The position numbers and the translations under genes were made by a program. From Haloglomus litoreum (GTDB lineage: Archaea; Halobacteriota; Halobacteria; Halobacteriales; Haloarculaceae): a stretch of DNA of 64,000 nt. Of the stretch, positions 1-64,000 are shown piece after piece. The stretch spans positions 4,216,001 through 4,280,000 of the forward strand of contig NZ_CP119988.1 in NCBI RefSeq assembly GCF_029338515.1, in the 5' to 3' direction. The notes beneath the pieces are model-generated. The model had not been told where the DNA came from. It did no database searches and saw nothing but the letters and a program-made list of their open reading frames with translations. The stretch's first letter is position 1, and each line of letters opens with the position of its first letter.

Positions 1-518
1 ATCTCGAAGGTGAGGCCGCCGACGGTGGGCGTCAGTTCGTCACGGTAGCAGGTGGTCGGCGGGTATTCAGGCCACTGGAACTGGCTCTCGCCGTCGTTGG
101 TGGACTGTTCGGTTGCGGCTGCAGTGCCGCCGAACTGACGTGCGTTTATCGCCTCGTTGTGGCCAGAGGTCCGCTCGTAGCGGTCGAATCGAGCCGGCAT
201 GTTCTCGTGAGCGATGACCTCCGGGTCCGACTGGTCTTCGAGCAGGAACGCCTCCAATCCGAAGGCATGGTCGAGGTGTCCGTGCGTGTAGACGGCGGTG
301 TCGACGGGTTGGTCGGTTTCAGTACGGATGGCCTCGGCGAGGGCCTGGCCGTTATCCTCGAGACCGGTATCGACGAGAACGAGGCCGTCCTCGGTCTCGA
401 AGGCGGTCACGCCGCTGAACTCCGCGTAGTAGTAGACGCCGTCAGTCACCTCGACGGGGCCATCGAGATGGCCGACGAACATGTCGATCTCGAATGGGCT
501 GATGCCGGATTCTGGCAT
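1..518 (-). CDS. Alkylsulfatase-like MBL-fold hydrolase, N-terminal part
   Basis: The gene runs off the left edge of the window, so only about 172 N-terminal residues are present. They contain the metallo-beta-lactamase zinc motif THGHLDH followed by AFGLEAF, preceded by a strand ending LVDTG, which is typical of the fold. The spacing and the sequence after the motif (IAHENMPARFDRYERTSGHN) resemble the SDS hydrolase/alkylsulfatase branch, which hydrolyses primary alkyl sulfate esters at a binuclear zinc site. The ATG at 518 opens with MPESGISPFEIDMF. It is the last gene of a minus-strand run that also holds an arylsulfatase-type enzyme and an HTH regulator, which supports a role in sulfate-ester use. 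The exact substrate is inferred. Confidence 0.75.
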   Translation of the reverse strand, partial: MPESGISPFEIDMFVGHLDGPVEVTDGVYYYAEFSGVTAFETEDGLVLVDTGLEDNGQALAEAIRTETDQPVDTAVYTHGHLDHAFGLEAFLLEDQSDPEVIAHENMPARFDRYERTSGHNEAINARQFGGTAAATEQSTNDGESQFQWPEYPPTTCYRDELTPTVGGLTFE

Positions 519-612
519 AGGAATGGGTGTGAGGGTATGTGGCTAACACCCATTCCTCCGTATGCAAAGACATTCATATCCGGGTAGATGTTCGGACAGA
601 GACGGGACGGAA

Positions 613-1296
613 TCAGGCAGCGTTGTCAGACACGGACCCGAACTGTGCGGTCATTATCTCGCCGATGATGTTGTTCTCGATACGGCGGAGGATGTCACCG
701 ACGTTCGACGGCGTACAATCCAGTTCGCTGGCGATATCCTGATGGGTGACCTGACGCGGATCCTGATAGTATCCGAGTTCGTGGGCCGTCCGGAGCACTT
801 CACGCTGGCGCTCACTCAGATTCGTGAACAGCTGCTCTGCACCGGGATGGTAGTCGCCGACGCGCTTGACTGATGCCGTGAGATCGTCGGGGGGCGAGGA
901 GAATGCCTTCCTGATGTCTTCCTCCTCGCCGACGAGCGTGATCTCCAGCGTTCCGTCGTCTCGGACAGTCACCGGTCCATCGATGAGGAGACCATACTCT
1001 GCCGGTGCCCGGAGGAGTTGCTCGACGGTCGGCGTCGGCTCGAAGTGGATATACGCGAACACGGACTCCGTCCCCTGGACCACCTGGTAGCTGGTGGTGA
1101 TCTCGGTTTCGTCGAGGATGTCGCGGACAGCCCCAGCATCCCCCACGAGTTCATACAGGTAGATCGCCTGCCCGTCGTCGAGCAATCGCTGGGAGTGGAC
1201 CGCGACCCGGGCCACGTCATCGGCACGGGCGAAGGCCCTGCCGAGCGATTGCAGCCCCCCGTCGGAATGCCGGAACGTGAACGTGGCAAATCGCAT
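613..1296 (-). CDS. HTH-10 (bacterio-opsin activator type) transcription regulator
   Basis: A 227-residue protein with the arrangement common in haloarchaeal Bat-like regulators: an N-terminal ligand-sensing-like half (residues 1-150) and a C-terminal HTH-10 domain (about 165-220). The helix-turn-helix is recognisable from LSERQREVLRTAHELGYYQDPR and ASELDCTPSNVGDILRRIE. The C-terminal half binds DNA; the inducer is unknown. It lies between two sulfatase-type genes on the same strand, with 76 bp to the sulfatase and 94 bp to the alkylsulfatase, so local control of these genes is likely. No signal peptide or membrane segment is visible. Confidence 0.85.
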   Translation of the reverse strand: MRFATFTFRHSDGGLQSLGRAFARADDVARVAVHSQRLLDDGQAIYLYELVGDAGAVRDILDETEITTSYQVVQGTESVFAYIHFEPTPTVEQLLRAPAEYGLLIDGPVTVRDDGTLEITLVGEEEDIRKAFSSPPDDLTASVKRVGDYHPGAEQLFTNLSERQREVLRTAHELGYYQDPRQVTHQDIASELDCTPSNVGDILRRIENNIIGEIMTAQFGSVSDNAA

Positions 1297-1372
1297 GGTG
1301 CCCGATTATCTCCAGGGCCCATCAACGCTCGGGCGGACGAGCAATCGGGCATGAGTGATTCGTACGACCATC

Positions 1373-2980
1373 TCACCGAGCGATTCCGTACTGCTCGAAG
1401 ACTTCCTCGGGTGCCGCCATGGTCTCGAGCGCGTCCTGCAGTAGGTCCTCCATCTCCGCCGTCACCGACGGTGATTCGGCCACGATATTGTCGGACTGGC
1501 CCGGATCAGCGTCGGTATCGTACAGTCTGGGTTGCCGAACCAGGGATGCCGAGGGATACTGCTGTCGCCAGACCGGCACGTCGGTGTACGGGAGGAACGC
1601 CCCTGACTCCGCACCCTCGTAGCCGCTCGTCGGGGTGAATGGACTCTGTGCGCTCATCTGCATCGTCGAGTAGTTGTACAGCGGGACGTCCTCCTGTATG
1701 GGCGCCATGTAGGTGTGCGTCCCGTCGGTGACGTTGATGTCCGAGTGCCACCAGCCGTAGAGCGCCCAGTCCCGGTGGTCAGTGACTTCTCCTTGGATGA
1801 TCGGGAGCAGGCTCTCGCTGTGTGTCCCCGCATCGCTCTCAGCATCCAGCAGATCGAGAATCGTAGCGTGCAGATCGACAGCCGAGGTCAGTGCCTCGAC
1901 AGTCGAGCCCGACTCGGAGGTATCCGGGTGCCAGACGAACAGCGGCGTCTTCGCGACGAGGTCGAAGTCCGGACTCATCTTTCCGATCCAGCCGTGTTCG
2001 CCGAGAAGGAACCCGTGATCGGACGTGATGACGACGGCCGTCTCGTCCCAGAGGTCCTGCTCGTCGAGCGCATCGAAGACACGGCCAAGCCAGGTGTCGA
2101 CCATGGTAACCTTCCCGGCGAACTGCGAGCGGATGAACGACAACTCACGGTCGGTGAGCGCTGCCTGTCCCCTGTCGGTCCGACCGTAGTACGGCCAGAC
2201 TGGCAGCTCCGGGTCACGCGGGTCCTCATCCGTGTACATCGAGGCGTACGGCTCCGGACAATGGAACGGCTCGTGGACATCGAACTCGTCGATCCTGAGC
2301 AACCACTGATCCCAGCCGGTAGTAGTGTTGAGCCAGTCAGCTGCCCTTGAGAACACCTTCGCGGCGAAGAAGTCCGTCTCGTCTGCGTCGTCGAACGTTG
2401 CGACGTTGCGGACGTATTTCCAGCGCGGCCGATAGTGCTCCAGATCGTCGGGGTCGAGAACGTGATTGGGGTTCGCTGCGGCATCCGTCACCTCCGCAGT
2501 CGTTTCAGCCCGCTCGCTATCGAGGTCATAGCCGACCTGCTGCAAGAGCCCCTCGTCAGCTTCGTACGGCTGTGTCTTCCAGAGGTCGTCCTCATGCCCA
2601 CGTACGAACTCGAACCCGTGATAGTCCTCGTAGTACCCGCTCGAGCCGTGCTGGAAGAGATGGAAGTGGTCGGTGAGTAGCTTCGTCAGCACGCCGTTGT
2701 TGCGGGCCTTCTCGGCGAGCGTCGTGTCGTACGCCTCGGTCGGCCCCCAGCCCCGCCAGAGGAACTCCTGGATTCCAGTATCCCACTCACGGCGGGCTGG
2801 CATACACGGGAGGCTCCCGGCGTAGTGGTTGTCGAACGTGATGGCCTTCTCGGCAAACCGATCGAGGTTGGGAGTCTCAACCCCCATTTCGGTGACCCAG
2901 TCGAACGGAGAATCGTAGGCCCCGAGCATGTCGCGCCGGAGGCTATCGATCGAGATGAACAGGACGTTCAGGTCACGCAT
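1373..2980 (-). CDS. FGly-type sulfatase
   Basis: A 535-residue sulfatase of the alkaline phosphatase superfamily. The N-terminus carries the metal-binding stretch FISIDSLRRDML, and residues 59-63 are C-M-P-A-R, the C-x-P-x-R motif whose cysteine is oxidised to formylglycine in cysteine-type sulfatases. A second metal motif, TSDHGFLLGEHG, lies in the C-terminal half. The start at 2980 (MRDLNVLF) is preferred over an upstream in-frame ATG at 3124, because the extension has no family similarity and would lie inside the DUF1450 gene. The start overlaps the end of that gene by 8 bp, so the two are probably translationally coupled. No formylglycine-generating enzyme gene is visible in the window. 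The substrate is unknown. Confidence 0.88.
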   Translation of the reverse strand: MRDLNVLFISIDSLRRDMLGAYDSPFDWVTEMGVETPNLDRFAEKAITFDNHYAGSLPCMPARREWDTGIQEFLWRGWGPTEAYDTTLAEKARNNGVLTKLLTDHFHLFQHGSSGYYEDYHGFEFVRGHEDDLWKTQPYEADEGLLQQVGYDLDSERAETTAEVTDAAANPNHVLDPDDLEHYRPRWKYVRNVATFDDADETDFFAAKVFSRAADWLNTTTGWDQWLLRIDEFDVHEPFHCPEPYASMYTDEDPRDPELPVWPYYGRTDRGQAALTDRELSFIRSQFAGKVTMVDTWLGRVFDALDEQDLWDETAVVITSDHGFLLGEHGWIGKMSPDFDLVAKTPLFVWHPDTSESGSTVEALTSAVDLHATILDLLDAESDAGTHSESLLPIIQGEVTDHRDWALYGWWHSDINVTDGTHTYMAPIQEDVPLYNYSTMQMSAQSPFTPTSGYEGAESGAFLPYTDVPVWRQQYPSASLVRQPRLYDTDADPGQSDNIVAESPSVTAEMEDLLQDALETMAAPEEVFEQYGIAR

Positions 2981-3263
2981 CGTGAGTCCCCCCGGACTCC
3001 AGCGTCTCGAGAAGCGTTGCGTGGTCGGTTCCGGTGACCACATCCCCATCAACGACGAAGAACGGCTCCTTGTAGCAGCGTCCGCACCGCTGGAGACAGT
3101 ACCGGATGTCGACTGACTCCTCACTGGCTTCGATTGCCTGGCGGCTCTCGGGGGCCAGATTATCGATACAGCACTCTACGGCTGGGCTGGCCGACTCAAC
3201 AGCAGGTGCAGTCTCGCCAAGGTTCGTGGTCGCTTCGGAGGAATCCGTCCGATCTGACGACAT
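2973..3263 (-). CDS. DUF1450-family cysteine-rich protein
   Basis: A 96-residue protein whose second half matches the small DUF1450 family: ECCIDN near residue 31, then YCLQRCGRCYKEPFFVVDGDVV, giving a C-x3-C-x2-C cluster in a thioredoxin/ferredoxin-like context. The first 28 residues are low-complexity and acidic. It is the first gene of the sulfatase run and overlaps the sulfatase start by 8 bp. A redox or metal role beside a cysteine-type sulfatase is possible, but this is inference from position only. Confidence 0.75.
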   Translation of the reverse strand: MSSDRTDSSEATTNLGETAPAVESASPAVECCIDNLAPESRQAIEASEESVDIRYCLQRCGRCYKEPFFVVDGDVVTGTDHATLLETLESGGTHDA

Positions 3264-3577
3264 GTGGACGAGTCCGAGGCGGGGCCGCTAACAACGATTC
3301 CTTCGCATACGTAGGTGTTTAATACACGTCGGGTCTGGGGGGTCAGCGTGAATCCAGGGCTATGCTTCTTCAGAGACGAAGATCTGCTCTTCTACGATTC
3401 ATCGTCCTTCCAGCCATGGGCGGGGAAACCTGCGTCGGCATATCCCTCAATACCCAAGTGGTGGCCTTTCTGTTTCTACTTGCTATCGGGTCGCGAGGTC
3501 TTCCCTCTGTCCTTGTTCGTCCCCGTAATCGAGCGGCCGGGCGAATGCTTTTGCGACAGTAGGCGGTACTGACGGAT
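3264..3577. other. Intergenic region without a supported gene
   Basis: This stretch of about 310 bp separates the sulfatase cluster from the DUF433/DUF5615 pair, which are transcribed divergently, so it should hold both promoters. I see no ORF with family features. Short reading frames in it have atypical composition for haloarchaeal proteins. Confidence 0.5.
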
Positions 3578-3871
3578 ATGGCTGAACGGGAGACCCGCCG
3601 TATCGCTCACGACCATATGGACGAACCCCACATCGCCGGACGTCGCGTCAGCGTCCGTCAGGTGTACGCACTCGTGGAAGAGCGCGGCGTCGATCCCGAA
3701 ACAGTTGCCGACCGATATGACCTAGGCGTGGCGGACGTCTACCACGCGCTCGCGTACTATCACGACCATCCGCGAGAGATGAGCGGCATCGAAGCTGAAC
3801 GCGAGGATGCGTTCGAGGCGTTTCGGGAAACAATCGACCGCCCCGAAGGCGTCGACCCGGATGCGGCCTGA
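3578..3871 (+). CDS. DUF433 antitoxin-like protein
   Basis: A 97-residue protein with the DUF433 fold core: HDHMDEPHIAGRRVSVRQVYALVEERG, then PETVADRYDLGVADVYHALAYYHDHP. DUF433 proteins have a winged-helix-like domain and usually precede a DUF5615 PIN-like nuclease, forming a type II toxin-antitoxin pair. That partner is present but broken immediately downstream (3 bp into the next frame). The antitoxin is intact although its toxin is not, consistent with decay of an addiction module. Confidence 0.85.
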   Translation: MAERETRRIAHDHMDEPHIAGRRVSVRQVYALVEERGVDPETVADRYDLGVADVYHALAYYHDHPREMSGIEAEREDAFEAFRETIDRPEGVDPDAA

Positions 3872-3872
3872 G

Positions 3873-4216
3873 ATGTCGGAGTGACGGTTTCTCCTGGACG
3901 AAAATATCGACCCGAAAGTCGAAACATACCTCGACAAAGAGGACCTGTTCGCCGTCCACGTTCGGGACACCGTCGGACAGGGAGCCGACGACGAAGATGA
4001 TATCCTTCCTATGCTCGGGAACACAATCTCATCATCGTCACAAGTGACGTGAAGGACTTTGGAGCACTCCCAGACGAGGAACACGTCGGTGTTGTTCTTC
4101 TCTACGACGATACGATGCCTGCCTATCGCATCGCTTCAGCACTCATTACGATGGTCGATACATATCCGGGCCGGGGCTCATTCACGGGCCGTGAAGAACT
4201 GGATTCGTGGACCTGA
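3873..4216 (+). pseudogene. Broken DUF5615 PIN-like toxin
   Basis: The reading frame begins ATG TCG GAG then TGA, followed in the same frame by RFLLDENIDPKVETYLDKED and VHVRDTVGQGADDEDDILP, the N-terminal half of a DUF5615 nuclease with its acidic residues. After about position 4010 the similarity moves to another frame: REHNLIIVTSDVKDFGALP, then VVLLYDDTMPAYRIASALITM, ending at the TGA at 4214-4216. One nonsense codon plus a single-base loss near 4010 explain both breaks, so the toxin should be inactive. If the TGA is a sequencing error the frameshift still disrupts the product. Confidence 0.85.
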
Positions 4217-4323
4217 ATCGAGGGGCCCAACAATCCGGCACTTACGCTCCGAGATCTGCTCCTCAACGACCCTTCCGAGTAGTTTGTTATACCCCTCTAT
4301 AACAGAGTAAGTTGAGAAATGCA

Positions 4324-4378
4324 CATCGCTTAAGTCGCTGTCCCATAGGGGTCCCCGGTTCGAGTCCGGTTCCGCGCA
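4324..4378 (+). tRNA. 3' half of tRNA-Leu(UAA), attachment-site remnant
   Basis: From 4324 the sequence reads as an anticodon arm with loop CTTAAGT (anticodon TAA), a long variable arm (GTCCCATAGGGG), a T-arm with the loop TTCGAGT, and an acceptor 3' strand TCCGCGC followed by discriminator A at 4378. The long variable arm and anticodon point to a leucine tRNA. No 5' half (acceptor 5' strand and D-arm) precedes it, so this is a fragment. tRNA 3' halves are the usual identity segments left by archaeal integrases, and an integrase remnant starts 50 bp downstream. Confidence 0.7.
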
Positions 4379-4426
4379 CTACAACCATCCTACCTTCCTC
4401 TGGTTTTGGGGTCTGGCCGGACCACC

Positions 4427-4801
4427 ATGTCAGGCAATGATACAAGCCCCTGTGACAGTACGTTGGACGCCGATTCGGACGTCGGTCGGAACATCGTCCC
4501 ATCGGAGAACGAGGCGATGCTTTCAGACAAGAAGCTGATCAATTACCAAGACTACAAAGAACGTTTCCTCCAGTGGCACCTCCCAATCGGTAAGAACCCA
4601 GACCCTGGAGTCGGCTATTCCCCATAGACCGTCTATGGAACGGAATTTCGATCAGCGAAGTTTGACCAGTGGGTGTGGTCGGAGCACGATGGTTATCGCC
4701 TTCCTCCAACCCCAGACGATGCAGACCATTTCATGGAGGAGGCAGCGTACAGCGACAAGGCGCAGGCAACGAAAGGGAAACGGGAAGAGTTGCTGGAACG
4801 C
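4427..4801 (+). pseudogene. Tyrosine recombinase (integrase) N-terminal remnant
   Basis: The frame opens with MSGNDTSPCDSTLDADSDVG and continues LINYQDYKERFLQWHLPIGKNPDPGVGYSP, then a TAG at 4625-4627, then in the same frame TVYGTEFRSAKFDQWVWSEH and HFMEEAAYSDKAQATKGKRE. This matches the N-terminal core-binding (SAM-like) region of haloarchaeal phage-type integrases. The catalytic C-terminal domain is absent: after about 4801 the frame runs into the neighbouring gene. It lies just downstream of the tRNA-Leu half, as expected for an integrase that used that tRNA. Confidence 0.75.
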
Positions 4802-4842
4802 AAGGTAGTCGATCCCATTAGAGGTGAGTCTCAGCATCCGCC

Positions 4843-5229
4843 TCAACCCTCAGCCTCCGGACTGTATGCGAGTACCTCGACATCCCGTAACCGAACAGCA
4901 TCATCGTAGAATTTCCCATCAACCCTTCCCTCGAATTGCTCCAGAATCCCCTCGACTACCGCTTGCTCCTTCCCCCCGTCTCGGGCTTGCTGAGAAAGCT
5001 CTCGTGCCCCTTCGCAGTTCGCACAGAACCGGAATCGTTGGTACCAGTCGTTCTCATCCCGCTCGTGGTCCTTCACATAATAGAGGATGACACCATCTCC
5101 CGCCTCCATACTCTCCTGGCAATCATGTGGTCCAAAATCCACCTTTCCCATCTCGGGGTGCCCCTGACAGTGGACGACTCCACCTTTCGTATGCCTAACA
5201 ACGTCTCCGATGAACTCCTCGCGAATCAT
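4843..5229 (-). CDS. Hypothetical protein with CxxC motif
   Basis: A 128-residue protein with no family I recognise. Features include HCQGHPE (around residue 20), GPHDCQ and a C-A-N-C pair near residue 71, which together could bind a metal. It is soluble and acidic, without a signal peptide. It is convergent with the integrase remnant and divergent from the Mrr-like gene at 5323. Being inside the island next to a restriction-like gene suggests an accessory or defence link, by position only. Confidence 0.55.
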   Translation of the reverse strand: MIREEFIGDVVRHTKGGVVHCQGHPEMGKVDFGPHDCQESMEAGDGVILYYVKDHERDENDWYQRFRFCANCEGARELSQQARDGGKEQAVVEGILEQFEGRVDGKFYDDAVRLRDVEVLAYSPEAEG

Positions 5230-5322
5230 GATATATTCTTATCTGTTCTAATTGAAAATAGATGTCGTGTGGTAGAACTAACTCGATAAAGTCGTTAAGT
5301 AGGGGAAGGTCGAACGAACGGT

Positions 5323-6516
5323 ATGGACGAGCTCGAATTTGCTCTGAAATCTATCGAAGGCAGCCCCTTCGAGGAATTTGCCATGGCGTTCCTTCGAGAG
5401 GAGGGATTTGTGGTACAGGAGAGTGGTGGTTCAGGGCCAGATGGGGGGTGGGATGCACGAGTGGAGATGGGTGATAAGCACGGTATCGCCCATGCGAGTA
5501 AACGGAAGGACTGGAAACGGAAACTCCGTCAAGACGCGAAGAAGGTGAAGGACCTGGAGGATGACCGGAACGAGGACTACGACCTCTTCGTGTTCGTTTC
5601 CAGTCGGGGTATTCAGGGTGACAAGCAGTTGGAGATAGAGGATGAAATCGAAGACGAATACGGCTGGAAACTCATCCTCTATCACCGAGATAACATCCTC
5701 GGAGAGCTTCGCCAGAACAAGCAACGACTGGCCACCGACTATCTTGACGTAGACCTGGAAGAGAAGCACGACCACCTCGAAGAGGTCAAGTCATTACTGG
5801 ACGAACGCCTCGAACTTATCCAGAACCGAGAGGAAGGCGCGAGTGACCTCGTCGGTGACCCCGCAGTCGCACTTCACATCATCCCTAATGGGGTATTCTC
5901 CAAAGACAAGGTTCGTGCGTCATCCGAGATACCAGAGCCACCCGTTCTAGGCGATCTCCATCCGTATACAGTGACTCGCGGAAAATCCACTTTCGCCCAT
6001 GGACGTGGTGGCTCGGAAAACAATCACGACTCCTATGCCATTCTGAGGAACGACGGTCTATACGAGTCGGTAACCACGAAATGCATCCGTAGAGGTGTCG
6101 ATGACCGCCTCTGGATTCGTGGGCACATCGGTCAAGGCGGGGTAGCACTCGATGCATACGTCGTATTGGCTGCAAGAGAGGCCACATCAGCCCTGGCAGA
6201 CTTGGGATTCTCAGGGACAGCTTTCGTCTACCTCTCGTTCATCGATGCGGGTGATGTTCGGCTTGAGACAGCAGGTCTCAATAAACGAGGATTGTACCAT
6301 GAGCCTCCGAGTATCGGAACGGACCTCTACACGACGGAATATGGCGTGCTGCAGATAGGGTCTGATGAGGTGATAGCCGGATTAGAACCCGTTCTCTCCG
6401 AGGTCTGGCGGCAGTTGGGAGAAAAAGATGGAACGGCGAATATCGAGGATGGCAAGTGGGCTCGGGGCAGTTTCACCAGCAATCGAGAAACGTTAATCGA
6501 GGAAGGTCAGCGCTAA
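5323..6516 (+). CDS. Mrr-like nuclease domain fused to a C-terminal sensor-like domain
   Basis: A 397-residue two-part protein. Residues 12-120 look like a Mrr-type restriction endonuclease fold: FEEFAMAFLREEGFVV, then GPDGGWDARVEM (candidate Asp44) and HASKRKDWKRKL (Lys60). The usual acidic or Gln residue two places before the lysine is an alanine here, so catalysis is uncertain. Residues 170-390 form a separate domain (VALHIIPNGVF, later GTAFVYLSFID) similar to the region found after AlbA/Schlafen-type domains in other defence proteins. A charged linker sits at 150-170. It is a single gene, convergent with the nuclease at 6598. A role in recognising and cutting foreign DNA is inference. Confidence 0.65.
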   Translation: MDELEFALKSIEGSPFEEFAMAFLREEGFVVQESGGSGPDGGWDARVEMGDKHGIAHASKRKDWKRKLRQDAKKVKDLEDDRNEDYDLFVFVSSRGIQGDKQLEIEDEIEDEYGWKLILYHRDNILGELRQNKQRLATDYLDVDLEEKHDHLEEVKSLLDERLELIQNREEGASDLVGDPAVALHIIPNGVFSKDKVRASSEIPEPPVLGDLHPYTVTRGKSTFAHGRGGSENNHDSYAILRNDGLYESVTTKCIRRGVDDRLWIRGHIGQGGVALDAYVVLAAREATSALADLGFSGTAFVYLSFIDAGDVRLETAGLNKRGLYHEPPSIGTDLYTTEYGVLQIGSDEVIAGLEPVLSEVWRQLGEKDGTANIEDGKWARGSFTSNRETLIEEGQR

Positions 6517-6597
6517 TATCTGAAAATCGATCTCAGAATTACCCGTGGAGTTCGACGCAGTCCGAGTACCACGCTCAGACCGTGATTTCCTCGACAA

Positions 6598-7491
6598 TTA
6601 GAACTCGCTCAGCTTCCTTTGAGCCAGCTCGTCTTCGAGTTCGGTGATGAACTCATCCGCCTTGTTCCGTAATGCCTGGAACGAGCTCGACTTGTGAAAC
6701 CACGCCGCCTTATCGTCTTTCTGTACTTTCCGTAGATGTTTGTCTAAGCCCTCCTGATTATACTTATCAAGGAAATCCTCTCCCAGCGACCGCAATTCTT
6801 TCTTCTTTTCCTCGCTCATCGAACTCCAGAGCTTGTGCGACTCGGCCAACAACTCATCCACGTTGAACGGGTCTGAATCATACTCGCCTGCCAGCTGTAT
6901 TGCAGCATTCAGCATGTAGATACAGAACTGGGTATGATCCTCCTCTTCGGCATCGAACGGATAGTAATCCGTTGGGATGTCCTTCCCATGTGGCACTTCG
7001 ATCGGGAACGCGTCATCGAGGTCGGGCTCTCCGAAACCTTCGGACCCGACAATCTCGATACGTAAGTTCGCGTCCTCGACGTGTGCCTCGAACTGGACCG
7101 TCGTAAAATCGAACTCGGTCAAATCATAGAGTTCAGTCAAATCACCGAACGAGGAGTACGAGAAGTCCGCCTCCAATTCGTCAGGAGAAATCCCCTGAAC
7201 AGCCCCCCGAAGCACTAGTTTATCCGGATTCTGGACAGCTGTTTCATACCGCTCGTTCTGGTGGTCTTTGAGCTGATATGATTTGAAATCCAATAGTAGA
7301 CTATGCTTCCGCCGATGAGCGGTCAGAATCAGGTCCGGCTCAATATAGTCGCCCTTGATGCTGAAGCCGGGTTCGATTACTTCCACTGTATACCCCAACT
7401 TCGCTAACGTGTCCGGAAATCGGTCGTCCAGTTGGCAGAGCCCGATCCAGGCGTTCATCTGTATCGTGTGCGGCGACAGATAGTACGTCAT
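6598..7491 (-). CDS. PD-(D/E)XK nuclease-like protein
   Basis: A 297-residue protein. Residues 52-70 read P-D-L-I-L-(x)n-L-L-L-D-F-K, fitting the PD-(D/E)XK nuclease core (Asp53, Asp68, Lys70), with a following helix SYQLKDHQNERY. The C-terminal 100 residues are charged and helical. The ATG at 7491 is chosen because the stop of the upstream gene overlaps it by one base (TAATG), a strong coupling signal; an in-frame ATG at 7605 lies inside that gene. It is the second gene of a two-gene operon facing a large methyltransferase operon, so it may be the cutting component of that system. Confidence 0.65.
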   Translation of the reverse strand: MTYYLSPHTIQMNAWIGLCQLDDRFPDTLAKLGYTVEVIEPGFSIKGDYIEPDLILTAHRRKHSLLLDFKSYQLKDHQNERYETAVQNPDKLVLRGAVQGISPDELEADFSYSSFGDLTELYDLTEFDFTTVQFEAHVEDANLRIEIVGSEGFGEPDLDDAFPIEVPHGKDIPTDYYPFDAEEEDHTQFCIYMLNAAIQLAGEYDSDPFNVDELLAESHKLWSSMSEEKKKELRSLGEDFLDKYNQEGLDKHLRKVQKDDKAAWFHKSSSFQALRNKADEFITELEDELAQRKLSEF

Positions 7492-8690
7492 TATGCGGTC
7501 AACGCAACCCTCGAGTTCTCGGGAGCACTCCGCTCGCCAAATGACGCCTCTGCGTCGTAGTATCGCTGGATATTCGAGAAGATCCGCAAGGCTGTGTTGC
7601 CACACGCGTCTTCGGGGAGATAGAGGCGAATCCAGTCTCGCTTGATTTCCAGTGTGAAGCTATCGTTGTTGTGGAGGTCGGTCCCGCGAATCTTGTAGTA
7701 GTCGTCCGCGATCCAAGAGCCAGCACCCCAGAGCCGCAGTGGCTTCGTGGCAGAGGTAATGCTGTCGGCGAACTCTTTCAGGTTCTCGATTGGGTTAGCG
7801 AGATTGATTATTATCGGCGTCCCCTCAATGGATTGACCTGGTGAATGCCGTTCGTCGTCTTCAGGTTCGATTACCCGGAGGGGATACTCGATCCGGCCGT
7901 TTTCCTCGATACCTCGAACTAGGTCGGCATACAGCTCGCGGATGGTTTCGACGAACGTCAGATGGGCCTGGATGTCATTCCCGCCCCTGGTGGTGATACG
8001 GCCATTATTATCGATTCGCTCGATCACGGCTCCTTCCTCGGTTTCCTGTCGGATTTTTACCGAGGAAAGTGACATGAACCTCTTCAGGTCAGCGTCACTC
8101 AGTGCATCCAACAGCCAGCTCGTTCCCTGCCCCGAACTCTGAATCGATAGCTCACCGAATGGCAGATGTTCATCGATATACTCCTCTGAGAACACGTCCT
8201 CAGCATCGTAATTGATACCTGCTCCCTGGAATTCACCGAGTTCGGTGAAGTAGCGCTGTAGTTGCGCCGGGAACCAGAGATAGTCTAGTCCACTTCGCTC
8301 GGCCATGATTAGCTCCGCCATCACGTCCTTCGCTGGTCGGGACTTCTCGATGGAATAGAACGTCCAGAATCGCTCATCCTGACTGTCCAGGTAGAATGTC
8401 AGAATCTCTTCCTCGTCCTCCTCATCCGAGGTATCTACGAGCACCTCGAACAGGCTATAATCTACCTTCGTGACGGTTACATGCTCGAACCGCTCCTCAA
8501 GCTTGCTGGGTCCGATGTTCGTCTCGACGAGGAATGATTTGAGCATATTCTGTTTATAATTCAGTTTCTGCTTCTCCAGCAGTTGGTCATAGGTACCCTC
8601 TATGACGTGCTGGAAGTGCCTGTATAGCTCTCGCCGGTCCGTCGGTTCTAGAGGTGGCATAGCTGATTCAGGAAACCGCTGCTTGTCCAT
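7491..8690 (-). CDS. Unknown protein, partner of the 6598 nuclease
   Basis: A 399-residue acidic, soluble protein that I do not recognise. It has an N-terminal helical region (YDQLLEKQKLNYKQNMLKSF), a strand-rich middle, and a C-terminal half beginning LRVIEPEDDERHSPG that ends with DSFTLEIKRDWIRLYLPEDA. It overlaps the downstream nuclease by one base. A TATA-like stretch (TTCTATAA, 8697-8704 read on the minus strand) lies so close to the ATG at 8690 that translation may really begin at the ATG at 8660 (MPPLEPTD). Position next to a nuclease and opposite a methyltransferase suggests a defence subunit; function unknown. Confidence 0.6.
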   Translation of the reverse strand: MDKQRFPESAMPPLEPTDRRELYRHFQHVIEGTYDQLLEKQKLNYKQNMLKSFLVETNIGPSKLEERFEHVTVTKVDYSLFEVLVDTSDEEDEEEILTFYLDSQDERFWTFYSIEKSRPAKDVMAELIMAERSGLDYLWFPAQLQRYFTELGEFQGAGINYDAEDVFSEEYIDEHLPFGELSIQSSGQGTSWLLDALSDADLKRFMSLSSVKIRQETEEGAVIERIDNNGRITTRGGNDIQAHLTFVETIRELYADLVRGIEENGRIEYPLRVIEPEDDERHSPGQSIEGTPIIINLANPIENLKEFADSITSATKPLRLWGAGSWIADDYYKIRGTDLHNNDSFTLEIKRDWIRLYLPEDACGNTALRIFSNIQRYYDAEASFGERSAPENSRVALTA

Positions 8691-8802
8691 GCCTTGTTAT
8701 AGAACGCTTGAAAGGATTTGGCATAGACTGTAAGTAATATCGCTCCTCGAGTCGTTGGTGATTCGCCGAAAATTCAAGAGAGTCCCCTCCGACTGGAAGA
8801 TA
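8691..8802. promoter_or_regulatory. Divergent promoter region of the four-gene locus
   Basis: This 112-bp gap lies between the divergent starts at 8690 (minus) and 8803 (plus). The minus side has TTCTATAA near 8700 and the plus side an AT-rich TAAGTAATAT near 8730-8740. Both operons of the locus should therefore be driven from here, which allows joint control. Confidence 0.5.
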
Positions 8803-11800
8803 ATGGCTCCAACTCAAATCACACGCTCCGATGTGTTGGAGTGGAACTCTCTCGACGCAATCGCCGATTCAATAGCCAAGAGAGGTCTCGATATCAATAA
8901 CTCGAACCAACAGGGTGGCATCCCTCTCCAGTTCGACGACGGAGGTCGAATCCTGGTAGAGACGGTTCACAACCTCACCAAAGATGAGATGATGGATGTG
9001 CTGGAACGTATCGATGGAAGGTACTCGAGCATCCTTCTAGCGAGTGATGAATATCGGAGATTCGATATATTTTCGAAAATCGATTCCGCACCTGCCTATG
9101 GACAGCTAGATTTCGATCACTTCGGCTTCGATTTTCAGGAGGTGGTTCAGGAGGGAACCGACTCCCGACGGATAATAGAACGCTTGAATAGAATCGAGGG
9201 CTACGATAGCGACTCAATCGAGCGACTCTACTCGGACTTGGGGATTATCGAGGAATTTACGAAAGGGTACCAAGCGCTTCTCGAGGATTTCACGGAGAGA
9301 ATCTCGGTTCAGGGGGGGATCGAAGCTGACTCTCGGCGACAGTACGCACAGCGTTGCCTGAACCGACTCATCTATCTAAATCTCCTTCAGGAGCTTGATA
9401 TTCTGGAGGATGGGTATCTCGAAGATGAGCATGGACGGATATCGTACTCGGGGAGAGATACCTTCGAGGAACTCTATGAGCCGCTGTTTCATGGCGAGCT
9501 TCCTTCGGATACAGCCGAATCAGCAGAACCCTTCATGCAGAATTTCCTCTTCGAACAAAGCCCAATCGAAGAAGAGTATCCGGGGATTCGTCCGGCAGAC
9601 TCGACTGAAGAAGTGAACGAGCTGTTCGAACGTGTCCTGAAATTCCTCCGTGGCTGGGACTGGCATATCGCCAGAGGATATAATCTCAGACGCACTACGT
9701 GGGTAACACCTCGAGTCATCGGCCATGCTCTGGAGCGATACATCAACGACCAAGATGGAGGCACATATCACACTCCTGAACGCCTTGCTCGGTTCATCGT
9801 TCGAGAATCATTCCAGAAGAGTCTGATTTCGGAGTTGAATTCGGTCATCGATGAGGAGTACGACACAATCGAGCAGTTGTTCGACGAGGGAACAACCGAG
9901 GAAATCGAGCACCTGTACTTCGATGTTCTATCAGACTTCCATGTTGTCGATCCAGCAGTTGGAAGCGGTTCGTTCATCGAACGCGGAGTCGACCTGCTTT
10001 CGGACGTATACATAGAGTGTTTCCGAAGGCTCGAGCACGATGGGTCGTCTAGATTATCGGAGCTTCCGAGCTACCAGTCTGATATCGATAGAATCCTGCT
10101 AGCTAAGGAGATGGCAACCCGCCGAAATCTATGTGGGGTGGATCTCAATCCGGTAGCTCGGGAATTGACGCAGTTTCGGCTGAACCTTTCCCTCTTGTCC
10201 GCCGTCACCAATCGGAACCAAATTCGATTGCGCTCGTTACAGCTGAAATCTGGATTCAATTTCTGGAACGGGAATAGCCTGATTGGGTTCGTGAATCCGG
10301 AGGAGGCTGTTGAAGATGGGTTTCAGAATCGGCTTGGTATGTATTCACAGGATTATTCTGACCTTTACCAGGCGTTCAGGCGCTATCGACAAGGGCTGTC
10401 CAATAGTTCGAATAATACTGCTCAGATAGAATCAGCACTCTCGGAGTTACAGGAGAAAATCGACCAGAGATTTGTGGAGCAGCTTTCCGAGATAGTATCG
10501 CATGCACCAGACGAGGAGATTCTTGATAATCTCCATCCATTCCACTGGTACCTTGCATTCCCGGATATCCTCGAAGAGGGTGGATTCGATGTGGTGGTCA
10601 GCAACCCCCCTTGGAGGGATCTGGAAAAGGAGGTTACCGATTACCGCACCGGTACCGACGACGGGGCAGATTACAGATATCAACGAGAATATTTCGAGGA
10701 GAGTGATGACTATCGATTTCGAGCAAGTGGAGATGGGACTCTGAGTTCGTTGTTTATCCAAAGAGCACGGTCAATCGCGGCCGATGAAGCAATCATCACG
10801 ATGCTGATTCCGGAGGAGATATTCTCCGACCCGGGACACAGCGAGCTACGTGATCATCTCCTCAGGAAGACGGATGTTACGTACGCTATCGGTTTCGAGA
10901 ACCACGGAATCTTCCCCGACTTCCATCGTCAATTCCGATTCGGTCTTCTCCAATTTCAGAACAGTGGCGAAACTCGGACAATCGGAACCAAATTCCGCCA
11001 GACGAATCTCGACATCCTGGACTCACCCTCCGATTCCTTCCTGGAGATTCCAGCAGAGCTAATCAGGGAGTATTCTCCAACTCGATTATCATTCCCGGCC
11101 GTAGAGGTGGAGGATGATGTCAAGACCTTGCAACAAATCGTTCAGCACGCTTCCCTGGAAAGCGAGCGAGGCTGGAATATCGAGACCTTCAGAGGATTAC
11201 ATCAGGCGCGCGAAGCCGAATATCTATTCGACGAAGAGGAGCACGTATCTTATCCGATTTACGCCGGTAGGAATATCTACCAGTTCGTTCACGATAGCAG
11301 ATTCTTCGATTTGGACCGAGCTTCGTACTGGGGGATTGCTGAAGATGGTGATGGGCCGAGTGCTAAGACCCGAATCCGGGAGCGCGAGCTCGACGGATTA
11401 CAGAGGCGTTTCGGTGATATCACTCTCGACTCTGGAGAAGTGACCTTCGGAGATGGAGCGTCTATGGATTCAGGCGACGTTCCGATGCCATTCGATGAAT
11501 ATCGGATAGCATACCGCGATATCGCCAGAGCGAGCGACGAGCGAACGTTCATCGCCTCGGTCATCCCCCCAGGAGTCGTATGCCTGAACACCCTCCATAC
11601 GATACATCCGTACGATTGGAGTCGCCGAGCCTCACAGGAAGGTGTCACGTCACCGGACGAGCTCTTCAGCTTGACCTATGACTCGGAGGAGTTGTTCTGT
11701 CTCCTCGGAATCCTGAACAGCATCCCCTTCGATTATCTCATACGAACCAAGGTCGGTGTTCATCTCTCTGATTATCTGGTGAAGGAGTCTCAGGCTCCAC

Positions 11801-12111
11801 GATTGACAGATGAGAGCCCCTGGTTCGACCACATCTGGAGACCAGCTGCTCAGCTCAATTGCTACGGGGATTCATTCAGTTCTCTGAGATCAGACCTCGA
11901 TATCACTTCTCTGTCAAATGAGGAGAGACGAAGAGCCGCTCGGGCTGAAATCGACGCTGCTGTGTTCCGCGCTTATGGATTCGAAGATGACGACATCGTC
12001 ATATCGGTCCTGGATTCGTTTCCAGTCGTGAGGTCTCCTCGGGTAATGGACGATAGATACATCGATATGGTTCTCGAAGAGTTCGGGAATCTAGAAAGGG
12101 GGGAGCAATGA
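8803..12111 (+). CDS. Class IIG-like adenine-specific DNA methyltransferase
   Basis: A protein of about 1102 residues. Methyltransferase motif I is D-P-A-V-G-S-G-S-F near residue 382, followed by GVDLNPVARELTQFRLNL. Motif IV is N-P-P-W near residue 600, the signature of N6-adenine (gamma-class) enzymes such as the Eco57I/PglX group. The C-terminal 350 residues (AEYLFDEEEHVSYPIYAGRN onward) look like a target-recognition region. The ATG at 8803 (MAPTQITRSDVLEWNSLD) is preferred over a GTG at 8755, because the second methyltransferase of this window starts the same way (MTLQQITAEDIAGWDSLD). The next gene overlaps by 4 bp. Whether the N-terminal 300 residues contain a nuclease is not clear to me. 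Confidence 0.8.
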   Translation: MAPTQITRSDVLEWNSLDAIADSIAKRGLDINNSNQQGGIPLQFDDGGRILVETVHNLTKDEMMDVLERIDGRYSSILLASDEYRRFDIFSKIDSAPAYGQLDFDHFGFDFQEVVQEGTDSRRIIERLNRIEGYDSDSIERLYSDLGIIEEFTKGYQALLEDFTERISVQGGIEADSRRQYAQRCLNRLIYLNLLQELDILEDGYLEDEHGRISYSGRDTFEELYEPLFHGELPSDTAESAEPFMQNFLFEQSPIEEEYPGIRPADSTEEVNELFERVLKFLRGWDWHIARGYNLRRTTWVTPRVIGHALERYINDQDGGTYHTPERLARFIVRESFQKSLISELNSVIDEEYDTIEQLFDEGTTEEIEHLYFDVLSDFHVVDPAVGSGSFIERGVDLLSDVYIECFRRLEHDGSSRLSELPSYQSDIDRILLAKEMATRRNLCGVDLNPVARELTQFRLNLSLLSAVTNRNQIRLRSLQLKSGFNFWNGNSLIGFVNPEEAVEDGFQNRLGMYSQDYSDLYQAFRRYRQGLSNSSNNTAQIESALSELQEKIDQRFVEQLSEIVSHAPDEEILDNLHPFHWYLAFPDILEEGGFDVVVSNPPWRDLEKEVTDYRTGTDDGADYRYQREYFEESDDYRFRASGDGTLSSLFIQRARSIAADEAIITMLIPEEIFSDPGHSELRDHLLRKTDVTYAIGFENHGIFPDFHRQFRFGLLQFQNSGETRTIGTKFRQTNLDILDSPSDSFLEIPAELIREYSPTRLSFPAVEVEDDVKTLQQIVQHASLESERGWNIETFRGLHQAREAEYLFDEEEHVSYPIYAGRNIYQFVHDSRFFDLDRASYWGIAEDGDGPSAKTRIRERELDGLQRRFGDITLDSGEVTFGDGASMDSGDVPMPFDEYRIAYRDIARASDERTFIASVIPPGVVCLNTLHTIHPYDWSRRASQEGVTSPDELFSLTYDSEELFCLLGILNSIPFDYLIRTKVGVHLSDYLVKESQAPRLTDESPWFDHIWRPAAQLNCYGDSFSSLRSDLDITSLSNEERRRAARAEIDAAVFRAYGFEDDDIVISVLDSFPVVRSPRVMDDRYIDMVLEEFGNLERGEQ

Positions 12112-13481
12112 GTGAAAACGGACTCACCGTGAACGAGTGTGTCGAGCGTGCAGTCCGATATCTACCTGAAGGTGATGAGCCAGTTGTCAGCGATGGAACA
12201 GATGGATACGCGCTTCTCCTTCGTAGACTTTGTTCCGAGGTGCGCAAGTGGGATGAGGCTGATGATCAGCTCGAAGAGGAACATCTGGAACTACTTATTC
12301 ACCAATCATTGAACGAAGCAAATCAGGATGCCCACGTTATCGACGCATTCCAGAAAGAGCTGAGAACGACGCTCAGTTCCACTCCGACCGAGGAATTCAG
12401 AATCATATTTCCACTCAATATTCGAGAGACACGGAATGAGTCCGCTCCACGGGGCATCAGTGCCAGAGCGACCACCATCCGAAAACTCGAAGAATCTGAG
12501 TGGAGTGAACTGAGCGAGAAAGCGAGGGACGCCACGGAGACGCGTCATGAAGGCCAATCCTACGATGAGTTCATCGAGACCGCTCCAGAGAAGCTCACCT
12601 CCAGTCGCCACAATACCTTCTACGAGTTCAGGACCGAAGCACGGAATAGCAGTATCGCTATTTCGCTGTTGGGCCGGGACCTGGACATCATTCTCGGAAA
12701 GCTCAATTTCACCGTAATCGACTCGAGCTTGAATCAGACCGCACTGGAGGAGCTTCGTTCACTGGAACGGTCGTTGCCTGAGTCGATTGTACGCCCCGGG
12801 GTGTATCTCGTCACGCAGGAGGGTGAGTATGTGGAGTTCCGTGCAGGTCGAGATTTCGAGTCTTACAGTGGATTCCGCTTGCCTCGAGGATTTCAGGCAG
12901 ATTTCGAGTCGTTGCGTCAGTTCCCGATGGAGGTAGCTGTTGAAGAGGTAGATCGCGATATCGCCGATGCTTTCAGAGCTCTGCAATCCGGCCTGACTGC
13001 GACGACCAATGAGAATGCGTTTCTGTATTACTGGCGGGGAATCGAGGAAATAACCCTCCATGCCAGAGGGGCTGGATCAGAAGAGGCGTTGAAGCGAACC
13101 CTTCCACTAGTTCAAGACGAGTTCGACCTCGAAATCCTCGAATCGGTGACCGAGGACTTGGCCGGAAAGCGGAATGAAATCGTGCACTCCGGAATTGAAT
13201 CACCGGTATATGTCCGTGATGTGAACTTGGTACGGCAGCTGCTGTTCCTATCCATCGAAGAGATGCTCTCACTGCGGAACGACAAGTACACCCGGAGACA
13301 GATTCTGGGCATCTTGAAACGCGGACTCAACGACGACGGTCAGCTTGACCAAACGAGACAGCAGGTTGAGAAAGAAAAGTCGGAGAAGGACAAGATTATC
13401 AAAGAGATAGAAGGGGTCCGCCGCTGGAAGGAGGAAAGAAAACCAACTGAGCACGTGGAAAGGACCCAACAAGCGGATTAG
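12108..13481 (+). CDS. HEPN-domain protein coupled to the methyltransferase
   Basis: A 457-residue protein starting within the ATGA overlap with the methyltransferase. Residues 300-395 look like an Apea/HEPN-type helical domain: NAFLYYWRGIEEITLHARGA, then DLAGKRNEIVHSG, with the R-x4-H pair Arg355/His360 that forms the ribonuclease site in active HEPN proteins. The last 70 residues are a charged probable coiled coil (QTRQQVEKEKSEKDKIIKE). The N-terminal 280 residues are not recognised. A methyltransferase followed by a HEPN protein suggests a modification plus RNA-cleavage or abortive-infection arrangement; this is inference. Confidence 0.65.
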   Translation: MSENGLTVNECVERAVRYLPEGDEPVVSDGTDGYALLLRRLCSEVRKWDEADDQLEEEHLELLIHQSLNEANQDAHVIDAFQKELRTTLSSTPTEEFRIIFPLNIRETRNESAPRGISARATTIRKLEESEWSELSEKARDATETRHEGQSYDEFIETAPEKLTSSRHNTFYEFRTEARNSSIAISLLGRDLDIILGKLNFTVIDSSLNQTALEELRSLERSLPESIVRPGVYLVTQEGEYVEFRAGRDFESYSGFRLPRGFQADFESLRQFPMEVAVEEVDRDIADAFRALQSGLTATTNENAFLYYWRGIEEITLHARGAGSEEALKRTLPLVQDEFDLEILESVTEDLAGKRNEIVHSGIESPVYVRDVNLVRQLLFLSIEEMLSLRNDKYTRRQILGILKRGLNDDGQLDQTRQQVEKEKSEKDKIIKEIEGVRRWKEERKPTEHVERTQQAD

Positions 13482-13525
13482 CTATTATTAGGGCGGTCTG
13501 ACGATACCGGTAGAGAGGGAGCCCA

Positions 13526-14522
13526 CTACGCCGCCGCGTACGTCCGCCCACGGTTCGCAACATCGATGACGACCAGATTGTAGTGCGCCAGCTTCTGTAG
13601 ATACCGCCGGAGGGTCTGCCGACTCTTCGGGTGGCTCACCCGACGCCTATACGCATCACTGAGGGTCCCCACCGAGAGAGGCCCGCCGGCCTCTTTAAGA
13701 ATCTCGTAGAACACTAGCTAATGTCATTTCAGCTTCGAAATCGTCTGCTGTCGCAGCGTCTCCCGGGCGGCATCGTCCGCCTCCCGGACATCCGCAGGCG
13801 CGATCTGCGTGTGGCCGGCCGGGCCGTCTGGGCGGCCACTTCCAGCATCTCAATTCCACAGCGGGCGTCCCCGTCGGCCAGAGTCGCGATCTGTTCCAGA
13901 ATCGGCCTGGGAGCCACATTCAACACGAGCCCGGCAGCGGCCCGCCGCTCCAGGATTGCCCGGACTTCCTGGTCGCTTATCGGTCAAGAGACACACGCCG
14001 CCCGGACCGCAGCCGCGAGAAGAGCTAGTCGTCAAGACCAGCGAAGAACTGCGCCACCTAGATCGCTATAAGGATGAGATGGACGTGCGGCATCCAGTTG
14101 ATATCATACAATAGCTCCGGGGCATCCAGCTGGTCGACCTCATGTCTGACCACCACGAAGAGCTGCCCATCCCGTTCAAGAACCCGGTCCAGGAGTGCAT
14201 CGTGACTGGTCGACCGCTGGTCGATCTCGTGGGCCGGGCCGACGCCGTCGACGAGCCGGGACAGAAACGCGAAGGGGGGCTGCTGCTGCCAGGCGTTGAT
14301 GTGCCGGGTGTCCACCTCCTGGCGTTCCGTCTTGAGGTCAGCTAATGAGTACCGGGCGAGACAGGTTTTCCCAGAACCGGAGGGCCCGAAGACGTAGGAC
14401 CGCTCGCTGATTCCATCGTACACTGCCGGGACAAGGGACTCGCGGAGGGTGTTGAGTTTGTTGTGGCGGTGGAGAAGGTCGCTCGGGACGGACTCGGTAT
14501 CCAGCACGCGGGGACCTGTAAT
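13526..14522 (-). pseudogene. Orc1/Cdc6 replication initiator pseudogene
   Basis: Fragments of an Orc1/Cdc6 protein lie in order in different frames. The first, from ATG 14522 to about 14100, has VPSDLLHRHNKLNTLRESL, the Walker A GPSGSGKT and the Walker B-like LFVVVRHEVDQL, where the usual Asp-Glu is changed. The second, about 13970-13750, has QEVRAILERRAAAGLVLNVA and GDARCGIEMLEVAAQTA. The third, 13714-13526, is the C-terminal winged helix (FYEILKEAGGPLSVGTLSDA). At least two frameshifts and stop codons near 14060 break it. Such copies normally sit at plasmid or secondary chromosomal origins, so this marks a captured replicon. Confidence 0.8.
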
Positions 14523-14897
14523 CATCAACGAGCGGCCCTGAGGCGAGAATCCGAAATAATAGTAGGGAGGTAGGTCTCGGGAGTTCCGGGAGTTCCGTCG
14601 CCGGCGGAAGCAACCGGAGTGCCATGGCTGGATGTTCGACTGTAACCCAAGGAAATTGACCAATTCCACCCCATGATATCGGCAGAAAAATCAGTCATCT
14701 TCCAATCAGTTCGTGAACCACGCCAGCGTTTGTTGTGACTACATTCCTGAAATACGCCAGCTCAGGACCCGCATCCCCGAATGATATCAGTTCCCCCACT
14801 TGCTCGATAATTGTCGGCTGAAGGATATCGCTCTGCGCCTCGAATTGTGGATTGACTCGTGGAGGGCTTTATTGTAAGTCGCTTGAATCATGACAGT
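14523..14897. other. Intergenic region upstream of the orc1 pseudogene
   Basis: This stretch of about 375 bp separates the divergent orc1/cdc6 remnant and the nuclease gene at 14898. In a functional replicon this side would carry origin recognition boxes. I see no clear long inverted or direct repeats and no gene, so any origin has probably decayed. Confidence 0.4.
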
Positions 14898-16001
14898 ATG
14901 GGAGACGGATATTGGAACCCGTTCTGGCAGGCTGATGCCACTGATGATGCAACCCAAGCCGAAATCAACACCACAAAAACGCTGTTGACCGTTCTGCGTG
15001 ATTCGGCCCCAGCTGCTGAAACCACATTCCTTGAGTTGCTCTGGGAAGCGGCTCCAGGGACTCTACCAACTGAACACACAATTGTTGACTATGAGCGAGA
15101 AATCGCCAGCAAGACACCCAAGGCCGACGAGTCTTACCTCGTCGGAATAGCTAGGAAGGTAACACCATTCGACGCAGCAACTCTTGACGCAGTCAAAGAA
15201 AGTGATGGCCGACCAGACGCAGCCGTAACTGTCGAAACGCCGAGAGGGAGGTTTCGGTTTATACTCGAAGTCAAGACGGGCCGGAGCCGACTCAGCAGTA
15301 TCCAGCTCGGCAAATATTGCAACAAATTCGGAATCGAGCCGGAAAATGTCGCAACCATACGATGGTACGACATTTACCGCGAGCTACAGGCGGTTTGCGA
15401 GACTACCACTGATGAGGTTACCAACTACTTACTCACTCAACTTACAGAATATCTCGCCCTCCAGAATCTCAATCGAGAGGTCGGAGTCATCGATCACTCC
15501 GGATATGAGAAGTCCATCTACATTGACCGGACTGAGGAGGATCATGGGGTAGTATTGAAGGCTCGGGAATCAGGCAGTAGCGACATTAAGCGGTTTACGA
15601 ACACACAGTTTATTGAGCTGTTTGAGGCACTCTTTGACGCCCTTGGTTTAGATGAATCCGCCCGACGGTCGATATTCCTTGAAGCGAACGCCAGTCGGTT
15701 AGCAAAAGCAGTCGATAAAACACGGGGACAAGAGGTTGCAGCAACCACGAACGGCTTCCAAGGCGATGCGCGGATTCGTGTGGCCATTGAGGATCATGGC
15801 AGTGAAGCAGGGCTACTGAAATTCCAGTATATGCGCAAGGATGGGGGATTCGGCGAGTTCCCGAACAGTTACCACGTCATGATGACCGACTGGGAACTGT
15901 TCGAGATGGTCCACCCGGACACCGGACCCGGACTTTCGGAAACCACACGCAAAGCACTATTTGTCGATATCGACCCATCCGTAAGACATCATATCTCGTA
16001 G
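14898..16001 (+). CDS. PD-(D/E)XK nuclease-like protein
   Basis: A 367-residue protein with the nuclease core R-P-D-A-A-V-T-V near residue 105 (Asp107) and FILEVKTGRSRLS (Glu124, Lys126), so motif spacing fits the PD-(D/E)XK superfamily. The C-terminal 200 residues are not recognised. The ATG at 14898 (MGDGYWNPFWQAD) is preferred to one at 14859, as it begins a compact conserved-looking domain. It stands alone, convergent with the membrane protein at 16066. A solitary nuclease in a defence island suggests an anti-phage role, by context only. Confidence 0.65.
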   Translation: MGDGYWNPFWQADATDDATQAEINTTKTLLTVLRDSAPAAETTFLELLWEAAPGTLPTEHTIVDYEREIASKTPKADESYLVGIARKVTPFDAATLDAVKESDGRPDAAVTVETPRGRFRFILEVKTGRSRLSSIQLGKYCNKFGIEPENVATIRWYDIYRELQAVCETTTDEVTNYLLTQLTEYLALQNLNREVGVIDHSGYEKSIYIDRTEEDHGVVLKARESGSSDIKRFTNTQFIELFEALFDALGLDESARRSIFLEANASRLAKAVDKTRGQEVAATTNGFQGDARIRVAIEDHGSEAGLLKFQYMRKDGGFGEFPNSYHVMMTDWELFEMVHPDTGPGLSETTRKALFVDIDPSVRHHIS

Positions 16002-16065
16002 AACGGTCAGAGCCGCATCAAGAGGATTAGGGAGATAACTCGGCTTAACCCAACAAGCAGAGGAG

Positions 16066-17058
16066 TCAGAGCGTTACTTCGTCGACATACTTGCAGTCCT
16101 CTTGGTAGACGGGATTGCCTTCGTGCTCCACCAGTTTGGCTTTCAGTTCCTCAACAGTCTCGGTCATCTCATCCAAGATTGTAGCAGCCTCAACGGCGTA
16201 TTCGTAGAGTTCACCGTCCCCGATGTCGTCGATTGCCTCCCAGTGGATTTCTATGAGTCGTGTATCGATTTTCTCCTCGTTCTCTTCAATATCGTCGTAG
16301 TTGCCTGACACGGCGCTCGCCTCGTACGTTGCCGGACCCCTGTCCTCTATGCCAGAGGCACTGTAGTACTTCTCACCGCTATTGGGGTCAGCAGAGTTCG
16401 TCCCTTTGAGGCGCTCCTCAACAATATCCTTCATTTTCTGCTTATCGCGGTCTCGTTGCATCCGATTTAGCAAGACTGCCCGCTCGAACACCCACTCAGT
16501 GAATGCCCGTCTCGGTCGTAATGTGCAGTCATCGGCCTTGATGGTCGGGCCATCGGGATACTCCTCGTAGAATGCTTCCCTGGCACTGTCGAATTTCTCA
16601 TACTGCTGTTCAATCTCCTCCTTCAGTTCACGGAGGTCGTCGGCGTGGTTCTCCAGTAAATCCTGGAGATACCGGTCACCTTCGAGCGCCTCAGGTACGA
16701 CACGGAATTCTACCTCTTGGCTAACCACTTCGACAAGCGGAGGGGCTGGCTCAATATCCGCTCCAGTCACCTTCGGGAGGTTTGTCTCGTCAGTAAACCA
16801 GGCACCACCTTCCTCCACGCCAATCTCGTCCATATCGCCGTGCCAAGCACGTATTCGTTTCCGAAGGGTCTCAGTATGTCCCATTCGGACTTCCCGGTTT
16901 AGGTCACGCCGCAGGAGATTCTGTTGTTCCTCTTGGATAGAGGTCTGCCGACTGTAGAGGTAGACAAGGCCAGCAGTTAGCACAATCGAACCGAGACCGG
17001 AGACGACGGTCGCCCAATCCTGGAGCCACGATGCAATCGCAGTAACGAGACTCGGCAT
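16066..17058 (-). CDS. Membrane-anchored coiled-coil protein of unknown function
   Basis: A 330-residue protein with one membrane segment near the N-terminus (about residues 15-37, VVSGLGSIVLTAGLVYLYSR). The remainder is soluble and charged. Residues 125-160 (LQDLLENHADDLRELKEEIE) and 295-320 are probable coiled coils. There is no enzymatic motif that I can see. It is divergent from the PLD-SNF2 helicase gene, with a 106-bp gap. Membrane-anchored helical proteins are common as effectors or sensors in defence islands, but no specific family is evident. Confidence 0.55.
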   Translation of the reverse strand: MPSLVTAIASWLQDWATVVSGLGSIVLTAGLVYLYSRQTSIQEEQQNLLRRDLNREVRMGHTETLRKRIRAWHGDMDEIGVEEGGAWFTDETNLPKVTGADIEPAPPLVEVVSQEVEFRVVPEALEGDRYLQDLLENHADDLRELKEEIEQQYEKFDSAREAFYEEYPDGPTIKADDCTLRPRRAFTEWVFERAVLLNRMQRDRDKQKMKDIVEERLKGTNSADPNSGEKYYSASGIEDRGPATYEASAVSGNYDDIEENEEKIDTRLIEIHWEAIDDIGDGELYEYAVEAATILDEMTETVEELKAKLVEHEGNPVYQEDCKYVDEVTL

Positions 17059-17164
17059 AGATTAGGACGACAGGCCTGTCAAATGAATTTTTGGAGCGAA
17101 AGGTCAGTACCACACGGTCCTGCATCCAACAATTAAGCCCTCACCACCTCATGACGGAGTATCG

Positions 17165-20100
17165 ATGCTCTCCCTGGACCCGCTCGTCGATAATACGGAC
17201 GCGAAGCTCGAGGATGTCTACAAGAAGATCATCCCCGAGTGCGAAGAGGTCCGAATCGCGACCGGCTACTTCTACCTCTCCGGCTTCAATCTCATCAAGG
17301 ACGATCTCGATAATCTGATCGACCCGGACGAAATCGACCATGCACCGTTCCGGGTGCTGATGGGCCGGCAGACGAATCGAGCCACAGCCGAGGAAATCGA
17401 GGAGGGACAGAGTCTCCGCGAGCAGTTCCGCTCCGAGTTGCAAGCGGACATTCAGGAGCTGAACAACGCACAACTGGAGCGTCTAGAGCGACTCCGTGAT
17501 TTCATCGCGAACGGACTGGTCGACATCCGCGTTCGCGCTCCCGAGCAGGGCTACTTCCACGCGAAGGGGGCCTCCTTCCGGGCTGTTCCCGACGAGGAGG
17601 ACACGCGAGACGACGATATCGACCGGCGACCGGTTGCGACGGTGGTCGGGTCGTCGAACTTCTCGTACAGCGGCCAGCGAAACAACATCGAACTCAACCT
17701 GACCAGCCAGGACCGCACCCACGCACGCGAGTTCGAGAACTGGTACGACAACCAGTGGGCTAACGCCGAAGAGTTCAGCGAGGAGATCGTCCAGGTCATC
17801 GAGAGCAGCGACAAGTACCAGCAGTGGCAGGAACAGCAGGAGGACGAAGACGAGACCGGTGAGGAAGGAATCGACCTCGGTACGTACATCGAGCCGTTCG
17901 AGCTGTACAAACTTCTCGCGTACGACGAACTGAGCGGCAACGTCGGGACCCGCGACAGCCCGCTCTACTACTTCCAGACACTCGGCTACGAGAGCGCCAA
18001 GGAGAAACTCTCCAGATACGACGGCTGCATCATCTCCGACTCGGTCGGCCTCGGCAAGTCGTTCATCGGGAGCGAGTTGCTCCACGACTATCGCCAGCGG
18101 GGCGACCGCTGCCTGCTCATCGTCCCCGCGAACCTGACGAGCCAGTGGCGGGAACTCCTACAGGACGCTACCGACGAGGACGGCAACCCGTACTTCGGCC
18201 TCGACGTCGACGGTACCCACCTCGACGTGATGAGCATCAGCAAGTTCCAGAACCTCTCGTACGAGGCGGTGCAGGAACTCGACGACGACTTCGACGTGGT
18301 GCTCATCGACGAGGCCCATCGCTTCCGCAACTCCGGCAAGTGGCGGCCGAATCCGGACGACGAGGATGACTACAAGGGGACGCGTCGCCACGCCAACCTT
18401 CGGCTCCTCCGCGAGCAGACGATGATCATGCTGACGGCGACGCCGATCAACAACTCCGCGACCGACCTCAAGAACCTCATCGGGCTGTTCACGAGCGCGG
18501 AGGAGTTGATGAACAAGGCGTCGCTGGACTTCACCGCCTTCGACAACTACATCGAGAAGTCCGAACAGCGCAAGCGTGTCGCCGCTGGCAAGGAGGAGAT
18601 CTCCGAGGAGGAAGAGCAGGAACTGACCGAGCAGCTCCAGCAGCACTCACAGGAGATCTCGGAGATCCTGAACGAGGTGATGGTGCTGCGGACACGCAAA
18701 CACGTCAAGGAGACCATCCGGGATGACGAGGACTTCGAGATGAGCTTCAAGCCGCCGAAGCTCCACAAGGAGGAGTACAGCCTCCCGGCGGCCTACCAGC
18801 CCATCTACCGGATGCTCCCCGACGTGATGGACGCCCTCCATCTCCCCCACATCACGGTCAAGAACCCGCAGGCCGGTGGAACACTGAAAGCCCTGTACAA
18901 GCTGAATCTCCTGAAGCGGCTGGAGTCGTCCACATACGCATTCGTCCAGTCAATCCAGACGCTCCACGAGAGCGAGCGGGCGCTACTGGGCTTCCTCGAC
19001 GGGCTCCCGGAAGACGAAGGAATCGACGTGCTCCGGTCCGTCCAGGACGACGGAGCCGCCGCAACGCTGGATGACTTCGTAGAAGGAGAAGACGCGGCCG
19101 CGGACCTGGAGGAGACACTCGAGGAGTTCGGCTTCGACACCGAGGCCCTCCGTGCGGATGGCGGCGATGCAGACGAACAACACGAACTCGCCGACGCGAC
19201 CATCGGCGAGGTGAAGCGATACGTCCGTGAGGACCTCACCCTCATCGGGTACTTCCTCTCACGATTCATCGGCCGGGTTGCCGAGGACGCCGGCGCCGTG
19301 GCCGACGCCGAAGTCGAACTGGAGCAGTGGCTCGCCGACAACGGCGCCGCAGTCCTCCCGGACGTGCCCGAGGACGAACCGAATCCGCGGCTCTACCCGG
19401 GCTACGAACTGGAGGATGCCGACACGGCCACGCTGGACTTCTACGAGGCCGTGTTCGCCCTCCGGGAGTTCCGCGACCCGAAGATCGACCGGCTGACCGA
19501 GGTGCTGAACGGCCACGAGCAGAAGGTGCTCGTCTTCACGCAGTACCGCGCGACCGCCGACTACGTCCACCGGACGCTCATCGACGACCCCGACTCGCCC
19601 CTGACCGAGGCCAACAGCGCGGTGGTGAAAGGCGGCGACGAGAACAAGCAGGACATCATCCGGCGGTTTGCACCGGAGGCATCCGGCTACCAGCAGACAC
19701 TCGCCGAAAGCGGCGAGTCTGAACTCGAGTACGTCGTCGCGACGGACACGCTCAGCGAGGGAGTCAACCTGCAGGACATCGGCGTGGTCGTCAACTACGA
19801 CCTCCCGTGGAACCCGATGCGCATCGTCCAGCGGGTCGGGCGCATCGACCGCATCGGGTCGACTGCCGACAAGTTCGTCCACAACTTCTACCCCGACGGC
19901 GACATCGAGGCCGCAATCAAGCTGCTGGAGCGCCTGCAGGCGAAGATCGACGACATCGCGCTCATCGTCGGCAAGGAGAACAACATCCTCGACCCGAACG
20001 AGGACGCCGTGCTGGAGCGGGCCGGCGTCGAGACGCAGAAGACCATCGGCGAGTTGGAGGTCGAAGAGATTGAGCGGTCGCTCCGTGAATCCCGTGAGGT

Positions 20101-20980
20101 CGACGACTACAACGAACTGGACGATACCTCGAAGAACCCGCTGCTGCGGAACGCCGGCAGCGACGAGAGTGCCGCTTTCGAGCGGTACCTGCTCAAGCAA
20201 GAGTTGAACGACGACTACGGGCTCGACGCCGACGACTTCGAGTTCGCCGAGGATTACTTCGGGGACGCTCCAGGCGAGCGCGAGTTCCTGTACACGAACG
20301 CCATCGACCACGAAAGTGGACCGCGACCGGGCGTGTTCGGGCTGGCGCATCTCTGGTTCGAGAACGAGGCGAGCGGCGAGCCCGAACCTGCACCACTGGG
20401 ACGCGTCCGCCGGGCGTTCTACTACAAGCCGTTCGCTGGCGAGGTGAAGGAGCGCCCGGTTCGGCACCTGGGCATCGAAGCGGAGACGGATGGGGAGCCG
20501 GTTTCAGGGAATACCGACTCGGTACTATCGAACCGAGAGGCAATCGAGGAGCACCTCAATGCCCGACTGGAGCGTATCCGGGAGGGACAGGTCGGGGCCG
20601 CGTTCAAGCAGGGTGAGCAGCTCTCGAAGGAGCAAGAGACGGTTCTGGACTTCATCAGCCACTATCTCGTGCCGAATCACGGCGACGAGACCGCACCTAT
20701 CGACGACCACGCGACGCTCGAAGAGTGGGCCGACGCACTTCACGAACGGCTGAACGGTGTCAAGCTGGCCAACACGGATGAGGATCGCATCCTCCGGGAA
20801 ACGTTCCGCCACCATCCGGACTACGAGTCGTTCACGGAGTGGCCGCCCGAGGAGTTCCTCGCCGAGTTGGACGTGTTCCTCGAGGAGAACATCGAGGCAT
20901 CGCCCGAGTATCAGGACACACTCGTCGGTGAGAGTGCCGTACAGGCGTGCTTGGTGTGTTGGGGAGTCGTGGGGCGATAA
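17165..20980 (+). CDS. PLD-domain SNF2-family helicase
   Basis: A 1271-residue protein with two modules. Residues 1-200 form a phospholipase D-like nuclease-type domain: YFHAKGASF (HxK), then VVGSSNFSYSGQRNN. The rest is a superfamily 2 SNF2 helicase/ATPase: Walker A DSVGLGKSFIG near residue 292, DEAH at 381, TATPINNS, and motif VI QRVGRIDRIGS near 889. An acidic insert of about 200 residues splits the helicase. DISARM DrmD and related restriction helicases have comparable SNF2 cores; no DrmA or DrmB is nearby, so I do not call DISARM. The gene is clearly GC-rich, unlike neighbours at 14.9-17.0 kb. With the methyltransferase and nuclease at 24.7-29.1 kb it could form a system interrupted by the CBASS genes. 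Confidence 0.8.
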   Translation: MLSLDPLVDNTDAKLEDVYKKIIPECEEVRIATGYFYLSGFNLIKDDLDNLIDPDEIDHAPFRVLMGRQTNRATAEEIEEGQSLREQFRSELQADIQELNNAQLERLERLRDFIANGLVDIRVRAPEQGYFHAKGASFRAVPDEEDTRDDDIDRRPVATVVGSSNFSYSGQRNNIELNLTSQDRTHAREFENWYDNQWANAEEFSEEIVQVIESSDKYQQWQEQQEDEDETGEEGIDLGTYIEPFELYKLLAYDELSGNVGTRDSPLYYFQTLGYESAKEKLSRYDGCIISDSVGLGKSFIGSELLHDYRQRGDRCLLIVPANLTSQWRELLQDATDEDGNPYFGLDVDGTHLDVMSISKFQNLSYEAVQELDDDFDVVLIDEAHRFRNSGKWRPNPDDEDDYKGTRRHANLRLLREQTMIMLTATPINNSATDLKNLIGLFTSAEELMNKASLDFTAFDNYIEKSEQRKRVAAGKEEISEEEEQELTEQLQQHSQEISEILNEVMVLRTRKHVKETIRDDEDFEMSFKPPKLHKEEYSLPAAYQPIYRMLPDVMDALHLPHITVKNPQAGGTLKALYKLNLLKRLESSTYAFVQSIQTLHESERALLGFLDGLPEDEGIDVLRSVQDDGAAATLDDFVEGEDAAADLEETLEEFGFDTEALRADGGDADEQHELADATIGEVKRYVREDLTLIGYFLSRFIGRVAEDAGAVADAEVELEQWLADNGAAVLPDVPEDEPNPRLYPGYELEDADTATLDFYEAVFALREFRDPKIDRLTEVLNGHEQKVLVFTQYRATADYVHRTLIDDPDSPLTEANSAVVKGGDENKQDIIRRFAPEASGYQQTLAESGESELEYVVATDTLSEGVNLQDIGVVVNYDLPWNPMRIVQRVGRIDRIGSTADKFVHNFYPDGDIEAAIKLLERLQAKIDDIALIVGKENNILDPNEDAVLERAGVETQKTIGELEVEEIERSLRESREVDDYNELDDTSKNPLLRNAGSDESAAFERYLLKQELNDDYGLDADDFEFAEDYFGDAPGEREFLYTNAIDHESGPRPGVFGLAHLWFENEASGEPEPAPLGRVRRAFYYKPFAGEVKERPVRHLGIEAETDGEPVSGNTDSVLSNREAIEEHLNARLERIREGQVGAAFKQGEQLSKEQETVLDFISHYLVPNHGDETAPIDDHATLEEWADALHERLNGVKLANTDEDRILRETFRHHPDYESFTEWPPEEFLAELDVFLEENIEASPEYQDTLVGESAVQACLVCWGVVGR

Positions 20981-21109
20981 ACCAGATCGTTCGTTTCTCC
21001 GAATCTGGGTCACGTCATCCACTTTCGTTTCAGCGAACACTTCCAAATCGGACATTCGTGTAAACGAAATTACCATTCTAAGTACCCGTAAGTTATACTG
21101 CCTCTCGTG

Positions 21110-21175
21110 ATGGACGAAATCCAACACGAGTGCAGCTTGCGAGCGAGTACAGGGGCGATGGGGGTGGCCGACTAA
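21110..21175 (+). CDS. Possible 21-residue leader ORF
   Basis: ATG at 21110 (MDEIQHECSLRASTGAMGVA) ends in a TAA whose last base is the first base of the next ATG (TAATG). A TATA-like stretch TTATAC lies near 21093-21098, so a transcript could begin close to this ATG. The overlap suggests coupling to the membrane protein at 21175, but with 21 residues it may be chance. Confidence 0.3.
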   Translation: MDEIQHECSLRASTGAMGVAD

Positions 21176-21384
21176 TGAGCGACGCCGGCGAGGCAATCAA
21201 AGCGGTCGGTGCTCTGGGGTTGGGGGGATTCATTTTCATCGTAATCGGTGGAGCGATTCAGGAGTCAACCACGCTGACAGGCAGCTTTATCGACTTCCAA
21301 CTATGGGGAGTCGTCTATCTATTGGCAGCAGTGTTGCTGGCAATAGCCGCAGTAGTGGCCGTGATACAGTCCCTCCTTCCATGA
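21175..21384 (+). CDS. Small membrane protein, two segments
   Basis: A 69-residue protein with two hydrophobic segments: LGLGGFIFIVIGGA (about 14-30) and LWGVVYLLAAVLLAIAAVVA (about 44-64). There is no known domain. Its stop overlaps the start of the next gene by 4 bp (ATGA), so it is co-translated with the HTH-membrane protein. Together they may form a membrane regulatory or effector pair beside the CBASS operon, which is convergent. Confidence 0.6.
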   Translation: MSDAGEAIKAVGALGLGGFIFIVIGGAIQESTTLTGSFIDFQLWGVVYLLAAVLLAIAAVVAVIQSLLP

Positions 21385-21938
21385 TGCCCGAAACAGAGCC
21401 ACGAGATAATCATTCGTCGGTAAACGACGACGAACGACTGCTGAATGTACTTCGGGAATCCAAGGAGGAGACGCTCACAACTCAGGAGATCACAGAAAAG
21501 CTCTCTGTGGGGGAGAGAGCAGTACAGAAGCGTCTCAAGCGACTGAAAAATGAAAACCGGGTTGAGATTGATACCGATGGTAAGCCAATCCACTGGCGGC
21601 TGGGCGAAGATGAGCCGAGGAAACCGGTCTACCATCCCCGGATCTCCAAGGCGAAACGACGGGCAAACATTGTCGCCAGCATCGGTCAAGCTGCCCTCAT
21701 CCTCGCCATAGCGATGCTGGGTGCCGCGGGGTTCGTAATTTCGCTGAATATATTCTCACGCGGTAATGATATTCCCCTCCCAGTCTTCCAAGATGTCGGC
21801 ATCGCCGTCATCGGAACTTACGTTGGCGTCGGTGGTGCGGTATTTTTCGGGTTAGCGGGGCTTGCGATCGCATTCGGGGTCATCTACCCACGCGTGATTG
21901 CATGGAATGTGTACCGTACGACAGTGAATCAGGAATAG
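21381..21938 (+). CDS. Winged-helix protein with membrane segments
   Basis: A 185-residue protein. Residues 15-75 are a winged-helix DNA-binding domain of the kind used by transcription regulators: LLNVLRESKEETLTTQEITE, then VGERAVQKRLKRLKNENRVE and DGKPIHWRLG. Two hydrophobic segments follow, near residues 100-120 (AALILAIAMLGAAGFVISL) and 135-165 (GIAVIGTYVGVGGAVFFGLA). A DNA-binding head on a membrane tail suggests a one-component membrane regulator. It overlaps the small membrane protein upstream by 4 bp and is convergent with the Cap15-like gene, whose end is only 31 bp away. Confidence 0.65.
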   Translation: MMPETEPRDNHSSVNDDERLLNVLRESKEETLTTQEITEKLSVGERAVQKRLKRLKNENRVEIDTDGKPIHWRLGEDEPRKPVYHPRISKAKRRANIVASIGQAALILAIAMLGAAGFVISLNIFSRGNDIPLPVFQDVGIAVIGTYVGVGGAVFFGLAGLAIAFGVIYPRVIAWNVYRTTVNQE

Positions 21939-21969
21939 CAGCTCTGTCACATACGACTTTAGAGGAGGG

Positions 21970-22617
21970 TCACGACTGCCGTTCAAAATACATCTCCCCG
22001 TAGTTCTCTCGTCCGGGGCCGGTATAATAGAAGCCCTCCAGCACGTCCTGTTCGCCGTCACGCTTCAGCGAGAGGTCAGCGGTACCGTCGTGTGCCATCA
22101 TCGAGTCTTCGGAATCCACGTCCGGTTCGTTCTCGTATTGATACGTCAGGCTTGGCCAACGCCCTTCCTTTGTCAGGACGGTCGCACCGGTGCTGTCCGA
22201 TTCGGAATCCGCGGTAGACAGGTGAACGCTAATCTTCCGCCACGTCTGGTCGATGTATAGTGAGGCCGCCACACGTTGCATCTCCGCTTCCGGGTCGTTG
22301 GACTCGTGGAGGGATTCGTCGTCGATCTGGCCCCCATACGTGGTCTTGATGTATCCTTCCCACTCGCCGCTAAAGTCAGGTACTCTGGACGCACCTGTCC
22401 AGCGGGCGATGGGCGTCTTCCATCCGAATCTAATGAAAGCCGCTGAGAGGGCAGCGAAGGCTAAGCCCCACGAGACTGTCCCCCCTGTTATGGCTGGCAA
22501 TCCGCTGGCGAGTAGGGACGTTGCCCAGCCGATGCCAAGGACGAGAAGGTACGCCACGAGCCCGAGCAAGCCATAGACAGTCGGTCGCTTGTCGTTATCG
22601 GTCGAATAGGTGTGCAT
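21970..22617 (-). CDS. cap15: Cap15-like CBASS effector
   Basis: A 215-residue protein with two N-terminal membrane segments (about 13-37 and 43-62), then a strand-rich domain starting VPDFSGEWEGYIKTTYGG. It continues with LYIDQTWRKISVHLSTADSE and ends with LEGFYYTGPGRENYGEMYFE. This is the plan of Cap15: a membrane anchor plus a beta-barrel that binds a cyclic nucleotide, after which the protein oligomerises and damages the membrane. It is the last gene of the operon, 5 bp after the second CD-NTase. The position after nucleotidyltransferases fits a type I CBASS effector. Family assignment is from pattern and context. Confidence 0.75.
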   Translation of the reverse strand: MHTYSTDNDKRPTVYGLLGLVAYLLVLGIGWATSLLASGLPAITGGTVSWGLAFAALSAAFIRFGWKTPIARWTGASRVPDFSGEWEGYIKTTYGGQIDDESLHESNDPEAEMQRVAASLYIDQTWRKISVHLSTADSESDSTGATVLTKEGRWPSLTYQYENEPDVDSEDSMMAHDGTADLSLKRDGEQDVLEGFYYTGPGRENYGEMYFERQS

Positions 22618-22622
22618 CGGTA

Positions 22623-23519
22623 CTAGTCCTCGTTGTAGAACGTCTGGCTTGCCTCAACGAACTCCCGAGCCTTCGCCACGTCCCACTGGGTGGTCTCTTC
22701 ACCGAATAGCGACTGCATCCCGTGCTGTACCGTGTAGCCCGCGAAGTCGTCTTCGGCGTCCGACTCCAGCTCCTGCAGAATTCCCTCAACTCGCTCCCGA
22801 ATATCGTCCTCAGCGATTGTTGTCACTTCTACGTTCGAGAGCAGGCATTCGATGAAGTATGACGGTGCGACTTCCTTGTCAATTGTACCGCGCTCCACGA
22901 GCGCGTTTCTGAAGTTCTTGAAGATCCGGATGGTCGCCTTGTAGTTCCCGTCACACCACTCGTTGTACCGCTCGCCCATAATCCGATGCCTCCGGGGGAA
23001 GTTCACTATCTTCGTCCCGTCGTCCGCCCAGAACACGATCCCCTTCATGTGGTTACCGGGCTGCCGTGTCCAGAATCGTCGGTACTGGAGACAGGGAACC
23101 ACGTCGGCACCGAGAGGGAGGTCGTCGGATTCGACACCAATCGCCTTCTCTCCTCGTTCGATGTTCCGGGCACCGTACTGCGCCTGCAGAGTCCGGTACA
23201 CCCCTTCGGCGTGTTCGTCGAACATTTGGCGCGGGTTGCGTGCGGGGGCGACCTCGGTCGATGTGGCGGGAGCTTCGGAGAAGTCAGCATGGTAGGTGTC
23301 CGTCCGGATCACCAGTATATCGACATCCCCGGAATCGTACACCATCGTCGTGTTTCGGTACGACCCTTGGAGGTAGGTGGTGAACTCCAGCCCGTCACTG
23401 ACTCCCTGAAGCGAACCTTCGCTCAGCTCGTCTCGTATCTCTCGGTGCGTGTCCCGGGCTTCCTCCTGATCGGCGGTTCCCGAGTTCGTCCATCGTTCGA
23501 GTTTTCTGCGCGAGATCAT
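22623..23519 (-). CDS. CD-NTase (SMODS) B of a two-enzyme CBASS operon
   Basis: A 298-residue cGAS/DncV-like nucleotidyltransferase. The active site is visible as QGSYRNT (Gly52-Ser53), D-V-D at 65-67 and A-D-V-V-P-C with Asp139. The C-terminal helical part has RIFKNFRNAL and PSYFIECLLSNV. It starts inside the stop of CD-NTase A (ATGA overlap), so the two are co-translated. It should make a cyclic oligonucleotide that activates the Cap15-like protein downstream. In-frame upstream ATGs up to 23621 are rejected because they lie in the preceding gene. Confidence 0.85.
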   Translation of the reverse strand: MISRRKLERWTNSGTADQEEARDTHREIRDELSEGSLQGVSDGLEFTTYLQGSYRNTTMVYDSGDVDILVIRTDTYHADFSEAPATSTEVAPARNPRQMFDEHAEGVYRTLQAQYGARNIERGEKAIGVESDDLPLGADVVPCLQYRRFWTRQPGNHMKGIVFWADDGTKIVNFPRRHRIMGERYNEWCDGNYKATIRIFKNFRNALVERGTIDKEVAPSYFIECLLSNVEVTTIAEDDIRERVEGILQELESDAEDDFAGYTVQHGMQSLFGEETTQWDVAKAREFVEASQTFYNED

Positions 23520-24463
23520 GATTGAGCCAGTCGGAAATCGGCCCCCTGCTTCTGGTCGTACCAGTTGTCCCACATCGACCGGAGTCGCTTGAGCATCGTT
23601 TCCGCCTCGCTGATTTCCCACTGCGTGTTGCTGTCGCCGAAGAGCTTCTCCATCTTGGATACCTGATCGAACGTGGTCAGGTCGTTGCAGTCGCTCTGGA
23701 GGTGGTCAAGTATCTCCACGAAGCGATTGCTCCGACTCGACCGTCTGAGGATACGTGCGGGCACGTTGCAGATGAGACACTCAATGAAGTACGACGGGGC
23801 ATCGATGGAGAACACCGACTTCCAGTACTCGTTGTAGTAGTCCCTCGCGTTCTTGAAAATCCGGACTGTCTCCTTGTAATTCGAGTGCTTCTCAGTACCG
23901 TTCTGGTAGTGGATCTTGGGGAAGTTGATGACTTGCTCGGTTCCATACCGAGGCCGGAACGCCATCCCGTGATCAATGTCGGGTTCACCGTTCTCCGGGT
24001 AGGAGTAATAGACCCGATAGTCGCGACACGGAACCACGTCCACGTCGACCGGAAGCGCCCCGTCAGTAATTTCGATGGCCTTCCCGTCCCATTTTACTGG
24101 CTTCGACGAGGGGCTGTTGAAACGAGTCTTCAACGTATTGAAGACATCCTTTCTGAACTCGCTGTACGTATAGCTCGGGTTTGACGTGTTGTTGTCGTAA
24201 CGCGCCTGATCTTCTGAGTCGAGATTGGAAGTCTCCGGAAGCCACGTCGATTCGAGCTTGACGACGATATCCACGTCACTGGAACCGTACGTGTGGGTAT
24301 CGTTCTTGTAGGAGCCCTGTAGGAACGTGACCACCTGCGCGTCGTCGTCGATTGGGGAGCGATCCATCTCAAGGGCGTTGACGATCCGCTTCCGGGCTGT
24401 CGCCGACCCAGCATCGGCTCCAGTGCCGTGCCAGTTGTCGAACTGAGACTCCGGAATGCTCAT
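23516..24463 (-). CDS. CD-NTase (SMODS) A of a two-enzyme CBASS operon
   Basis: A 315-residue nucleotidyltransferase that leads the operon. Catalytic elements are QGSYKND (Gly50-Ser51), D-V-D at 63-65 and D-V-D-V-V-P with Asp142; all three metal-binding aspartates appear intact. The helical region has RIFKNARDYYNEY and PSYFIECLICNV, clearly related to CD-NTase B but only moderately similar overall. ATG 24463 (MSIPESQFDNWHG) is preferred to 24589, since the extension has no family features. Type I CBASS normally has one cyclase, so the duplication is notable. Confidence 0.85.
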   Translation of the reverse strand: MSIPESQFDNWHGTGADAGSATARKRIVNALEMDRSPIDDDAQVVTFLQGSYKNDTHTYGSSDVDIVVKLESTWLPETSNLDSEDQARYDNNTSNPSYTYSEFRKDVFNTLKTRFNSPSSKPVKWDGKAIEITDGALPVDVDVVPCRDYRVYYSYPENGEPDIDHGMAFRPRYGTEQVINFPKIHYQNGTEKHSNYKETVRIFKNARDYYNEYWKSVFSIDAPSYFIECLICNVPARILRRSSRSNRFVEILDHLQSDCNDLTTFDQVSKMEKLFGDSNTQWEISEAETMLKRLRSMWDNWYDQKQGADFRLAQS

Positions 24464-24705
24464 AGCTCTCGTCGGGTCGAAGGGAGCGGTGTGGCAACGT
24501 TGCCGGCGATCTGCTTTGTGGATGTGTGTTTTTCTCGTGCCATCCAATTGAACATCCATGATGGATCGGTATAAACTGGCGGCCACCACGGTGAAAGTGG
24601 AAAATTCCTCCAGATGTCAGTTACGTCGGTCGATCTCCATCCGAATTAATAGGGGGTGGCGGAGGGGTCAAGCCGAAACGACGTACTGCGATGCGAAGCA
24701 GGTTA

Positions 24706-27700
24706 CTACTCGAATGGGCCCTCTTCAGCGAGCACGTCGAACTTCTCAAACACCATACCGAAGTACTCCTCCGTCATGAGTCGTGGATTGCTAACTCGAT
24801 GGAAGTCATCAAGGACGAACTGTACGTCACGGCGTTCCACCCCGTACGCGTGGAACGCAGCAGCGTCAATTTCGGCCTGTAGCTCTCGGCGTTCTTCGTG
24901 CTCCGTTGCGGGCTCAATTCCACCGAGCCGTTCCCGCATCTCTGCGAATTCCTCACCGTAGCAGTTCAACCGAGACGCTCGCTCAGAGATGTAGTGGAAC
25001 CAGTCGTCACCAGAAGTTAGTCGAGGCATCTGAGATTCAAGAAATTCTCGCTTGATAATGTGCGACTCAACCTTGGTTCGCATCAGGAAATCAAAGGGGA
25101 TGCTATTTAGCAATCCCGTCGCGGTGAACAATTCCTTGTCAGTAAACCGATGTTTATAAATCGATCGTAGAGGCGATTCTGAGAGGTGAGACTCTTCAGG
25201 CTCTATTTTGAATGGCTTGAGCGTATTGATAGTGTGGAGACAAACGATCTCCTTCGGGATGACGCAGGCCATTATAGTCCGCTCGTTCCGCGCTCTAGAT
25301 ATATCTCTAATAGCAATCCGATATTCCGAACAATCGAGTAGGACATCCTCTTCTTCAAGTCCATGTCCACGGTATTCTTCCAACAGATTGTCAACGAATT
25401 GGACTTGAGATTTGCTAGTGTCCTCTCCACCAAATGCGTCGTAGATTGCCCGCTTTAGGTTTCCTCGATTGAATTTCTTTTCTCGAACCCGGTATTGGGC
25501 ACTATTAGGGGGGTCGTACATCCCACGACTCCAGTACTTCGGCCCCTTCAGATTCGTGGTATGGGTATTGTCGTACTCAAACTGCTGAATATTCTTGCCG
25601 CCGATAACAGGGTAGTCTGCATCATCTGGGGAGGTTAACAGTCGATCCTTATCAGTCGATTCGACGAATTCCTTAGTAAGCATCGCCACAGACCATGCAC
25701 CCTCAATCTCTCTGTCAAGCGTCGGCTGTTGCACGACCTTCATCATCACGTCCACCTCTCTTTGTGACGTGACAGATGGGAATAGCCTCCCTTCGGGCGA
25801 ATACCTAACAAGAACATCACGAGGGATATTCGCAGCTACATCGTCAATCCGCTCTAAAACAGTCAGGTCGTTCTGGTTGAATATACCGCGCAATTGCTCT
25901 GTCTCCCCACCATACCTGAATGAGAGGATAGCGAAGCGAACCATGCTCCCGATATCCTCGAAAATACCTTGGTTCTCAAATCCAACAATATCTCGTATAT
26001 CAGCATTGTTCAATAGATACATTCGGAGATCTTTACCCATCACACTACCGAGAATAGACCCCGGAAGAAGCAGACTGACTTCAACCCCGTCTCGGCAAAG
26101 AGAGTAGATCCGCTCTAAGAATAGAGCAGACAATTCATTCTTTGTAGGCATCGTTCGGCCACCAACAACAGGTGACTGCAATTCGTACGTCTCACCCTTC
26201 GTGAAGTAATCAGCACGGGCGTTTATTTGCTCCTGATACGACTCCCACGCTTGCTCTACCCCCTCATTTGAGAGAAGTCGCTCCATCACCTGATCCTTGG
26301 TATTGGATGGGTAGGTACTGAATCGCTCATCATAACGGATGAAGAAATCGTCACGGTTGGCATAGAGCATATCCCACGGGGGATTCCCGATGATGATATT
26401 GAATCCACCTTCGCTAAACACATCCGCGAATTCAAGTGGCCAATGGAAAGGAGACCACTCGCGCAGTTCATCTATAGATAACTTCTCAAAGCCGATGTTC
26501 TGGAATTCCCTGTGAAGCGTCTGATCAAACTTTTCACGATGTTCTTCGACTCGTTTCTCTGCCTCTCTACGCCATTCCTGTGCCTGTGAACTGGTCGTTG
26601 CCTGTTTGTGGTTACGAATAGCTTTCTCTATGTTTTCAAATCGAATTTTTCTCCCCCATGAGCTGAGGTCGGTATTACCCCCTTCATTTTGGACTACACT
26701 TGTATCAACATGGCCAATGAGCGAATTCCCCTGTCGGATGTTGAAGTCGATATTGGGTAGAGGTTCCACTTCAGTAGGCTCATCCTCAATATCAGCGACC
26801 ATCGACAGCCAGAGACGAAGCTTACAGATTTCAACAGCTCCCTCGTCAATATCCACTCCGTAGAGGTTATTCAGAATTATCGACCGCTTTGCGTAGAGAG
26901 TCGTCCCTCCTTGACGTTCTCCGATGCTCTCCAACTCTTCACGAGTACGATTCTCCAGTTCCCATCCTCTTCCTTCGGCATCTAGCTGTTGGAAGTATTC
27001 GATGCACTGCATATAGATATCCAGTAGTACCTCCTGTGCCGCGAGGAGGAAGGCTCCGCTCCCAACAGCCGGATCGAGAATACGTGCTTCGGTCAGTATG
27101 TCGTGATAGAGCGCCTCCACGTGCTTCGTTTCGACATTTTCAATCGGTGCTTGAGCAGTTACTGAACCCCCATCAGCAAGCGCCTCCGCTCCCTCCCGAG
27201 ACTTAATACTGGAGAATCCAAACACATCGTCAACCCCGTCGTATTCGGCATCAACGGCCTCGTTGAGCTGGTCGAGGAGATACGGATGGATCGTCCGTCG
27301 GGCCATGAACCCCGTGATCTCCTCTGGCGTGTAGTACGCCCCCATCTCCTTCTGATTCACCGTCTGCTCGAAGATGTGGCCGAGAATCGCCGGTGAGAGG
27401 TTCTTCGGATCGACGATATCCAGCCGCTCGTCGACGTTCCAGTTCCAGTCAGAGAGGAAGTCCAGAATGTCGCCGAACAGCTCGTTGGTCCGCTCAGGTG
27501 ACCCACCCAGACGCGCGTCCTCGAACTCCTCCTCGACGGGATTCGTCGAGAACAAACCACCGTTCAGGTACGGCAGGCTCCCGAAGTCGGGGTCCTGCTT
27601 GCCCTCGGCGAGCATCTCGAAGAACAGCGGGTGGTAGAACTCTGCGTAGACATCGCCCTCATCGTCAACGATGGCCTCGTGCTTCTCGTGGAGGTAGTTC

Positions 27701-28317
27701 GTGTCCCGATCGAGGAGCCGTTTCTCCTGGATGAAGTAGAGGAAGATCATCCGGTCGAGGATGACCTGGACGTACCGCTGCTTGGCATCGCCGCGGTCGT
27801 CTGGAATGCCGGCAACCTCCTGCACGAGGTCGGTCCGAAGGGCTTCGAACTGCTGGTAGAACTCCTTGACCACCTGCTTCGTGTCGTAGAGCGAGTCCTG
27901 AATCGCCTCGACAGAGCCGTACTCGATACTGTTGAGTTTCTGGAGGACAGTGTTCTTCTCGCCGCGCTCGCTCGTCATCTGAGCCTTCGTGAACGAGAGC
28001 TTCTGGTGCTTGATGCGGCCGTGTTGCTGGCCCTCCCAGCTGCGAATCCGCGTGAGGAAGGTGAACTCCTCGTAGTCGTTGGTCGCGACGAGATTGGTCC
28101 GGCGGTTCCGGTTGTCGGGTTTGAAATCCGTCGCCGACTCTCCGGCCCCGGCTTCGACGAGAACGATGAACTCGTCGTCGGTAAGCTGGAGGACGAGTTC
28201 GTTCTCGTCCCCGAGTTTCGGCCGCGGCTTCAGGCCCCGCTTCTCGAAGGAGGAGGCGATATCGTCGAGTGAGTCCCACCCCGCGATGTCCTCCGCCGTA
28301 ATCTGCTGGAGGGTCAT
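24706..28317 (-). CDS. Large class IIG/PglX-like adenine DNA methyltransferase, mosaic
   Basis: A 1203-residue protein. Motif I is D-P-A-V-G-S-G-A-F-L near residue 414, then GVDIDEGAVEICKLRLWLSM; motif IV is N-P-P-W near 644. A TRD-like C-terminal region follows. It is a paralogue of the methyltransferase at 8803, sharing the N-terminal start and architecture. The DNA for the first third (about 27.25-28.32 kb) is GC-rich, while the rest is visibly AT-richer, suggesting that the methyltransferase core and recognition region were replaced by recombination. The nuclease gene lies 58 bp upstream on the same strand. It probably marks self DNA for a linked nuclease or helicase. Confidence 0.8.
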   Translation of the reverse strand: MTLQQITAEDIAGWDSLDDIASSFEKRGLKPRPKLGDENELVLQLTDDEFIVLVEAGAGESATDFKPDNRNRRTNLVATNDYEEFTFLTRIRSWEGQQHGRIKHQKLSFTKAQMTSERGEKNTVLQKLNSIEYGSVEAIQDSLYDTKQVVKEFYQQFEALRTDLVQEVAGIPDDRGDAKQRYVQVILDRMIFLYFIQEKRLLDRDTNYLHEKHEAIVDDEGDVYAEFYHPLFFEMLAEGKQDPDFGSLPYLNGGLFSTNPVEEEFEDARLGGSPERTNELFGDILDFLSDWNWNVDERLDIVDPKNLSPAILGHIFEQTVNQKEMGAYYTPEEITGFMARRTIHPYLLDQLNEAVDAEYDGVDDVFGFSSIKSREGAEALADGGSVTAQAPIENVETKHVEALYHDILTEARILDPAVGSGAFLLAAQEVLLDIYMQCIEYFQQLDAEGRGWELENRTREELESIGERQGGTTLYAKRSIILNNLYGVDIDEGAVEICKLRLWLSMVADIEDEPTEVEPLPNIDFNIRQGNSLIGHVDTSVVQNEGGNTDLSSWGRKIRFENIEKAIRNHKQATTSSQAQEWRREAEKRVEEHREKFDQTLHREFQNIGFEKLSIDELREWSPFHWPLEFADVFSEGGFNIIIGNPPWDMLYANRDDFFIRYDERFSTYPSNTKDQVMERLLSNEGVEQAWESYQEQINARADYFTKGETYELQSPVVGGRTMPTKNELSALFLERIYSLCRDGVEVSLLLPGSILGSVMGKDLRMYLLNNADIRDIVGFENQGIFEDIGSMVRFAILSFRYGGETEQLRGIFNQNDLTVLERIDDVAANIPRDVLVRYSPEGRLFPSVTSQREVDVMMKVVQQPTLDREIEGAWSVAMLTKEFVESTDKDRLLTSPDDADYPVIGGKNIQQFEYDNTHTTNLKGPKYWSRGMYDPPNSAQYRVREKKFNRGNLKRAIYDAFGGEDTSKSQVQFVDNLLEEYRGHGLEEEDVLLDCSEYRIAIRDISRARNERTIMACVIPKEIVCLHTINTLKPFKIEPEESHLSESPLRSIYKHRFTDKELFTATGLLNSIPFDFLMRTKVESHIIKREFLESQMPRLTSGDDWFHYISERASRLNCYGEEFAEMRERLGGIEPATEHEERRELQAEIDAAAFHAYGVERRDVQFVLDDFHRVSNPRLMTEEYFGMVFEKFDVLAEEGPFE

Positions 28318-28374
28318 AGGCCTACCTCCCGGGTAAACTACAAAAAAGCGCCGCCGACTCTGGGACGGGAAGGC

Positions 28375-29070
28375 TTAGACGTAGCCAAGCTCTTCGGCTG
28401 CAACATGAAGGATGTTCTCGCGGCCGAACATGTCCACCAAGGAGTCGGCGACCTCTCTTCGGGCGTCTGGCATCCAATCTTCTTCTGGGTCGACTGTGGA
28501 ATGTGCCTTGGTCAGGGCAGTGCCGACCGGCGAGTCGATGAAGGCTGACCCGACTTCAGTTAGAACGTCTTCCTCGGCATCACGGGCGATGAGGCGCCAC
28601 TCCAGTCCATCGGTGGCGATTCCGATGGAGTAGCGCACTTCTCGATTCCGGAGCGTCTTCAAGAACGTCTGGTCGTTCAGGTACGTCCGCATATCCTCGG
28701 TCGCTTTCGAGTGTTGGCGCTCCCGGTTCAGCGCCTTGCTTTCGGCAATTACCAGGCAGTTCTCAACCACCCCATCAATCCGGTAATCCGGGCGATTTCG
28801 CTCGTCCTTCACGAGATCGACAGGCCGAGGCCACGGCTCCAGTCCCAATCGTTCGAGTACCGGTTCGATCAGATACTTCTCGGTGAAGTACTCCGGCGCC
28901 TGTTCGACATATCCGCCGTTGAAATGCTTCGAGGAATTGTCGACGATCGTCTTGATATCAGAAATCGCTTTACGCCGGCGAACCTCCTGAACGAAGTCTT
29001 GGACAGCGACGAGGACGTTGTTCGCTCGATGTAGGTCCACATCGAACTGACTCTGCTGGGAGTCACTCAT
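28375..29070 (-). CDS. Type I R-subunit-like PD-(D/E)XK nuclease
   Basis: A 231-residue protein carrying the nuclease core R-P-D-Y-R-I-D-G (Asp95), then LVIAESKAL (Glu110, Lys112), as in the N-terminal nuclease domain of type I restriction HsdR and related stand-alone proteins. There is no helicase part. The start at 29070 (MSDSQQSQF) is preferred to 29088. It is the first gene of an operon with the methyltransferase downstream, which fits a separated cutting and modifying pair. Confidence 0.7.
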   Translation of the reverse strand: MSDSQQSQFDVDLHRANNVLVAVQDFVQEVRRRKAISDIKTIVDNSSKHFNGGYVEQAPEYFTEKYLIEPVLERLGLEPWPRPVDLVKDERNRPDYRIDGVVENCLVIAESKALNRERQHSKATEDMRTYLNDQTFLKTLRNREVRYSIGIATDGLEWRLIARDAEEDVLTEVGSAFIDSPVGTALTKAHSTVDPEEDWMPDARREVADSLVDMFGRENILHVAAEELGYV

Positions 29071-29334
29071 CAGATATCTAGCTATCACTCTTCAGCGCCA
29101 TTCATAAATCCACTCACGTGGCGTGTATCAGGACGGTATTCAAGACGGGGGCGACATGAAGAGGTCCGAGAGTCGGGGCAATACCAGCGCCGTGGCCGAA
29201 TTCCTCTGCTTCCGATACTATTGTCCGAATGACAGCTATTGAGAGTGGGTTCTTCAGTACATAATCACTTGGCAGCTGGTGCGAATGCAAGACGTACCCA
29301 ACTGCTTTGTTGAGTGACTGTGCCAACTAACGTC

Positions 29335-32025
29335 ATGGAAGCAGAGGAGGTTATTGGGGACATCCGTACGCAGTATATTGATGAGACGCCGCCAGAGGTT
29401 CGGGAGAGTTTGAGTGGCCACTCTGATGTTGTTCAGATGAATTTCGCAGCATCGTATTTTCCACTTGAGTTCATCCAGAACGCTGATGACGAGGATGGTT
29501 CTTCAATTCGGTTTCAGCTACGTGAGGTCGACGAATCGCCCCGATTAGAAATCCTCAACGATGGTAACCCGTTCACCGACCCATCCGTAACTGGCACTCC
29601 TGCAGGTGCCAAATCAGACGTCAGAGGCATCTGTAAGGCAGGTCGCTCGCCGAAACAGCCGCGAAACCACATCGGCTTCATCGGAGTTGGTTTCAAGTCC
29701 ATTTTCGAAATCAGTGACCGTGTCGAGATTCACTCCGGCGACTTCCACTTCGAATTCAGCCAATCCCGAACAGAGGCGGCGGCAACAGGGGATACCGAGC
29801 TCCCATGGCGAGTTATTCCATGGTGGAAGGAGCCCACTGAGGCAGAGCAAACACCAGTCCAACTCGACGAGGTCGAGTACACTACCCGGTTTATTATTCA
29901 TCTTGACGAAGGCCGGTTCGAAGGGTCGTTGGAAGACAGTAGCGTATTCAACCCCTTGTCAGAGGCGAATCTTGACCGACGTGTCTTTCTCTTTCTCACG
30001 TCGCTTCAGCAGATTATCGTCGATGACGAGCTGAGTGGTTCGACACGACACCTTCGGCGACGCACCGGAGACGGAGAGGTCAGCCCTGCTCTACAGCAAA
30101 ACATCGATGAGGCGAAGGACCTCTATCCCCGAACGAGCGACGAACTGGGTGGGCTTGAGCCAATTAGAACGGTGACCGTCGAGGAGGAGTCCACCGATAG
30201 CTACGAACAGGATACGTGGGTACTGTTCAGCGACCGTTGGACCGTGCCCGAAGCTGTCCAAAAGGACCAGACGACAAAGGAGTATTTTCGAGGCGGAATC
30301 GAATCCCGGGAGATATTCATCGGCCTGCTTGCGGATGACGATGGGACACTAATCTCCCCCGGCCGATCGGGGACGATTCATAGTGGAGTCTTTAGCTATC
30401 TCCCTCTGAAAGAACTCAACACTGATTTCGAGTTCCTCATCCACGCCGACTTTCTCACGCCCGCTGACCGGCAGACAATCAAGCGTGATGTCCGGTGGAA
30501 CCGCGAGATTGGAGCCGCGGTCGCGGACTGTTTGAAGGCCGTCATCGAAACGGTGGGAGCCCACGACGACTGGTGGCGTCACCTAGACTTACTCATGCCG
30601 GGGGCGGAAGGTGACAATTTTATTGAAACAACCATTCAGAATCCCGTTCGGACGTTCTTCAAATCAGAGAGTCTAGTTCGGGATGCGGCAGGGAATCGTA
30701 TAACCATTGACCGAGTCCTGCGCGCCACTCAGGCGGTAGTTGATATTTTCTCAATCGATGAGTTCCAGAATATCAAGGACAATTTACCGCTCCATCCCGA
30801 ACACGATTCAATCTACGAGTCAGTCCATCCAACATCCAGTCCGGTGGATATCAGGAGCATTCTTACTGACAATCGAGCTCCCGAGGTCCTACAGCAGATG
30901 GGTCAGGACGATGATGCCCCAGCAACCTTCGCGTCCATCTATCGGTCCGCTTGTGATATTCCGAATTACCGGCAGTCATCGACATTCAGACAGACGGGTA
31001 TCCTACTTGAGGACGGCCGTGTGGTAGGGACGAACAACGCAGAAAACCTGTATCGCCTCGTCGGTGACCGTTCGTTTGAACTCACACAGGATCCTTTGCC
31101 CGCTGTTGAAGAGGAACTCAGCGTGGTCAATCGTCGTGTATTAGAGGATGATGAGAACGGCGAGATTACTGAATTGTTCAATGAAATCGGAGTCCCAGAG
31201 ATAACCAACGCTGAAATCGTCAACATCTGGCTCCAACATACGTCGTGGAGTGATATCCCCACAGCAGATCGAGTCCCAGTAGCTCGTATTTGTAAGCGCG
31301 GCATTGCCGACGGGGACCTCGAAGGAGACGAAATTACTGGATTGAAGCTCCGTGCATGTGATACTGAAGAGCCGACATGGCACGATCCTGACGAACTTCT
31401 GCTTCCGGAGGCCTACAATCCAGTCGATCCCGGTCACGCGATTGAGGGGATGAGCACTGGATGGCTTTCGACCATTTCGAATGAAAAACGGCAAGCACTG
31501 TTTACTGAGGGGGGGCTACCGATTATGGATGGTACATTGCGGTTTGTGGACCCAGTGTATCTCGACGACGAGCAGGATACAGAATCAGCCGACTCTTGGC
31601 GACAATTCCTCTACGCAATCGGCGTCGACGCGCTTGTCCGAGACGATGAGTACAAGAAAAAATTCGCGGGGTGTCTTGGGGAGTTGTATGTTGAATCGCA
31701 ACTATCCGGTGACGGAACAACGGATACAGAGAACGTCAAGGTCGGGCGTGATATTCAAACGACATCTGATATGTTGGGGACCCCTAATCGGATAATAGAG
31801 GTTAAATCAACTGCAGCAAGCGAGAATTCGTTCAGTCTCAGCATTGCACAGACAAAGGTATTGGCGAATAATCAGCAGAAATATTGGGTATACAGTGTCA
31901 CAGACGTGTTCACTAACCCGAAAATAACGCGGGCAAAAGGGTCGGAGATCCTCACGGCGGGTGAGACGAAAATTCAGGTAGGATCAAGCAATTGGGCTAG
32001 TATTTCAGAGCCGGTTTACCGGTAG
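29335..32025 (+). CDS. Sacsin-like GHKL ATPase with C-terminal DUF3883
   Basis: A protein of about 896 residues. The N-terminus has the Hsp90/histidine-kinase-type ATP fold: LEFIQNADDEDG (N box), EILNDGNPF (G1-like box) and GFIGVGFKSIFEI (G2-like box). The C-terminal 110 residues match DUF3883: NRIIEVKSTAASENSFSLS and QQKYWVYSVTDVF; the E-V-K could be a nuclease-type motif. Large sacsin-like ATPases with DUF3883 recur in archaeal and bacterial defence islands. A GTG at 29314 in the same frame is an alternative start. It stands alone and its DNA is less GC-rich than the region after 32.3 kb. Confidence 0.75.
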   Translation: MEAEEVIGDIRTQYIDETPPEVRESLSGHSDVVQMNFAASYFPLEFIQNADDEDGSSIRFQLREVDESPRLEILNDGNPFTDPSVTGTPAGAKSDVRGICKAGRSPKQPRNHIGFIGVGFKSIFEISDRVEIHSGDFHFEFSQSRTEAAATGDTELPWRVIPWWKEPTEAEQTPVQLDEVEYTTRFIIHLDEGRFEGSLEDSSVFNPLSEANLDRRVFLFLTSLQQIIVDDELSGSTRHLRRRTGDGEVSPALQQNIDEAKDLYPRTSDELGGLEPIRTVTVEEESTDSYEQDTWVLFSDRWTVPEAVQKDQTTKEYFRGGIESREIFIGLLADDDGTLISPGRSGTIHSGVFSYLPLKELNTDFEFLIHADFLTPADRQTIKRDVRWNREIGAAVADCLKAVIETVGAHDDWWRHLDLLMPGAEGDNFIETTIQNPVRTFFKSESLVRDAAGNRITIDRVLRATQAVVDIFSIDEFQNIKDNLPLHPEHDSIYESVHPTSSPVDIRSILTDNRAPEVLQQMGQDDDAPATFASIYRSACDIPNYRQSSTFRQTGILLEDGRVVGTNNAENLYRLVGDRSFELTQDPLPAVEEELSVVNRRVLEDDENGEITELFNEIGVPEITNAEIVNIWLQHTSWSDIPTADRVPVARICKRGIADGDLEGDEITGLKLRACDTEEPTWHDPDELLLPEAYNPVDPGHAIEGMSTGWLSTISNEKRQALFTEGGLPIMDGTLRFVDPVYLDDEQDTESADSWRQFLYAIGVDALVRDDEYKKKFAGCLGELYVESQLSGDGTTDTENVKVGRDIQTTSDMLGTPNRIIEVKSTAASENSFSLSIAQTKVLANNQQKYWVYSVTDVFTNPKITRAKGSEILTAGETKIQVGSSNWASISEPVYR

Positions 32026-32299
32026 AATTTCGGCGCATCTCTGTTCGCATACACCGGCTCTCGCCTCTCGTCGGTGGGGGATTTCTGCCTACTGTTTTGA
32101 TAAACCGTATATAAGAATTTGAGATTTCACATCGGTGTTTGATAAGGTATTTCGAGAGGACAGCTGGTTGTATTGGCAGATAACGTAGTCCAAGTCTCGG
32201 TTACCCGATAGCAGGAAGCACTCAAGAATCTACTAACGAAAGGCTACGACTCTGCTGAAATCCCCAGAACCTCGCAGGGGTGACCTGAATGCCAGCCGC
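32026..32299. other. Intergenic region, possible decayed coding remnant
   Basis: No intact gene. A short plus-strand frame (near 32180-32282) reads DNVVQVSVTR, stop, then QEALKNLLTKGYDSAEIPR before another stop, which looks like the tail of a lost gene, but I cannot name it. AT-rich sequence near 32100-32130 resembles the island. The island's right end may lie here; no matching tRNA-Leu segment was spotted. Confidence 0.35.
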
Positions 32300-33139
32300 T
32301 CAGACATCATCGAGGAACGCTGTGAGCCGCTGGACGAGATAGTCGGGGCGCTCCTCAGGCATCCAGTGGCCCGCCCGCTCGACCACCTCGCCGTCCACGT
32401 CGGTCGCGACGGCCTCCATATCCTGAATCGGAAGCGACCCGAAGGAGGCCGCGCCACCCAGTGCCAGCACGGGCAGCTCCAGCAGGGTCGCGGCGTGTTC
32501 TGCGTTGTGTTCGGCGTCAGTCTCGTACGCCCGGTAGTACTCGAATCCCCCACGGAGGCCGCCGGGGGCGGCGTAACAGCGGACGTACTCGTCTCTGGCG
32601 TCCGCATCGATCGCCGAGGGGTCGTACGCACCTCGTTGGTAGAACCAGGAAAGGTAGAGTCGTTCCCTGCCGGAGACCAGACGCTCGGGAAGGTCCTGAA
32701 CGCCGTGGAACCGCGTGTGCCAGAGGTGTTTCTTCTCGTCCTCGCGGATGCCGGGCAATCCGGCCTCCAGAACGGCGAGGGCGTCCACCTCGTCGCGGTA
32801 GCGTGCGGCGTAGGCGTACGCGGTCGGCATGCCCCAATCGTGGCCGACGAGCGAAACCCGCTCGTAGCCGAGCTGGTGGACCAGCGCCCGGATGTCGTCC
32901 GCAACGGTGCGCTTGTCGTACCCGGTGAGCGGTTTGTCCGAATCGCCCATCCCACGGAGATCCGGAGCGATGACCGTGTACTCCTCTGCGAGCGCCGGGA
33001 TGACGTGGCGCCATTCGTACCAGGTCTGGGGCCACCCGTGGAGGAGCACCAAGGGCGGCCCGTCACCCGCCGTCACGTAGTGCAACTTGATCTCGTCGAG
33101 GATCGCGGTCCGGTGATCGAAATCGGCAGGGTCGACCAT
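32300..33139 (-). CDS. Alpha/beta hydrolase, epoxide hydrolase-like
   Basis: A 279-residue alpha/beta hydrolase. The oxyanion segment is LLHGWPQTWYEWR, the nucleophile elbow is GHDWGMPTAY with Asp as nucleophile, and the catalytic histidine is in AGHWMPEE. An aspartate nucleophile with the H-G-x-P motif points to epoxide hydrolases or haloalkane dehalogenases. The ATG at 33139 (MVDPADFDHRTAI) is chosen; upstream in-frame codons read through a low-complexity repeat. It is a cytosolic single gene of normal GC content and looks like host sequence. Confidence 0.85.
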   Translation of the reverse strand: MVDPADFDHRTAILDEIKLHYVTAGDGPPLVLLHGWPQTWYEWRHVIPALAEEYTVIAPDLRGMGDSDKPLTGYDKRTVADDIRALVHQLGYERVSLVGHDWGMPTAYAYAARYRDEVDALAVLEAGLPGIREDEKKHLWHTRFHGVQDLPERLVSGRERLYLSWFYQRGAYDPSAIDADARDEYVRCYAAPGGLRGGFEYYRAYETDAEHNAEHAATLLELPVLALGGAASFGSLPIQDMEAVATDVDGEVVERAGHWMPEERPDYLVQRLTAFLDDV

Positions 33140-33275
33140 ACACCCCCGACTCAAGGAACCGGCATCACTCTTGGCGTCAGGCTGGTGCTGACGAGGGGCC
33201 GACGCTTCCGACACCCCACGCCATATTTCACACCAACACACAGGCCGTCCGGCAGCGAATCCCCGCCACAGCCCA

Positions 33276-33350
33276 AGGTTGTGGCTGCGCGCACAGCGAG
33301 CGCAGCGAGCGAGCACGGAGCGGAGGGTGGGGCGGTGGCTGACAAGTCGT
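33276..33350 (+). repeat. Interspersed repeat R, copy 1
   Basis: First of three direct copies of a sequence running GGCTGCGCGCACAGCGAGCG, then CGAGCACGGAGCGG and GGTGGCTG. The others are at 35143 and 37201. This copy has the longer form with the extra GCGCAGCGAGC unit but lacks the GGCCCCAC tail. It lies upstream of the hydrolase and UspA genes. Confidence 0.75.
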
Positions 33351-33412
33351 ACTAGACTACGCTACTCCCTCTTCGGATAGAGATTTATCCGCATCCGGTA
33401 TCGAATACCCCT

Positions 33413-33838
33413 ATGGCAGTTCTCGTAGCCTACGACGGATCCGACCCGGCACAGAAAGCAGTACAGCGGGCGGTCAGCGCCGCGAACGAGATGGGAGAGG
33501 AGGAGATCATCCTCCTGCGGGTCGTCGAAGCGGCCGACGGAATGCTCGAGGCGGGATGGGACATTATCCAGGACCGGCTGAAAGAGATTCAGGAACAGCA
33601 TCCGACCGAGTTGGCGGGGGATATCAAATCAGTTCTGGAAACCGAGGATATCGAATTTCGCGTCGAAACGGTGGCCGGCAAGCCCGCCAGAGAGATCGTC
33701 GCGTTCGCCGAGGAGAACGATATCTCGGAGATCGTCATTGGGAGTCACGGCCGAGAAGGTGTCTCCCGGGTGTTGCTGGGGAACGTCGCCGAGAACGTCG
33801 TTCGACGGGCTCCGACGACAGTCATCGTCGTTCGCTGA
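33413..33838 (+). CDS. Universal stress protein (UspA family)
   Basis: A 141-residue single-domain UspA protein. It begins MAVLVAYDGSDPAQKAVQRA and has the nucleotide-binding signature G-S-H-G-R-(x9)-G-N-V near residues 115-130, followed by VVRRAPTTVIVV, so it probably binds ATP. Haloarchaea have many paralogues, and the specific role of each is generally unknown. It is a single gene convergent with the ArdC gene. Confidence 0.92.
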   Translation: MAVLVAYDGSDPAQKAVQRAVSAANEMGEEEIILLRVVEAADGMLEAGWDIIQDRLKEIQEQHPTELAGDIKSVLETEDIEFRVETVAGKPAREIVAFAEENDISEIVIGSHGREGVSRVLLGNVAENVVRRAPTTVIVVR

Positions 33839-33913
33839 CGGGGGGCGACACAACAGGCGGATCGCCGGTGGCGAGATTCCACTCCGGATCGACCCAGGCC
33901 GAAACCGCCCAGG

Positions 33914-34864
33914 TCAGTCAGCGGGGTCCGGACCGCCGATAGCATCGATGATCTCCTCGGCAGTGCTACTGATGCGGGCCAACCGAGCCTGCACCGCATC
34001 CAGCTCCTCATCCGCCCACGCAGCCAGGTAGAACGCTGAGCCGCTGGGGTCCAGCCCGTAGTGCCGCCCGACGATGTAGGCCACCGCCTCGGCCTCGAGT
34101 TCCCGCTTGGCTCGCTCCGGCTCGTCCTCGACATCGAAGTGGAGGATGGCGTGGGCGTACTCGTGGACCAGCGTCGTCGCCAGATCCGCGTCGTTGTCGC
34201 GGTCGACGACCTCGACGAGCGGCTGACTCGTCATCGGATCGGGCTGGCGGCACACGCCGGCTGCCTCCCCGTAGCGCCAAGCCGTCTCCGAGCGGACCCG
34301 CACCGAGACACCCAACGAGTCCGCCGCGTCGAGCACCCGGGAGACGAGGTCGCCGGCATCGCCCGTCGTCGCCGTCTCCAGTTCCGGAAGCGGTTCGCCC
34401 TCGGTCTGCGAGATGTCGAACACGGGGACCGGTTTGAAGCCAACGAGGCCACGGTCCCACTCCTCCGGCGGCGTCTCGTCGTAGTCACAGTCGCTGCGGT
34501 CGTGGTACGACTCGCTGTTCTCACACGCGGGACACCGCTGGGTGATGATCGGCGCCCAGATCCAGATCGCCTGTTCGCCTTCCTGGACCTGCCGGTCGAA
34601 TTCCTCCTGCCACGTCCCGTATCCGGCGACCCGTGTCGCTCCCGGATACTGGCGCTTGATGAGGAGCGTATTCCGGTAGGAGTAGTCGTGGAAGGCCGCC
34701 TGCACGTCGAGCCACGCCTGGAACTGCTCGCTAGCTCTCGCTGACTCGGCCGCGTCGAGCAGGTCGTCGATCCAGGTCTCGACGGCCGCGGTCATCGCAT
34801 CGTCGCGGTCCTCCCGGTCGTCGAACTGCACCGGCCGCTCCTCAGGATGTTCTATCGAAGACAT
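33914..34864 (-). CDS. ArdC-like antirestriction protein with zinc metallopeptidase domain
   Basis: A 316-residue protein. Residues 20-110 match the ArdC N-terminal ssDNA-binding region (FQAWLDVQAAFHDYSYRNTL, then YGTWQEEFDRQVQEGEQAIW). A C-x2-C element (RCPACENSESYH) follows, and the C-terminal part has the zinc-protease motif H-E-Y-A-H with a later glutamate in ELEAEAVAYIVG. ArdC proteins are carried by conjugative plasmids and protect entering DNA from restriction. The start at 34864 overlaps the stop of a 37-codon ORF by one base (TGATG). The gene appears to be driven by the palindrome promoter at 35005. It marks mobile-element DNA. Confidence 0.85.
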   Translation of the reverse strand: MSSIEHPEERPVQFDDREDRDDAMTAAVETWIDDLLDAAESARASEQFQAWLDVQAAFHDYSYRNTLLIKRQYPGATRVAGYGTWQEEFDRQVQEGEQAIWIWAPIITQRCPACENSESYHDRSDCDYDETPPEEWDRGLVGFKPVPVFDISQTEGEPLPELETATTGDAGDLVSRVLDAADSLGVSVRVRSETAWRYGEAAGVCRQPDPMTSQPLVEVVDRDNDADLATTLVHEYAHAILHFDVEDEPERAKRELEAEAVAYIVGRHYGLDPSGSAFYLAAWADEELDAVQARLARISSTAEEIIDAIGGPDPAD

Positions 34865-34977
34865 CAGCACCGCCCCCACTTGGAGTCGGTGACGGCTGGG
34901 GGAGCCCGTCGTGTCGTGTTTCGCTGTCGTGCGTGCGATTCGTCGATACCGATGTCGTATAGATCGCCTTGCTCCAT
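34864..34977 (-). CDS. 37-residue protein upstream of and coupled to ardC-like gene
   Basis: The minus-strand ATG at 34977 opens a 37-codon frame beginning MEQGDLYDIGIDESHARQRN and ending DSKWGRC, with a TGA whose A is the first base of the ArdC start codon. The frame begins 27 bp after a palindrome promoter at 35005-35024, the same distance seen at three other genes with that promoter. This spacing is the main support. The product is basic in its second half and unrecognised. Confidence 0.6.
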   Translation of the reverse strand: MEQGDLYDIGIDESHARQRNTTRRAPPAVTDSKWGRC

Positions 34978-35004
34978 TCGGTCTCACGAGGCACGCTTCA
35001 TAGC

Positions 35005-35031
35005 GCCCCTCGCCCGTCAGGGGCTCATAAA
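35005..35031 (-). promoter_or_regulatory. Palindrome promoter P1 (TATA plus operator-like inverted repeat)
   Basis: Read on the minus strand: GGTTTATG (TATA-like), then GCCCCTGACGGGCGAGGGGC, whose 6-bp arms GCCCCT/AGGGGC flank an 8-nt centre. With the normal archaeal TATA-to-start spacing, transcription would begin at about 35002, just after the palindrome, giving a 5' UTR of about 25 nt before the ATG at 34977. The 20-mer is identical to the copy in front of the TFB gene (56391-56410). Confidence 0.7.
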
Positions 35032-35142
35032 CCAGCGCTGGAACGGTATTGACAGGGGAGAAGATCGAGAGCTGCCGAGAACACCGGCGTTGGGTAGGTA
35101 CGCACAAATCTGGTGAGACTGACATACAACGCAGTTCTGAAT

Positions 35143-35216
35143 AAGGTCGTGGCTGCGCGCGCAGCGAGCGAGCACGGAGCGGTGGGGGGGCGGTGGCTGG
35201 CGGGTGGTGGCCCCAC
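35143..35216 (+). repeat. Interspersed repeat R, copy 2
   Basis: Second copy of the 33276 repeat, here without one of the GCGCAGCGAGC units. It shares with copy 3 an additional tail (GGCTGGCGGGTGGTGGCCCC). It lies between the zinc-ribbon gene's 3' end and the upstream region of the ArdC operon. Confidence 0.75.
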
Positions 35217-35264
35217 TACGGACCACGCCTTCCACAACGAGTCACCGGAACGACGGGACCGCCC

Positions 35265-35438
35265 CTACCGCCGGGGGTCCGCGTCGAGCATGTCGTCGTG
35301 GAGCGGGAACCACTCCCCTTCGGCGCCCAACTCCTCTCCGGGACGCTCGACTCCGCAGGTCTGGCACTCGTACGCGTCCGACGCGCCGAGGTCAATCGCG
35401 CGCATCTCGCCACCGCAGACAGGACAATTTCCGTCCAT
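35265..35438 (-). CDS. Small zinc-ribbon protein
   Basis: A 57-residue protein with two CxxC pairs, CPVCGGEM near the start and CQTCGVERPG, forming a zinc ribbon; the tail GEWFPLHDDMLDADPRR is acidic. The ATG at 35438 puts the first cysteine pair at residues 5-8, as is usual for such proteins, and longer in-frame starts are unlikely. A 6-bp inverted repeat (35457-35462 with 35470-35475) lies 18 bp upstream. Small zinc ribbons are abundant in haloarchaea; the function is unknown. Confidence 0.7.
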   Translation of the reverse strand: MDGNCPVCGGEMRAIDLGASDAYECQTCGVERPGEELGAEGEWFPLHDDMLDADPRR

Positions 35439-35774
35439 ACGCGGGGCCGAGCGACGGAGCGGGATGATACCGCTCGTGTCCGTCGACGCAACCTGGGCGA
35501 GGGCTCGCAGCGCAGGTCCGTCGTCGCAACCGACGTGTTTCATCCCGCTCCGTCGCAACGCGGATGGACGGAAATGGAGCCAGTCGAAGGTGGCGAGGAG
35601 CACGATGCCGAGGCGCGGACGACCAAGCGTGCCAGACCGAGGACAGAGCGAGTCCGGACGAGGCCAGAAGAGGGGAGAAGGCCCGCTCCAGACCGGCACG
35701 CGGAGCCCGGACCTCCGTGAGACGCGGAACTGACGGAGCAGTCTCTCAGACCGGGAGATAGAGACGTTCTGCTC
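35439..35774. other. GC-rich stretch without a gene
   Basis: Upstream of the zinc-ribbon gene there are about 340 bp of GC-rich DNA. Open frames exist on both strands, but none shows family features or a plausible start. It includes the small inverted repeat at 35457-35475; otherwise I see nothing in it. Confidence 0.4.
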
Positions 35775-35850
35775 TAGTAAATCCCCACTCGGTGATAGGT
35801 TCCGGCGACCGTGCTGCATAGACAGCGCAAGTCGGCCATGAGCGAGCTGG
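35775..35850. repeat. Interspersed motif M with extended flank, copy A
   Basis: Contains CTCGGTGATAGGTTCCGG, then GTGCTGCATAGACAGCGCAA and GTCGGCCATGAGCGAGCT. It aligns over about 70 bp with 40890-40960. It is the same motif family as at 43701, 53019, 53522, 57695, 58531 and other sites. No transposase is adjacent. Confidence 0.65.
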
Positions 35851-35956
35851 TCCCAGCGAGCGCTACAGGCATTTCCCCAGCGATTACACGCACGAGGCAC
35901 TGCATCCCCAGCGGTCCGCCGAAACCGGCTTCTCCAGGCCCGCCGAACGGCAGCCA

Positions 35957-36850
35957 ATGTCAACATCCCAGATCACGGACGGCGTCTACAGGATCGACAT
36001 CGAGTTGTTCGACTCGGGGTTCAGTTCCGTCTACCTCTTCGACGACGAGGAACCGACACTCATCGACGCCGGCACCGCTACGAGCGCCGACAGTATCAAA
36101 AAGGGGCTCACTGACTGCGGCGTCGATCCGAGCGACCTCCAGCATCTCGTCCTCTCGCATATCCATGTCGATCATAGTGGTGCCGCGAGCGCCCTCGTCG
36201 ACGCGGCGCCGGATCTGAATGTCTACATCCACGAGATGACAGCGTCACACCTGACTGACCCCGACACCCTCATCGAGAGCAGCAAGCGTGCCATGGGCGA
36301 CTACTTCGATCTGATCGGCGAACAGGACCCCGTCCCCGAAGAGAACGTCATCCCGGTCTCGAACGACGGCACGACGATCGACATCGGGACCAACACCCTC
36401 GAGATGCTGTACGCGCCGGGCCACTCTCCCGACCATTTCGCGGTCTGGGATCCAGAGCGCGAGTTCCTGTTCGCCGCCGAGTGCCTCGGCCTCTATCTCC
36501 CACGAGCCGACCGGTGGCTCCCGCCGGCGACACTCCCGAACTTCGACGTTGACCAGATCGCCGACACCATCGACCACCTTCGGACGCTCGACCCCGAACA
36601 CATCGCGTTCCTGCACTCCGGTACATGGCCCCGCGAGCCGGCAGCGGCGTTCGACCTCGCCGAGCGCGAACTCCATCGATTCGACGAGCGCATCCTCGAC
36701 CTACACGAGGCGACCAACTCACGCGAGGCGACGAAACAGGCCGTCGCCACGGAGCTCGTTGATGTCTCACCGCCGTACGACGACCGCGTCGAATCGTTCA
36801 TCGCGAGTCTCATCACCGACGGATACCTCAAACACCACGGCATCGAGTGA
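35957..36850 (+). CDS. MBL-fold metallo-hydrolase
   Basis: A 297-residue metallo-beta-lactamase-fold hydrolase with the zinc motif H-I-H-V-D-H in LSHIHVDHSGAASALV, a later histidine in LYAPGHSPDHFAVWD, and a C-terminal helical region of about 90 residues that often forms a substrate-selective extension. It begins MSTSQITDGVYRIDIEL. The two-metal site is complete as far as can be seen. Substrate unknown; glyoxalase-II-like or lactonase-like enzymes are possible. It is a single host-type gene. Confidence 0.88.
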   Translation: MSTSQITDGVYRIDIELFDSGFSSVYLFDDEEPTLIDAGTATSADSIKKGLTDCGVDPSDLQHLVLSHIHVDHSGAASALVDAAPDLNVYIHEMTASHLTDPDTLIESSKRAMGDYFDLIGEQDPVPEENVIPVSNDGTTIDIGTNTLEMLYAPGHSPDHFAVWDPEREFLFAAECLGLYLPRADRWLPPATLPNFDVDQIADTIDHLRTLDPEHIAFLHSGTWPREPAAAFDLAERELHRFDERILDLHEATNSREATKQAVATELVDVSPPYDDRVESFIASLITDGYLKHHGIE

Positions 36851-36905
36851 TTATGGAACGACGAAGACGGACTCAAACCGCTAGCGGCCACAATATACTG
36901 CCCAC

Positions 36906-36980
36906 AAGATTACTCCGGAGTCGAACCGGAGCTGCTAGGTGTCGTGGATGCGAACCGCAGACGGGTCCATAGGCCAATCT
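36906..36980 (-). tRNA. tRNA-like sequence, probably decayed
   Basis: On the minus strand, 75 nt begin AGATTGG and end GTAATCTT. The ends pair over five bases plus a G-T, there is a clear T-arm (CTCCGG TTCGACT CCGGAG), and a central arm with loop TTCGCAT would give anticodon CGC (alanine). The D-arm is not recognisable and the central stem has a mismatch. It may be a degraded or element-borne tRNA, or an accidental likeness. Treat as tentative. Confidence 0.3.
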
Positions 36981-37200
36981 GACTAGAAAGTTGGGGCCTT
37001 GTTTAGACGCGGTGGGGATCGCTGTCTTCGGTCGTTGTCCGCAGACCGAAATCAGACCGAGAGGTGCTCATAGACTGATTGTGCTCGCCCACCAGAGTCG
37101 CTGACCTACCTATTCAAGACCGTCTACGCAAGGCCCAACCTCTCGATTCAGCAAGTCACATCTATCAGCATACAGCGGTTTCAACAGAGCCGGAAATTCA

Positions 37201-37290
37201 GACCAAGGTCGTGGCTGCGCGCACAGCGAGCGCAGCGAGCGAGCACGGAGCGGTGGGTGGGGAGGCGGCTGGCGGGTGGTGGCCCCACGA
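37201..37290 (+). repeat. Interspersed repeat R, copy 3
   Basis: The longest copy of the repeat also found at 33276 and 35143. It has both GCGCAGCGAGC units and the GGCTGGCGGGTGGTGGCCCC tail, and ends 22 bp before the stop of the OB-fold gene. On the minus strand it would be the 3' flank of that gene, as copy 2 is for the zinc-ribbon gene, so a transcription-termination role is conceivable. Confidence 0.75.
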
Positions 37291-37311
37291 AGAAAGAGCG
37301 GGGCGACCCCG

Positions 37312-38166
37312 CTACACCCGGTCAGGGAAGACGACCTGACTGTCGGCCGTCAACGCGAGCGACACCCGTCCCTGGTACCAGCTCGTCGCGGCCGCCCGAA
37401 TCCGAACGCGTTCGCCCTCATCAATCAGCGGCTGCCGACTCTTGGCCCAGATGGTCAACTTGACGCGACCCGTCTCATCCTCCAGCAACCCGACTTGCTG
37501 GATTGCGCTGTTCGAGGGCGTCCAATCCTCGATCCACTCACCCTCCACTGAGACCTCCTTCCGGGGCACGTCTTCCAGCTCCCCGATCGGCACGACCGTC
37601 CCTGCACGTCGGCGCTCCGCGTCCAGCACGTCCAGCGTCGCTTCGGTGATATCCTGCCCCCGAGCGACCCGTTCGGCCAACTGTCGGCTGATGGCCGCCC
37701 GACTGCCGCATTCGCGCACCGTCTCCTGAATCCGCTGCGCTTGCTGGTTGACCTCCGCCAGGGTCGCCCCATCCAATTTCTCACGCGGGTCCGCGCTCTC
37801 GGGGCCGGCCAGCGAGTCCACGCTCGCCCGTCGCCGGGCGAACTGCTCGCGCTCGCGCCGACTGCCACGTGCCGCTGCCACTCTGGCGGCCGCCTCGCGC
37901 CGCTCGGTGACGGGACCATCCGTTCGCGCCCGCGTCCGGGCCTTCTCCTGCTCACGCGCCTCCCACTTTTCCTCCGCGACGAGCGTCATCCCGTACGGGT
38001 GCTCACGCTCGGCCGTCCCGTCGACCTTCGCGATCGCCTCCGAATCGATCTTCGCCTGCGACCGCAGCTCCACCGTCGGGCGCAGCTCCGGTTCCTCCTC
38101 AACCGTCTGCTGTTCGTCCTCCGATTCGACTGAAACCTTTTCCGCGATTACGTTGTAACTCGACAT
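37312..38166 (-). CDS. OB-fold (RPA-like) nucleic-acid-binding protein
   Basis: A 284-residue protein. Residues 1-130 are very acidic and then Arg-rich (REQEKARTRARTDGP), the middle is helical, and the last 90 residues form an OB-fold: VPRKEVSVEGEWIEDWTPSN, VGLLEDETGRVKLTIWAKS and GERVRIRAAATSWYQGRVSL, the pattern of RPA-like DNA-binding proteins on haloarchaeal elements. The ATG at 38166 (MSSYNVIAEKVSV) is supported by an inverted repeat 21 bp upstream. It probably binds ssDNA during element replication or transfer. Confidence 0.75.
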   Translation of the reverse strand: MSSYNVIAEKVSVESEDEQQTVEEEPELRPTVELRSQAKIDSEAIAKVDGTAEREHPYGMTLVAEEKWEAREQEKARTRARTDGPVTERREAAARVAAARGSRREREQFARRRASVDSLAGPESADPREKLDGATLAEVNQQAQRIQETVRECGSRAAISRQLAERVARGQDITEATLDVLDAERRRAGTVVPIGELEDVPRKEVSVEGEWIEDWTPSNSAIQQVGLLEDETGRVKLTIWAKSRQPLIDEGERVRIRAAATSWYQGRVSLALTADSQVVFPDRV

Positions 38167-38187
38167 GCTTCTCACCAGGAAGCTGGA

Positions 38188-38217
38188 GGCGTCCTCCCGA
38201 CGCCTTCGACACAATCC
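38188..38217 (-). promoter_or_regulatory. Palindrome promoter P2, weaker match
   Basis: On the minus strand: GATTGTGT (poor TATA), then GGCGTC GGGAG GACGCC, with 6-bp arms at 38188-38193 and 38199-38204. The start codon at 38166 is 21 bp further on. The layout matches the promoters at 35005, 39091, 55359, 56391 and 57088, although the arm sequence differs. Confidence 0.45.
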
Positions 38218-38228
38218 GACCAGCAACA

Positions 38229-38279
38229 GCGCTCTCGCTCGCGCCTCCGAGCGCCCCGCAGGGGCGCGAGCGAGAGCGC
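38229..38279. repeat. Long inverted repeat with 17-bp perfect arms
   Basis: Arms at 38229-38245 and 38263-38279 (GCGCTCTCGCTCGCGCC and its complement) enclose 17 nt, and the centre holds an alternative hairpin GCGCCCC GCA GGGGCGC (38251-38267) that overlaps the right arm. Only one of the two can form at a time. It lies upstream of the OB-fold gene. Simple GAGCG-type low complexity contributes to it. Confidence 0.6.
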
Positions 38280-38646
38280 GGTCTGCTCGGGCACAGAACC
38301 AGTCACGCGCGCCAACCGGGCGGGCGGAAACGTCCAGCGGAGTAAGCGTGCCGCCGAGCGAGCGCAGCGAGCGAGGGCAGTCCGAGCAGCTACTGCAGCG
38401 CAGGACCGGCTCGCTTACCCGCTGGCGTCAAACCGGATGCCCGGAACGGCGCCGCAGGCGCCGCACGCCCGGAACGGTCGGTGACGAGTGCCGCGCCCGC
38501 CCGCACGTGGCGAGCGTGACGGGCCGTCGACGACCCACCCAGCCACCCAGCAGCCGCTCGGTTCGGAGGACCAGCCCAGCACCACCGACGGAGCCACGGT
38601 GACCCCGACAGTCCGAGCTGCGAACCGGCTGCACGTCGGCCGGCAG
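38280..38646. other. Very GC-rich gene-free stretch
   Basis: About 370 bp between the OB-fold gene's promoter side and the 3' end of the gene at 38647. It contains GAGCG-type low-complexity sequence (GAGCGAGCGCAGCGAGCGAG near 38357) and a short hairpin GGCGCC GCA GGCGCC near 38452. I see no gene. Confidence 0.45.
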
Positions 38647-39072
38647 TCAGTCGTCGCGCAACGCCTCGACCGGCCGCACCACGAACGCGTCGTCCCGATC
38701 CACGTACTGGCCGATGTCCCGGTCTCGAGCCCGCGAGGTCTCCCGCGAGAGCCACCGGGTCAATTCTCCCCGAACCTCGGCTCGAGACTTCGAGACCGAC
38801 TGCCACCCGATACGAGCATCGTAGAGGCGCTTCTCGAACCACCAGCCATCCTCCTCAGGCAGATACCGGATCAGCTTCGCCCCCCAGAGGTTGGTCGATC
38901 GGTACTCGGCAGCGATTTCACCTTCGGCAACCGCCGCGAGCACGCGGTCGACGAGCGCCTCGATCTCGGCGTCGTCCCAGTCGTTGGGGACCGCGAGGTC
39001 GATCTCGTCGAGCGGCTCGAAGCCGATCGGAGCGTCAGTACCGCTGTCCGTACCGCGAGTTGTCGAATCCAT
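38647..39072 (-). CDS. Haloarchaeal hypothetical protein on mobile element
   Basis: A 141-residue soluble acidic protein of no family I can name. Residues 40-60 contain NDWDDAEIEALVDRVLAAVA; residues 80-110 have YLPEEDGWWFEKRLYDARIG, and the C-terminus is helical (GELTRWLSRETSRARDRDIG). The ATG at 39072 (MDSTTRGTDSGTD) fits the palindrome promoter at 39091-39125, which would give a 24-nt 5' UTR. Its neighbours are the OB-fold gene and the structured element at 39190, so it belongs to the mobile-element gene set. Confidence 0.6.
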   Translation of the reverse strand: MDSTTRGTDSGTDAPIGFEPLDEIDLAVPNDWDDAEIEALVDRVLAAVAEGEIAAEYRSTNLWGAKLIRYLPEEDGWWFEKRLYDARIGWQSVSKSRAEVRGELTRWLSRETSRARDRDIGQYVDRDDAFVVRPVEALRDD

Positions 39073-39090
39073 GTTTGCTCGACGGAGCCG

Positions 39091-39125
39091 GTGCCCCGCC
39101 ACCCGTCCCGCGAGGGGCACAAACC
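39091..39125 (-). promoter_or_regulatory. Palindrome promoter P3
   Basis: On the minus strand: GGTTTGTG, then GTGCCCC, a 16-nt centre containing GCGGGACGGG, and GGGGCAC (arms 39114-39120 and 39091-39097). It is the same layout as at 56391 and 35005 but with a larger centre. The predicted start of transcription is about 39096, 24 nt from the ATG at 39072. Confidence 0.6.
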
Positions 39126-39189
39126 GCCGGGAGCACACACCGAAGAACACACGGCTCGCGCTCGGCCCAGCACGGGACCGGGTGGGACT

Positions 39190-39285
39190 GAAAGGGGCCA
39201 GTCGCTCGCCCCGGTGCGACGACGCAAGCACCGCAGCCTGCGAGGCGCGCAGCGAGTCACACCGGGCGAGCGACTGGGGGCTTTC
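39190..39285. ncRNA. Structured element S, copy 1 (strand not known)
   Basis: Outer stem GAAAG (39190-39194) pairs with CTTTC (39281-39285); a symmetric GGG/GGG mismatch follows (39195-39197 and 39278-39280); then 14 pairs link CCAGTCGCTCGCCC (39198-39211) with its complement (39264-39277). The loop holds CGACGCAAGCACCGCAG. Copy 2 at 58681-58787 keeps the same plan with compensatory base changes. The preceding GGGACT is also shared. It could be an RNA or a folded single-strand DNA signal. Confidence 0.55.
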
Positions 39286-39352
39286 CCCGACAGAGATCCT
39301 ACCAGACCCGATTGAACTGTCTCCGGGCGGTTAGATATCGGGCCTCCCGTCC

Positions 39353-39562
39353 TCACCCCTCCTCGACATCCACCTCGAGAAACTCCCCATCGCCGACAGC
39401 CAACGCCTCCCGCAACAGTACGAGATGCTCGGCGGCCTCCTCCCGGAGGTCCTTCGCTCGCTCCAGCCCGACCTCTCCGTCCTCGAGTGTCTCTGCGATC
39501 GTCTCCAGCCGGTCGATGCGCTCGCTGATACCCCACCCGACGGCATCCGCTGCGGCACGCAT
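39353..39562 (-). CDS. Exodeoxyribonuclease VII small-subunit-like protein
   Basis: A 69-residue helical protein. ISERIDRLETIAETLEDGEV, then GLERAKDLREEAAEHLVLL, matches the XseB hairpin that packs against the XseA nuclease. It ends LEVDVEEG. The ATG at 39562 is used; an in-frame ATG at 39676 would add a Cys-containing stretch unlike the family. No xseA-like gene is visible in the window, so it is either an orphan or works with a distant partner. Confidence 0.55.
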   Translation of the reverse strand: MRAAADAVGWGISERIDRLETIAETLEDGEVGLERAKDLREEAAEHLVLLREALAVGDGEFLEVDVEEG

Positions 39563-39736
39563 CGCCCCCGACGACACTGCCGAATCGGCGTCACCCTCGC
39601 ACGGACAGAGAGTCAGCACCACCGAGCCACGAATCGGAGACAGTCGGCACCGGAAGCTGACGGGAGTAGAACCCATCAGAAGCCTGTAAGCGGCAGAATC
39701 AAATGGGCTGGACGGGATCGGTTAGAGAGATATCTG

Positions 39737-40171
39737 ATGGAGATTCCGGAGCAACTCCGATGTTTGTTTTCCGCAGAGATAACCGAACAGCGCGGGAGCT
39801 ACCACGTTGAGATTCCCGAGCAGGAGCTGCAGCTCGGCACGCTCTCGGCGAACGAAACGTATCGCGTGGCCGTGCTCAAGACGGCAGCCGAGATGGAGAG
39901 CGAGACGGCAGCCGACACCGAAACCGACCCGACGCCAACCCAAACCACCGCCCGCGACCACCACGAGCCCCCAGTAAAGGAGGGTGAGACACGCACGGTC
40001 GAGATCGAGAGCCTCGGCGACCAGGGCGACGGCATCACCCGCGTCGAGCGCGGGTTCGTCGTCATCGTCCCAGATACCGAGCAGGGCGAACGCGTCCGCA
40101 TCGAGATCGCGGACGTCCAGCAGACCGTCGCGTTCGCCGACGTCGTCGAACGCCTGAGCTACTACGACTGA
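39737..40171 (+). CDS. TRAM-domain protein
   Basis: A 144-residue protein. The N-terminal 65 residues (MEIPEQLRCLFSAEITEQRG) include a conserved-looking helical segment followed by a low-complexity acidic and Thr-rich linker (ADTETDPTPTQTTA). The C-terminal 60 residues form a TRAM domain: GETRTVEIESLGDQGDGITR, then GERVRIEIADVQQTVAFADV. TRAM domains bind RNA, and haloarchaeal TRAM proteins are thought to act as RNA chaperones. The ATG at 39737 is chosen for the compact N-terminus; longer starts are unlikely. It looks like a host gene. Confidence 0.88.
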   Translation: MEIPEQLRCLFSAEITEQRGSYHVEIPEQELQLGTLSANETYRVAVLKTAAEMESETAADTETDPTPTQTTARDHHEPPVKEGETRTVEIESLGDQGDGITRVERGFVVIVPDTEQGERVRIEIADVQQTVAFADVVERLSYYD

Positions 40172-40303
40172 GACGACCAGCGCCCGGTGTAATTCTGGCG
40201 GCGAATCGACCCCGCTGTCTTCGACGCGAGACTCGGCTCGCCACACAAATAATTACTTCCAAGCATAGAAAGAGACTACTATATACTCAACAATCATTAG
40301 ACA

Positions 40304-40858
40304 ATGCGCTCACCTACAGACAGTCCTCCGGAGACCGACCTGGTGCTGGTAGGCGGCGACCGCCGGATGAAATCCTACGCGATGTTCAAGACCGTGAATC
40401 TGGACTGCATCGAGGTCACCAACTGTGTCTCCGATAGCGAGAACTACGCAATCCGGTGGGTGTTCATCAGAGACGGCGAGTACGAGGCCTGGGTCAAGGT
40501 GCCCCACGTGGAGGAGTACGGCTACGAGATCCAACCCGACGAGCGCGTTTCGGAGGCCGAACTGGAGGCCATCATCCTCAAACAGCGGGCGATTCAGGAC
40601 GGGCCGTCCGTATCGATGGCGACCGTGAGGGACCTCCTCGAGCAGAAGCACGAGGACCAGCTCCCACACGCGCTGGTGGCGCTGTACTACGCAGCCAAGG
40701 CGGACCCGACGGTTCCGGAAGCTGAGGTGGATTCGATCCGTGAACTCGTCCACGAACACACGGGCTACGTCGACACCAGCCACCAACCGACGGTCAGGCG
40801 TATCCTCGAAGAGGTACTTGGGGAAGCCGAAGACGCAGACGTGCCCGAACAGCCGTGA
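40304..40858 (+). CDS. Haloarchaeal hypothetical protein
   Basis: A 184-residue acidic soluble protein. The first half is strand-rich (MKSYAMFKTVNLDCIEVTN, YAIRWVFIRDGEYEAWVKVP) and the second half helical (AELEAIILKQRAIQ, VRDLLEQKHEDQLPHALVAL). I do not recognise the family. It is a single gene followed after 30 bp by repeat motif M copy B. Composition is like host DNA. Confidence 0.6.
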   Translation: MRSPTDSPPETDLVLVGGDRRMKSYAMFKTVNLDCIEVTNCVSDSENYAIRWVFIRDGEYEAWVKVPHVEEYGYEIQPDERVSEAELEAIILKQRAIQDGPSVSMATVRDLLEQKHEDQLPHALVALYYAAKADPTVPEAEVDSIRELVHEHTGYVDTSHQPTVRRILEEVLGEAEDADVPEQP

Positions 40859-40889
40859 AGCGGCGCTGCGCTCGTCGGTCCTTCCAGCT

Positions 40890-40960
40890 CTGTTGAAACC
40901 CTCAATCGGTGATAGGTTCTGACTGCTGTGCTGCATACAGAGCGCGAGTCGGTCACGAGA
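40890..40960. repeat. Interspersed motif M with extended flank, copy B
   Basis: TCAATCGGTGATAGGTTCTG is followed by GTGCTGCATACAGAGCGCGA and GTCGGTCACGAGATGAGCTA. It aligns with 35775-35850 throughout, so the repeat unit is at least 70 bp here. No gene or target duplication is evident. Confidence 0.7.
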
Positions 40961-41011
40961 TGAGCTAGCCTTCACGAAACGTTTTGCGTGGCACTCTCCA
41001 CAGTACTGGTT

Positions 41012-41251
41012 ATGTCCACGACTGTCGCAACCCCTGCTCCGGACGAACTGTGTGCGTACTGTAGGTCGCGTATCTTCGACCACGACCCGAATTGTGTCCG
41101 TGACTGTGACGACGACTGCGACTCCCCAGAGTACTTCTGTAACTATGCATGTCTCTCCGCACATATCGAGGAAAACAGCCTGACGACGGGGAATGCGTGT
41201 GTGTGTGGAACCCTGACGAAAGCGACTGCTGCTGAGCGACTGTATCGGTGA
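41012..41251 (+). CDS. Small cysteine-rich zinc-binding protein
   Basis: A 79-residue protein rich in Cys: LCAYCRSRIF, CVRDCDDDCD, YFCNYACLSAH and ACVCGTL, giving several CxxC-like pairs for one or two zinc sites. Similar small cysteine-rich proteins are common in haloarchaea. The ATG at 41012 (MSTTVATPAPDELC) is preferred over 40988 because it leaves a short N-terminus. Function unknown. Confidence 0.7.
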   Translation: MSTTVATPAPDELCAYCRSRIFDHDPNCVRDCDDDCDSPEYFCNYACLSAHIEENSLTTGNACVCGTLTKATAAERLYR

Positions 41252-41380
41252 CGAAGGCTGGTACCTACGAGCAACGAATCCAACATCGCCCCAATCGGGC
41301 CTGCTCCAGACACCCACTGTGCTCACCACGCTCCTCCTATCAGCCACAGAACGTTCCAACAGGGGCCTGTCGGATGATTA

Positions 41381-41656
41381 TCAGGGCCTAAGTGAGAGAT
41401 GTAACACGAGCAGTCCGATGCCAATTGCTAGCGATTCGATGATGTGCACCGTCGTCAGGTCTAACGAGAAGAAGTTGAACAGCACGCCCTCGATGAAGAC
41501 ACCGACGGTGATAATGGCAAATCCCACTGTGGCATTCCGCAGGAACCGCTCCCCAGTACGACGGTATGCTTTGTAACTCACCCAAGAGACGCCGGCACCG
41601 AGCAGGAACACCGCGAATCGGATGGCTGAGAGCACAAGCGTTGGGACGTCGACCAT
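41381..41656 (-). CDS. Three-segment membrane protein of regulator cluster (second copy)
   Basis: A 91-residue membrane protein with hydrophobic segments near residues 8-26, 42-60 and 68-88. RRTGERFLRNATVGFAIITV and FIEGVLFNFFSLDLTTVHII closely parallel the neighbouring protein at 41658 (SMFYLAVGFTIISVGAVVEG), so the two are tandem paralogues. It starts 1 bp after that gene's stop. The pair follows an ArsR-like HTH gene, an arrangement common in haloarchaea. Role unknown. Confidence 0.75.
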   Translation of the reverse strand: MVDVPTLVLSAIRFAVFLLGAGVSWVSYKAYRRTGERFLRNATVGFAIITVGVFIEGVLFNFFSLDLTTVHIIESLAIGIGLLVLHLSLRP

Positions 41657-41657
41657 C

Positions 41658-41984
41658 TCACTTACCCCGCTCCCGATCGTTTCTGCGCTGGAGTTCTTCT
41701 GGTGAATACCTCTCGGAACGTCCGTAGAGCGAATACAGGATGATCAGCATCCCGACAGCAACGATGCTGGTCTGGACGGTGCCAGCCCAGAAGATGGAGA
41801 ACTGTATCACGTCGAACAAGATTCCTTCGACGACCGCTCCGACGCTGATGATGGTGAAGCCAACAGCAAGGTAAAACATCGACCCGTTACCAGAGCGCCG
41901 GTAGCTACGGTAGGCGGTGCCTGCGATAAGTAACCCGAGTACCATCGTAATCGCCTTGGCGATGATAAGTCCCTCGTGCATCAT
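41658..41984 (-). CDS. Three-segment membrane protein of regulator cluster (first copy)
   Basis: A 108-residue membrane protein with hydrophobic segments near residues 6-24, 38-56 and 68-85, plus a charged tail (SERYSPEELQRRNDRERG). The two adjacent ATGs at 41984 and 41981 overlap the stop of the upstream HTH gene (ATGA), so it is translated together with that regulator. It is a paralogue of the protein at 41381. Confidence 0.75.
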   Translation of the reverse strand: MMHEGLIIAKAITMVLGLLIAGTAYRSYRRSGNGSMFYLAVGFTIISVGAVVEGILFDVIQFSIFWAGTVQTSIVAVGMLIILYSLYGRSERYSPEELQRRNDRERGK

Positions 41985-42355
41985 CCACCTCGCATCTCTT
42001 GCCACAAGCGGCTGAACCTATCGGCGGCATCCTCACGGAGCCGTATCTCGATGTCGAAGTCCCCATCCATCAGATCGATTCCGATGTGGTCGAGGTTGGC
42101 CTCGTAGACGCTGTGGTGGTGCCCGCCAGTGGTGTCGATCTCGGTCTGCTCGACGAGTAGATCGAACGCTTCGAGCTGTTCGATGCGTCGGTACACCGTT
42201 GGGAGCGACATCTCGTATCGTTCACTCAGTGTTTTTGCTGACATGGCTTCACGGCTGGTTGCAGCGAGTATTGTTCGGGCGTACTCGTCCGCCAACAGGT
42301 CGAAGAGGGCCTCTACGCCACTGTCGGCTTCTCGTGCGGACGAGGCCCCGGTCAC
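41981..42355 (-). CDS. ArsR-like winged-helix transcription regulator
   Basis: A 124-residue regulator: ALFDLLADEYARTILAATSR, then AKTLSERYEMSLPTVYRRIE is the winged helix, and the wing GGHHHSVYEANLDHIGIDL follows. The C-terminal helices may be the dimerisation region. As the first gene of the three-gene operon it probably controls its own expression and that of the two membrane proteins. A TATA-rich tract (CATATATATG, 42374-42383) lies about 20 bp upstream of the ATG at 42355 and could serve both this gene and the divergent halocyanin-like gene. Confidence 0.85.
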   Translation of the reverse strand: MTGASSAREADSGVEALFDLLADEYARTILAATSREAMSAKTLSERYEMSLPTVYRRIEQLEAFDLLVEQTEIDTTGGHHHSVYEANLDHIGIDLMDGDFDIEIRLREDAADRFSRLWQEMRGG

Positions 42356-42467
42356 GGGCGGTGGTTAACTCCCCGCATATATATGTTGTGGGCAGATGTT
42401 CCGACTCGGAAAGTCTGCTCGTGGGGCTTCCTCCCCTGCCATCCAACTCGCAGGTGTAAGGTGACCA

Positions 42468-43226
42468 ATGATGTCAGACGATGAACTCGGCCGCCGGACG
42501 TTCCTGGGTATCGCAGGTACAGCGACTGCTATCGGCCTCGCCGGCTGTGTCGGGTCGGGGCCGGGTAGCGGAGGCGGTGAAGCGGATACGACCCCCACGT
42601 CGACGCCGACGGCCACCCCGACGGACAGCCCGACCGCCACCGCGACTGAACACGGCGAGGAGGGCCATCACGGGGAGGAACAGCACCACGAAGAAGAGGA
42701 ACAGCACCACGAAGAAGAGGAACAGCACCACGAAGAAGAGGAACACCACGAGGGCGAAGAGACCCACACCGAAGGCGGTCACAGCGGCAGCGGGCCAGCT
42801 GAACACGCCACGGTGAACATGCAGACGACGTCCGACGGACAGCACTTCCACCCGCACGTCGCGTGGGTCGAACCCGGAGCTACCGTCACCTTCGTCAACG
42901 AGAGTGGCACCCACTCCGCCGCCGCCTACCACCCGGACAACGGCAAGCCCCAGCGCATCCCCGACGGGGCCGCATCGTTCGACAGCGGCCTCCTGACCGA
43001 GGAGGGGGCGACGTGGGAACACACCTTCGAGACGGAGGGGGTCTACGACATCTACTGCGAACCCCACGAACAACTGGGGATGATCGGAACCGTCCTCGTC
43101 GGCAAGCCGGACGCTCACGGCCAGCCCGGGCTCGCCGAGCCACAGGGCGAGATGTCCGAGGCGGTCGCCTCGAAAATCTCATCGCTCAACGGGCAGGTCA
43201 ACACGATGCTGGGCCACGAGCACTAG
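42468..43226 (+). CDS. Halocyanin-like blue copper lipoprotein with His/Glu-rich insert
   Basis: A 252-residue exported protein. The N-terminus has a twin-arginine signal with lipobox (GRRTFLGIAGTATAIGLAGC), so it is a Tat lipoprotein anchored outside the membrane. A Thr/Pro linker follows, then near residues 62-105 a tandem His/Glu repeat (EEQHHEEE units) that should bind metal. The C-terminal cupredoxin has the type I copper ligands: a His in ESGTHSAAAYH, then Y-C-E-P-H-(x4)-M. It carries single electrons in respiration or copper handling. A copA remnant lies next to it. Confidence 0.88.
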   Translation: MMSDDELGRRTFLGIAGTATAIGLAGCVGSGPGSGGGEADTTPTSTPTATPTDSPTATATEHGEEGHHGEEQHHEEEEQHHEEEEQHHEEEEHHEGEETHTEGGHSGSGPAEHATVNMQTTSDGQHFHPHVAWVEPGATVTFVNESGTHSAAAYHPDNGKPQRIPDGAASFDSGLLTEEGATWEHTFETEGVYDIYCEPHEQLGMIGTVLVGKPDAHGQPGLAEPQGEMSEAVASKISSLNGQVNTMLGHEH

Positions 43227-43497
43227 ACAACGGGTGAGTCGGGGTTCACTGGCTGGGCTCGAGCACGAACTCCAGTCTTCCCGGCTGTGCGTCCGTTTCT
43301 GGGGATTGTGAATCGACCTGACTTCCGGCGTAGTCACGATTCGTTTTCCCCCTCTGAAGAATGACGGGCCGAATCTCTCGCGTAGCGGCGTTTCAGGCTC
43401 TCGCCGAGAAGTGACCACCAGAGGTAGCCACGAACACGGCACGGTTCTCACCAAGCGCTACTGATGACGACACGACTGGCTTCCCGGTCGCAACCGG

Positions 43498-43626
43498 TTA
43501 TGACCGGCGGGAGAGCACGGACTCGTCTTGTGGCTGGAGGTCGGCCCGTCGCAGGAGCTGTGCGTTCACCGCCACGATGACCGTACTCGCGGACATCAGC
43601 ACGGCGCCGAGTGCCGGCGTTCTCGA
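43498..43626 (-). pseudogene. copA: C-terminal remnant of a copper P-type ATPase
   Basis: About 42 codons encode PALGAVLMSASTVIVAVNAQ, then LLRRADLQPQDESVL and a stop, the last membrane helix and tail of CopA-type Cu+ ATPases. Nothing of the ATPase core precedes it; sequence upstream is motif M (43701-43732). The break between 43626 and the repeat suggests loss by recombination. The halocyanin-like gene next to it supports a former copper locus. Confidence 0.8.
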
Positions 43627-43700
43627 CGGCGGCGACGAGCGTGTACACCCTCTATAGTCAGCACCACTCTTCTGACAGGCCGCCAGTAGTTCCCGGCTGC

Positions 43701-43732
43701 CTTGCTGCATACAGAGCGCATATCTTGCACGG
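43701..43732. repeat. Interspersed motif M, copy C
   Basis: CTTGCTGCATACAGAGCGCA followed by TATCTTGCACGG, the core of the repeat family, located at the broken side of the copA remnant. Confidence 0.6.
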
Positions 43733-43907
43733 CACGAACTCAGACCGTCCAACTATTCGCCGGTACCCTCGATCTGGGTAGTTGAGAGCGAACAGTACCG
43801 AAAGCACGCTCTTCTCTATTTTCTCCGGCAGAAAATCGCTCTCGACTGGCCGAATTGACGGGCCAGACAGTGGGAAATCCCATAACGGGGAAGGCTGTAC
43901 TACGGAT

Positions 43908-44570
43908 GTGAGCGTTTACCTCGAATTTACTATCGAAGCTGACGCCTTCCACCTCGGCCGAGTGCTGGATCCACCCCCCGGCATCTCCCTCGAACTGGAA
44001 CGCGTCGTCCCGACCGGCTCAATGGTCGTGCCGTTCGTGTGGGTCACTGGGGAAGACTACTCCGCCTTCGAACGAGGCGTCCGTTCACACTCCGCTGTCG
44101 AGAGCCTGACAGCCCTCGATCGGAACGGCGAGCAGGGATTGTACCGACTCGAGTGGAAACACTCGCCGACGGACCTGATAGACGCGATGGCACGATCTGA
44201 CGCCGTGATCCTCGAAGCGACAGGTGACACGTCCTGGACGTTCAGACTCCGGTTTACCAATCATGACAACCTCACCGCGTTTCACAACGCCATCGACGAC
44301 CAGCACATCTCCATCCAGGTCAAGCGGACCTACACACTGACCAAGGAGTCCAGCCGGGGCCAACGACTCGACCTCACACCGGAGCAACGGGAAGCGCTCG
44401 TGCTGGCAGTCAAGTGGGGATATTTTGCGTCCCCGCGTGAGGTCAGTCTCGGCGAACTCGCCGAGGAGTTCGGAATCAGCCAGCAAGCGACCTCCAAGCG
44501 CATCCGACAGGCCAACGAGAAGATACTTCAGGAGGTCTTGCTACCCGTCGGAGAAGACAGGGATCACTAA
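43908..44570 (+). CDS. HTH-10 (bacterio-opsin activator type) transcription regulator
   Basis: A 220-residue regulator like that at 613. The sensor half begins VSVYLEFTIEADAFHLGRVL; the HTH-10 region is LTPEQREALVLAVKWGYFAS, then ELAEEFGISQQATSKRIRQA. The GTG at 43908 is chosen because family members start at this position (MSVYLEF); an ATG at 43782 would add an unrelated 42-residue extension. It stands alone; the target genes are unknown. The surface protein gene downstream at 44846, with its palindromic promoter at 44658, is a candidate. Confidence 0.85.
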   Translation: MSVYLEFTIEADAFHLGRVLDPPPGISLELERVVPTGSMVVPFVWVTGEDYSAFERGVRSHSAVESLTALDRNGEQGLYRLEWKHSPTDLIDAMARSDAVILEATGDTSWTFRLRFTNHDNLTAFHNAIDDQHISIQVKRTYTLTKESSRGQRLDLTPEQREALVLAVKWGYFASPREVSLGELAEEFGISQQATSKRIRQANEKILQEVLLPVGEDRDH

Positions 44571-44845
44571 CTGAAATTTCTCGTACCACTGATGAGTATG
44601 GTGTGGCTGCTTCGGGCACGTTGCGGTGTACTGATTCGCCACGGGACTGGAGGTGAACTTATAAACGGGTTGTTCGAACAACCCTGATAATTAGTAATGG
44701 GTGCTGGGGTACTGTACTAAAGAATGGTAGCTGACAGTAACACTGTACCTAATTCTCGGGCAGCGGAAATTTACTGCGGAGGTATGACGCGCGGGGTAGT
44801 AGGAACGTCCTACGGGGACTCCGCCGGCGCTGGGGGCCAGAAGAG
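44571..44845 (+). other. Upstream region of the DUF11 lipoprotein gene
   Basis: This gap of 275 bp contains a TATA box with a perfect palindrome (44658-44684) and then about 160 bp of leader before the ATG at 44846. The only frame in the leader is a 7-codon ATG ORF at 44697. Otherwise I see no gene. Confidence 0.45.
44658..44684 (+). promoter_or_regulatory. TATA box followed by 18-bp perfect palindrome
   Basis: CTTATAAAC is followed directly by GGGTTGTTCGAACAACCC (44667-44684), a perfect 18-bp palindrome between the TATA box and the expected start of transcription. It fits an operator for a dimeric repressor controlling the surface lipoprotein gene, leaving a leader of about 160 nt. Confidence 0.65.
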
Positions 44846-47374
44846 ATGACTGATGACGACGTGGAACCGGTAGATACGGGCGGGTCGCTCACTCGCAGGC
44901 GGGCGCTCCAGTTCGTCGGCGCAGGGGGTATGGCGGCGCTAGCTGGGTGTTCGGGCGGTGGCGACGACCCCTGCGACCTGACTCTCACCAAAGAGCACTC
45001 GGGTGGGACGGTCACGTACGGGAGCACGACCGAGTTCGAGCTCACCGTCTGTAACGAGGGCGACGAGGAGTGTACCGACACCGTCACTGTCACCGACAAC
45101 TTGCCGGCCGGAACGACGTTCGACTCGATCAGTGGGAGCGGGTGGACCGCCAGTGCGAGCGGCGGGACCGTCACGTTCGAGCATCCCAACAACGGCGGAC
45201 TCGCTGGCGGGGACTGCCTGCCGACGCTGACACTCACTATAGCGGTCGGCCAGCCACAGGATGTGGGCCCCGAGATCACCAACTGCGCCGCGATCGAACA
45301 GGGCAGCGTCAGTTCGGACCCGGCCGAGCGATCCGGGAAGAAAAAAGACTGCGCCAAGGCCCCGGTCGAACTCGACGGCGAGTGTGACCTGACGATCTCC
45401 AAGACGTTCGAGGGTGACGTCATCAACGCGGGGACTGCAGCCACCTTCCAGATAGAGGTCTGTAACGAAGGCGACGGCGTCTGTACAGAGGAAGTGACAG
45501 TCGTCGACGGCCTTCCGAGCGGCGTCACCTTCGGTTCGGGGAGTGGTACTGGCTGGTCTGTCAGCCAGAGCGGTGGCTCGGTCGTCGCGACCCACGACAA
45601 CAGCGCTGGGCTCGGCCCCGGCGAGTGTCTCCCGGTACTCGAACTGACGCTCAATATCGGCTCGATGGACGAAGTCGGGGACGCGATTCGAAACTGTGCG
45701 GCCCTCAAGGTCGAAGACGCGAACGACGCGAACGACGTCGACTGTGTGAACGTACCCGTCGACCCCGGCGAACCAACCGGCGAGTGCGACCTGTCGATTT
45801 CCAAGACCTACGATGGCGAGTTCGTCACCGAGGGAACTGCTGCGACCTTCCAGATAGAGGTCTGTAACGAGGGCGACGGCGTCTGTGAGGAGGAAGTGAC
45901 GGTCTTCGACGGCCTCCCGAGCGGCGTGACCTTCGGTTCGAGTGCTGGCTCCGGATGGTCGGTCAGCCAGAGCGGCGGGGCAGTCGTCGCGACCCACGAC
46001 AACAGTGCTGGACTGAATCCTGGCGAGTGTCTCCCGGTACTCGAGTTGACCTTCAATATCGGCTCGATGTCTGTCACTGGCGATCAGATCCGCAACTGTG
46101 CGAGACTCGGCGGATCGGATGCCAACGCCGACAATAACTGGGACTGCGTGAGCGTACCCGTCGAGCCCGGTGACCTCGACGGCGAGTGCGACCTGGGCAT
46201 TTCCAAGAGCATCGGCGCTGACGCCGTGGTCGAGGGGACGACCGCGACCTTCGAGGTCACGGTTTGCAACGAGGGCGACGGGATCTGCGACGGGCCGGTG
46301 ACGGTCGTCGACGGGCTTCCGAGCGGTGTGGCGTTCGACGTGGGCGCTGGCGCCGGCTGGAGCTTCAGCGAGTCCGGCGGGGTCGTGACGGCGACCCACG
46401 CCAACGGCGGCGGCCTCCAGCCCGGCGAGTGCCTGCCCACGATGGAAATGAACGTCCAGATCGGCGCTATCGAGGAGACAGGCGATCAGATCCGCAACTG
46501 CGTCAGTCTCGAAGGCGAGGACCCCAACAACGACAACAACAGCGACTGTGTGAGCGTTCCCGTCCAGCCCGCGCCGGGCGAGTGTGACCTCGCGGTCACC
46601 AAGACCCACGCAGGCGGCGACGTGGTTACCGCCGAGTCGACGACGACGTTCGACATCGTGGTCTGCAACCAGGGCGACGGCAACTGCGACCAGCAGGTGA
46701 CCGTCACCGACGACCTGCCCGCCGGTGTGACCTTCGATTCAGCGACCGGGACCGGCTGGTCGGTCAGCCAGAGCGGGGGTGTCGTCACCGCGACCCACGC
46801 CAACAGCAACGGGCTCGCACCCGGAGACTGCCTCCCCGCGTTGAGCCTGGACGTCACCGTCGGGTCGATCGACGAGACCGGCGACCAGATCACCAACTGC
46901 GCCAGTATCGACGGGAACGACGGCAACGCTCGAAACGACCGCTCCTGTGTGACCATGACCGTCACCGAGCCGGTCGATAGCTGTAACGCCCTCGAGATCG
47001 AGAAGGTGGCCGCGACCCAGTTCACCTATGGCCAACAGGAGGAATACGAGATCAGGGTACACAACCCGACGAACGGACCGTGTGACGCTCAGATCACCGT
47101 CACGGACGATCTTCCAGACGGGATCTCGTACGTCTCTCACTCCGGCAGTGGCTGGAACGTCACGGTCAGTGGTGGCGTCGTCACCGCGACTCATCCCAAC
47201 ACCGGCGGTCTCGCGGCCGGCGACTGGCTCCCGACGCTGACGCTGACCGTGGACGTCCTCCCGGCCAATCAGTTCCCCGGTGGCTCGGACGCTATCCAGA
47301 ACTGCGCGCAGTTGATCGTCAACAACGCCGTGGTCCACGAGAGCTGTATCACGCACGTGATTACGAACGTGTGA
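44846..47374 (+). CDS. Surface lipoprotein with six DUF11-type repeats
   Basis: An 842-residue exported protein. The N-terminus has SLTRRRALQFVGAGGMAALA followed by GC, a twin-arginine signal and lipobox. Six tandem domains of about 130 residues follow, each beginning CDL-x-I-x-K (the sixth CNALEIEK), with CNEGDG and C pairs, VTVVDGLPSGVTF-like strands, GWS-x-S-x-SGG and GECLP. These are DUF11/isopeptide-like beta-sandwich modules of cell-surface adhesins. Cysteines are regularly placed, suggesting disulfides outside the cell. There is no C-terminal anchor. Repeats 2 and 3 are the most alike, consistent with recent duplication. Confidence 0.85.
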   Translation: MTDDDVEPVDTGGSLTRRRALQFVGAGGMAALAGCSGGGDDPCDLTLTKEHSGGTVTYGSTTEFELTVCNEGDEECTDTVTVTDNLPAGTTFDSISGSGWTASASGGTVTFEHPNNGGLAGGDCLPTLTLTIAVGQPQDVGPEITNCAAIEQGSVSSDPAERSGKKKDCAKAPVELDGECDLTISKTFEGDVINAGTAATFQIEVCNEGDGVCTEEVTVVDGLPSGVTFGSGSGTGWSVSQSGGSVVATHDNSAGLGPGECLPVLELTLNIGSMDEVGDAIRNCAALKVEDANDANDVDCVNVPVDPGEPTGECDLSISKTYDGEFVTEGTAATFQIEVCNEGDGVCEEEVTVFDGLPSGVTFGSSAGSGWSVSQSGGAVVATHDNSAGLNPGECLPVLELTFNIGSMSVTGDQIRNCARLGGSDANADNNWDCVSVPVEPGDLDGECDLGISKSIGADAVVEGTTATFEVTVCNEGDGICDGPVTVVDGLPSGVAFDVGAGAGWSFSESGGVVTATHANGGGLQPGECLPTMEMNVQIGAIEETGDQIRNCVSLEGEDPNNDNNSDCVSVPVQPAPGECDLAVTKTHAGGDVVTAESTTTFDIVVCNQGDGNCDQQVTVTDDLPAGVTFDSATGTGWSVSQSGGVVTATHANSNGLAPGDCLPALSLDVTVGSIDETGDQITNCASIDGNDGNARNDRSCVTMTVTEPVDSCNALEIEKVAATQFTYGQQEEYEIRVHNPTNGPCDAQITVTDDLPDGISYVSHSGSGWNVTVSGGVVTATHPNTGGLAAGDWLPTLTLTVDVLPANQFPGGSDAIQNCAQLIVNNAVVHESCITHVITNV

Positions 47375-47458
47375 CGCCCCTATTACCGTCGTCTGGGGCA
47401 TCGCGCTGGCGTTGGCCTACCCGAAACCAGCCGGTTTTTGACCCGAATAGCGGTATGA

Positions 47459-47617
47459 TTGGGTATTAGCCACGACGAGCTTTCGACCGGCGAGCCCGCC
47501 GTGGTGACCTGCGGGTTGCCCTATGCCAACGGCGACCTGCACATCGGCCACCTGCGGATCTACGTCGGTAGCGACGTGTTCAGCTGCGCCCTGGAGAAAC
47601 TGGGCCAACAGACCGTC
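47459..47617 (+). pseudogene. metG: 5' fragment of methionyl-tRNA synthetase gene
   Basis: The frame reads GEPAVVTCGLPYANGDLHIG, then HLRIYVGSDVFSCALEKLGQ, the N-terminal Rossmann region of MetRS with the HIGH motif as H-I-G-H. Similarity ends abruptly near 47617, where VSGSDMHG-like sequence would be expected. The rest of the gene is absent. It is probably a displaced copy left by a recombination event, since a complete metG should exist elsewhere. Confidence 0.75.
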
Positions 47618-47819
47618 CCTCAAACAATTGGGTCTCCGATACGGTATCTCAGGTCGTTACCAGTTCCCGCTGTACGTACACCGAAGGCCGAGAAGGTCGA
47701 ATGACCGATACAAGCTCTATATTCAGCATTGAGACTCTGTCAGCTGTAGAGAGTGTGGGCAGTGGCAGGACTGATGCCATCACGAGAGGCTCAGGAAGGG
47801 TACGACCCCGGCATACCAA
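47618..47819. other. Intergenic region with a degenerate motif M copy
   Basis: After the metG breakpoint about 200 bp contain no gene. ATGACCGATACAAGCTCTAT followed by ATTCAGCA (47701-47728) is a degenerate copy of motif M. Confidence 0.4.
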
Positions 47820-48683
47820 TCACTCATCTACCTCTCGCAGCAACTCGTCGGCGACATCGGTCGCGACGTAGTAGGTGTGTTTGCGGTGGGTCTCGTCTTT
47901 GGGCTTCAGCTTCCGCTCGCTTGCCTTGATCGTCCCACCCTCGTATTCGGTGACGAGACCAACGCGTCGAAGCGCCCGATAGCAATGCCGGACGTACTCG
48001 AACTCCATCCCGAGTTCGTTGGCCGTCATCCGAGCATAGTCGGGCCCGCCACGAGCCAGCCGCCGGACGATGGTCTGGCCGTCGGGCAGGTGCCGCAACA
48101 CGTTCAGCTTCCCCTCGCGCTCCTCAAGGAAGCGTAACAGGTGGTCACCCTCGCGGGAGAGCCGATAGTACGTGTGGTGCTGGCGGACCTCGTCGCTCTG
48201 CTTGGCCTTGGCTCGCCGTTGCTTGACCGTCCCGGACTCGAGGCGCTCTAGGAACCCCACCTGCTCCAGCTCCTTGCACAGGTCCTCGACCTGTCCACGC
48301 TCGGCGTCGAGATGCCCGGCCATCGAGCGCGGGTAGTTCCCCTCGACAGTATCGAGATGGTAGAGCAAGAGGTAGGCCACCGGGTCCGCAGGCATCGGCG
48401 CCAACTGACCTACGACGGCCTGTTTGCGCTCCAGTTCGGCTTCCAAGTCCGACGCCCGTTCGTATCGCTCCTGGGCGTTGGTCGACGGGTCGGCGTCGAG
48501 ATCCAGCGTGATCTCGATTGGCTCGCCCTGCGGCGTCCGGAGCGTTACCTCCAACTCCCCAGTCTCCCAGTGGTCGCCCGACTCGTTGCGAGCGGTCTCC
48601 AGCGCCCGCTGGACCTGCTCATACCGAGTCATGATGGTGTCGGCTTCACGCCGAAGCCGATCGATCTCGGCCTGGGAGACCAT
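47820..48683 (-). CDS. DUF2250-type double winged-helix protein
   Basis: A 287-residue protein with an N-terminal coiled coil (IDRLRREADTIMTRYEQVQR), a strand region, and two winged-helix copies: DPVAYLLLYHLDTVEGNYPR, then LCKELEQVGFLERLESGTVK, and again IVRRLARGGPDYARMTANEL, then HCYRALRRVGLVTEYEGGTI. Each is followed by a similar HTYY segment, so the domain was duplicated. It probably binds DNA. The ATG at 48683 (MVSQAEIDRL) is preferred to 48755. Such proteins are frequent near haloarchaeal integrated elements. Confidence 0.8.
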   Translation of the reverse strand: MVSQAEIDRLRREADTIMTRYEQVQRALETARNESGDHWETGELEVTLRTPQGEPIEITLDLDADPSTNAQERYERASDLEAELERKQAVVGQLAPMPADPVAYLLLYHLDTVEGNYPRSMAGHLDAERGQVEDLCKELEQVGFLERLESGTVKQRRAKAKQSDEVRQHHTYYRLSREGDHLLRFLEEREGKLNVLRHLPDGQTIVRRLARGGPDYARMTANELGMEFEYVRHCYRALRRVGLVTEYEGGTIKASERKLKPKDETHRKHTYYVATDVADELLREVDE

Positions 48684-48808
48684 TGGAGTCGCGTATTGAA
48701 CGGCGTGAGGTTTGAACGTGCTGCGCTTGAGTTCATCACAGCTGGAGCCAAGCACTCTCGCGAATCGAAGTCGTTACAGAAACGACTCCCTGGGACCGAT
48801 TCAGCCCG

Positions 48809-49405
48809 TCACCACTGAATTCGCTCTTCCAGCCAATTCTGCTCAAGATAGTCGGTCGCAACGCCGACTGCGATGAGGAATCCCAAGACCAAACCCCCAG
48901 CATGTGCGACAATCGATCCCCCCGCCGGAAGCTGAGATATCTGATATATGAATACGAGCGCAACGACCAGTGTCTCCACGGGAGAAGTCCCAATTGCACC
49001 ACTCAGGTCACCAAGTCTGGCACCCGCTTCTCGTCCCGTTAATGCGTGCGTCACACCGCTGATGCCAACGGTTGCCATACCGAGCAGATACGCAAGCACC
49101 GTCAATGCGTATCCTGCGAGAGCGATAAACAGCAGATATTGGCGCCATCCGACCCGTGATTCGACGAAGGGACCTATAGCGAGAAGGAACAGCAGGTTCC
49201 CCAGTAGTAAATCGACCCCCTGGTGAATTAGCGGCCCAAACAGGAAGATCAGAATCCGGCCAGCAGCACCCTGGGATTCGAGATAGGTCGGAACGCTCTT
49301 TCCGGCACCACTAGCGAGGACAGAAACGACGAGCCAGACGAGCAGTAGGACCAGGGCGAGCCCTGTCGTAACGGAGTACGACTCGAAGGGACGGGCTCGT
49401 GCCAT
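48809..49405 (-). CDS. Rhomboid-family intramembrane serine protease
   Basis: A 198-residue membrane protein with about six hydrophobic segments. The catalytic serine motif is G-I-S-G-V-T-H (after VLAYLLGMATV), and the histidine lies in IVAHAGGLVLGFLIAVG of the last-but-one helix, giving the Ser-His dyad. It begins MARARPFESYSVTTGLALVL. It should cleave membrane proteins within the bilayer; substrates are unknown. It is divergent from the large ATPase at 49500 (94-bp gap). Confidence 0.85.
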   Translation of the reverse strand: MARARPFESYSVTTGLALVLLLVWLVVSVLASGAGKSVPTYLESQGAAGRILIFLFGPLIHQGVDLLLGNLLFLLAIGPFVESRVGWRQYLLFIALAGYALTVLAYLLGMATVGISGVTHALTGREAGARLGDLSGAIGTSPVETLVVALVFIYQISQLPAGGSIVAHAGGLVLGFLIAVGVATDYLEQNWLEERIQW

Positions 49406-49499
49406 CGCAGAGGAGGTTCGAGAGGCTCAGAGATAATCACTGGGGCTTCTGAACCCATCATCTACTTATCCCATCACGTAACCACCCGAAAACAAACGG

Positions 49500-52400
49500 A
49501 TGGCGAAGACAGGTACCACCCACGAGTCACATCAGTACCTCCGCATCCGACCCGCAAACGAACCACTAGCCGCCGACCGACTCACCGCCCAGTTCACGCA
49601 ACTTCACGAAGCCATCGACACGCCGATCGAGTTCTGCCTGACAGTCGACCCCAACGCCGACGAGATCGCCTACTACGTCGGCGCCCCACCGGACTCGCTC
49701 CCGACCGTCCGCCGACTCGTACAGCGACTCACGCCGGATGACTATGCCATCACCGACCCGGACACTAACCCACTCCCCGACCCTGACGACCACGACTGCA
49801 CCGTCGCCGAACTCCAGGGCATCGGCGAACGGCGACAGGACTGGCAGACCCGCCTCCGCCCACCGCAACTCTCGGACGCCCCGGAACAGCACGACACCGC
49901 CCGGGTCGAGGACGCACCGGACCTCGCACTGGGCTCCGTCGCCGAGGGGATGCTCGATGCCGACGGCCGCGTCGTCTACCAGGTCCTCCTCCGACCCAAG
50001 CCGGACTGGAGCGCCGAGGCAGAGTACCGCGTCCGGCAACTCGAACACGACGAAGACACGCTGAGCCAGCGGGCGTTCAAGACACTCGTCGGGCCCACGG
50101 ATCCGGACGACCGGGGAGACGACTCGACGACCACGCCGGCCCACCTGAAGGGCGACACGGGTAGTCGGCCGGGCACCCGCATCGACGCGATTCTCGCGAA
50201 ATCATCGAACCGTTCCTTCGAGGTGAACGGCCGACTCCTCACCACCGGGCCGAACGCCGACGCCACCGCCCGTGAACTTGCCAGCGGCTTCGCGGCCGTC
50301 GGTGGAGATTTCTACCGCGTCGGACACCGCCTCCACACCGATGACGAGGCCGCCGACCTCGCCGAGGCCATCACGAACAGCGAGTTCCGCGAGGCCGACT
50401 CGCTCACGAGCACGCTCCGGAAACGACTCCCGCTCGGCAGCAACTGCGATCCTAGCATCGTCGCCGACGCGACCACAGTCGCGCACTTCTGTCTGCTCGA
50501 CGGGAGCGAACTCTCCGAGCAAGCCCGCCGGGCGTTCAGCACGCTCCCCGAGGAACGGACGGGCATCCAGCTTCCGGACGAACACACCCTCGCGCACTAC
50601 GACGACCCTGGCCTCCCCATCGGCCACCCGCTCACCACGGACAGTACCGCGCTCGACCGGACGCTCTCGCTCCCGCCGGCCCTGCAACCACTCCACGTCG
50701 CGTGGTTCGGGAAGACCGGCGCCGGGAAATCGACCAGCCTCGTCAACGCCATCCTCGAGAACCAGCACGCCACCGACGGCGCGGACATCCTCATCGACCC
50801 GAAGGGTGACGGCATGCCCGCCGAGTACTTGCGGGCCCACTACGCCGACCACGGCGACCTCGACGACGTCTACTACTTCGACTGTGCGGATACCCTGCCG
50901 GCGCTCTCCTTCTTCGACATCCGCCCGCAACTCGAGGCGGGCATCAGCCGGGCCAGCGCGGTCCAGAACGTCGTCGACCACTACGTCGAGGTGCTCCGGG
51001 GCGTGATGGGCACCGAGCGCTTCGAGCAGGCCGTCCGGTCACCGGACATCATCCGGTATCTCGTCAAGGCGCTGTTCGACCCGGTCCACGGGAGCGACGC
51101 GTACACCCACGCCGACCTGCAGGCCGCCGTGCAGCAGCTCCGCAGCACCCGGCAGCCGCCGGAGGTGTCGGACCCGGAACTCGAGGCGATGCTGGAGGGC
51201 ATCGTCGCGAACAACGAGCGCTCGTTCAGCGAACTGCTCCAGGGCGTCGCGAACCGCATCGAGAAGATTCCGCTCGACTACCGACTCAATCGTGTGTTCA
51301 ACCACACGCACGGCGACGGGCCAGCGTTCGACTTCCACGACGTACTCGACGAGGACGCCGTCGTCCTGTTCGACCTCGGCGGCCTCCGCACCGAGAGCCA
51401 GCGCGTCCTCACCTTGGTCCTGCTGTCGAACCTGTGGACGGCGCTCAAGCGCCGGGAGCGGGCCGGCACAGGCGACCAGCCACTCGTCAACCTCTACCTG
51501 GAGGAGGCGGCCGACGTGGCGGCGACGGACCTGTTGAGCGACCTGCTCGCGCAATCACGGAGCTTCGGCCTCTCGATGACGCTGGCCATGCAGTTCCCGG
51601 CACAGCTCCAGCAGGCCGACGCCGACGCCTACACGGAACTGCTCAACAACGTCTCCACAATCGTCACCGGCAACGTCGCCGTCGACGACCAGCTGGCAAC
51701 CCGGTTCGCGACCGCCGAGATGCCACCCGAGGATGTCGGCAACCGACTCCGTGCACTCGAACGCGGCCAGTGGTTCGTCTCCCTGCCGGCGCCGTTCGGG
51801 GAGGCCGAACCCCGGCCCTTCCTCGTTGAGTCGCTGCCGCTGCCACCGGGGCATCCAGAGGGGCCCGAACCGCTCGCTCCAGCGGAAACGACGGGGTTCG
51901 ACGCGCTGTTCACGGCCGTCGCCGAACGGACGAAAGAGCACCACGGCCTCACCATCGAAACGGACACGGCGACGGCCACCGCTACAGCGGAGACCGCCGA
52001 CGCCACCGACCGTGTCGACTCGGCGCTCCCGTTCACGGAGACGCTGCCCGAACCGGTTCGCTACGACGAGGAGCGCCACGCGCTCCGCTGCGAGTCCTGT
52101 GAGGCACGGTACGAACCCACCAGCGACGGCATGCGCCGGGCCATCGACTGCTGTCACGCGCTCGCCGATATCGACCGGGAAGCGATTCCAGTCTGTCGGG
52201 TGCCGCTGAAACTCTCCGCCGCGGAACGAGCCGCGAGCGAGTACTCGGACCAGCAACTGCTCTTCCTGCAGGCGGTCTACGCCGCAAGCCAGCAGCGGTT
52301 CGATCCCGAGGTAGAGTTCGACTTCCTGACGGACTCGATGAAACGCCTCGTCGAGTATCTCGGGCTCGAAGACGCTGCGCTCCAGGAGCTCACCGACGAT

Positions 52401-52967
52401 GGCCTGCTCCGCCACGACGGGAACCGCCCGCACAAGTTGTACACGGTGACCGCCGCTGGCCGCGACGAGATCGGTGAGCGCCACCGCGAGGGCATCGCCC
52501 ACGGCGACGGTGAGGGTGACCTGGCCGAATCGAGTCTCCACGCCATGATGGTCGCCTGCGGGGCACGGTACATCGAGCAGGAATACGCCGCCGACCCGGA
52601 CTCACCGGTCGTCGAGGCGGTCCGCTATCACCCGGTCGGAGACGGCCGCCGGCTCGACGCGGCGGGGCTCGATGCCGATGGCGAGGTCGTCGTGGCGCTG
52701 GAAGCCGAGCGGCTGAACCACAACCCGCGGCGGAACGTTCCGGCTGACTTCGACGCGATGGCCGCCTGCGACCCGGAGGCCGCGCTCTGGGTCACGGAAA
52801 ATCGAGAGGCCGCCCACGAGGTCCTCGGGGCGCTGAACGACCCGCTGGAGGGCGAGCCACGGGTGGAGAAGACGTACAGCGAGAACTCACCACCGCGGCA
52901 GTGGAAGATCGATACGGCGGGCTTCACAGACGCGCTCACGCTCGGTCGCGTTCGGAACCAGATGTAG
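49500..52967 (+). CDS. Conjugation-type ATPase (VirB4/TraC/HerA-like) with C-terminal nuclease-like domain
   Basis: An 1155-residue protein. The ATPase core has Walker A G-K-T-G-A-G-K-S near residue 405 (LHVAWFGKTGAGKSTSLVNA) and Walker B NLYLEEAADVAATDL near 663. Residues 860-900 carry Cys pairs (RCESCEARYEP, IDCCHAL), then a winged helix (ALQELTDDGLLRHDGNRPHK). The C-terminal part reads GRRLDAAGLDADGEVVVALE, resembling a PD-(D/E)XK fold. Large ATPases of this type move DNA or drive conjugation pili in integrated haloarchaeal elements. It is not in an obvious operon. Confidence 0.8.
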   Translation: MAKTGTTHESHQYLRIRPANEPLAADRLTAQFTQLHEAIDTPIEFCLTVDPNADEIAYYVGAPPDSLPTVRRLVQRLTPDDYAITDPDTNPLPDPDDHDCTVAELQGIGERRQDWQTRLRPPQLSDAPEQHDTARVEDAPDLALGSVAEGMLDADGRVVYQVLLRPKPDWSAEAEYRVRQLEHDEDTLSQRAFKTLVGPTDPDDRGDDSTTTPAHLKGDTGSRPGTRIDAILAKSSNRSFEVNGRLLTTGPNADATARELASGFAAVGGDFYRVGHRLHTDDEAADLAEAITNSEFREADSLTSTLRKRLPLGSNCDPSIVADATTVAHFCLLDGSELSEQARRAFSTLPEERTGIQLPDEHTLAHYDDPGLPIGHPLTTDSTALDRTLSLPPALQPLHVAWFGKTGAGKSTSLVNAILENQHATDGADILIDPKGDGMPAEYLRAHYADHGDLDDVYYFDCADTLPALSFFDIRPQLEAGISRASAVQNVVDHYVEVLRGVMGTERFEQAVRSPDIIRYLVKALFDPVHGSDAYTHADLQAAVQQLRSTRQPPEVSDPELEAMLEGIVANNERSFSELLQGVANRIEKIPLDYRLNRVFNHTHGDGPAFDFHDVLDEDAVVLFDLGGLRTESQRVLTLVLLSNLWTALKRRERAGTGDQPLVNLYLEEAADVAATDLLSDLLAQSRSFGLSMTLAMQFPAQLQQADADAYTELLNNVSTIVTGNVAVDDQLATRFATAEMPPEDVGNRLRALERGQWFVSLPAPFGEAEPRPFLVESLPLPPGHPEGPEPLAPAETTGFDALFTAVAERTKEHHGLTIETDTATATATAETADATDRVDSALPFTETLPEPVRYDEERHALRCESCEARYEPTSDGMRRAIDCCHALADIDREAIPVCRVPLKLSAAERAASEYSDQQLLFLQAVYAASQQRFDPEVEFDFLTDSMKRLVEYLGLEDAALQELTDDGLLRHDGNRPHKLYTVTAAGRDEIGERHREGIAHGDGEGDLAESSLHAMMVACGARYIEQEYAADPDSPVVEAVRYHPVGDGRRLDAAGLDADGEVVVALEAERLNHNPRRNVPADFDAMAACDPEAALWVTENREAAHEVLGALNDPLEGEPRVEKTYSENSPPRQWKIDTAGFTDALTLGRVRNQM

Positions 52968-53018
52968 ACAGCCGCGGCCCCAGTTAAACTCCATATTTTT
53001 GATATTTTCGCGAGACCG

Positions 53019-53048
53019 TGCTGCATACAGAGGATGAATCTACCGTGC
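53019..53048. repeat. Interspersed motif M, copy D
   Basis: GTGCTGCATACAGAGGATGA followed by ATCTACCGTG, the left half of motif M, 50 bp after the ATPase gene. Confidence 0.5.
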
Positions 53049-53073
53049 TACCAATCCCAGAGACCTGCCTCGT

Positions 53074-53469
53074 CTACTGTGTGAAGAATTCTACATCGAA
53101 GTCAGGCCCTAAACTGATAATGAGAGACTCGCTCTTCTCGCCTGTAGGATTCCACTGAGTCGTGTGGGGGCCGCTCTGTTGCTCCGTCTCGACGGATTCG
53201 AACGTGATTGTTACCTCGTAGTTCCCGGGAGGAACGACATCGGTGAGCGTCGAACGATAGGAGGTTGTCGGTGGTTGTCTCGTTCGCGTGTCATAGACGG
53301 TTTGTGGGTCCGAGAACAGCCCACCCTCGCTCTGGATAGATATTTCCTTCCACACTTCCTGTCCGGTCTGATTAGCAATCTGGATATTGCCACTCTCGGA
53401 AGGAGAGAGTGAACATCCAGATAGAGGAACTACCCCCGCAGCAGCGATGATAACGGACCGCCGTTTCAT
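53074..53469 (-). CDS. Small secreted lipoprotein
   Basis: A 131-residue exported protein. KRRSVIIAAAGVVPLSGC is a signal peptide with lipobox (Cys19). The remaining part is strand-rich: IQIANQTGQEVWKEISIQ and NYEVTITFESVETEQQSGP, suggesting a single Ig-like or beta-sandwich domain, which is common in short haloarchaeal lipoproteins. No enzymatic motif is seen. It stands alone between two copies of motif M. Confidence 0.75.
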   Translation of the reverse strand: MKRRSVIIAAAGVVPLSGCSLSPSESGNIQIANQTGQEVWKEISIQSEGGLFSDPQTVYDTRTRQPPTTSYRSTLTDVVPPGNYEVTITFESVETEQQSGPHTTQWNPTGEKSESLIISLGPDFDVEFFTQ

Positions 53470-53521
53470 TACATGCCGTTACTCAGTCGGGGCTTAAGTG
53501 AATGTTCGTACCGGCCCGCGT

Positions 53522-53619
53522 GTGACTGACTCGCGCGCTGTATCGGTCACGGCATTGCTGACAGAGATTGAGTAGTTAGCGAAGATGCTTCTGTATACAC
53601 AGCGCGTATCGGTCGGATC
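53522..53619. repeat. Interspersed motif M, copies E and F
   Basis: Copy E (53522-53552) reads GTGACTGACTCGCGCGCTGT then ATCGGTCACGG; copy F (53588-53619) GCTTCTGTATACACAGCGCG then TATCGGTCGG. Copy E has TGAC...GTCA arms around the core. Confidence 0.6.
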
Positions 53620-53658
53620 AGTATCGTGTTCCCTCCAACGACGGGGGACTCACTCGCC

Positions 53659-54744
53659 TCATCCACCGTTGCGGTCGTCGCCTCGGGCGAACTCGACGTT
53701 CGTAATCTCGAAGCGGGCACCTCCCTCTGCACTCGCGGTCACACGGATGTCCCACCCGTGGGCGTCCACGATTCGGTTGACGATACTCAGGCCAAACCCA
53801 GTGCCGTCCCTCGTCCCTGAATATCCCGCTTCGAATATTCGCTCGCCGGCCTCCGTCGACAAACCGACCCCGTCGTCCGCGACGTAGAACCCGTCATCGA
53901 GTGGGCCGACGGTCACCGTCACGTCTCCACCGCCGTGCCGAATCGCGTTCTCGAACAGGTTCTGGAGAAGCTGTCGGAGGCGCGTCGCGTCGGCGAGGAT
54001 GGGTCGCTCGACCTCGACCGAGAGCCTACTGTCCTGAGTATCGACGGCTTGCCAGCACGACGTGGCAACCCGGTCAAGCGCCACGGGATGCACGTCACCG
54101 ACGTCCTCGCCCTGTCGTGCCAGCTCAAGCAGGTCCGTGACGAGGCGTTGACTCCGATCGATTGCTCTCCGGGCTGGCTCCAGATGCTGGCTATCGACTC
54201 CGTCGTCCTCCTGCAGTAACTGGAGGTGTCCCTCGGCAATATTCAACGGATTCCGGAGGTCATGGCTGACGATGCTGGCGAACTCCTCAAGTCGCTCGTT
54301 CTGGCGCTGGACTGCACGCCGGCTTTCGACGCGCGAAGTGATATCCCGAATGACGTTTACCACACCAAGGAGGTCACCCGTATCGGATTCGATTCGGCTG
54401 GCAGTGGCTTCGAGATGGATAGTATCAGCACCCTCCCCCAAACTCACCGTGTCTCTAACCCTTGGTCCTGTGCTGTTTGCCAACCTCTCCATCGTCTCCA
54501 TCCACGCTTGCGCTTGGTCATCGGGAAACGGCTCGAGAATGGACTCTATCGAACTACCGAGGTACTCGTCGCGTGAGACTCCTGAATTGTCGACGAGCAC
54601 TTGATTCACGTATATGCATTCGAGGTTTTCGTCATATAATGCTACACTCTCTGGAAGTGTGTCGAGGATTGTTTTGTACCGTTCGAGTTCTTCCCGCGGC
54701 GAGGTCATTTCATCACGTATTCCGATAGCATACTGAATCGTCAT
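53659..54744 (-). CDS. PAS-domain sensor histidine kinase
   Basis: A 361-residue soluble kinase. Residues 20-135 form a PAS sensor (LDTLPESVALYDENLECIYV, then VRDTVSLGEGADTIHLEAT). The HisKA part has H in IVSHDLRNPLNIAEGHLQLL, and the ATPase part has the N box LQNLFENAIRHGGG, VADDGVGLS and GTGFGLSIVNRIVDAHG. It begins MTIQYAIGIRDEM at 54744; a TATA-like CATTTATGAC about 26 bp upstream supports that start as leaderless. No response regulator is next to it. Confidence 0.88.
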   Translation of the reverse strand: MTIQYAIGIRDEMTSPREELERYKTILDTLPESVALYDENLECIYVNQVLVDNSGVSRDEYLGSSIESILEPFPDDQAQAWMETMERLANSTGPRVRDTVSLGEGADTIHLEATASRIESDTGDLLGVVNVIRDITSRVESRRAVQRQNERLEEFASIVSHDLRNPLNIAEGHLQLLQEDDGVDSQHLEPARRAIDRSQRLVTDLLELARQGEDVGDVHPVALDRVATSCWQAVDTQDSRLSVEVERPILADATRLRQLLQNLFENAIRHGGGDVTVTVGPLDDGFYVADDGVGLSTEAGERIFEAGYSGTRDGTGFGLSIVNRIVDAHGWDIRVTASAEGGARFEITNVEFARGDDRNGG

Positions 54745-54769
54745 ATCAACTTGTTGGACTTGTCATAAA

Positions 54770-54793
54770 TGTGCACTCTGTATCGGTCACACC
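54770..54793. repeat. Interspersed motif M, copy G
   Basis: GTGCACTCTGTATCGGTCAC and a few more bases, the right half of motif M, at the promoter side of the histidine kinase gene and 42 bp from the SWIM gene's 3' end. Confidence 0.5.
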
Positions 54794-54834
54794 AAATCTA
54801 TCAGCACCGAAGAGAACAGCAGCCCCACGAACCG

Positions 54835-55326
54835 CTACTCCAGCCCGTCCGACCCACAGTCCAGGTCGCGCCGGTACATCGCCTCCCGGCCACAGTCCGT
54901 ACACCGATAGAACGTCTCGCCTGTCGGCTCGCCGTACCGGTCGAATTCACGCAACGGCCCGACGATGCCGGTCACCGCGCCACCGTCGGTTGCCGTCGGT
55001 ACCGAATCGCCGCGGGCGGGCCTGGACGCCTCCGGCAGTCGCCCGTCGGGCGTCGGCACCCGACCCAACCGAACCTCCAACCGAACCCGCCGCAGGTGCT
55101 TGCACCCACCGTCGGGCTCGCGTGCCTGCCAGTCCGGACAACTGCACGTCCCGGCAGCGATATCCACGCGGTACGTGTTCCCGGATTCGGACGTGACATC
55201 GTACACGCCTCCGGCCCGCCGGAGGGCGACCGTCATCGATTCCTCGTGGGCTCGCCGCTCCCGTCGAGCGGCGGCCGTTTCCGAGTCCGCAACGTCTGTA
55301 TCGGGGGAGTAGATCTCCTCGACCAT
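54835..55326 (-). CDS. SWIM zinc-finger protein
   Basis: A 163-residue protein. Residues 55-85 are a SWIM domain, C-S-C-P-D-W-(x8)-C-K-H-L in CSCPDWQAREPDGGCKHLRR, preceded by TYRVDIAAGT. A second CxxC pair (YRCTDCGREAMYRRDLDC) sits near the C-terminus. SWIM domains bind DNA or proteins. The ATG at 55326 (MVEEIYSPDTD) is used, since a GTG at 55407 would put the palindrome promoter (55359-55379) inside the coding region. It lies downstream of the TFB gene on the same strand. Confidence 0.8.
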   Translation of the reverse strand: MVEEIYSPDTDVADSETAAARRERRAHEESMTVALRRAGGVYDVTSESGNTYRVDIAAGTCSCPDWQAREPDGGCKHLRRVRLEVRLGRVPTPDGRLPEASRPARGDSVPTATDGGAVTGIVGPLREFDRYGEPTGETFYRCTDCGREAMYRRDLDCGSDGLE

Positions 55327-55358
55327 TCGAATCACCGGGACGCGACCCAGCTCGGCCC

Positions 55359-55387
55359 GCGCCCCGCCCGTCGGGGCGCCCAGAAAC
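55359..55387 (-). promoter_or_regulatory. Palindrome promoter P4
   Basis: On the minus strand: GGTTTCTG, then GCGCCCCG ACGGG CGGGGCGC, with 8-bp arms. Predicted transcription start is about 55358, with a 5' UTR of about 32 nt to the ATG at 55326. Confidence 0.65.
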
Positions 55388-55399
55388 CCGACCGGGGAG

Positions 55400-56365
55400 T
55401 CACCCACCCGACGGCGAGGGCTGGTCGCGAACCGCGTGTAACTCGTCCAGACGCTTTCGAATCGTCGCCGGCGTCACATCGGCCGCCTCCGCGATCGCCG
55501 CCTGTGTCAGCCATCGCGCCTCCCCGACTTCCCGGGCCGCCACGAGGAGACACGCGGCGGCCACGCCCGCGGGCTTCCGACCGTTGTCGATGTCGTGGTC
55601 CTCGGCGACCCGGAGGATGGCTCGGGCCCGCCGCTCGACGGCCGGCCCCAAATCGAGTTCCGAGGCCAGCTTCGGGAGATACGCGTCGGGCGACGGCGGC
55701 GGCGTCGGCAGCCCGAGTTCACGGTTCAGCACGTCGTAGGCGTTGGTGACGCTGCTCTCGTCGACGCGCGAGACCGGGAGGAACTCACCCAGCAACCGCG
55801 GGGTGTCCGAACACCGGCAGGCCGCGTACAGGCTGGCGGTCGCCATCGCCTCGATCGAGCGCCCCAGGAGCAGGCCCGCGTCGTGGGCCGATTTGAACAG
55901 CACGCTCGCCTGCTCTTGCAGGGACTCGGACAAGCCGAGTGCGCTCGCCATCCGGCCGATTTCGAACAGCCCCTCCATCTGGTTGCGCTCGCGCTTCGAG
56001 CGAGCCTTCGTCCGCCGGTGCTGCTTGCGCAGGCGGCCCAGCTGTCGCTGTTTCGCGTCGGAGGGGCCGCTGCCGAGACCGTTGACCGCCTGCCCGATCT
56101 CCGTGGAGAGCCCGCCGTCGTGGTACGTCGGCGAGAGCGGGGCGCCGGTTCGCTTCGGATTGCGACCCCGCTCCGCGTCGTCCGCGAAGCTCCGCCACTC
56201 CGGTCCGCGGTCGATCGTCGACGCAGCGATGACGAGTCCACAGTCGTCACACACCGTCTCGTGGTCGGTCGTGTTCACGCGCCCGCCGCATTCCGGGCAG
56301 TCGGTCGCGCTCTGGTTGCCGCTCGACTCGTCGAACGTCCGCGAATAGATTGCACCTGTCTGCAT
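55400..56365 (-). CDS. tfb: Transcription initiation factor TFB, element-borne paralogue
   Basis: A 321-residue TFB. The N-terminal zinc ribbon is CPECGG...CDDCG (residues 23-43), followed by the B-finger-like GPEWRSFADDAERGRNPKRT. Two cyclin repeats follow: MEGLFEIGRMASALGLSESL with IEAMATASLYAACRCSDTPR, and YLPKLASELDLGPAVERRAR with PAGVAAACLLVAAREVGEAR. A C-terminal helix-turn-helix (AAIAEAADVTPATIRKRLDE) binds the BRE. It is driven by the palindrome promoter at 56391. Extra TFBs on elements may redirect host polymerase. Confidence 0.9.
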   Translation of the reverse strand: MQTGAIYSRTFDESSGNQSATDCPECGGRVNTTDHETVCDDCGLVIAASTIDRGPEWRSFADDAERGRNPKRTGAPLSPTYHDGGLSTEIGQAVNGLGSGPSDAKQRQLGRLRKQHRRTKARSKRERNQMEGLFEIGRMASALGLSESLQEQASVLFKSAHDAGLLLGRSIEAMATASLYAACRCSDTPRLLGEFLPVSRVDESSVTNAYDVLNRELGLPTPPPSPDAYLPKLASELDLGPAVERRARAILRVAEDHDIDNGRKPAGVAAACLLVAAREVGEARWLTQAAIAEAADVTPATIRKRLDELHAVRDQPSPSGG

Positions 56366-56390
56366 CGGTCATCGAGGAGCACTCCAGGGC

Positions 56391-56418
56391 GCCCCTCGCC
56401 CGTCAGGGGCCCAGAAAC
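56391..56418 (-). promoter_or_regulatory. Palindrome promoter P5
   Basis: On the minus strand: AGTTTCTG, then GCCCCTGACGGGCGAGGGGC. Identical in its 20 bp to P1. The predicted transcription start is about 56389; the TFB start codon at 56365 follows 25 bp after the palindrome. Confidence 0.7.
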
Positions 56419-56439
56419 TCGATGCGGTGCGGCCGCCGT

Positions 56440-57060
56440 TCAGACTGCGAGGCTCACGCGCACCTCGTCGTCGGTGGTCGCGAACAGCTTCCCCTGCAGG
56501 TACTGGAGCGCGGCCTCGCGGTCGAACATGCCGCGGTCGATCATCTCCCCGACGACCTGCTTCATGCCCGCGAACTGCCCGCGGGTGAACCCATCACCGA
56601 CGGGCTCGCCCTCGTGCCAGCACGTCGGCTGCAACGCACCGTGCCCGACGGTCGGACTGTCCTCGACGCAGGTCGCCTCGTACTGGAGCCCGAACCACAG
56701 CGTCCGGTAGGCCGTCACCTCGAACTCGCGGTCGACCACGTAGAACGCCTCGTGGATGAGGTAGTCCAGGTGGTCGGTAATCGCCTCGGTCAGGGTAACA
56801 TCGGCCACCTGCGGGAGCGGCTCGACCTCCGCGTTCGCACAGTCCGCGAGGTCGAACTCCTCCTGGACTCGCTCGGGGGCCACGCCGCTCGTCAGGTCGG
56901 CGTAGATGTCGGCCCCGGCCTTGGTCGGCCGGTCACTCCCGAACGGGGTCGCATCGGTGATCGTGTGGCGGAGCCGAAGGTTCAGGCCACCCCAGTGGGT
57001 GTAGTGGAGGTTGTAGGTGCCATCGATACGTTCGTAGGCGACGAGTGCTCTGTGTCCCAT
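56440..57060 (-). CDS. DUF6735-like haloarchaeal protein
   Basis: A 206-residue protein opening MGHRALVAYERIDGTYNLHY, then THWGGLNLRLRHTITDATPF, which is the recognisable beginning of the haloarchaeal DUF6735 family. The middle part has LDYLIHEAFYVVDREFEVTA and WFGLQYEA; the C-terminal part is helical. Function unknown; the family is often carried on plasmids and integrated elements. A palindrome promoter sits 27 bp upstream (57088-57107). Confidence 0.75.
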   Translation of the reverse strand: MGHRALVAYERIDGTYNLHYTHWGGLNLRLRHTITDATPFGSDRPTKAGADIYADLTSGVAPERVQEEFDLADCANAEVEPLPQVADVTLTEAITDHLDYLIHEAFYVVDREFEVTAYRTLWFGLQYEATCVEDSPTVGHGALQPTCWHEGEPVGDGFTRGQFAGMKQVVGEMIDRGMFDREAALQYLQGKLFATTDDEVRVSLAV

Positions 57061-57087
57061 CGGTTGCTCCGAAGGGCGCTTCTGGGC

Positions 57088-57115
57088 GCCCCTCGCCCGG
57101 TAGGGGCCGATAGAA
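57088..57115 (-). promoter_or_regulatory. Palindrome promoter P6
   Basis: On the minus strand: GTTCTATCG (TATA-like), then GCCCCTACCGGGCGAGGGGC with 6-bp arms. The centre differs from P1 and P5 by two bases while both arms are kept. 5' UTR of about 25 nt to the ATG at 57060. Confidence 0.7.
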
Positions 57116-57415
57116 CGCCCGCCGGGGCGAGGACTGCCATGGGCTCTGGTCGCGTGAAACGTTCAACTCGTGTCTGACTTGCTCTGGGAGAATCCCTCGA
57201 TTGCTGACAGTACGGGTGTGACCGACTCAGAGGGTGAGTTCAGAACGAACACACGATGTACCATTAGTCAAATCTCGTGGACTCCGTATGGCGACTCAGT
57301 TGGTGGGTCACTCTGATGGCGAAGGACAAACACTTCAACTTAAACTTTGCCACTACTTCTCAGCCTCAGAAAAATGCCAGTAGTACCATATTTATTCGTA
57401 AGAAACCCTCGGACT
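57108..57415. other. Gene-free stretch with degenerate motif M
   Basis: About 300 bp between DUF6735 and HalOD1 genes. GTGTGACCGACTCAGAGGGT (57216-57235) is a degenerate motif M copy. I see no gene. Confidence 0.4.
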
Positions 57416-57646
57416 ATGGCCGAATGTGGGTGGGTATCAGAAAGGGTGATATCGGAAATTGCAGAACATAAGGGGATTTCCGAGAAGGAACTCCCTCCAT
57501 TGTATGACTCAATTGAACCCGATGCTCTTGACGAGATGTTCTGTCACACGAATACGAAGACTGGAACCGAACTGGAGGTCCGGTTCACCTATGCGGGGTA
57601 TACTGTCGTGATTCGGGACCCATCTGAAATCATATTAGAGAAATAG
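57416..57646 (+). CDS. HalOD1 output-domain protein
   Basis: A 76-residue protein matching the HalOD1 (halobacterial output domain 1) family: VSERVISEIAEHKGISEKEL, then PPLYDSIEPDALDEMF and VRFTYAGYTVVIRDPSEIIL. HalOD1 is found alone or after response-regulator domains in haloarchaea and is presumed to act in signalling. The ATG at 57416 (MAECGWVSERV) is chosen for length. It is a single gene of host-like or lower GC content. Confidence 0.8.
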   Translation: MAECGWVSERVISEIAEHKGISEKELPPLYDSIEPDALDEMFCHTNTKTGTELEVRFTYAGYTVVIRDPSEIILEK

Positions 57647-57694
57647 CCACGCTGAATCGAACGATTCGGGCACATGGGTGCCGACCGGTCTCTC

Positions 57695-57722
57695 GTGACC
57701 GACTCGCGCACTGTATTCAGCA
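57695..57722. repeat. Interspersed motif M, copy I
   Basis: GTGACCGACTCGCGCACTGT followed by ATTCAGCA, a near-consensus copy. Confidence 0.65.
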
Positions 57723-57817
57723 GGGCCCAAATTAATTATCAATGGTTGAGAATTTCAACAGAGCCGGCTAGCGTTCTCGACGGAGGCTAGGGCGGACTCA
57801 GGGACTGGCTCAGAGAC

Positions 57818-57964
57818 TCACGCGGACACTTCGAGACAGGCCTCATGAACGATCTCGTTGTTCTCGTTCGGCCCTCGGGATTGGCCAGGCACGATGGGGT
57901 CGCTACAGATTGCACAGCGCAGCCGTGTGGTCTCACTCGCTGCTTCGGTACGTGATTGGCTCAT
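57818..57964 (-). CDS. Small zinc-finger protein
   Basis: A 48-residue protein with C-A-I-C near the middle (TTRLRCAICSDPIVPGQSRG) and NEIVHEACLEVSA, giving a C-x2-C ... H-x3-C zinc site like those in many short haloarchaeal proteins. ATG 57964 (MSQSRTEAASE) is preferred to 58024. Single gene; function unknown. Confidence 0.6.
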   Translation of the reverse strand: MSQSRTEAASETTRLRCAICSDPIVPGQSRGPNENNEIVHEACLEVSA

Positions 57965-58082
57965 GTGTTGGACTCTCCATGAGCAAAGAGTACGCCCACC
58001 CATGTAGAATGGTAGCATTTTCACCCTGCAAGTCTGTTACGTGGAACTGGGTGACCCACAGCCAACCAAGCGGGAAGGGTGC

Positions 58083-58172
58083 TGTAAACGCGCGGTGTAT
58101 GCAGCAACCGTCGAGAGTCGTGCCTGCTCACTGTCAGTACCGTCGTGACCGACTCAGAGAGTGTATCGACCA
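58083..58172. repeat. Interspersed motif M, copies J and K in opposite orientations
   Basis: Copy J (58083-58110) contains CGCGCGGTGTATGCAGCAAC and copy K (58144-58172) GTGACCGACTCAGAGAGTGT then ATCGACC. The two half-type copies lie 34 bp apart. Confidence 0.5.
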
Positions 58173-58219
58173 CCGTGTGATGTAAGGGAGTTATAATCAA
58201 AAGAGAAACAGTAATCAGT

Positions 58220-58468
58220 ATGGTCCCAATCAGAACGGCGATCTCAGAGACGTGGGAAGAGCAAAGCAACTGGCTAATGGCGCTGCTCTGTGGTTTTTCA
58301 GCTGGACTTGGTGCGATAATTGCAAATATCGTGCTGCCACATGTTGTAGAGCCACCAATCGAACACGCGATCATTGGCGGTCTATTCGCAGGTGGTGCCG
58401 TACTTATTGGCGTCACGGCGTTCTCGGTCTATAACCGCAGACAATCAAGAAATAGACCAGCAACGTGA
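58220..58468 (+). CDS. Small two-segment membrane protein
   Basis: An 82-residue protein with two hydrophobic segments: SNWLMALLCGFSAGLGAIIA (about 16-40) and HAIIGGLFAGGAVLIGVTAF (about 49-68), and a basic tail (YNRRQSRNRPAT). No family is recognised. It is a single gene between repeat motif copies, so assignment as a gene rests on length and membrane pattern. Confidence 0.5.
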   Translation: MVPIRTAISETWEEQSNWLMALLCGFSAGLGAIIANIVLPHVVEPPIEHAIIGGLFAGGAVLIGVTAFSVYNRRQSRNRPAT

Positions 58469-58530
58469 AATTGGTCGAGCACTTTTCCGAGATGATTGAG
58501 AATCTGGTTTGGTGTCTTTGCGGGTAGCTA

Positions 58531-58560
58531 ATGACCGACTCGCGCACTGTATCGGTCACT
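58531..58560. repeat. Interspersed motif M, copy L (palindromic form)
   Basis: ATGACCGACTCGCGCACTGT followed by ATCGGTCACT. TGACCGA and TCGGTCA form 7-bp arms around CTCGCGCACTGTA. Confidence 0.65.
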
Positions 58561-58680
58561 ACTGCCCGAACGTAACCGATTGGAAAGTTCCCGAGAGCCA
58601 CCTGAACGGACCAGCAGCCGACGGCACAACCCGCCAGCCACCCCACACCGCGACCGCCGATTCCTGAACCGGGCGGGACT

Positions 58681-58787
58681 GAAAGGGGCCGGTCGCTCGA
58701 CCCAGCCCCGGCGACGGAAGCACTGCAGGGAGCGAAGCGACTGAAGCGCACAGCGAGCCGCGGCTGGTCGAGCGACCGGGGGCTTTC
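58681..58787. ncRNA. Structured element S, copy 2 (strand not known)
   Basis: GAAAG (58681-58685) pairs with CTTTC (58783-58787); then the GGG/GGG mismatch; then CCGGTCGCTCGACC pairs with its complement GGTCGAGCGACCGG (ending at 58779). Against copy 1 the inner stem has A-T to G-C and C-G to A-T changes that keep pairing. The loop keeps GCGACGGAAGCACTGCAG. It ends 26 bp before the stop of the primase gene (minus strand). Confidence 0.55.
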
Positions 58788-58812
58788 GAGGCCTACCCGA
58801 CCGATGCCGACC

Positions 58813-60033
58813 CTATCCCCACGGAAGCAAGCGATCCCACCAGCCCGCCTCGGACGACTCGGCCGACGCCTGCGCCGCTTCCAGTTCTTCACGCCGGGCT
58901 CGTTCGGCCTCGAGGTCGGCCTGCAACTCCGCCTTCTCGGCCTGCAACTGCTGCAGTTCGGCCTCCAGGTCCTCGACCACACTGACTGGCACAGTCGCCT
59001 CGGCCGACGTCCCACCACCGTCCGCCCCACCGGTGCCCGAGTCCCCACGCCCCGACGCCGTCCCACTCAACCCGGAGCTCTCGGACCCGCCACGGGAACC
59101 GGTGTAGAACTCGTCGGTCCCGGCGATGGCCCGCTCGATCGTCCGCTCGCCGTAGGTCGCCCCGTCCGCGAAGTGCTGTTCGTCCCACTTTGGCCGCATC
59201 AGTCCGGACTCGCGGAACAGCCGGTCCAGCTGTTCGGCATCCCCGCCGGTCCAGAACGCCAGCAACGAACACAGGGCCATATCCGCCTCCGACTGACTCG
59301 GATAGCCGTCCATGTTGCCAGCATAGAGCCGCTCGAACTTCGCGCCGTTCGTCGCGCTCCGAGCTCGCGACAGGAGTTCCTCGTCACCGAGGTCGTTCCC
59401 CGGGCCGCCCACAGCACCGGTCGGCGCCGTTCCGTCATCGTGCGACGCCATAGCCGCCGTGCTCTCGGCGTCATCGCTCGCCCCGTCGCTCCCATCGTCC
59501 TGGGCGACGTACTCCGCGTGGACTGCCGTGAGCGCGTCCTGACGGGCCGCGAGTCGCGAGGGGGGCTCGGACAGCTCGTCGCCGGTCACGGTGAAGAAGC
59601 GAGCGTCGTCGTACAGCTCGACGTCCCCGTGTCGGTTCCGGCCGTCGGGCAACTCGCCTTCGACCAGCACGTGGACGCCGGTCCCGGAGGGCGAAACCTC
59701 CGTGTACGAGTCGAGGCGGGCGACGATGTCCCGGGCCCAGTCGGTGAGGGTCCCGTCGTCGGGGTCCCGACAGTCGTCGAGATCCACGCCGACGATCGGG
59801 TCGGCCGCGGTGAACACGAACCCGACCCCGGTCGCACTGTCGGTGGCGTACGCGCGAGCCGTCGCGAAATCCGTCCACGTGTCGGGGTCGGTTGCGGAGG
59901 CGTACGTGCCGGTCGTCGGATCGACCGGAACCTTCGTCGGCTTGCCGCTGCGGTCCTCCGTTCGCCAGGCCACCCACTGCTCCCGCGTCACCAGCGGTGC
60001 CGGGAGGGCCTTGGCCGTCGGTAATCCACCCAT
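58813..60033 (-). CDS. Mobile-element primase/PrimPol-like protein
   Basis: A 406-residue protein. The N-terminus (EQWVAWRTEDRSGKPTKVPV, then VGFVFTAADPIVGVDLDDCR) is the archaeo-eukaryotic primase/PrimPol-type pattern common on haloarchaeal plasmids and viruses. Candidate metal ligands are Asp84/Asp86 (D-L-D-D) and S-G-T-G-V-H with His121. Residues 230-290 form a helical extension (DMALCSLLAFWTGGDAEQLD). The C-terminal 50 residues are a coiled coil (LEAELQQLQAEKAELQADLE). No helicase motif is present. ATG 60033 (MGGLPTAKALPAP) is used; a TATA-like GATTTATG lies about 35 bp upstream. It probably primes element replication with the upstream repeat region. Confidence 0.75.
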   Translation of the reverse strand: MGGLPTAKALPAPLVTREQWVAWRTEDRSGKPTKVPVDPTTGTYASATDPDTWTDFATARAYATDSATGVGFVFTAADPIVGVDLDDCRDPDDGTLTDWARDIVARLDSYTEVSPSGTGVHVLVEGELPDGRNRHGDVELYDDARFFTVTGDELSEPPSRLAARQDALTAVHAEYVAQDDGSDGASDDAESTAAMASHDDGTAPTGAVGGPGNDLGDEELLSRARSATNGAKFERLYAGNMDGYPSQSEADMALCSLLAFWTGGDAEQLDRLFRESGLMRPKWDEQHFADGATYGERTIERAIAGTDEFYTGSRGGSESSGLSGTASGRGDSGTGGADGGGTSAEATVPVSVVEDLEAELQQLQAEKAELQADLEAERARREELEAAQASAESSEAGWWDRLLPWG

Positions 60034-60073
60034 TTTCGCACCCGAGTCGTATCCGGAAGGAAGGCATAAATCC

Positions 60074-60106
60074 ATCTGCTCGCGACGGCGGTGGCGTCGA
60101 GCAGAT
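60074..60106. repeat. Inverted repeat upstream of the primase gene
   Basis: ATCTGCTCG (60074-60082) and CGAGCAGAT (60098-60106) form 9-bp perfect arms around 15 nt. It lies just upstream of the primase TATA-like box and next to the iteron-like region. Confidence 0.6.
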
Positions 60107-60860
60107 CAGCTGATACAGCGTGTTTCCATGGCGTAATCTCCGGAGAGAGGGGGCTATCGAGGAGCCCACGACGCGGCCGACAGTGGCTCGCCATCGCCGG
60201 ACTCGCCGAGTCTCGGTGCCCACAGGCCCGCTGCTCCGGAATCTGCTCTTGGGTAGGATGCGGAGCCGAGTACACAGCGCCTGATACAGCCGGTTTCCAT
60301 GGCGAATTCCGGCGGGAGCGGCGATTCTGGGGGCAGCGATGCAGACCCCGGGGGCGGACACAGATGGGGGGCTTCGCCACTATAGCGGTGGTGTGAGCGA
60401 GTGGGTATCGTGTGGACGAGATGAGAGGGGACGACGGTCGAGACCGGCGCTCGGAGTACGACCGATACGAGTCGTGTATCGGCGATTCTCAAGTATCCGG
60501 GCGGCTCGCAGAGAGTGCGACCGAGTGCCTACCGACTGGCGGATTCAGCCAGTATCGAGGCTGTATCGGCAATCCAGCACCCGTTCGGTGGTGATGGTCG
60601 ACGTGCCGAGTCGCAGCGTGGCAGTCCGTTCGAGCCGGTGAAGTGGCGTTACAGTCGCTGTATCGTCCCAGTCCGGGAGCCTCGCAGTCTGGATTGCAGG
60701 CTCGAGTCGTGCGGTTCGTACTGCCGGATTTCGCCATGGAACGCGGCGTGTATGCCGATCCAGCGATTTCAGAGCAGTCACCTCCGGAGAGTGGCTCTTG
60801 CATCGTAGCCAGGTGAACCCCTACACTGGGCATACAGCGGCTGTATCCCCGATATCCTCG
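60107..60860. repeat. Repeat-rich non-coding region, possible replication origin
   Basis: No gene is supported here. Imperfect units with the core CCATGGAA and CTGTAT recur. Two share one orientation: 60109-60145 (CTGATACAGC...TTTCCATGGCGTAATCTCC) and 60280-60312 (CTGATACAGCCGGTTTCCATGGCGAATTCC). At least two are reversed: 60722-60757 (GGATTTCGCCATGGAACGCG) and 60541-60575 (GGATTCAGCCAGTATCGAGG). Shorter CTGTATCGGC-like pieces lie near 60474, 60657 and 60841. Iteron-like repeats beside a primase gene suggest an origin. Confidence 0.5.
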
Positions 60861-61098
60861 CTCGCGTGGGGTTCCGTGGCTCCGCTGCTCCTCGGGGCGG
60901 GTGGTCCGTTCGTCCCCGACGGCCGGACACAGATGCTACTCACGACTGTTGTTGTGGCGACAAACATGGCTGTGTAGAGTTGAAACAGGGGTGTCGGGCC
61001 ACGGCCGGAAAATCCGGACGGGCGCATCCGTATCGCCGGGCGGACCCATCGCGGAGCGTCGCTCCGGAAAACCGACCTGGCTCGCCGGGGCCCGGTCG

Positions 61099-61389
61099 TC
61101 AGTCCGGTCGACAGCAGCGCTCCCGCGAGACGGTGATGTGGCCGTGTCGGCCGAGCGAGATCGTGAGCCGTCGGCACTCCGAGACACATCGGGCGAGCCG
61201 GTGGATGTGGGACCTGACGACGGCCAGCGCGCCGAGGGCGCCCGCGGTCAGCACACCCAGTTGCGGATAGCTCACACCCCAGACGAGCAGGACCACCGCG
61301 GCCATCATCGCCCAGCTCACGGGGACCGACTGCGGGGAGGTGCGCGGCGGGAGTGGCCGGTCACGCGGGTCGACGGGCGGCCTACTCAT
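61099..61389 (-). CDS. Small membrane protein downstream of arsM
   Basis: A 96-residue protein with two hydrophobic stretches, AMMAAVVLLVWGVSYPQLG and VLTAGALGALAVV, followed by a Cys/His-containing tail (HRLARCVSECRRLTISLGRH). The ATG at 61389 overlaps the end of arsM by 8 bp, suggesting co-translation. No known arsenic transporter or reductase motif is present. A role tied to the methyltransferase is inferred from position. Confidence 0.55.
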   Translation of the reverse strand: MSRPPVDPRDRPLPPRTSPQSVPVSWAMMAAVVLLVWGVSYPQLGVLTAGALGALAVVRSHIHRLARCVSECRRLTISLGRHGHITVSRERCCRPD

Positions 61390-62320
61390 CGGACCGGTCC
61401 TCGCTGGGGTGGCGGCTGGCGGGCGATGCTCGCGGCTCGGGCGCCGGCTTCCGCGCCTCGATCCGCGCCGCGACGATGTAGTCGCTCAGGTCACGCTCAG
61501 CATCCCAGTCGCGGATGAACGTCTCGCTCTCCGCCTTCGGCTCGATGGAGACGTCGGTGAATCCCGCGTCGGTCAGCATCGTCTCGAGTTCGGGGATTGC
61601 CACCGCCCCCGCCACGCAGGCAGCCACCGAGGTCGGGTCGGCCCGACGGGCCTCGGGAATCGTGGCGGTCAGGACGACGTCCGAGATGGCGATTCGACCA
61701 CCCGGCCGGAGGACGCGGTACGCTTCCCGGAAGACGCGGGGCTTGTCGGGCGAGAGGTTGACGACGCAGTTCGAGATGATGACGTCGATGGACTCGTCGG
61801 CGACCGGCAGGTGCTCGATCTCGCCGAGTCGGAACGACACGTTCGAGGCCTCGTTCGCCTCGACGTTCGCCCGCGCTCGCTCGACCATCTCGGGCGTCAT
61901 GTCGACCCCGATGACCTGCCCCGCCGGACCGACCTCTCGGGCGGCGAGGAAGCAGTCGAAGCCACCGCCGGAGCCCAGGTCGAGCACCGACTCACCCTCG
62001 CTCAGTTCGGCGATGGCCGTCGGGTTTCCACAGCCCAGGCCCAGGTTCGCTCCGTCCGCGACGCGCTCGAGGTCGTCGGCGGAGTAGCCCAGCGCTTGGG
62101 CGTGACTGCCGCTCGGGGCATCGCCACAGCAGGACGACTCGTCCGCCGCGGGGTCGGTACCGGCGACCGAGTCGCGTCCTGTCGACAGGGCACCGCTGCA
62201 GCAGGAGTCCCCGTCGCGGTCCGCCGCGATGGTGCCGTACCGCTCTCGCACGGCCTGTCGCTGTTCACTCGGGGAGAGGCCCGCCTCGGCGGTCGATTCG
62301 TCGGTGGACTCCCCGGTCAT
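61382..62320 (-). CDS. arsM: Arsenite S-adenosylmethionine methyltransferase
   Basis: A 312-residue SAM-dependent methyltransferase. An N-terminal segment has Cys pairs (DSCCSG, SSCCGDAPSG). The Rossmann core has VLDLGSGGGFDCFLAAREVG and IGVDMTPEMVERARANVEA; ISNCVVNLSPDK holds the conserved cysteine of ArsM. The C-terminal tail is basic. ArsM methylates As(III) stepwise, making volatile or less-retained methylarsenicals. It overlaps arsR by 4 bp (ATGA). Confidence 0.9.
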   Translation of the reverse strand: MTGESTDESTAEAGLSPSEQRQAVRERYGTIAADRDGDSCCSGALSTGRDSVAGTDPAADESSCCGDAPSGSHAQALGYSADDLERVADGANLGLGCGNPTAIAELSEGESVLDLGSGGGFDCFLAAREVGPAGQVIGVDMTPEMVERARANVEANEASNVSFRLGEIEHLPVADESIDVIISNCVVNLSPDKPRVFREAYRVLRPGGRIAISDVVLTATIPEARRADPTSVAACVAGAVAIPELETMLTDAGFTDVSIEPKAESETFIRDWDAERDLSDYIVAARIEARKPAPEPRASPASRHPSEDRSDE

Positions 62321-62703
62321 AGCACGTCGTCCCTCGTCGTGTCGACCGCCGTCAGGAGCGTCTCGGCACGGGGGGTCGTGGTGTAGTAGCGCCAGCGACC
62401 CTCCTTGCGCCGCTCGACGAGTCCTGCCTGATGGAGCGCACTCAGCGCCCGACTCGTGGAACTCTGGTTCACGCCGAGTTCCGGCTCCAGGTCGCAGGCA
62501 CAGACCTCCTCGTCCGCCGCGGCGAGGAGGCGGAGGGCCTCGTACCGCGTGTCGTTCGCCAGCGCGGAGAACGTCCGTACGTCGAGTTCCACCTCGTGGT
62601 CGGTCAGCTGGTGGGAGACACTCGAACAGCATCCGCCACCCGCGTCCGAGTCGGCCCGCGCATCTCGGCTGTCGACCGTACCGCTGTCCGGGTCGGAGAC
62701 CAT
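62317..62703 (-). CDS. arsR: ArsR-family repressor of the arsM operon
   Basis: A 128-residue regulator. The N-terminus has GGGCCSS, and the winged helix reads FSALANDTRYEALRLLAAAD, then EVCACDLEPELGVNQSSTSR and ALHQAGLVERRKEGRWRYYT. The C-A-C-D-L motif in the recognition region is the ArsR metalloid site. Its own promoter contains the palindrome at 62709-62722, so autorepression relieved by As(III) is likely. The stop overlaps the arsM start by 4 bp. Confidence 0.9.
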   Translation of the reverse strand: MVSDPDSGTVDSRDARADSDAGGGCCSSVSHQLTDHEVELDVRTFSALANDTRYEALRLLAAADEEVCACDLEPELGVNQSSTSRALSALHQAGLVERRKEGRWRYYTTTPRAETLLTAVDTTRDDVL

Positions 62704-62730
62704 ATTCGTATATTCGAATATAAGAATGTA
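62704..62730 (-). promoter_or_regulatory. arsR promoter with palindromic operator
   Basis: TATATTCGAATATA (62709-62722) is a 14-bp perfect palindrome 5 bp upstream of the arsR ATG, flanked by further A/T-rich sequence that may include the TATA box. It fits an ArsR-type operator overlapping the start of transcription. Confidence 0.65.
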
Positions 62731-62870
62731 AGCGTTTCGGCGCCTGGCCGTCCGATACCGGATTTCGGCTCGCTGGAGTATCCTCTCGGCCCCCCTCACG
62801 GCTGAAGCGGGGGCTTCCGCCTTGCATATCTCCAAGAACACAAGCCGGACCCGACCGCCGACCCCCGAAC

Positions 62871-63107
62871 TCAGGCCCTCGTGATCTCGACGTGCCACTC
62901 CCCGGGGGCCGGTTTGGCCGTCTCGTGCTCGAAGCCGCGGTCCTCGAGCACACCGTAGAGCGGCTCCGGCTCGAAGCTGTTGATCAGCAGCAGCGACTCC
63001 CCGTCGGGCAGTTCGTCGAGCGCGGCCATGATGTCCTCGAACGGCTCGCCGTCGATCGCCCGCGCGTCCAGTTCCCTGTCCGGGTCGTCGAATCCTTCCG
63101 AGCGCAT
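62871..63107 (-). CDS. DUF2249-domain protein
   Basis: A 78-residue single-domain DUF2249 protein: ELDARAIDGEPFEDIMAALD, then GESLLLINSFEPEPLYGVLE and EWHVEITRA. The family has a SirA/TusA-like fold and occurs near nitrogen-oxide and copper enzymes in haloarchaea; the exact function is unknown. It is divergent from the multi-domain DUF2249 gene at 63316. Confidence 0.85.
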   Translation of the reverse strand: MRSEGFDDPDRELDARAIDGEPFEDIMAALDELPDGESLLLINSFEPEPLYGVLEDRGFEHETAKPAPGEWHVEITRA

Positions 63108-63315
63108 ACCCGACCGTCGGCACGGGTCGAACTATGCGTTCGCCCGATGATGTTCGTGCCGGGCGAGACCTCGGTAGCTGCCGGCTCGAACCCGAAGGGC
63201 AGTCGCCTCTGCGACCGTCCCGCCGTCGGACCCCCGACTCGACCACCGTCGAGTTCGATGCCGAAGCGATTCGGCACCGGGGTAATACGTCCGCTGCGAG
63301 AACAGGGAGGCCGAG

Positions 63316-64000
63316 ATGGGAACCGAACTCGAGTTACGGGATCGCGCGAGGGAAGAGTACCGCGAACTACTGTTCGACGCGCTGACGGACGCGGATGTCG
63401 GAGAGACCATCGAGATCGTGGCGGATCGAGACCTCGACGTCCACCTCGTTCGGTATCAGATCGAGCGCGACAGGGGCCTGGAGTGGACGTACGCGGACCC
63501 CGATGACGAACCGAGGGAGTTGCAGGTGACGAAAGGCGCCACGCTGGACGGCGACCTCGGGGCCATCGACGTCCGTGACCTGCGACCCCAGCGGCGACAC
63601 CAGGCGCTGCTCACCACCTTCGACGAACTCGAGGTCGGCGAGGGGTTCGTCCTCGTCAACGACCACGACCCGAAGCCGCTGTATCACGAGCTCAAGTCGA
63701 TGCACGGCGACGTGATCGACTGGGAATACAGGAGCCGCGGCTCCGATGGGTGGCGCGTCGAGGTCGTCAGGACTGCCGAATCGGATGCCGTCGACACGGA
63801 CGTCGTCACGCGGTACGACGTCCGGGAGATCCCCAAGGAGGAACGACACCCGACGATCCACCACCGGTACGGGATGATCCCCGAGGGCGGGACGCTGGAG
63901 CTGATCGCCCCGCACGAGCCGCGGCCGCTCCACCGGGAGTTCCACCAGCGATACGGCGACTCGTTCTCCTGGGCGGTCCTCGAGGAGGAACCGGGGCGCT
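63316..64000 (+). CDS. Multi-domain DUF2249 protein, 3' end outside window
   Basis: An open frame of 228 codons runs off the right edge. At least two DUF2249-type units are visible after an N-terminal copy: IDVRDLRPQRRHQALLTTFD with FVLVNDHDPKPLYHELKSMH, and YDVREIPKEERHPTIHHRYG with LELIAPHEPRPLHREFHQRY. ATG 63316 (MGTELELRDRAREEY) is the first start after the divergent gene. Repeated DUF2249 domains in one chain are known in haloarchaea. The role is inferred only from family context. Confidence 0.85.
   Translation, partial: MGTELELRDRAREEYRELLFDALTDADVGETIEIVADRDLDVHLVRYQIERDRGLEWTYADPDDEPRELQVTKGATLDGDLGAIDVRDLRPQRRHQALLTTFDELEVGEGFVLVNDHDPKPLYHELKSMHGDVIDWEYRSRGSDGWRVEVVRTAESDAVDTDVVTRYDVREIPKEERHPTIHHRYGMIPEGGTLELIAPHEPRPLHREFHQRYGDSFSWAVLEEEPGR

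Follow-up and report, generated by a model that had tools for sequence, protein, structure and literature searches.

The hairpin element S, of which two copies lie in the stretch of 64,000 nucleotides analysed here (hereafter the window), is probably one half of a mobile repeat of the Halobacteria that resembles the REP/REPIN elements (or BIMEs) of bacteria. The unit usually comprises two divergent S hairpins, whose 5' ends face each other across a spacer, and short tails; the preferred spacer length is 24-35 bp in several genera and 78-84 or ~272-330 bp in Haloglomus. Most likely, each hairpin is recognised when the GGGACTG strand of the DNA is single-stranded, as it is, for instance, on the lagging strand. 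The hairpin comprises a foot (GGG-Y-GGG-ACT), an outer stem (GAAAG/CTTTC), a strictly kept GGG/GGG core, a long stem free in sequence and constrained in pairing, and an apical domain. Neither the core sequence nor REP elements of haloarchaea led to a haloarchaeal or otherwise relevant paper among those listed in a search of the accessible literature, where the family appears not to have been described before.

Both copies announced by the preliminary description, at 39190-39285 and 58681-58787, are indeed present; GGGACTGAAAGGGGCC and GGGGGCTTTC are common to them, as is a stem of 14 pairs. Directly 5' of the motif as it was then delimited stands an invariant GGG-Y-GGG foot (39180-39186 and 58671-58677), which the motif had left out. 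The features of the two copies and of the genes beside them are as follows.

39180..39285, + strand: element S copy 1 (GGG-Y-GGG foot and hairpin), from the sequence; R1 match at 39184-39285, 104.2 bits; RNA folding z -4.7
39180..39186, + strand: copy 1 GGG-T-GGG, G-tracts 1 and 2 with a pyrimidine linker of 1 nt, from the sequence
39190..39194, + strand: copy 1 GAAAG, 5' arm of outer stem P0, pairing with 39281-39285
39195..39197, + strand: copy 1 GGG, G-tract 3, opposite the GGG at 39278-39280
39198..39211, + strand: copy 1, 5' arm of stem P1, 14 pairs with 39264-39277, from the fold
39212..39263, + strand: copy 1, P2 and apical domain, CGACGCAAGCACCGCAG ... GAGGCGCGCAGCGAG, with the conserved A.A mismatch and AA/GCA internal loop, from alignment A1 and the consensus fold
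39264..39277, + strand: copy 1, 3' arm of stem P1, from the fold
39278..39285, + strand: copy 1 GGG (G-tract 4) and CTTTC (3' arm of P0), from the sequence
58671..58787, + strand: element S copy 2 (GGG-C-GGG foot and hairpin), from the sequence; R1 match at 58675-58787, 109.1 bits; RNA folding z -3.8
58681-58685/58783-58787 and 58689-58702/58766-58779, + strand: copy 2, stems P0 and P1, respectively
37312..38166, - strand: gene for an OB-fold DNA-binding protein (PF01336 at 9e-5)
58813..60033, - strand: gene for an NrS-1-type primase-polymerase of a mobile element (PF22763 at 8e-32)

None of 200 shuffles folded as stably as the RNA of either copy; folded as DNA, the copies score z = -4.7 (copy 1) and -3.6 (copy 2). 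The distance of 26 bp between copy 2 and the 3' end of the primase gene (58813) was correctly given at the outset. Copy 1 lies ~1 kb upstream of the start of the OB-fold gene, an arrangement also seen for plasmid copies of S, and the OB-fold protein of the window is 48% identical to the plasmid protein P0001. In other Haloglomus species, both copies recur together with the genes beside them: primase orthologues have S alongside in G001 (L180) and G002 (L223), and the OB-fold orthologue of G001 has S at the same place (L181).

The two copies belong to a large family. Searched with a covariance model of 60 diverse members, the window's Haloglomus genome gave 98 matches at E <= 1e-3, and exact cores missed by the model bring the family there to ~107 copies, the window pair included; a DNA search of the same genome with S found 48 places. 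The 16-mer GGGACTGAAAGGGGCC occurs there 47 times exactly, counting both strands, against 0 for a reversed control pattern, which together with the model matches excludes chance. Across the class, 77 of 145 Halobacteria genomes, from 37 of 59 genera, carry the 14-base core GGGACTGAAAGGGG (reversed control near zero), with up to 67 copies per genome and 0 in many other genomes; within one genus, the number of S copies ranges from 0 to 32. The matches listed from a collection scan are all haloarchaeal, 16 haloplasmids match, and phage and viral-contig collections gave no match. The family is dispersed genome-wide and class-wide and is not limited to the mobile-element gene set in which the preliminary description placed the two copies. 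The longest interval without S, 682 kb (G000:C1, 1.93-2.61 Mb), is improbable under random placement (p about 5e-4) and lies a long way from cdc6 (4.69 Mb).

The consensus architecture comprises the outer stem P0 (GAAAG/CTTTC), GGG opposite GGG, stem P1 of ~14 pairs, P2, and an apical domain, in which an A.A mismatch and an AA/GCA internal loop accompany the conserved AAGCACC...GGAGCGCAGCGAG. The preliminary description had read the compensatory changes in the inner stem as selection on pairing and had called for a covariation test and for further haloarchaeal copies; with the copies described above, selection on pairing is now supported. Among the 60 diverse copies, 25 of 32 predicted pairs, and 12 of the 13 aligned pairs of P1, show double-sided compensation; 94.5% of alignment cells pair, compared with 33-44% when the arms are slid, and sliding lowers the covariation score from 0.443 to no more than 0.07. 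The outer stem P0 changes as a whole (GAAAG/CTTTC 239 times, GGAAG/CTTCC 29 times). The GGG/GGG opposition, likewise noted from the first two copies, is kept in 269 of 271 distinct elements, and over 313 elements the foot reads GGG in tract 1 in 284 and in tract 2 in 308. At orthologous Haloglomus sites, the ends of S are kept, and the inner stem can be wholly replaced, apparently swapped between the members of a pair, or deleted.

Several variants of the hairpin were observed alongside. One subclass – mostly from Halorussus and Haladaptatus where the loci are named (L056, L074, L090, L118, L124, L127, L143, L145, L150, L156, L158 and L163) – has an unrelated apical domain (CTATT...AATATG) and keeps foot and core, so that the base of the hairpin emerges as the conserved part. 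Extra hairpins (TGGTTCGAGAGAGC...GCTCTCTCGTCATC...CGAACGACAG) are inserted into the apical domain of L012, L019, L022 and L202, always at the same place, and look like a second repeat that targets S. Three separate remnants (L035-, L037- and L212) have a common junction, GGGGCC-GGGC-GCTTTC, as expected for deletion of the hairpin at a microhomology. Downstream of several Haloglomus copies, the 3' end of S and its tail (GAGCGGGCGGGGGCTTTC AACAGGG...) are repeated in tandem, as if by slippage or repeated events (L013 2820-3300, ~75 bp apart; L014, L021, L035 and L041).

Covariation this strong, with strand-specific pairing, tolerated G.U-type pairs and internal-loop motifs plausible for RNA, would also suit a multi-copy structured non-coding RNA or an RNA element of 3'-UTRs acting after transcription. 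The preliminary description had named a non-coding RNA among its possibilities, and we now consider this unlikely. The Rfam search that it had recommended returned no relevant match (Rfam 15, at the gathering cut-off and at permissive thresholds). S falls outside predicted genes in 196 of 197 placements, by a simple codon-usage gene caller, and all four arrangements of flanking genes – tandem, convergent and divergent among them – are represented, gene orientation being random with respect to S. Where divergent 5' ends are 24-35 bp apart, there is no room for promoters, and any read-through transcript would include an antisense copy; a k-mer search for promoters of its own upstream of S found lineage-specific blocks and no common TATA box. 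The ~107 copies per genome speak against an RNA as well.

The two strands of S are not equivalent. In the first seven pairs of P1, G.T outnumbers A.C by 40 to 10 (p = 2e-5; 211 non-redundant elements), and of these 211 elements 109 have the apical motif GA-NC-GNA-GN'-GA on the GGGACTG (+) strand and 1 has it on the - strand. A duplex or cruciform would give equality on both counts; the acting molecule is therefore single-stranded and of the GGGACTG strand. RNA would also fit this bias, and single-stranded DNA is probably the active form; GNA triloops are very stable in DNA. The same asymmetry is not expected if S is instead a double-stranded or cruciform site for a nucleoid, segregation or replication-arrest protein that organises the chromosome. 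Many copies do stand at orthologous places within a genus, and their spread is non-random, 0.68 Mb (1.93-2.61 Mb) being free of S at p about 5e-4, as such a role would have it; yet the variation in copy number within one genus, the swapping or replacement of inner stems between orthologues and the recent movement of units described below leave this explanation very improbable.

Neighbouring S copies in the window's genome are strongly ordered: among those less than 700 bp apart, 28 are divergent (5'-5'), 3 convergent and 1 tandem, and the gaps of the divergent doublets cluster at 78-84, 272-279 and 305-331 bp. In other genera the gap is 24-35 bp, and in three genomes (G004, G104 and G114) most copies are doublets of this kind. 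The left partner in many of the wide Haloglomus pairs is a member of a second subclass, S2 (TGG-Y-GG-ACTC-GAAG-GG-CGA ... GAGGG-CTTC). The space between S2 and the partner of the first subclass (S1) is filled, in wide Haloglomus pairs, by a conserved block of ~170 bp (GGTTCCGAGACCAGGAAGCGCG ... GGGGAGGTGTGGGG ... TGGAACCACC), which is found upstream of S in L013 (2849-3010, for example), L014, L018, L020, L021, L029 and others, and which in L013 begins a few bases past a stop codon.

These doublets have moved recently and non-autonomously, as near-identical units at unrelated sites and near-empty orthologous sites show. Units of ~420-470 bp are 98.9% identical between L038 and L040, 94.5% between L172 and L178, 98.5% between L172 and L227, and 96% between L213 and L064; identity is 0.94-0.99 inside the unit and ~0.45 in the flanks. 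At the L040 site, a doublet within ~525 bp in the window's genome contrasts with ~37 bp in G002 and a single remnant in G001, and the unit at the L172 site of G001 is absent from the window's genome, while G002 carries a different doublet there. The intergenic DNA around the near-empty sites is too diverged to define exact joints or clean target-site duplications. Many other copies occupy orthologous positions within the genus, so that the family combines mobility with long retention. Terminal inverted repeats, a feature of MITEs, were seemingly visible by eye but failed a shuffle test, the left and right ends of nine units being no more alike than shuffles. The suggestion of a transposon end was right in part: the doublets have moved, but as whole small units and not as the ends of a known IS, and they have no significant terminal inverted repeats.

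Since the ~420-470 bp units contain no gene, they must presumably be moved by an enzyme encoded elsewhere. RAYT and IS200 proteins share the Y1 transposase fold, and in Archaea the IS200 subclass is the only one reported among Y1 proteins, RAYT being without report there (PMC6006769). Y1 (HUH) transposases were rejected as the mover, as their genes do not track the copy number of S: no Y1 match was found in G005 (14 S copies, 99% complete) or G029 (62 copies, 81% complete), G000 has one, and several S-free genomes have Y1 as well. The same observation weighs on the idea that S doublets are degenerate IS200/IS605 elements, or PATEs, moved by a Y1 transposase. Haloquadratum has many such elements, which carry near-terminal palindromes and lack inverted repeats (PMC3119063), and the IS200/IS605 mechanism does rely on recognition of a single-stranded DNA hairpin. 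However, the hairpins of S are far longer and stand in divergent doublets, and among the neighbours of S no Y1 gene flanked by it was seen, so we give this origin little credence.

When proteins encoded beside S (~150 loci) were examined for enrichment, the OB-fold gene of mobile elements alone stood out. On plasmids of Haloprofundus, Halomarina and Haladaptatus, this gene and a beta-propeller gene flank S. Of 20 further genomic regions with the OB-fold gene, about half have S or S2 upstream of it and the rest gave no S match; S or S2 precedes the gene even in two genomes that lack GGGACTGAAAGGGG (L272 of G077 and L276 of G111). Just upstream of the plasmid OB-fold gene, several genera also have a near-identical perfect inverted repeat of 17-19 bp (GCGCGCTCTCGCTCGCGCC) with a loop of 17-18 nt, possibly a regulatory or replication site (L261 335-390, L265 360-414, L268 2402-2457 and L269 337-387). 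The plasmid OB-fold protein was rejected as the mover: it is absent from the S-rich G114 and G029 and present in the S-free G135, G085, G009 and G025. This distribution, together with the OB-fold upstream regions that have no S match, makes it a distant prospect that haloarchaeal plasmids and integrated elements use S, together with the NrS-1-type primase and an OB-fold partner, for priming or single-strand initiation, the chromosomal copies being strays – for all that S adjoins the primase gene in the window and in G001 and G002, and that many genera have S or S2 ahead of the OB-fold gene on plasmids and elements. The earlier proposal of a replication or transfer signal may hold for the copies on mobile elements, where S is upstream of the OB-fold gene in many haloplasmids, and leaves ~100 chromosomal copies unexplained. 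Under the reading of S as a REP-like mobile repeat, its retention at fixed places – orthologous chromosomal sites and the region upstream of the plasmid OB-fold gene – suggests that some copies have been recruited for a host or plasmid role.

The two G-tracts in the foot and the two opposed in the stem may together form a G-quadruplex within the hairpin. In S1 (271 elements), the first three tracts are 3/3/3 and opposed to GGG, giving four conserved tracts of equal length; in S2 they are 2/2/2 in 26 of 26 elements, and a C-G pair forms the third stem layer. That all tracts lose one G together suggests a quadruplex, as would be expected of stacked tetrads, and judging from these tract lengths we put the structure forward tentatively, with the balance of probability against it. 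Since the covariation of the tracts separates just two subclasses, it may represent only one evolutionary event, and the joint shortening could reflect such an ancient event, or joint recognition by a protein, instead. The high internal potassium of haloarchaea would favour a quadruplex. Hairpin-linked G-tracts are also known from quadruplex-duplex hybrids and from the pilE G4 of Neisseria, a site of DNA recombination; S differs in being a dispersed repeat whose tract length covaries between subclasses, and its quadruplex is putative. Hundreds of evolved sequences with a conserved, possible hairpin-quadruplex core make in vivo selection of G-quadruplexes in prokaryotes directly testable, and in genetically tractable haloarchaea. 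The accessible portions of published work on archaeal G-quadruplexes (PMC7565180, PMC12873603) describe no such repeats. In its fullest form, S would be the first archaeal REPIN-like system, a single-stranded DNA hairpin with a built-in G-quadruplex – of three tetrads in S1 and two in S2 – moved by an enzyme other than RAYT and recruited by host and plasmids; we think this combination possible, though improbable.

Among known haloarchaeal repeats, the IS605-derived PATEs of Haloquadratum (PMC3119063) are, like S, non-coding, mobile, palindromic and without terminal inverted repeats, but the palindromes of PATEs are near-terminal and related to IS605 ends, whereas S forms a central divergent doublet; by the description of PATEs, S stands apart. 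SMR-A of Haloquadratum (PMC3119063) is likewise a small repeat, of ~110 bp and with up to 54 copies; for SMR-A no target duplication is reported. Its copies are >95% identical and insert into PATEs or IS605, whereas those of S are highly divergent, conserved at their ends and intergenic, and the description of SMR-A sets S apart as well. The closest likeness is to bacterial REP, REPIN and BIME elements (PMC3116915), which are also short intergenic palindromes of high copy number, non-autonomous and with covarying stems, have a conserved foot followed by a hairpin whose mismatch is likewise conserved, and form inverted doublets with preferred spacing and two sub-types in mosaics. S differs in being archaeal and in its hairpin of 100-125 nt, compared with 20-40 bp in bacterial REPs (PMC3733652). 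Its foot is GGG-Y-GGG-ACT, where bacterial REPs have GTAG (the tetranucleotide GTAG/CGTC is not found in S), and its core is GGG/GGG; bacterial REPs and REPINs are linked to RAYT (TnpA-REP), whereas Y1 genes do not follow the copy number of S. S would thus work in the manner of REP/REPIN elements while departing from them in two features, the foot sequence and the RAYT link. It offers a clean natural test of how structured single-stranded DNA may be recognised and mobilised without RAYT, and Halobacteria appear to carry REP-like mobile repeats undescribed in the accessible literature, at ~100 copies per genome at most, in a domain from which REP/RAYT systems were thought to be absent.
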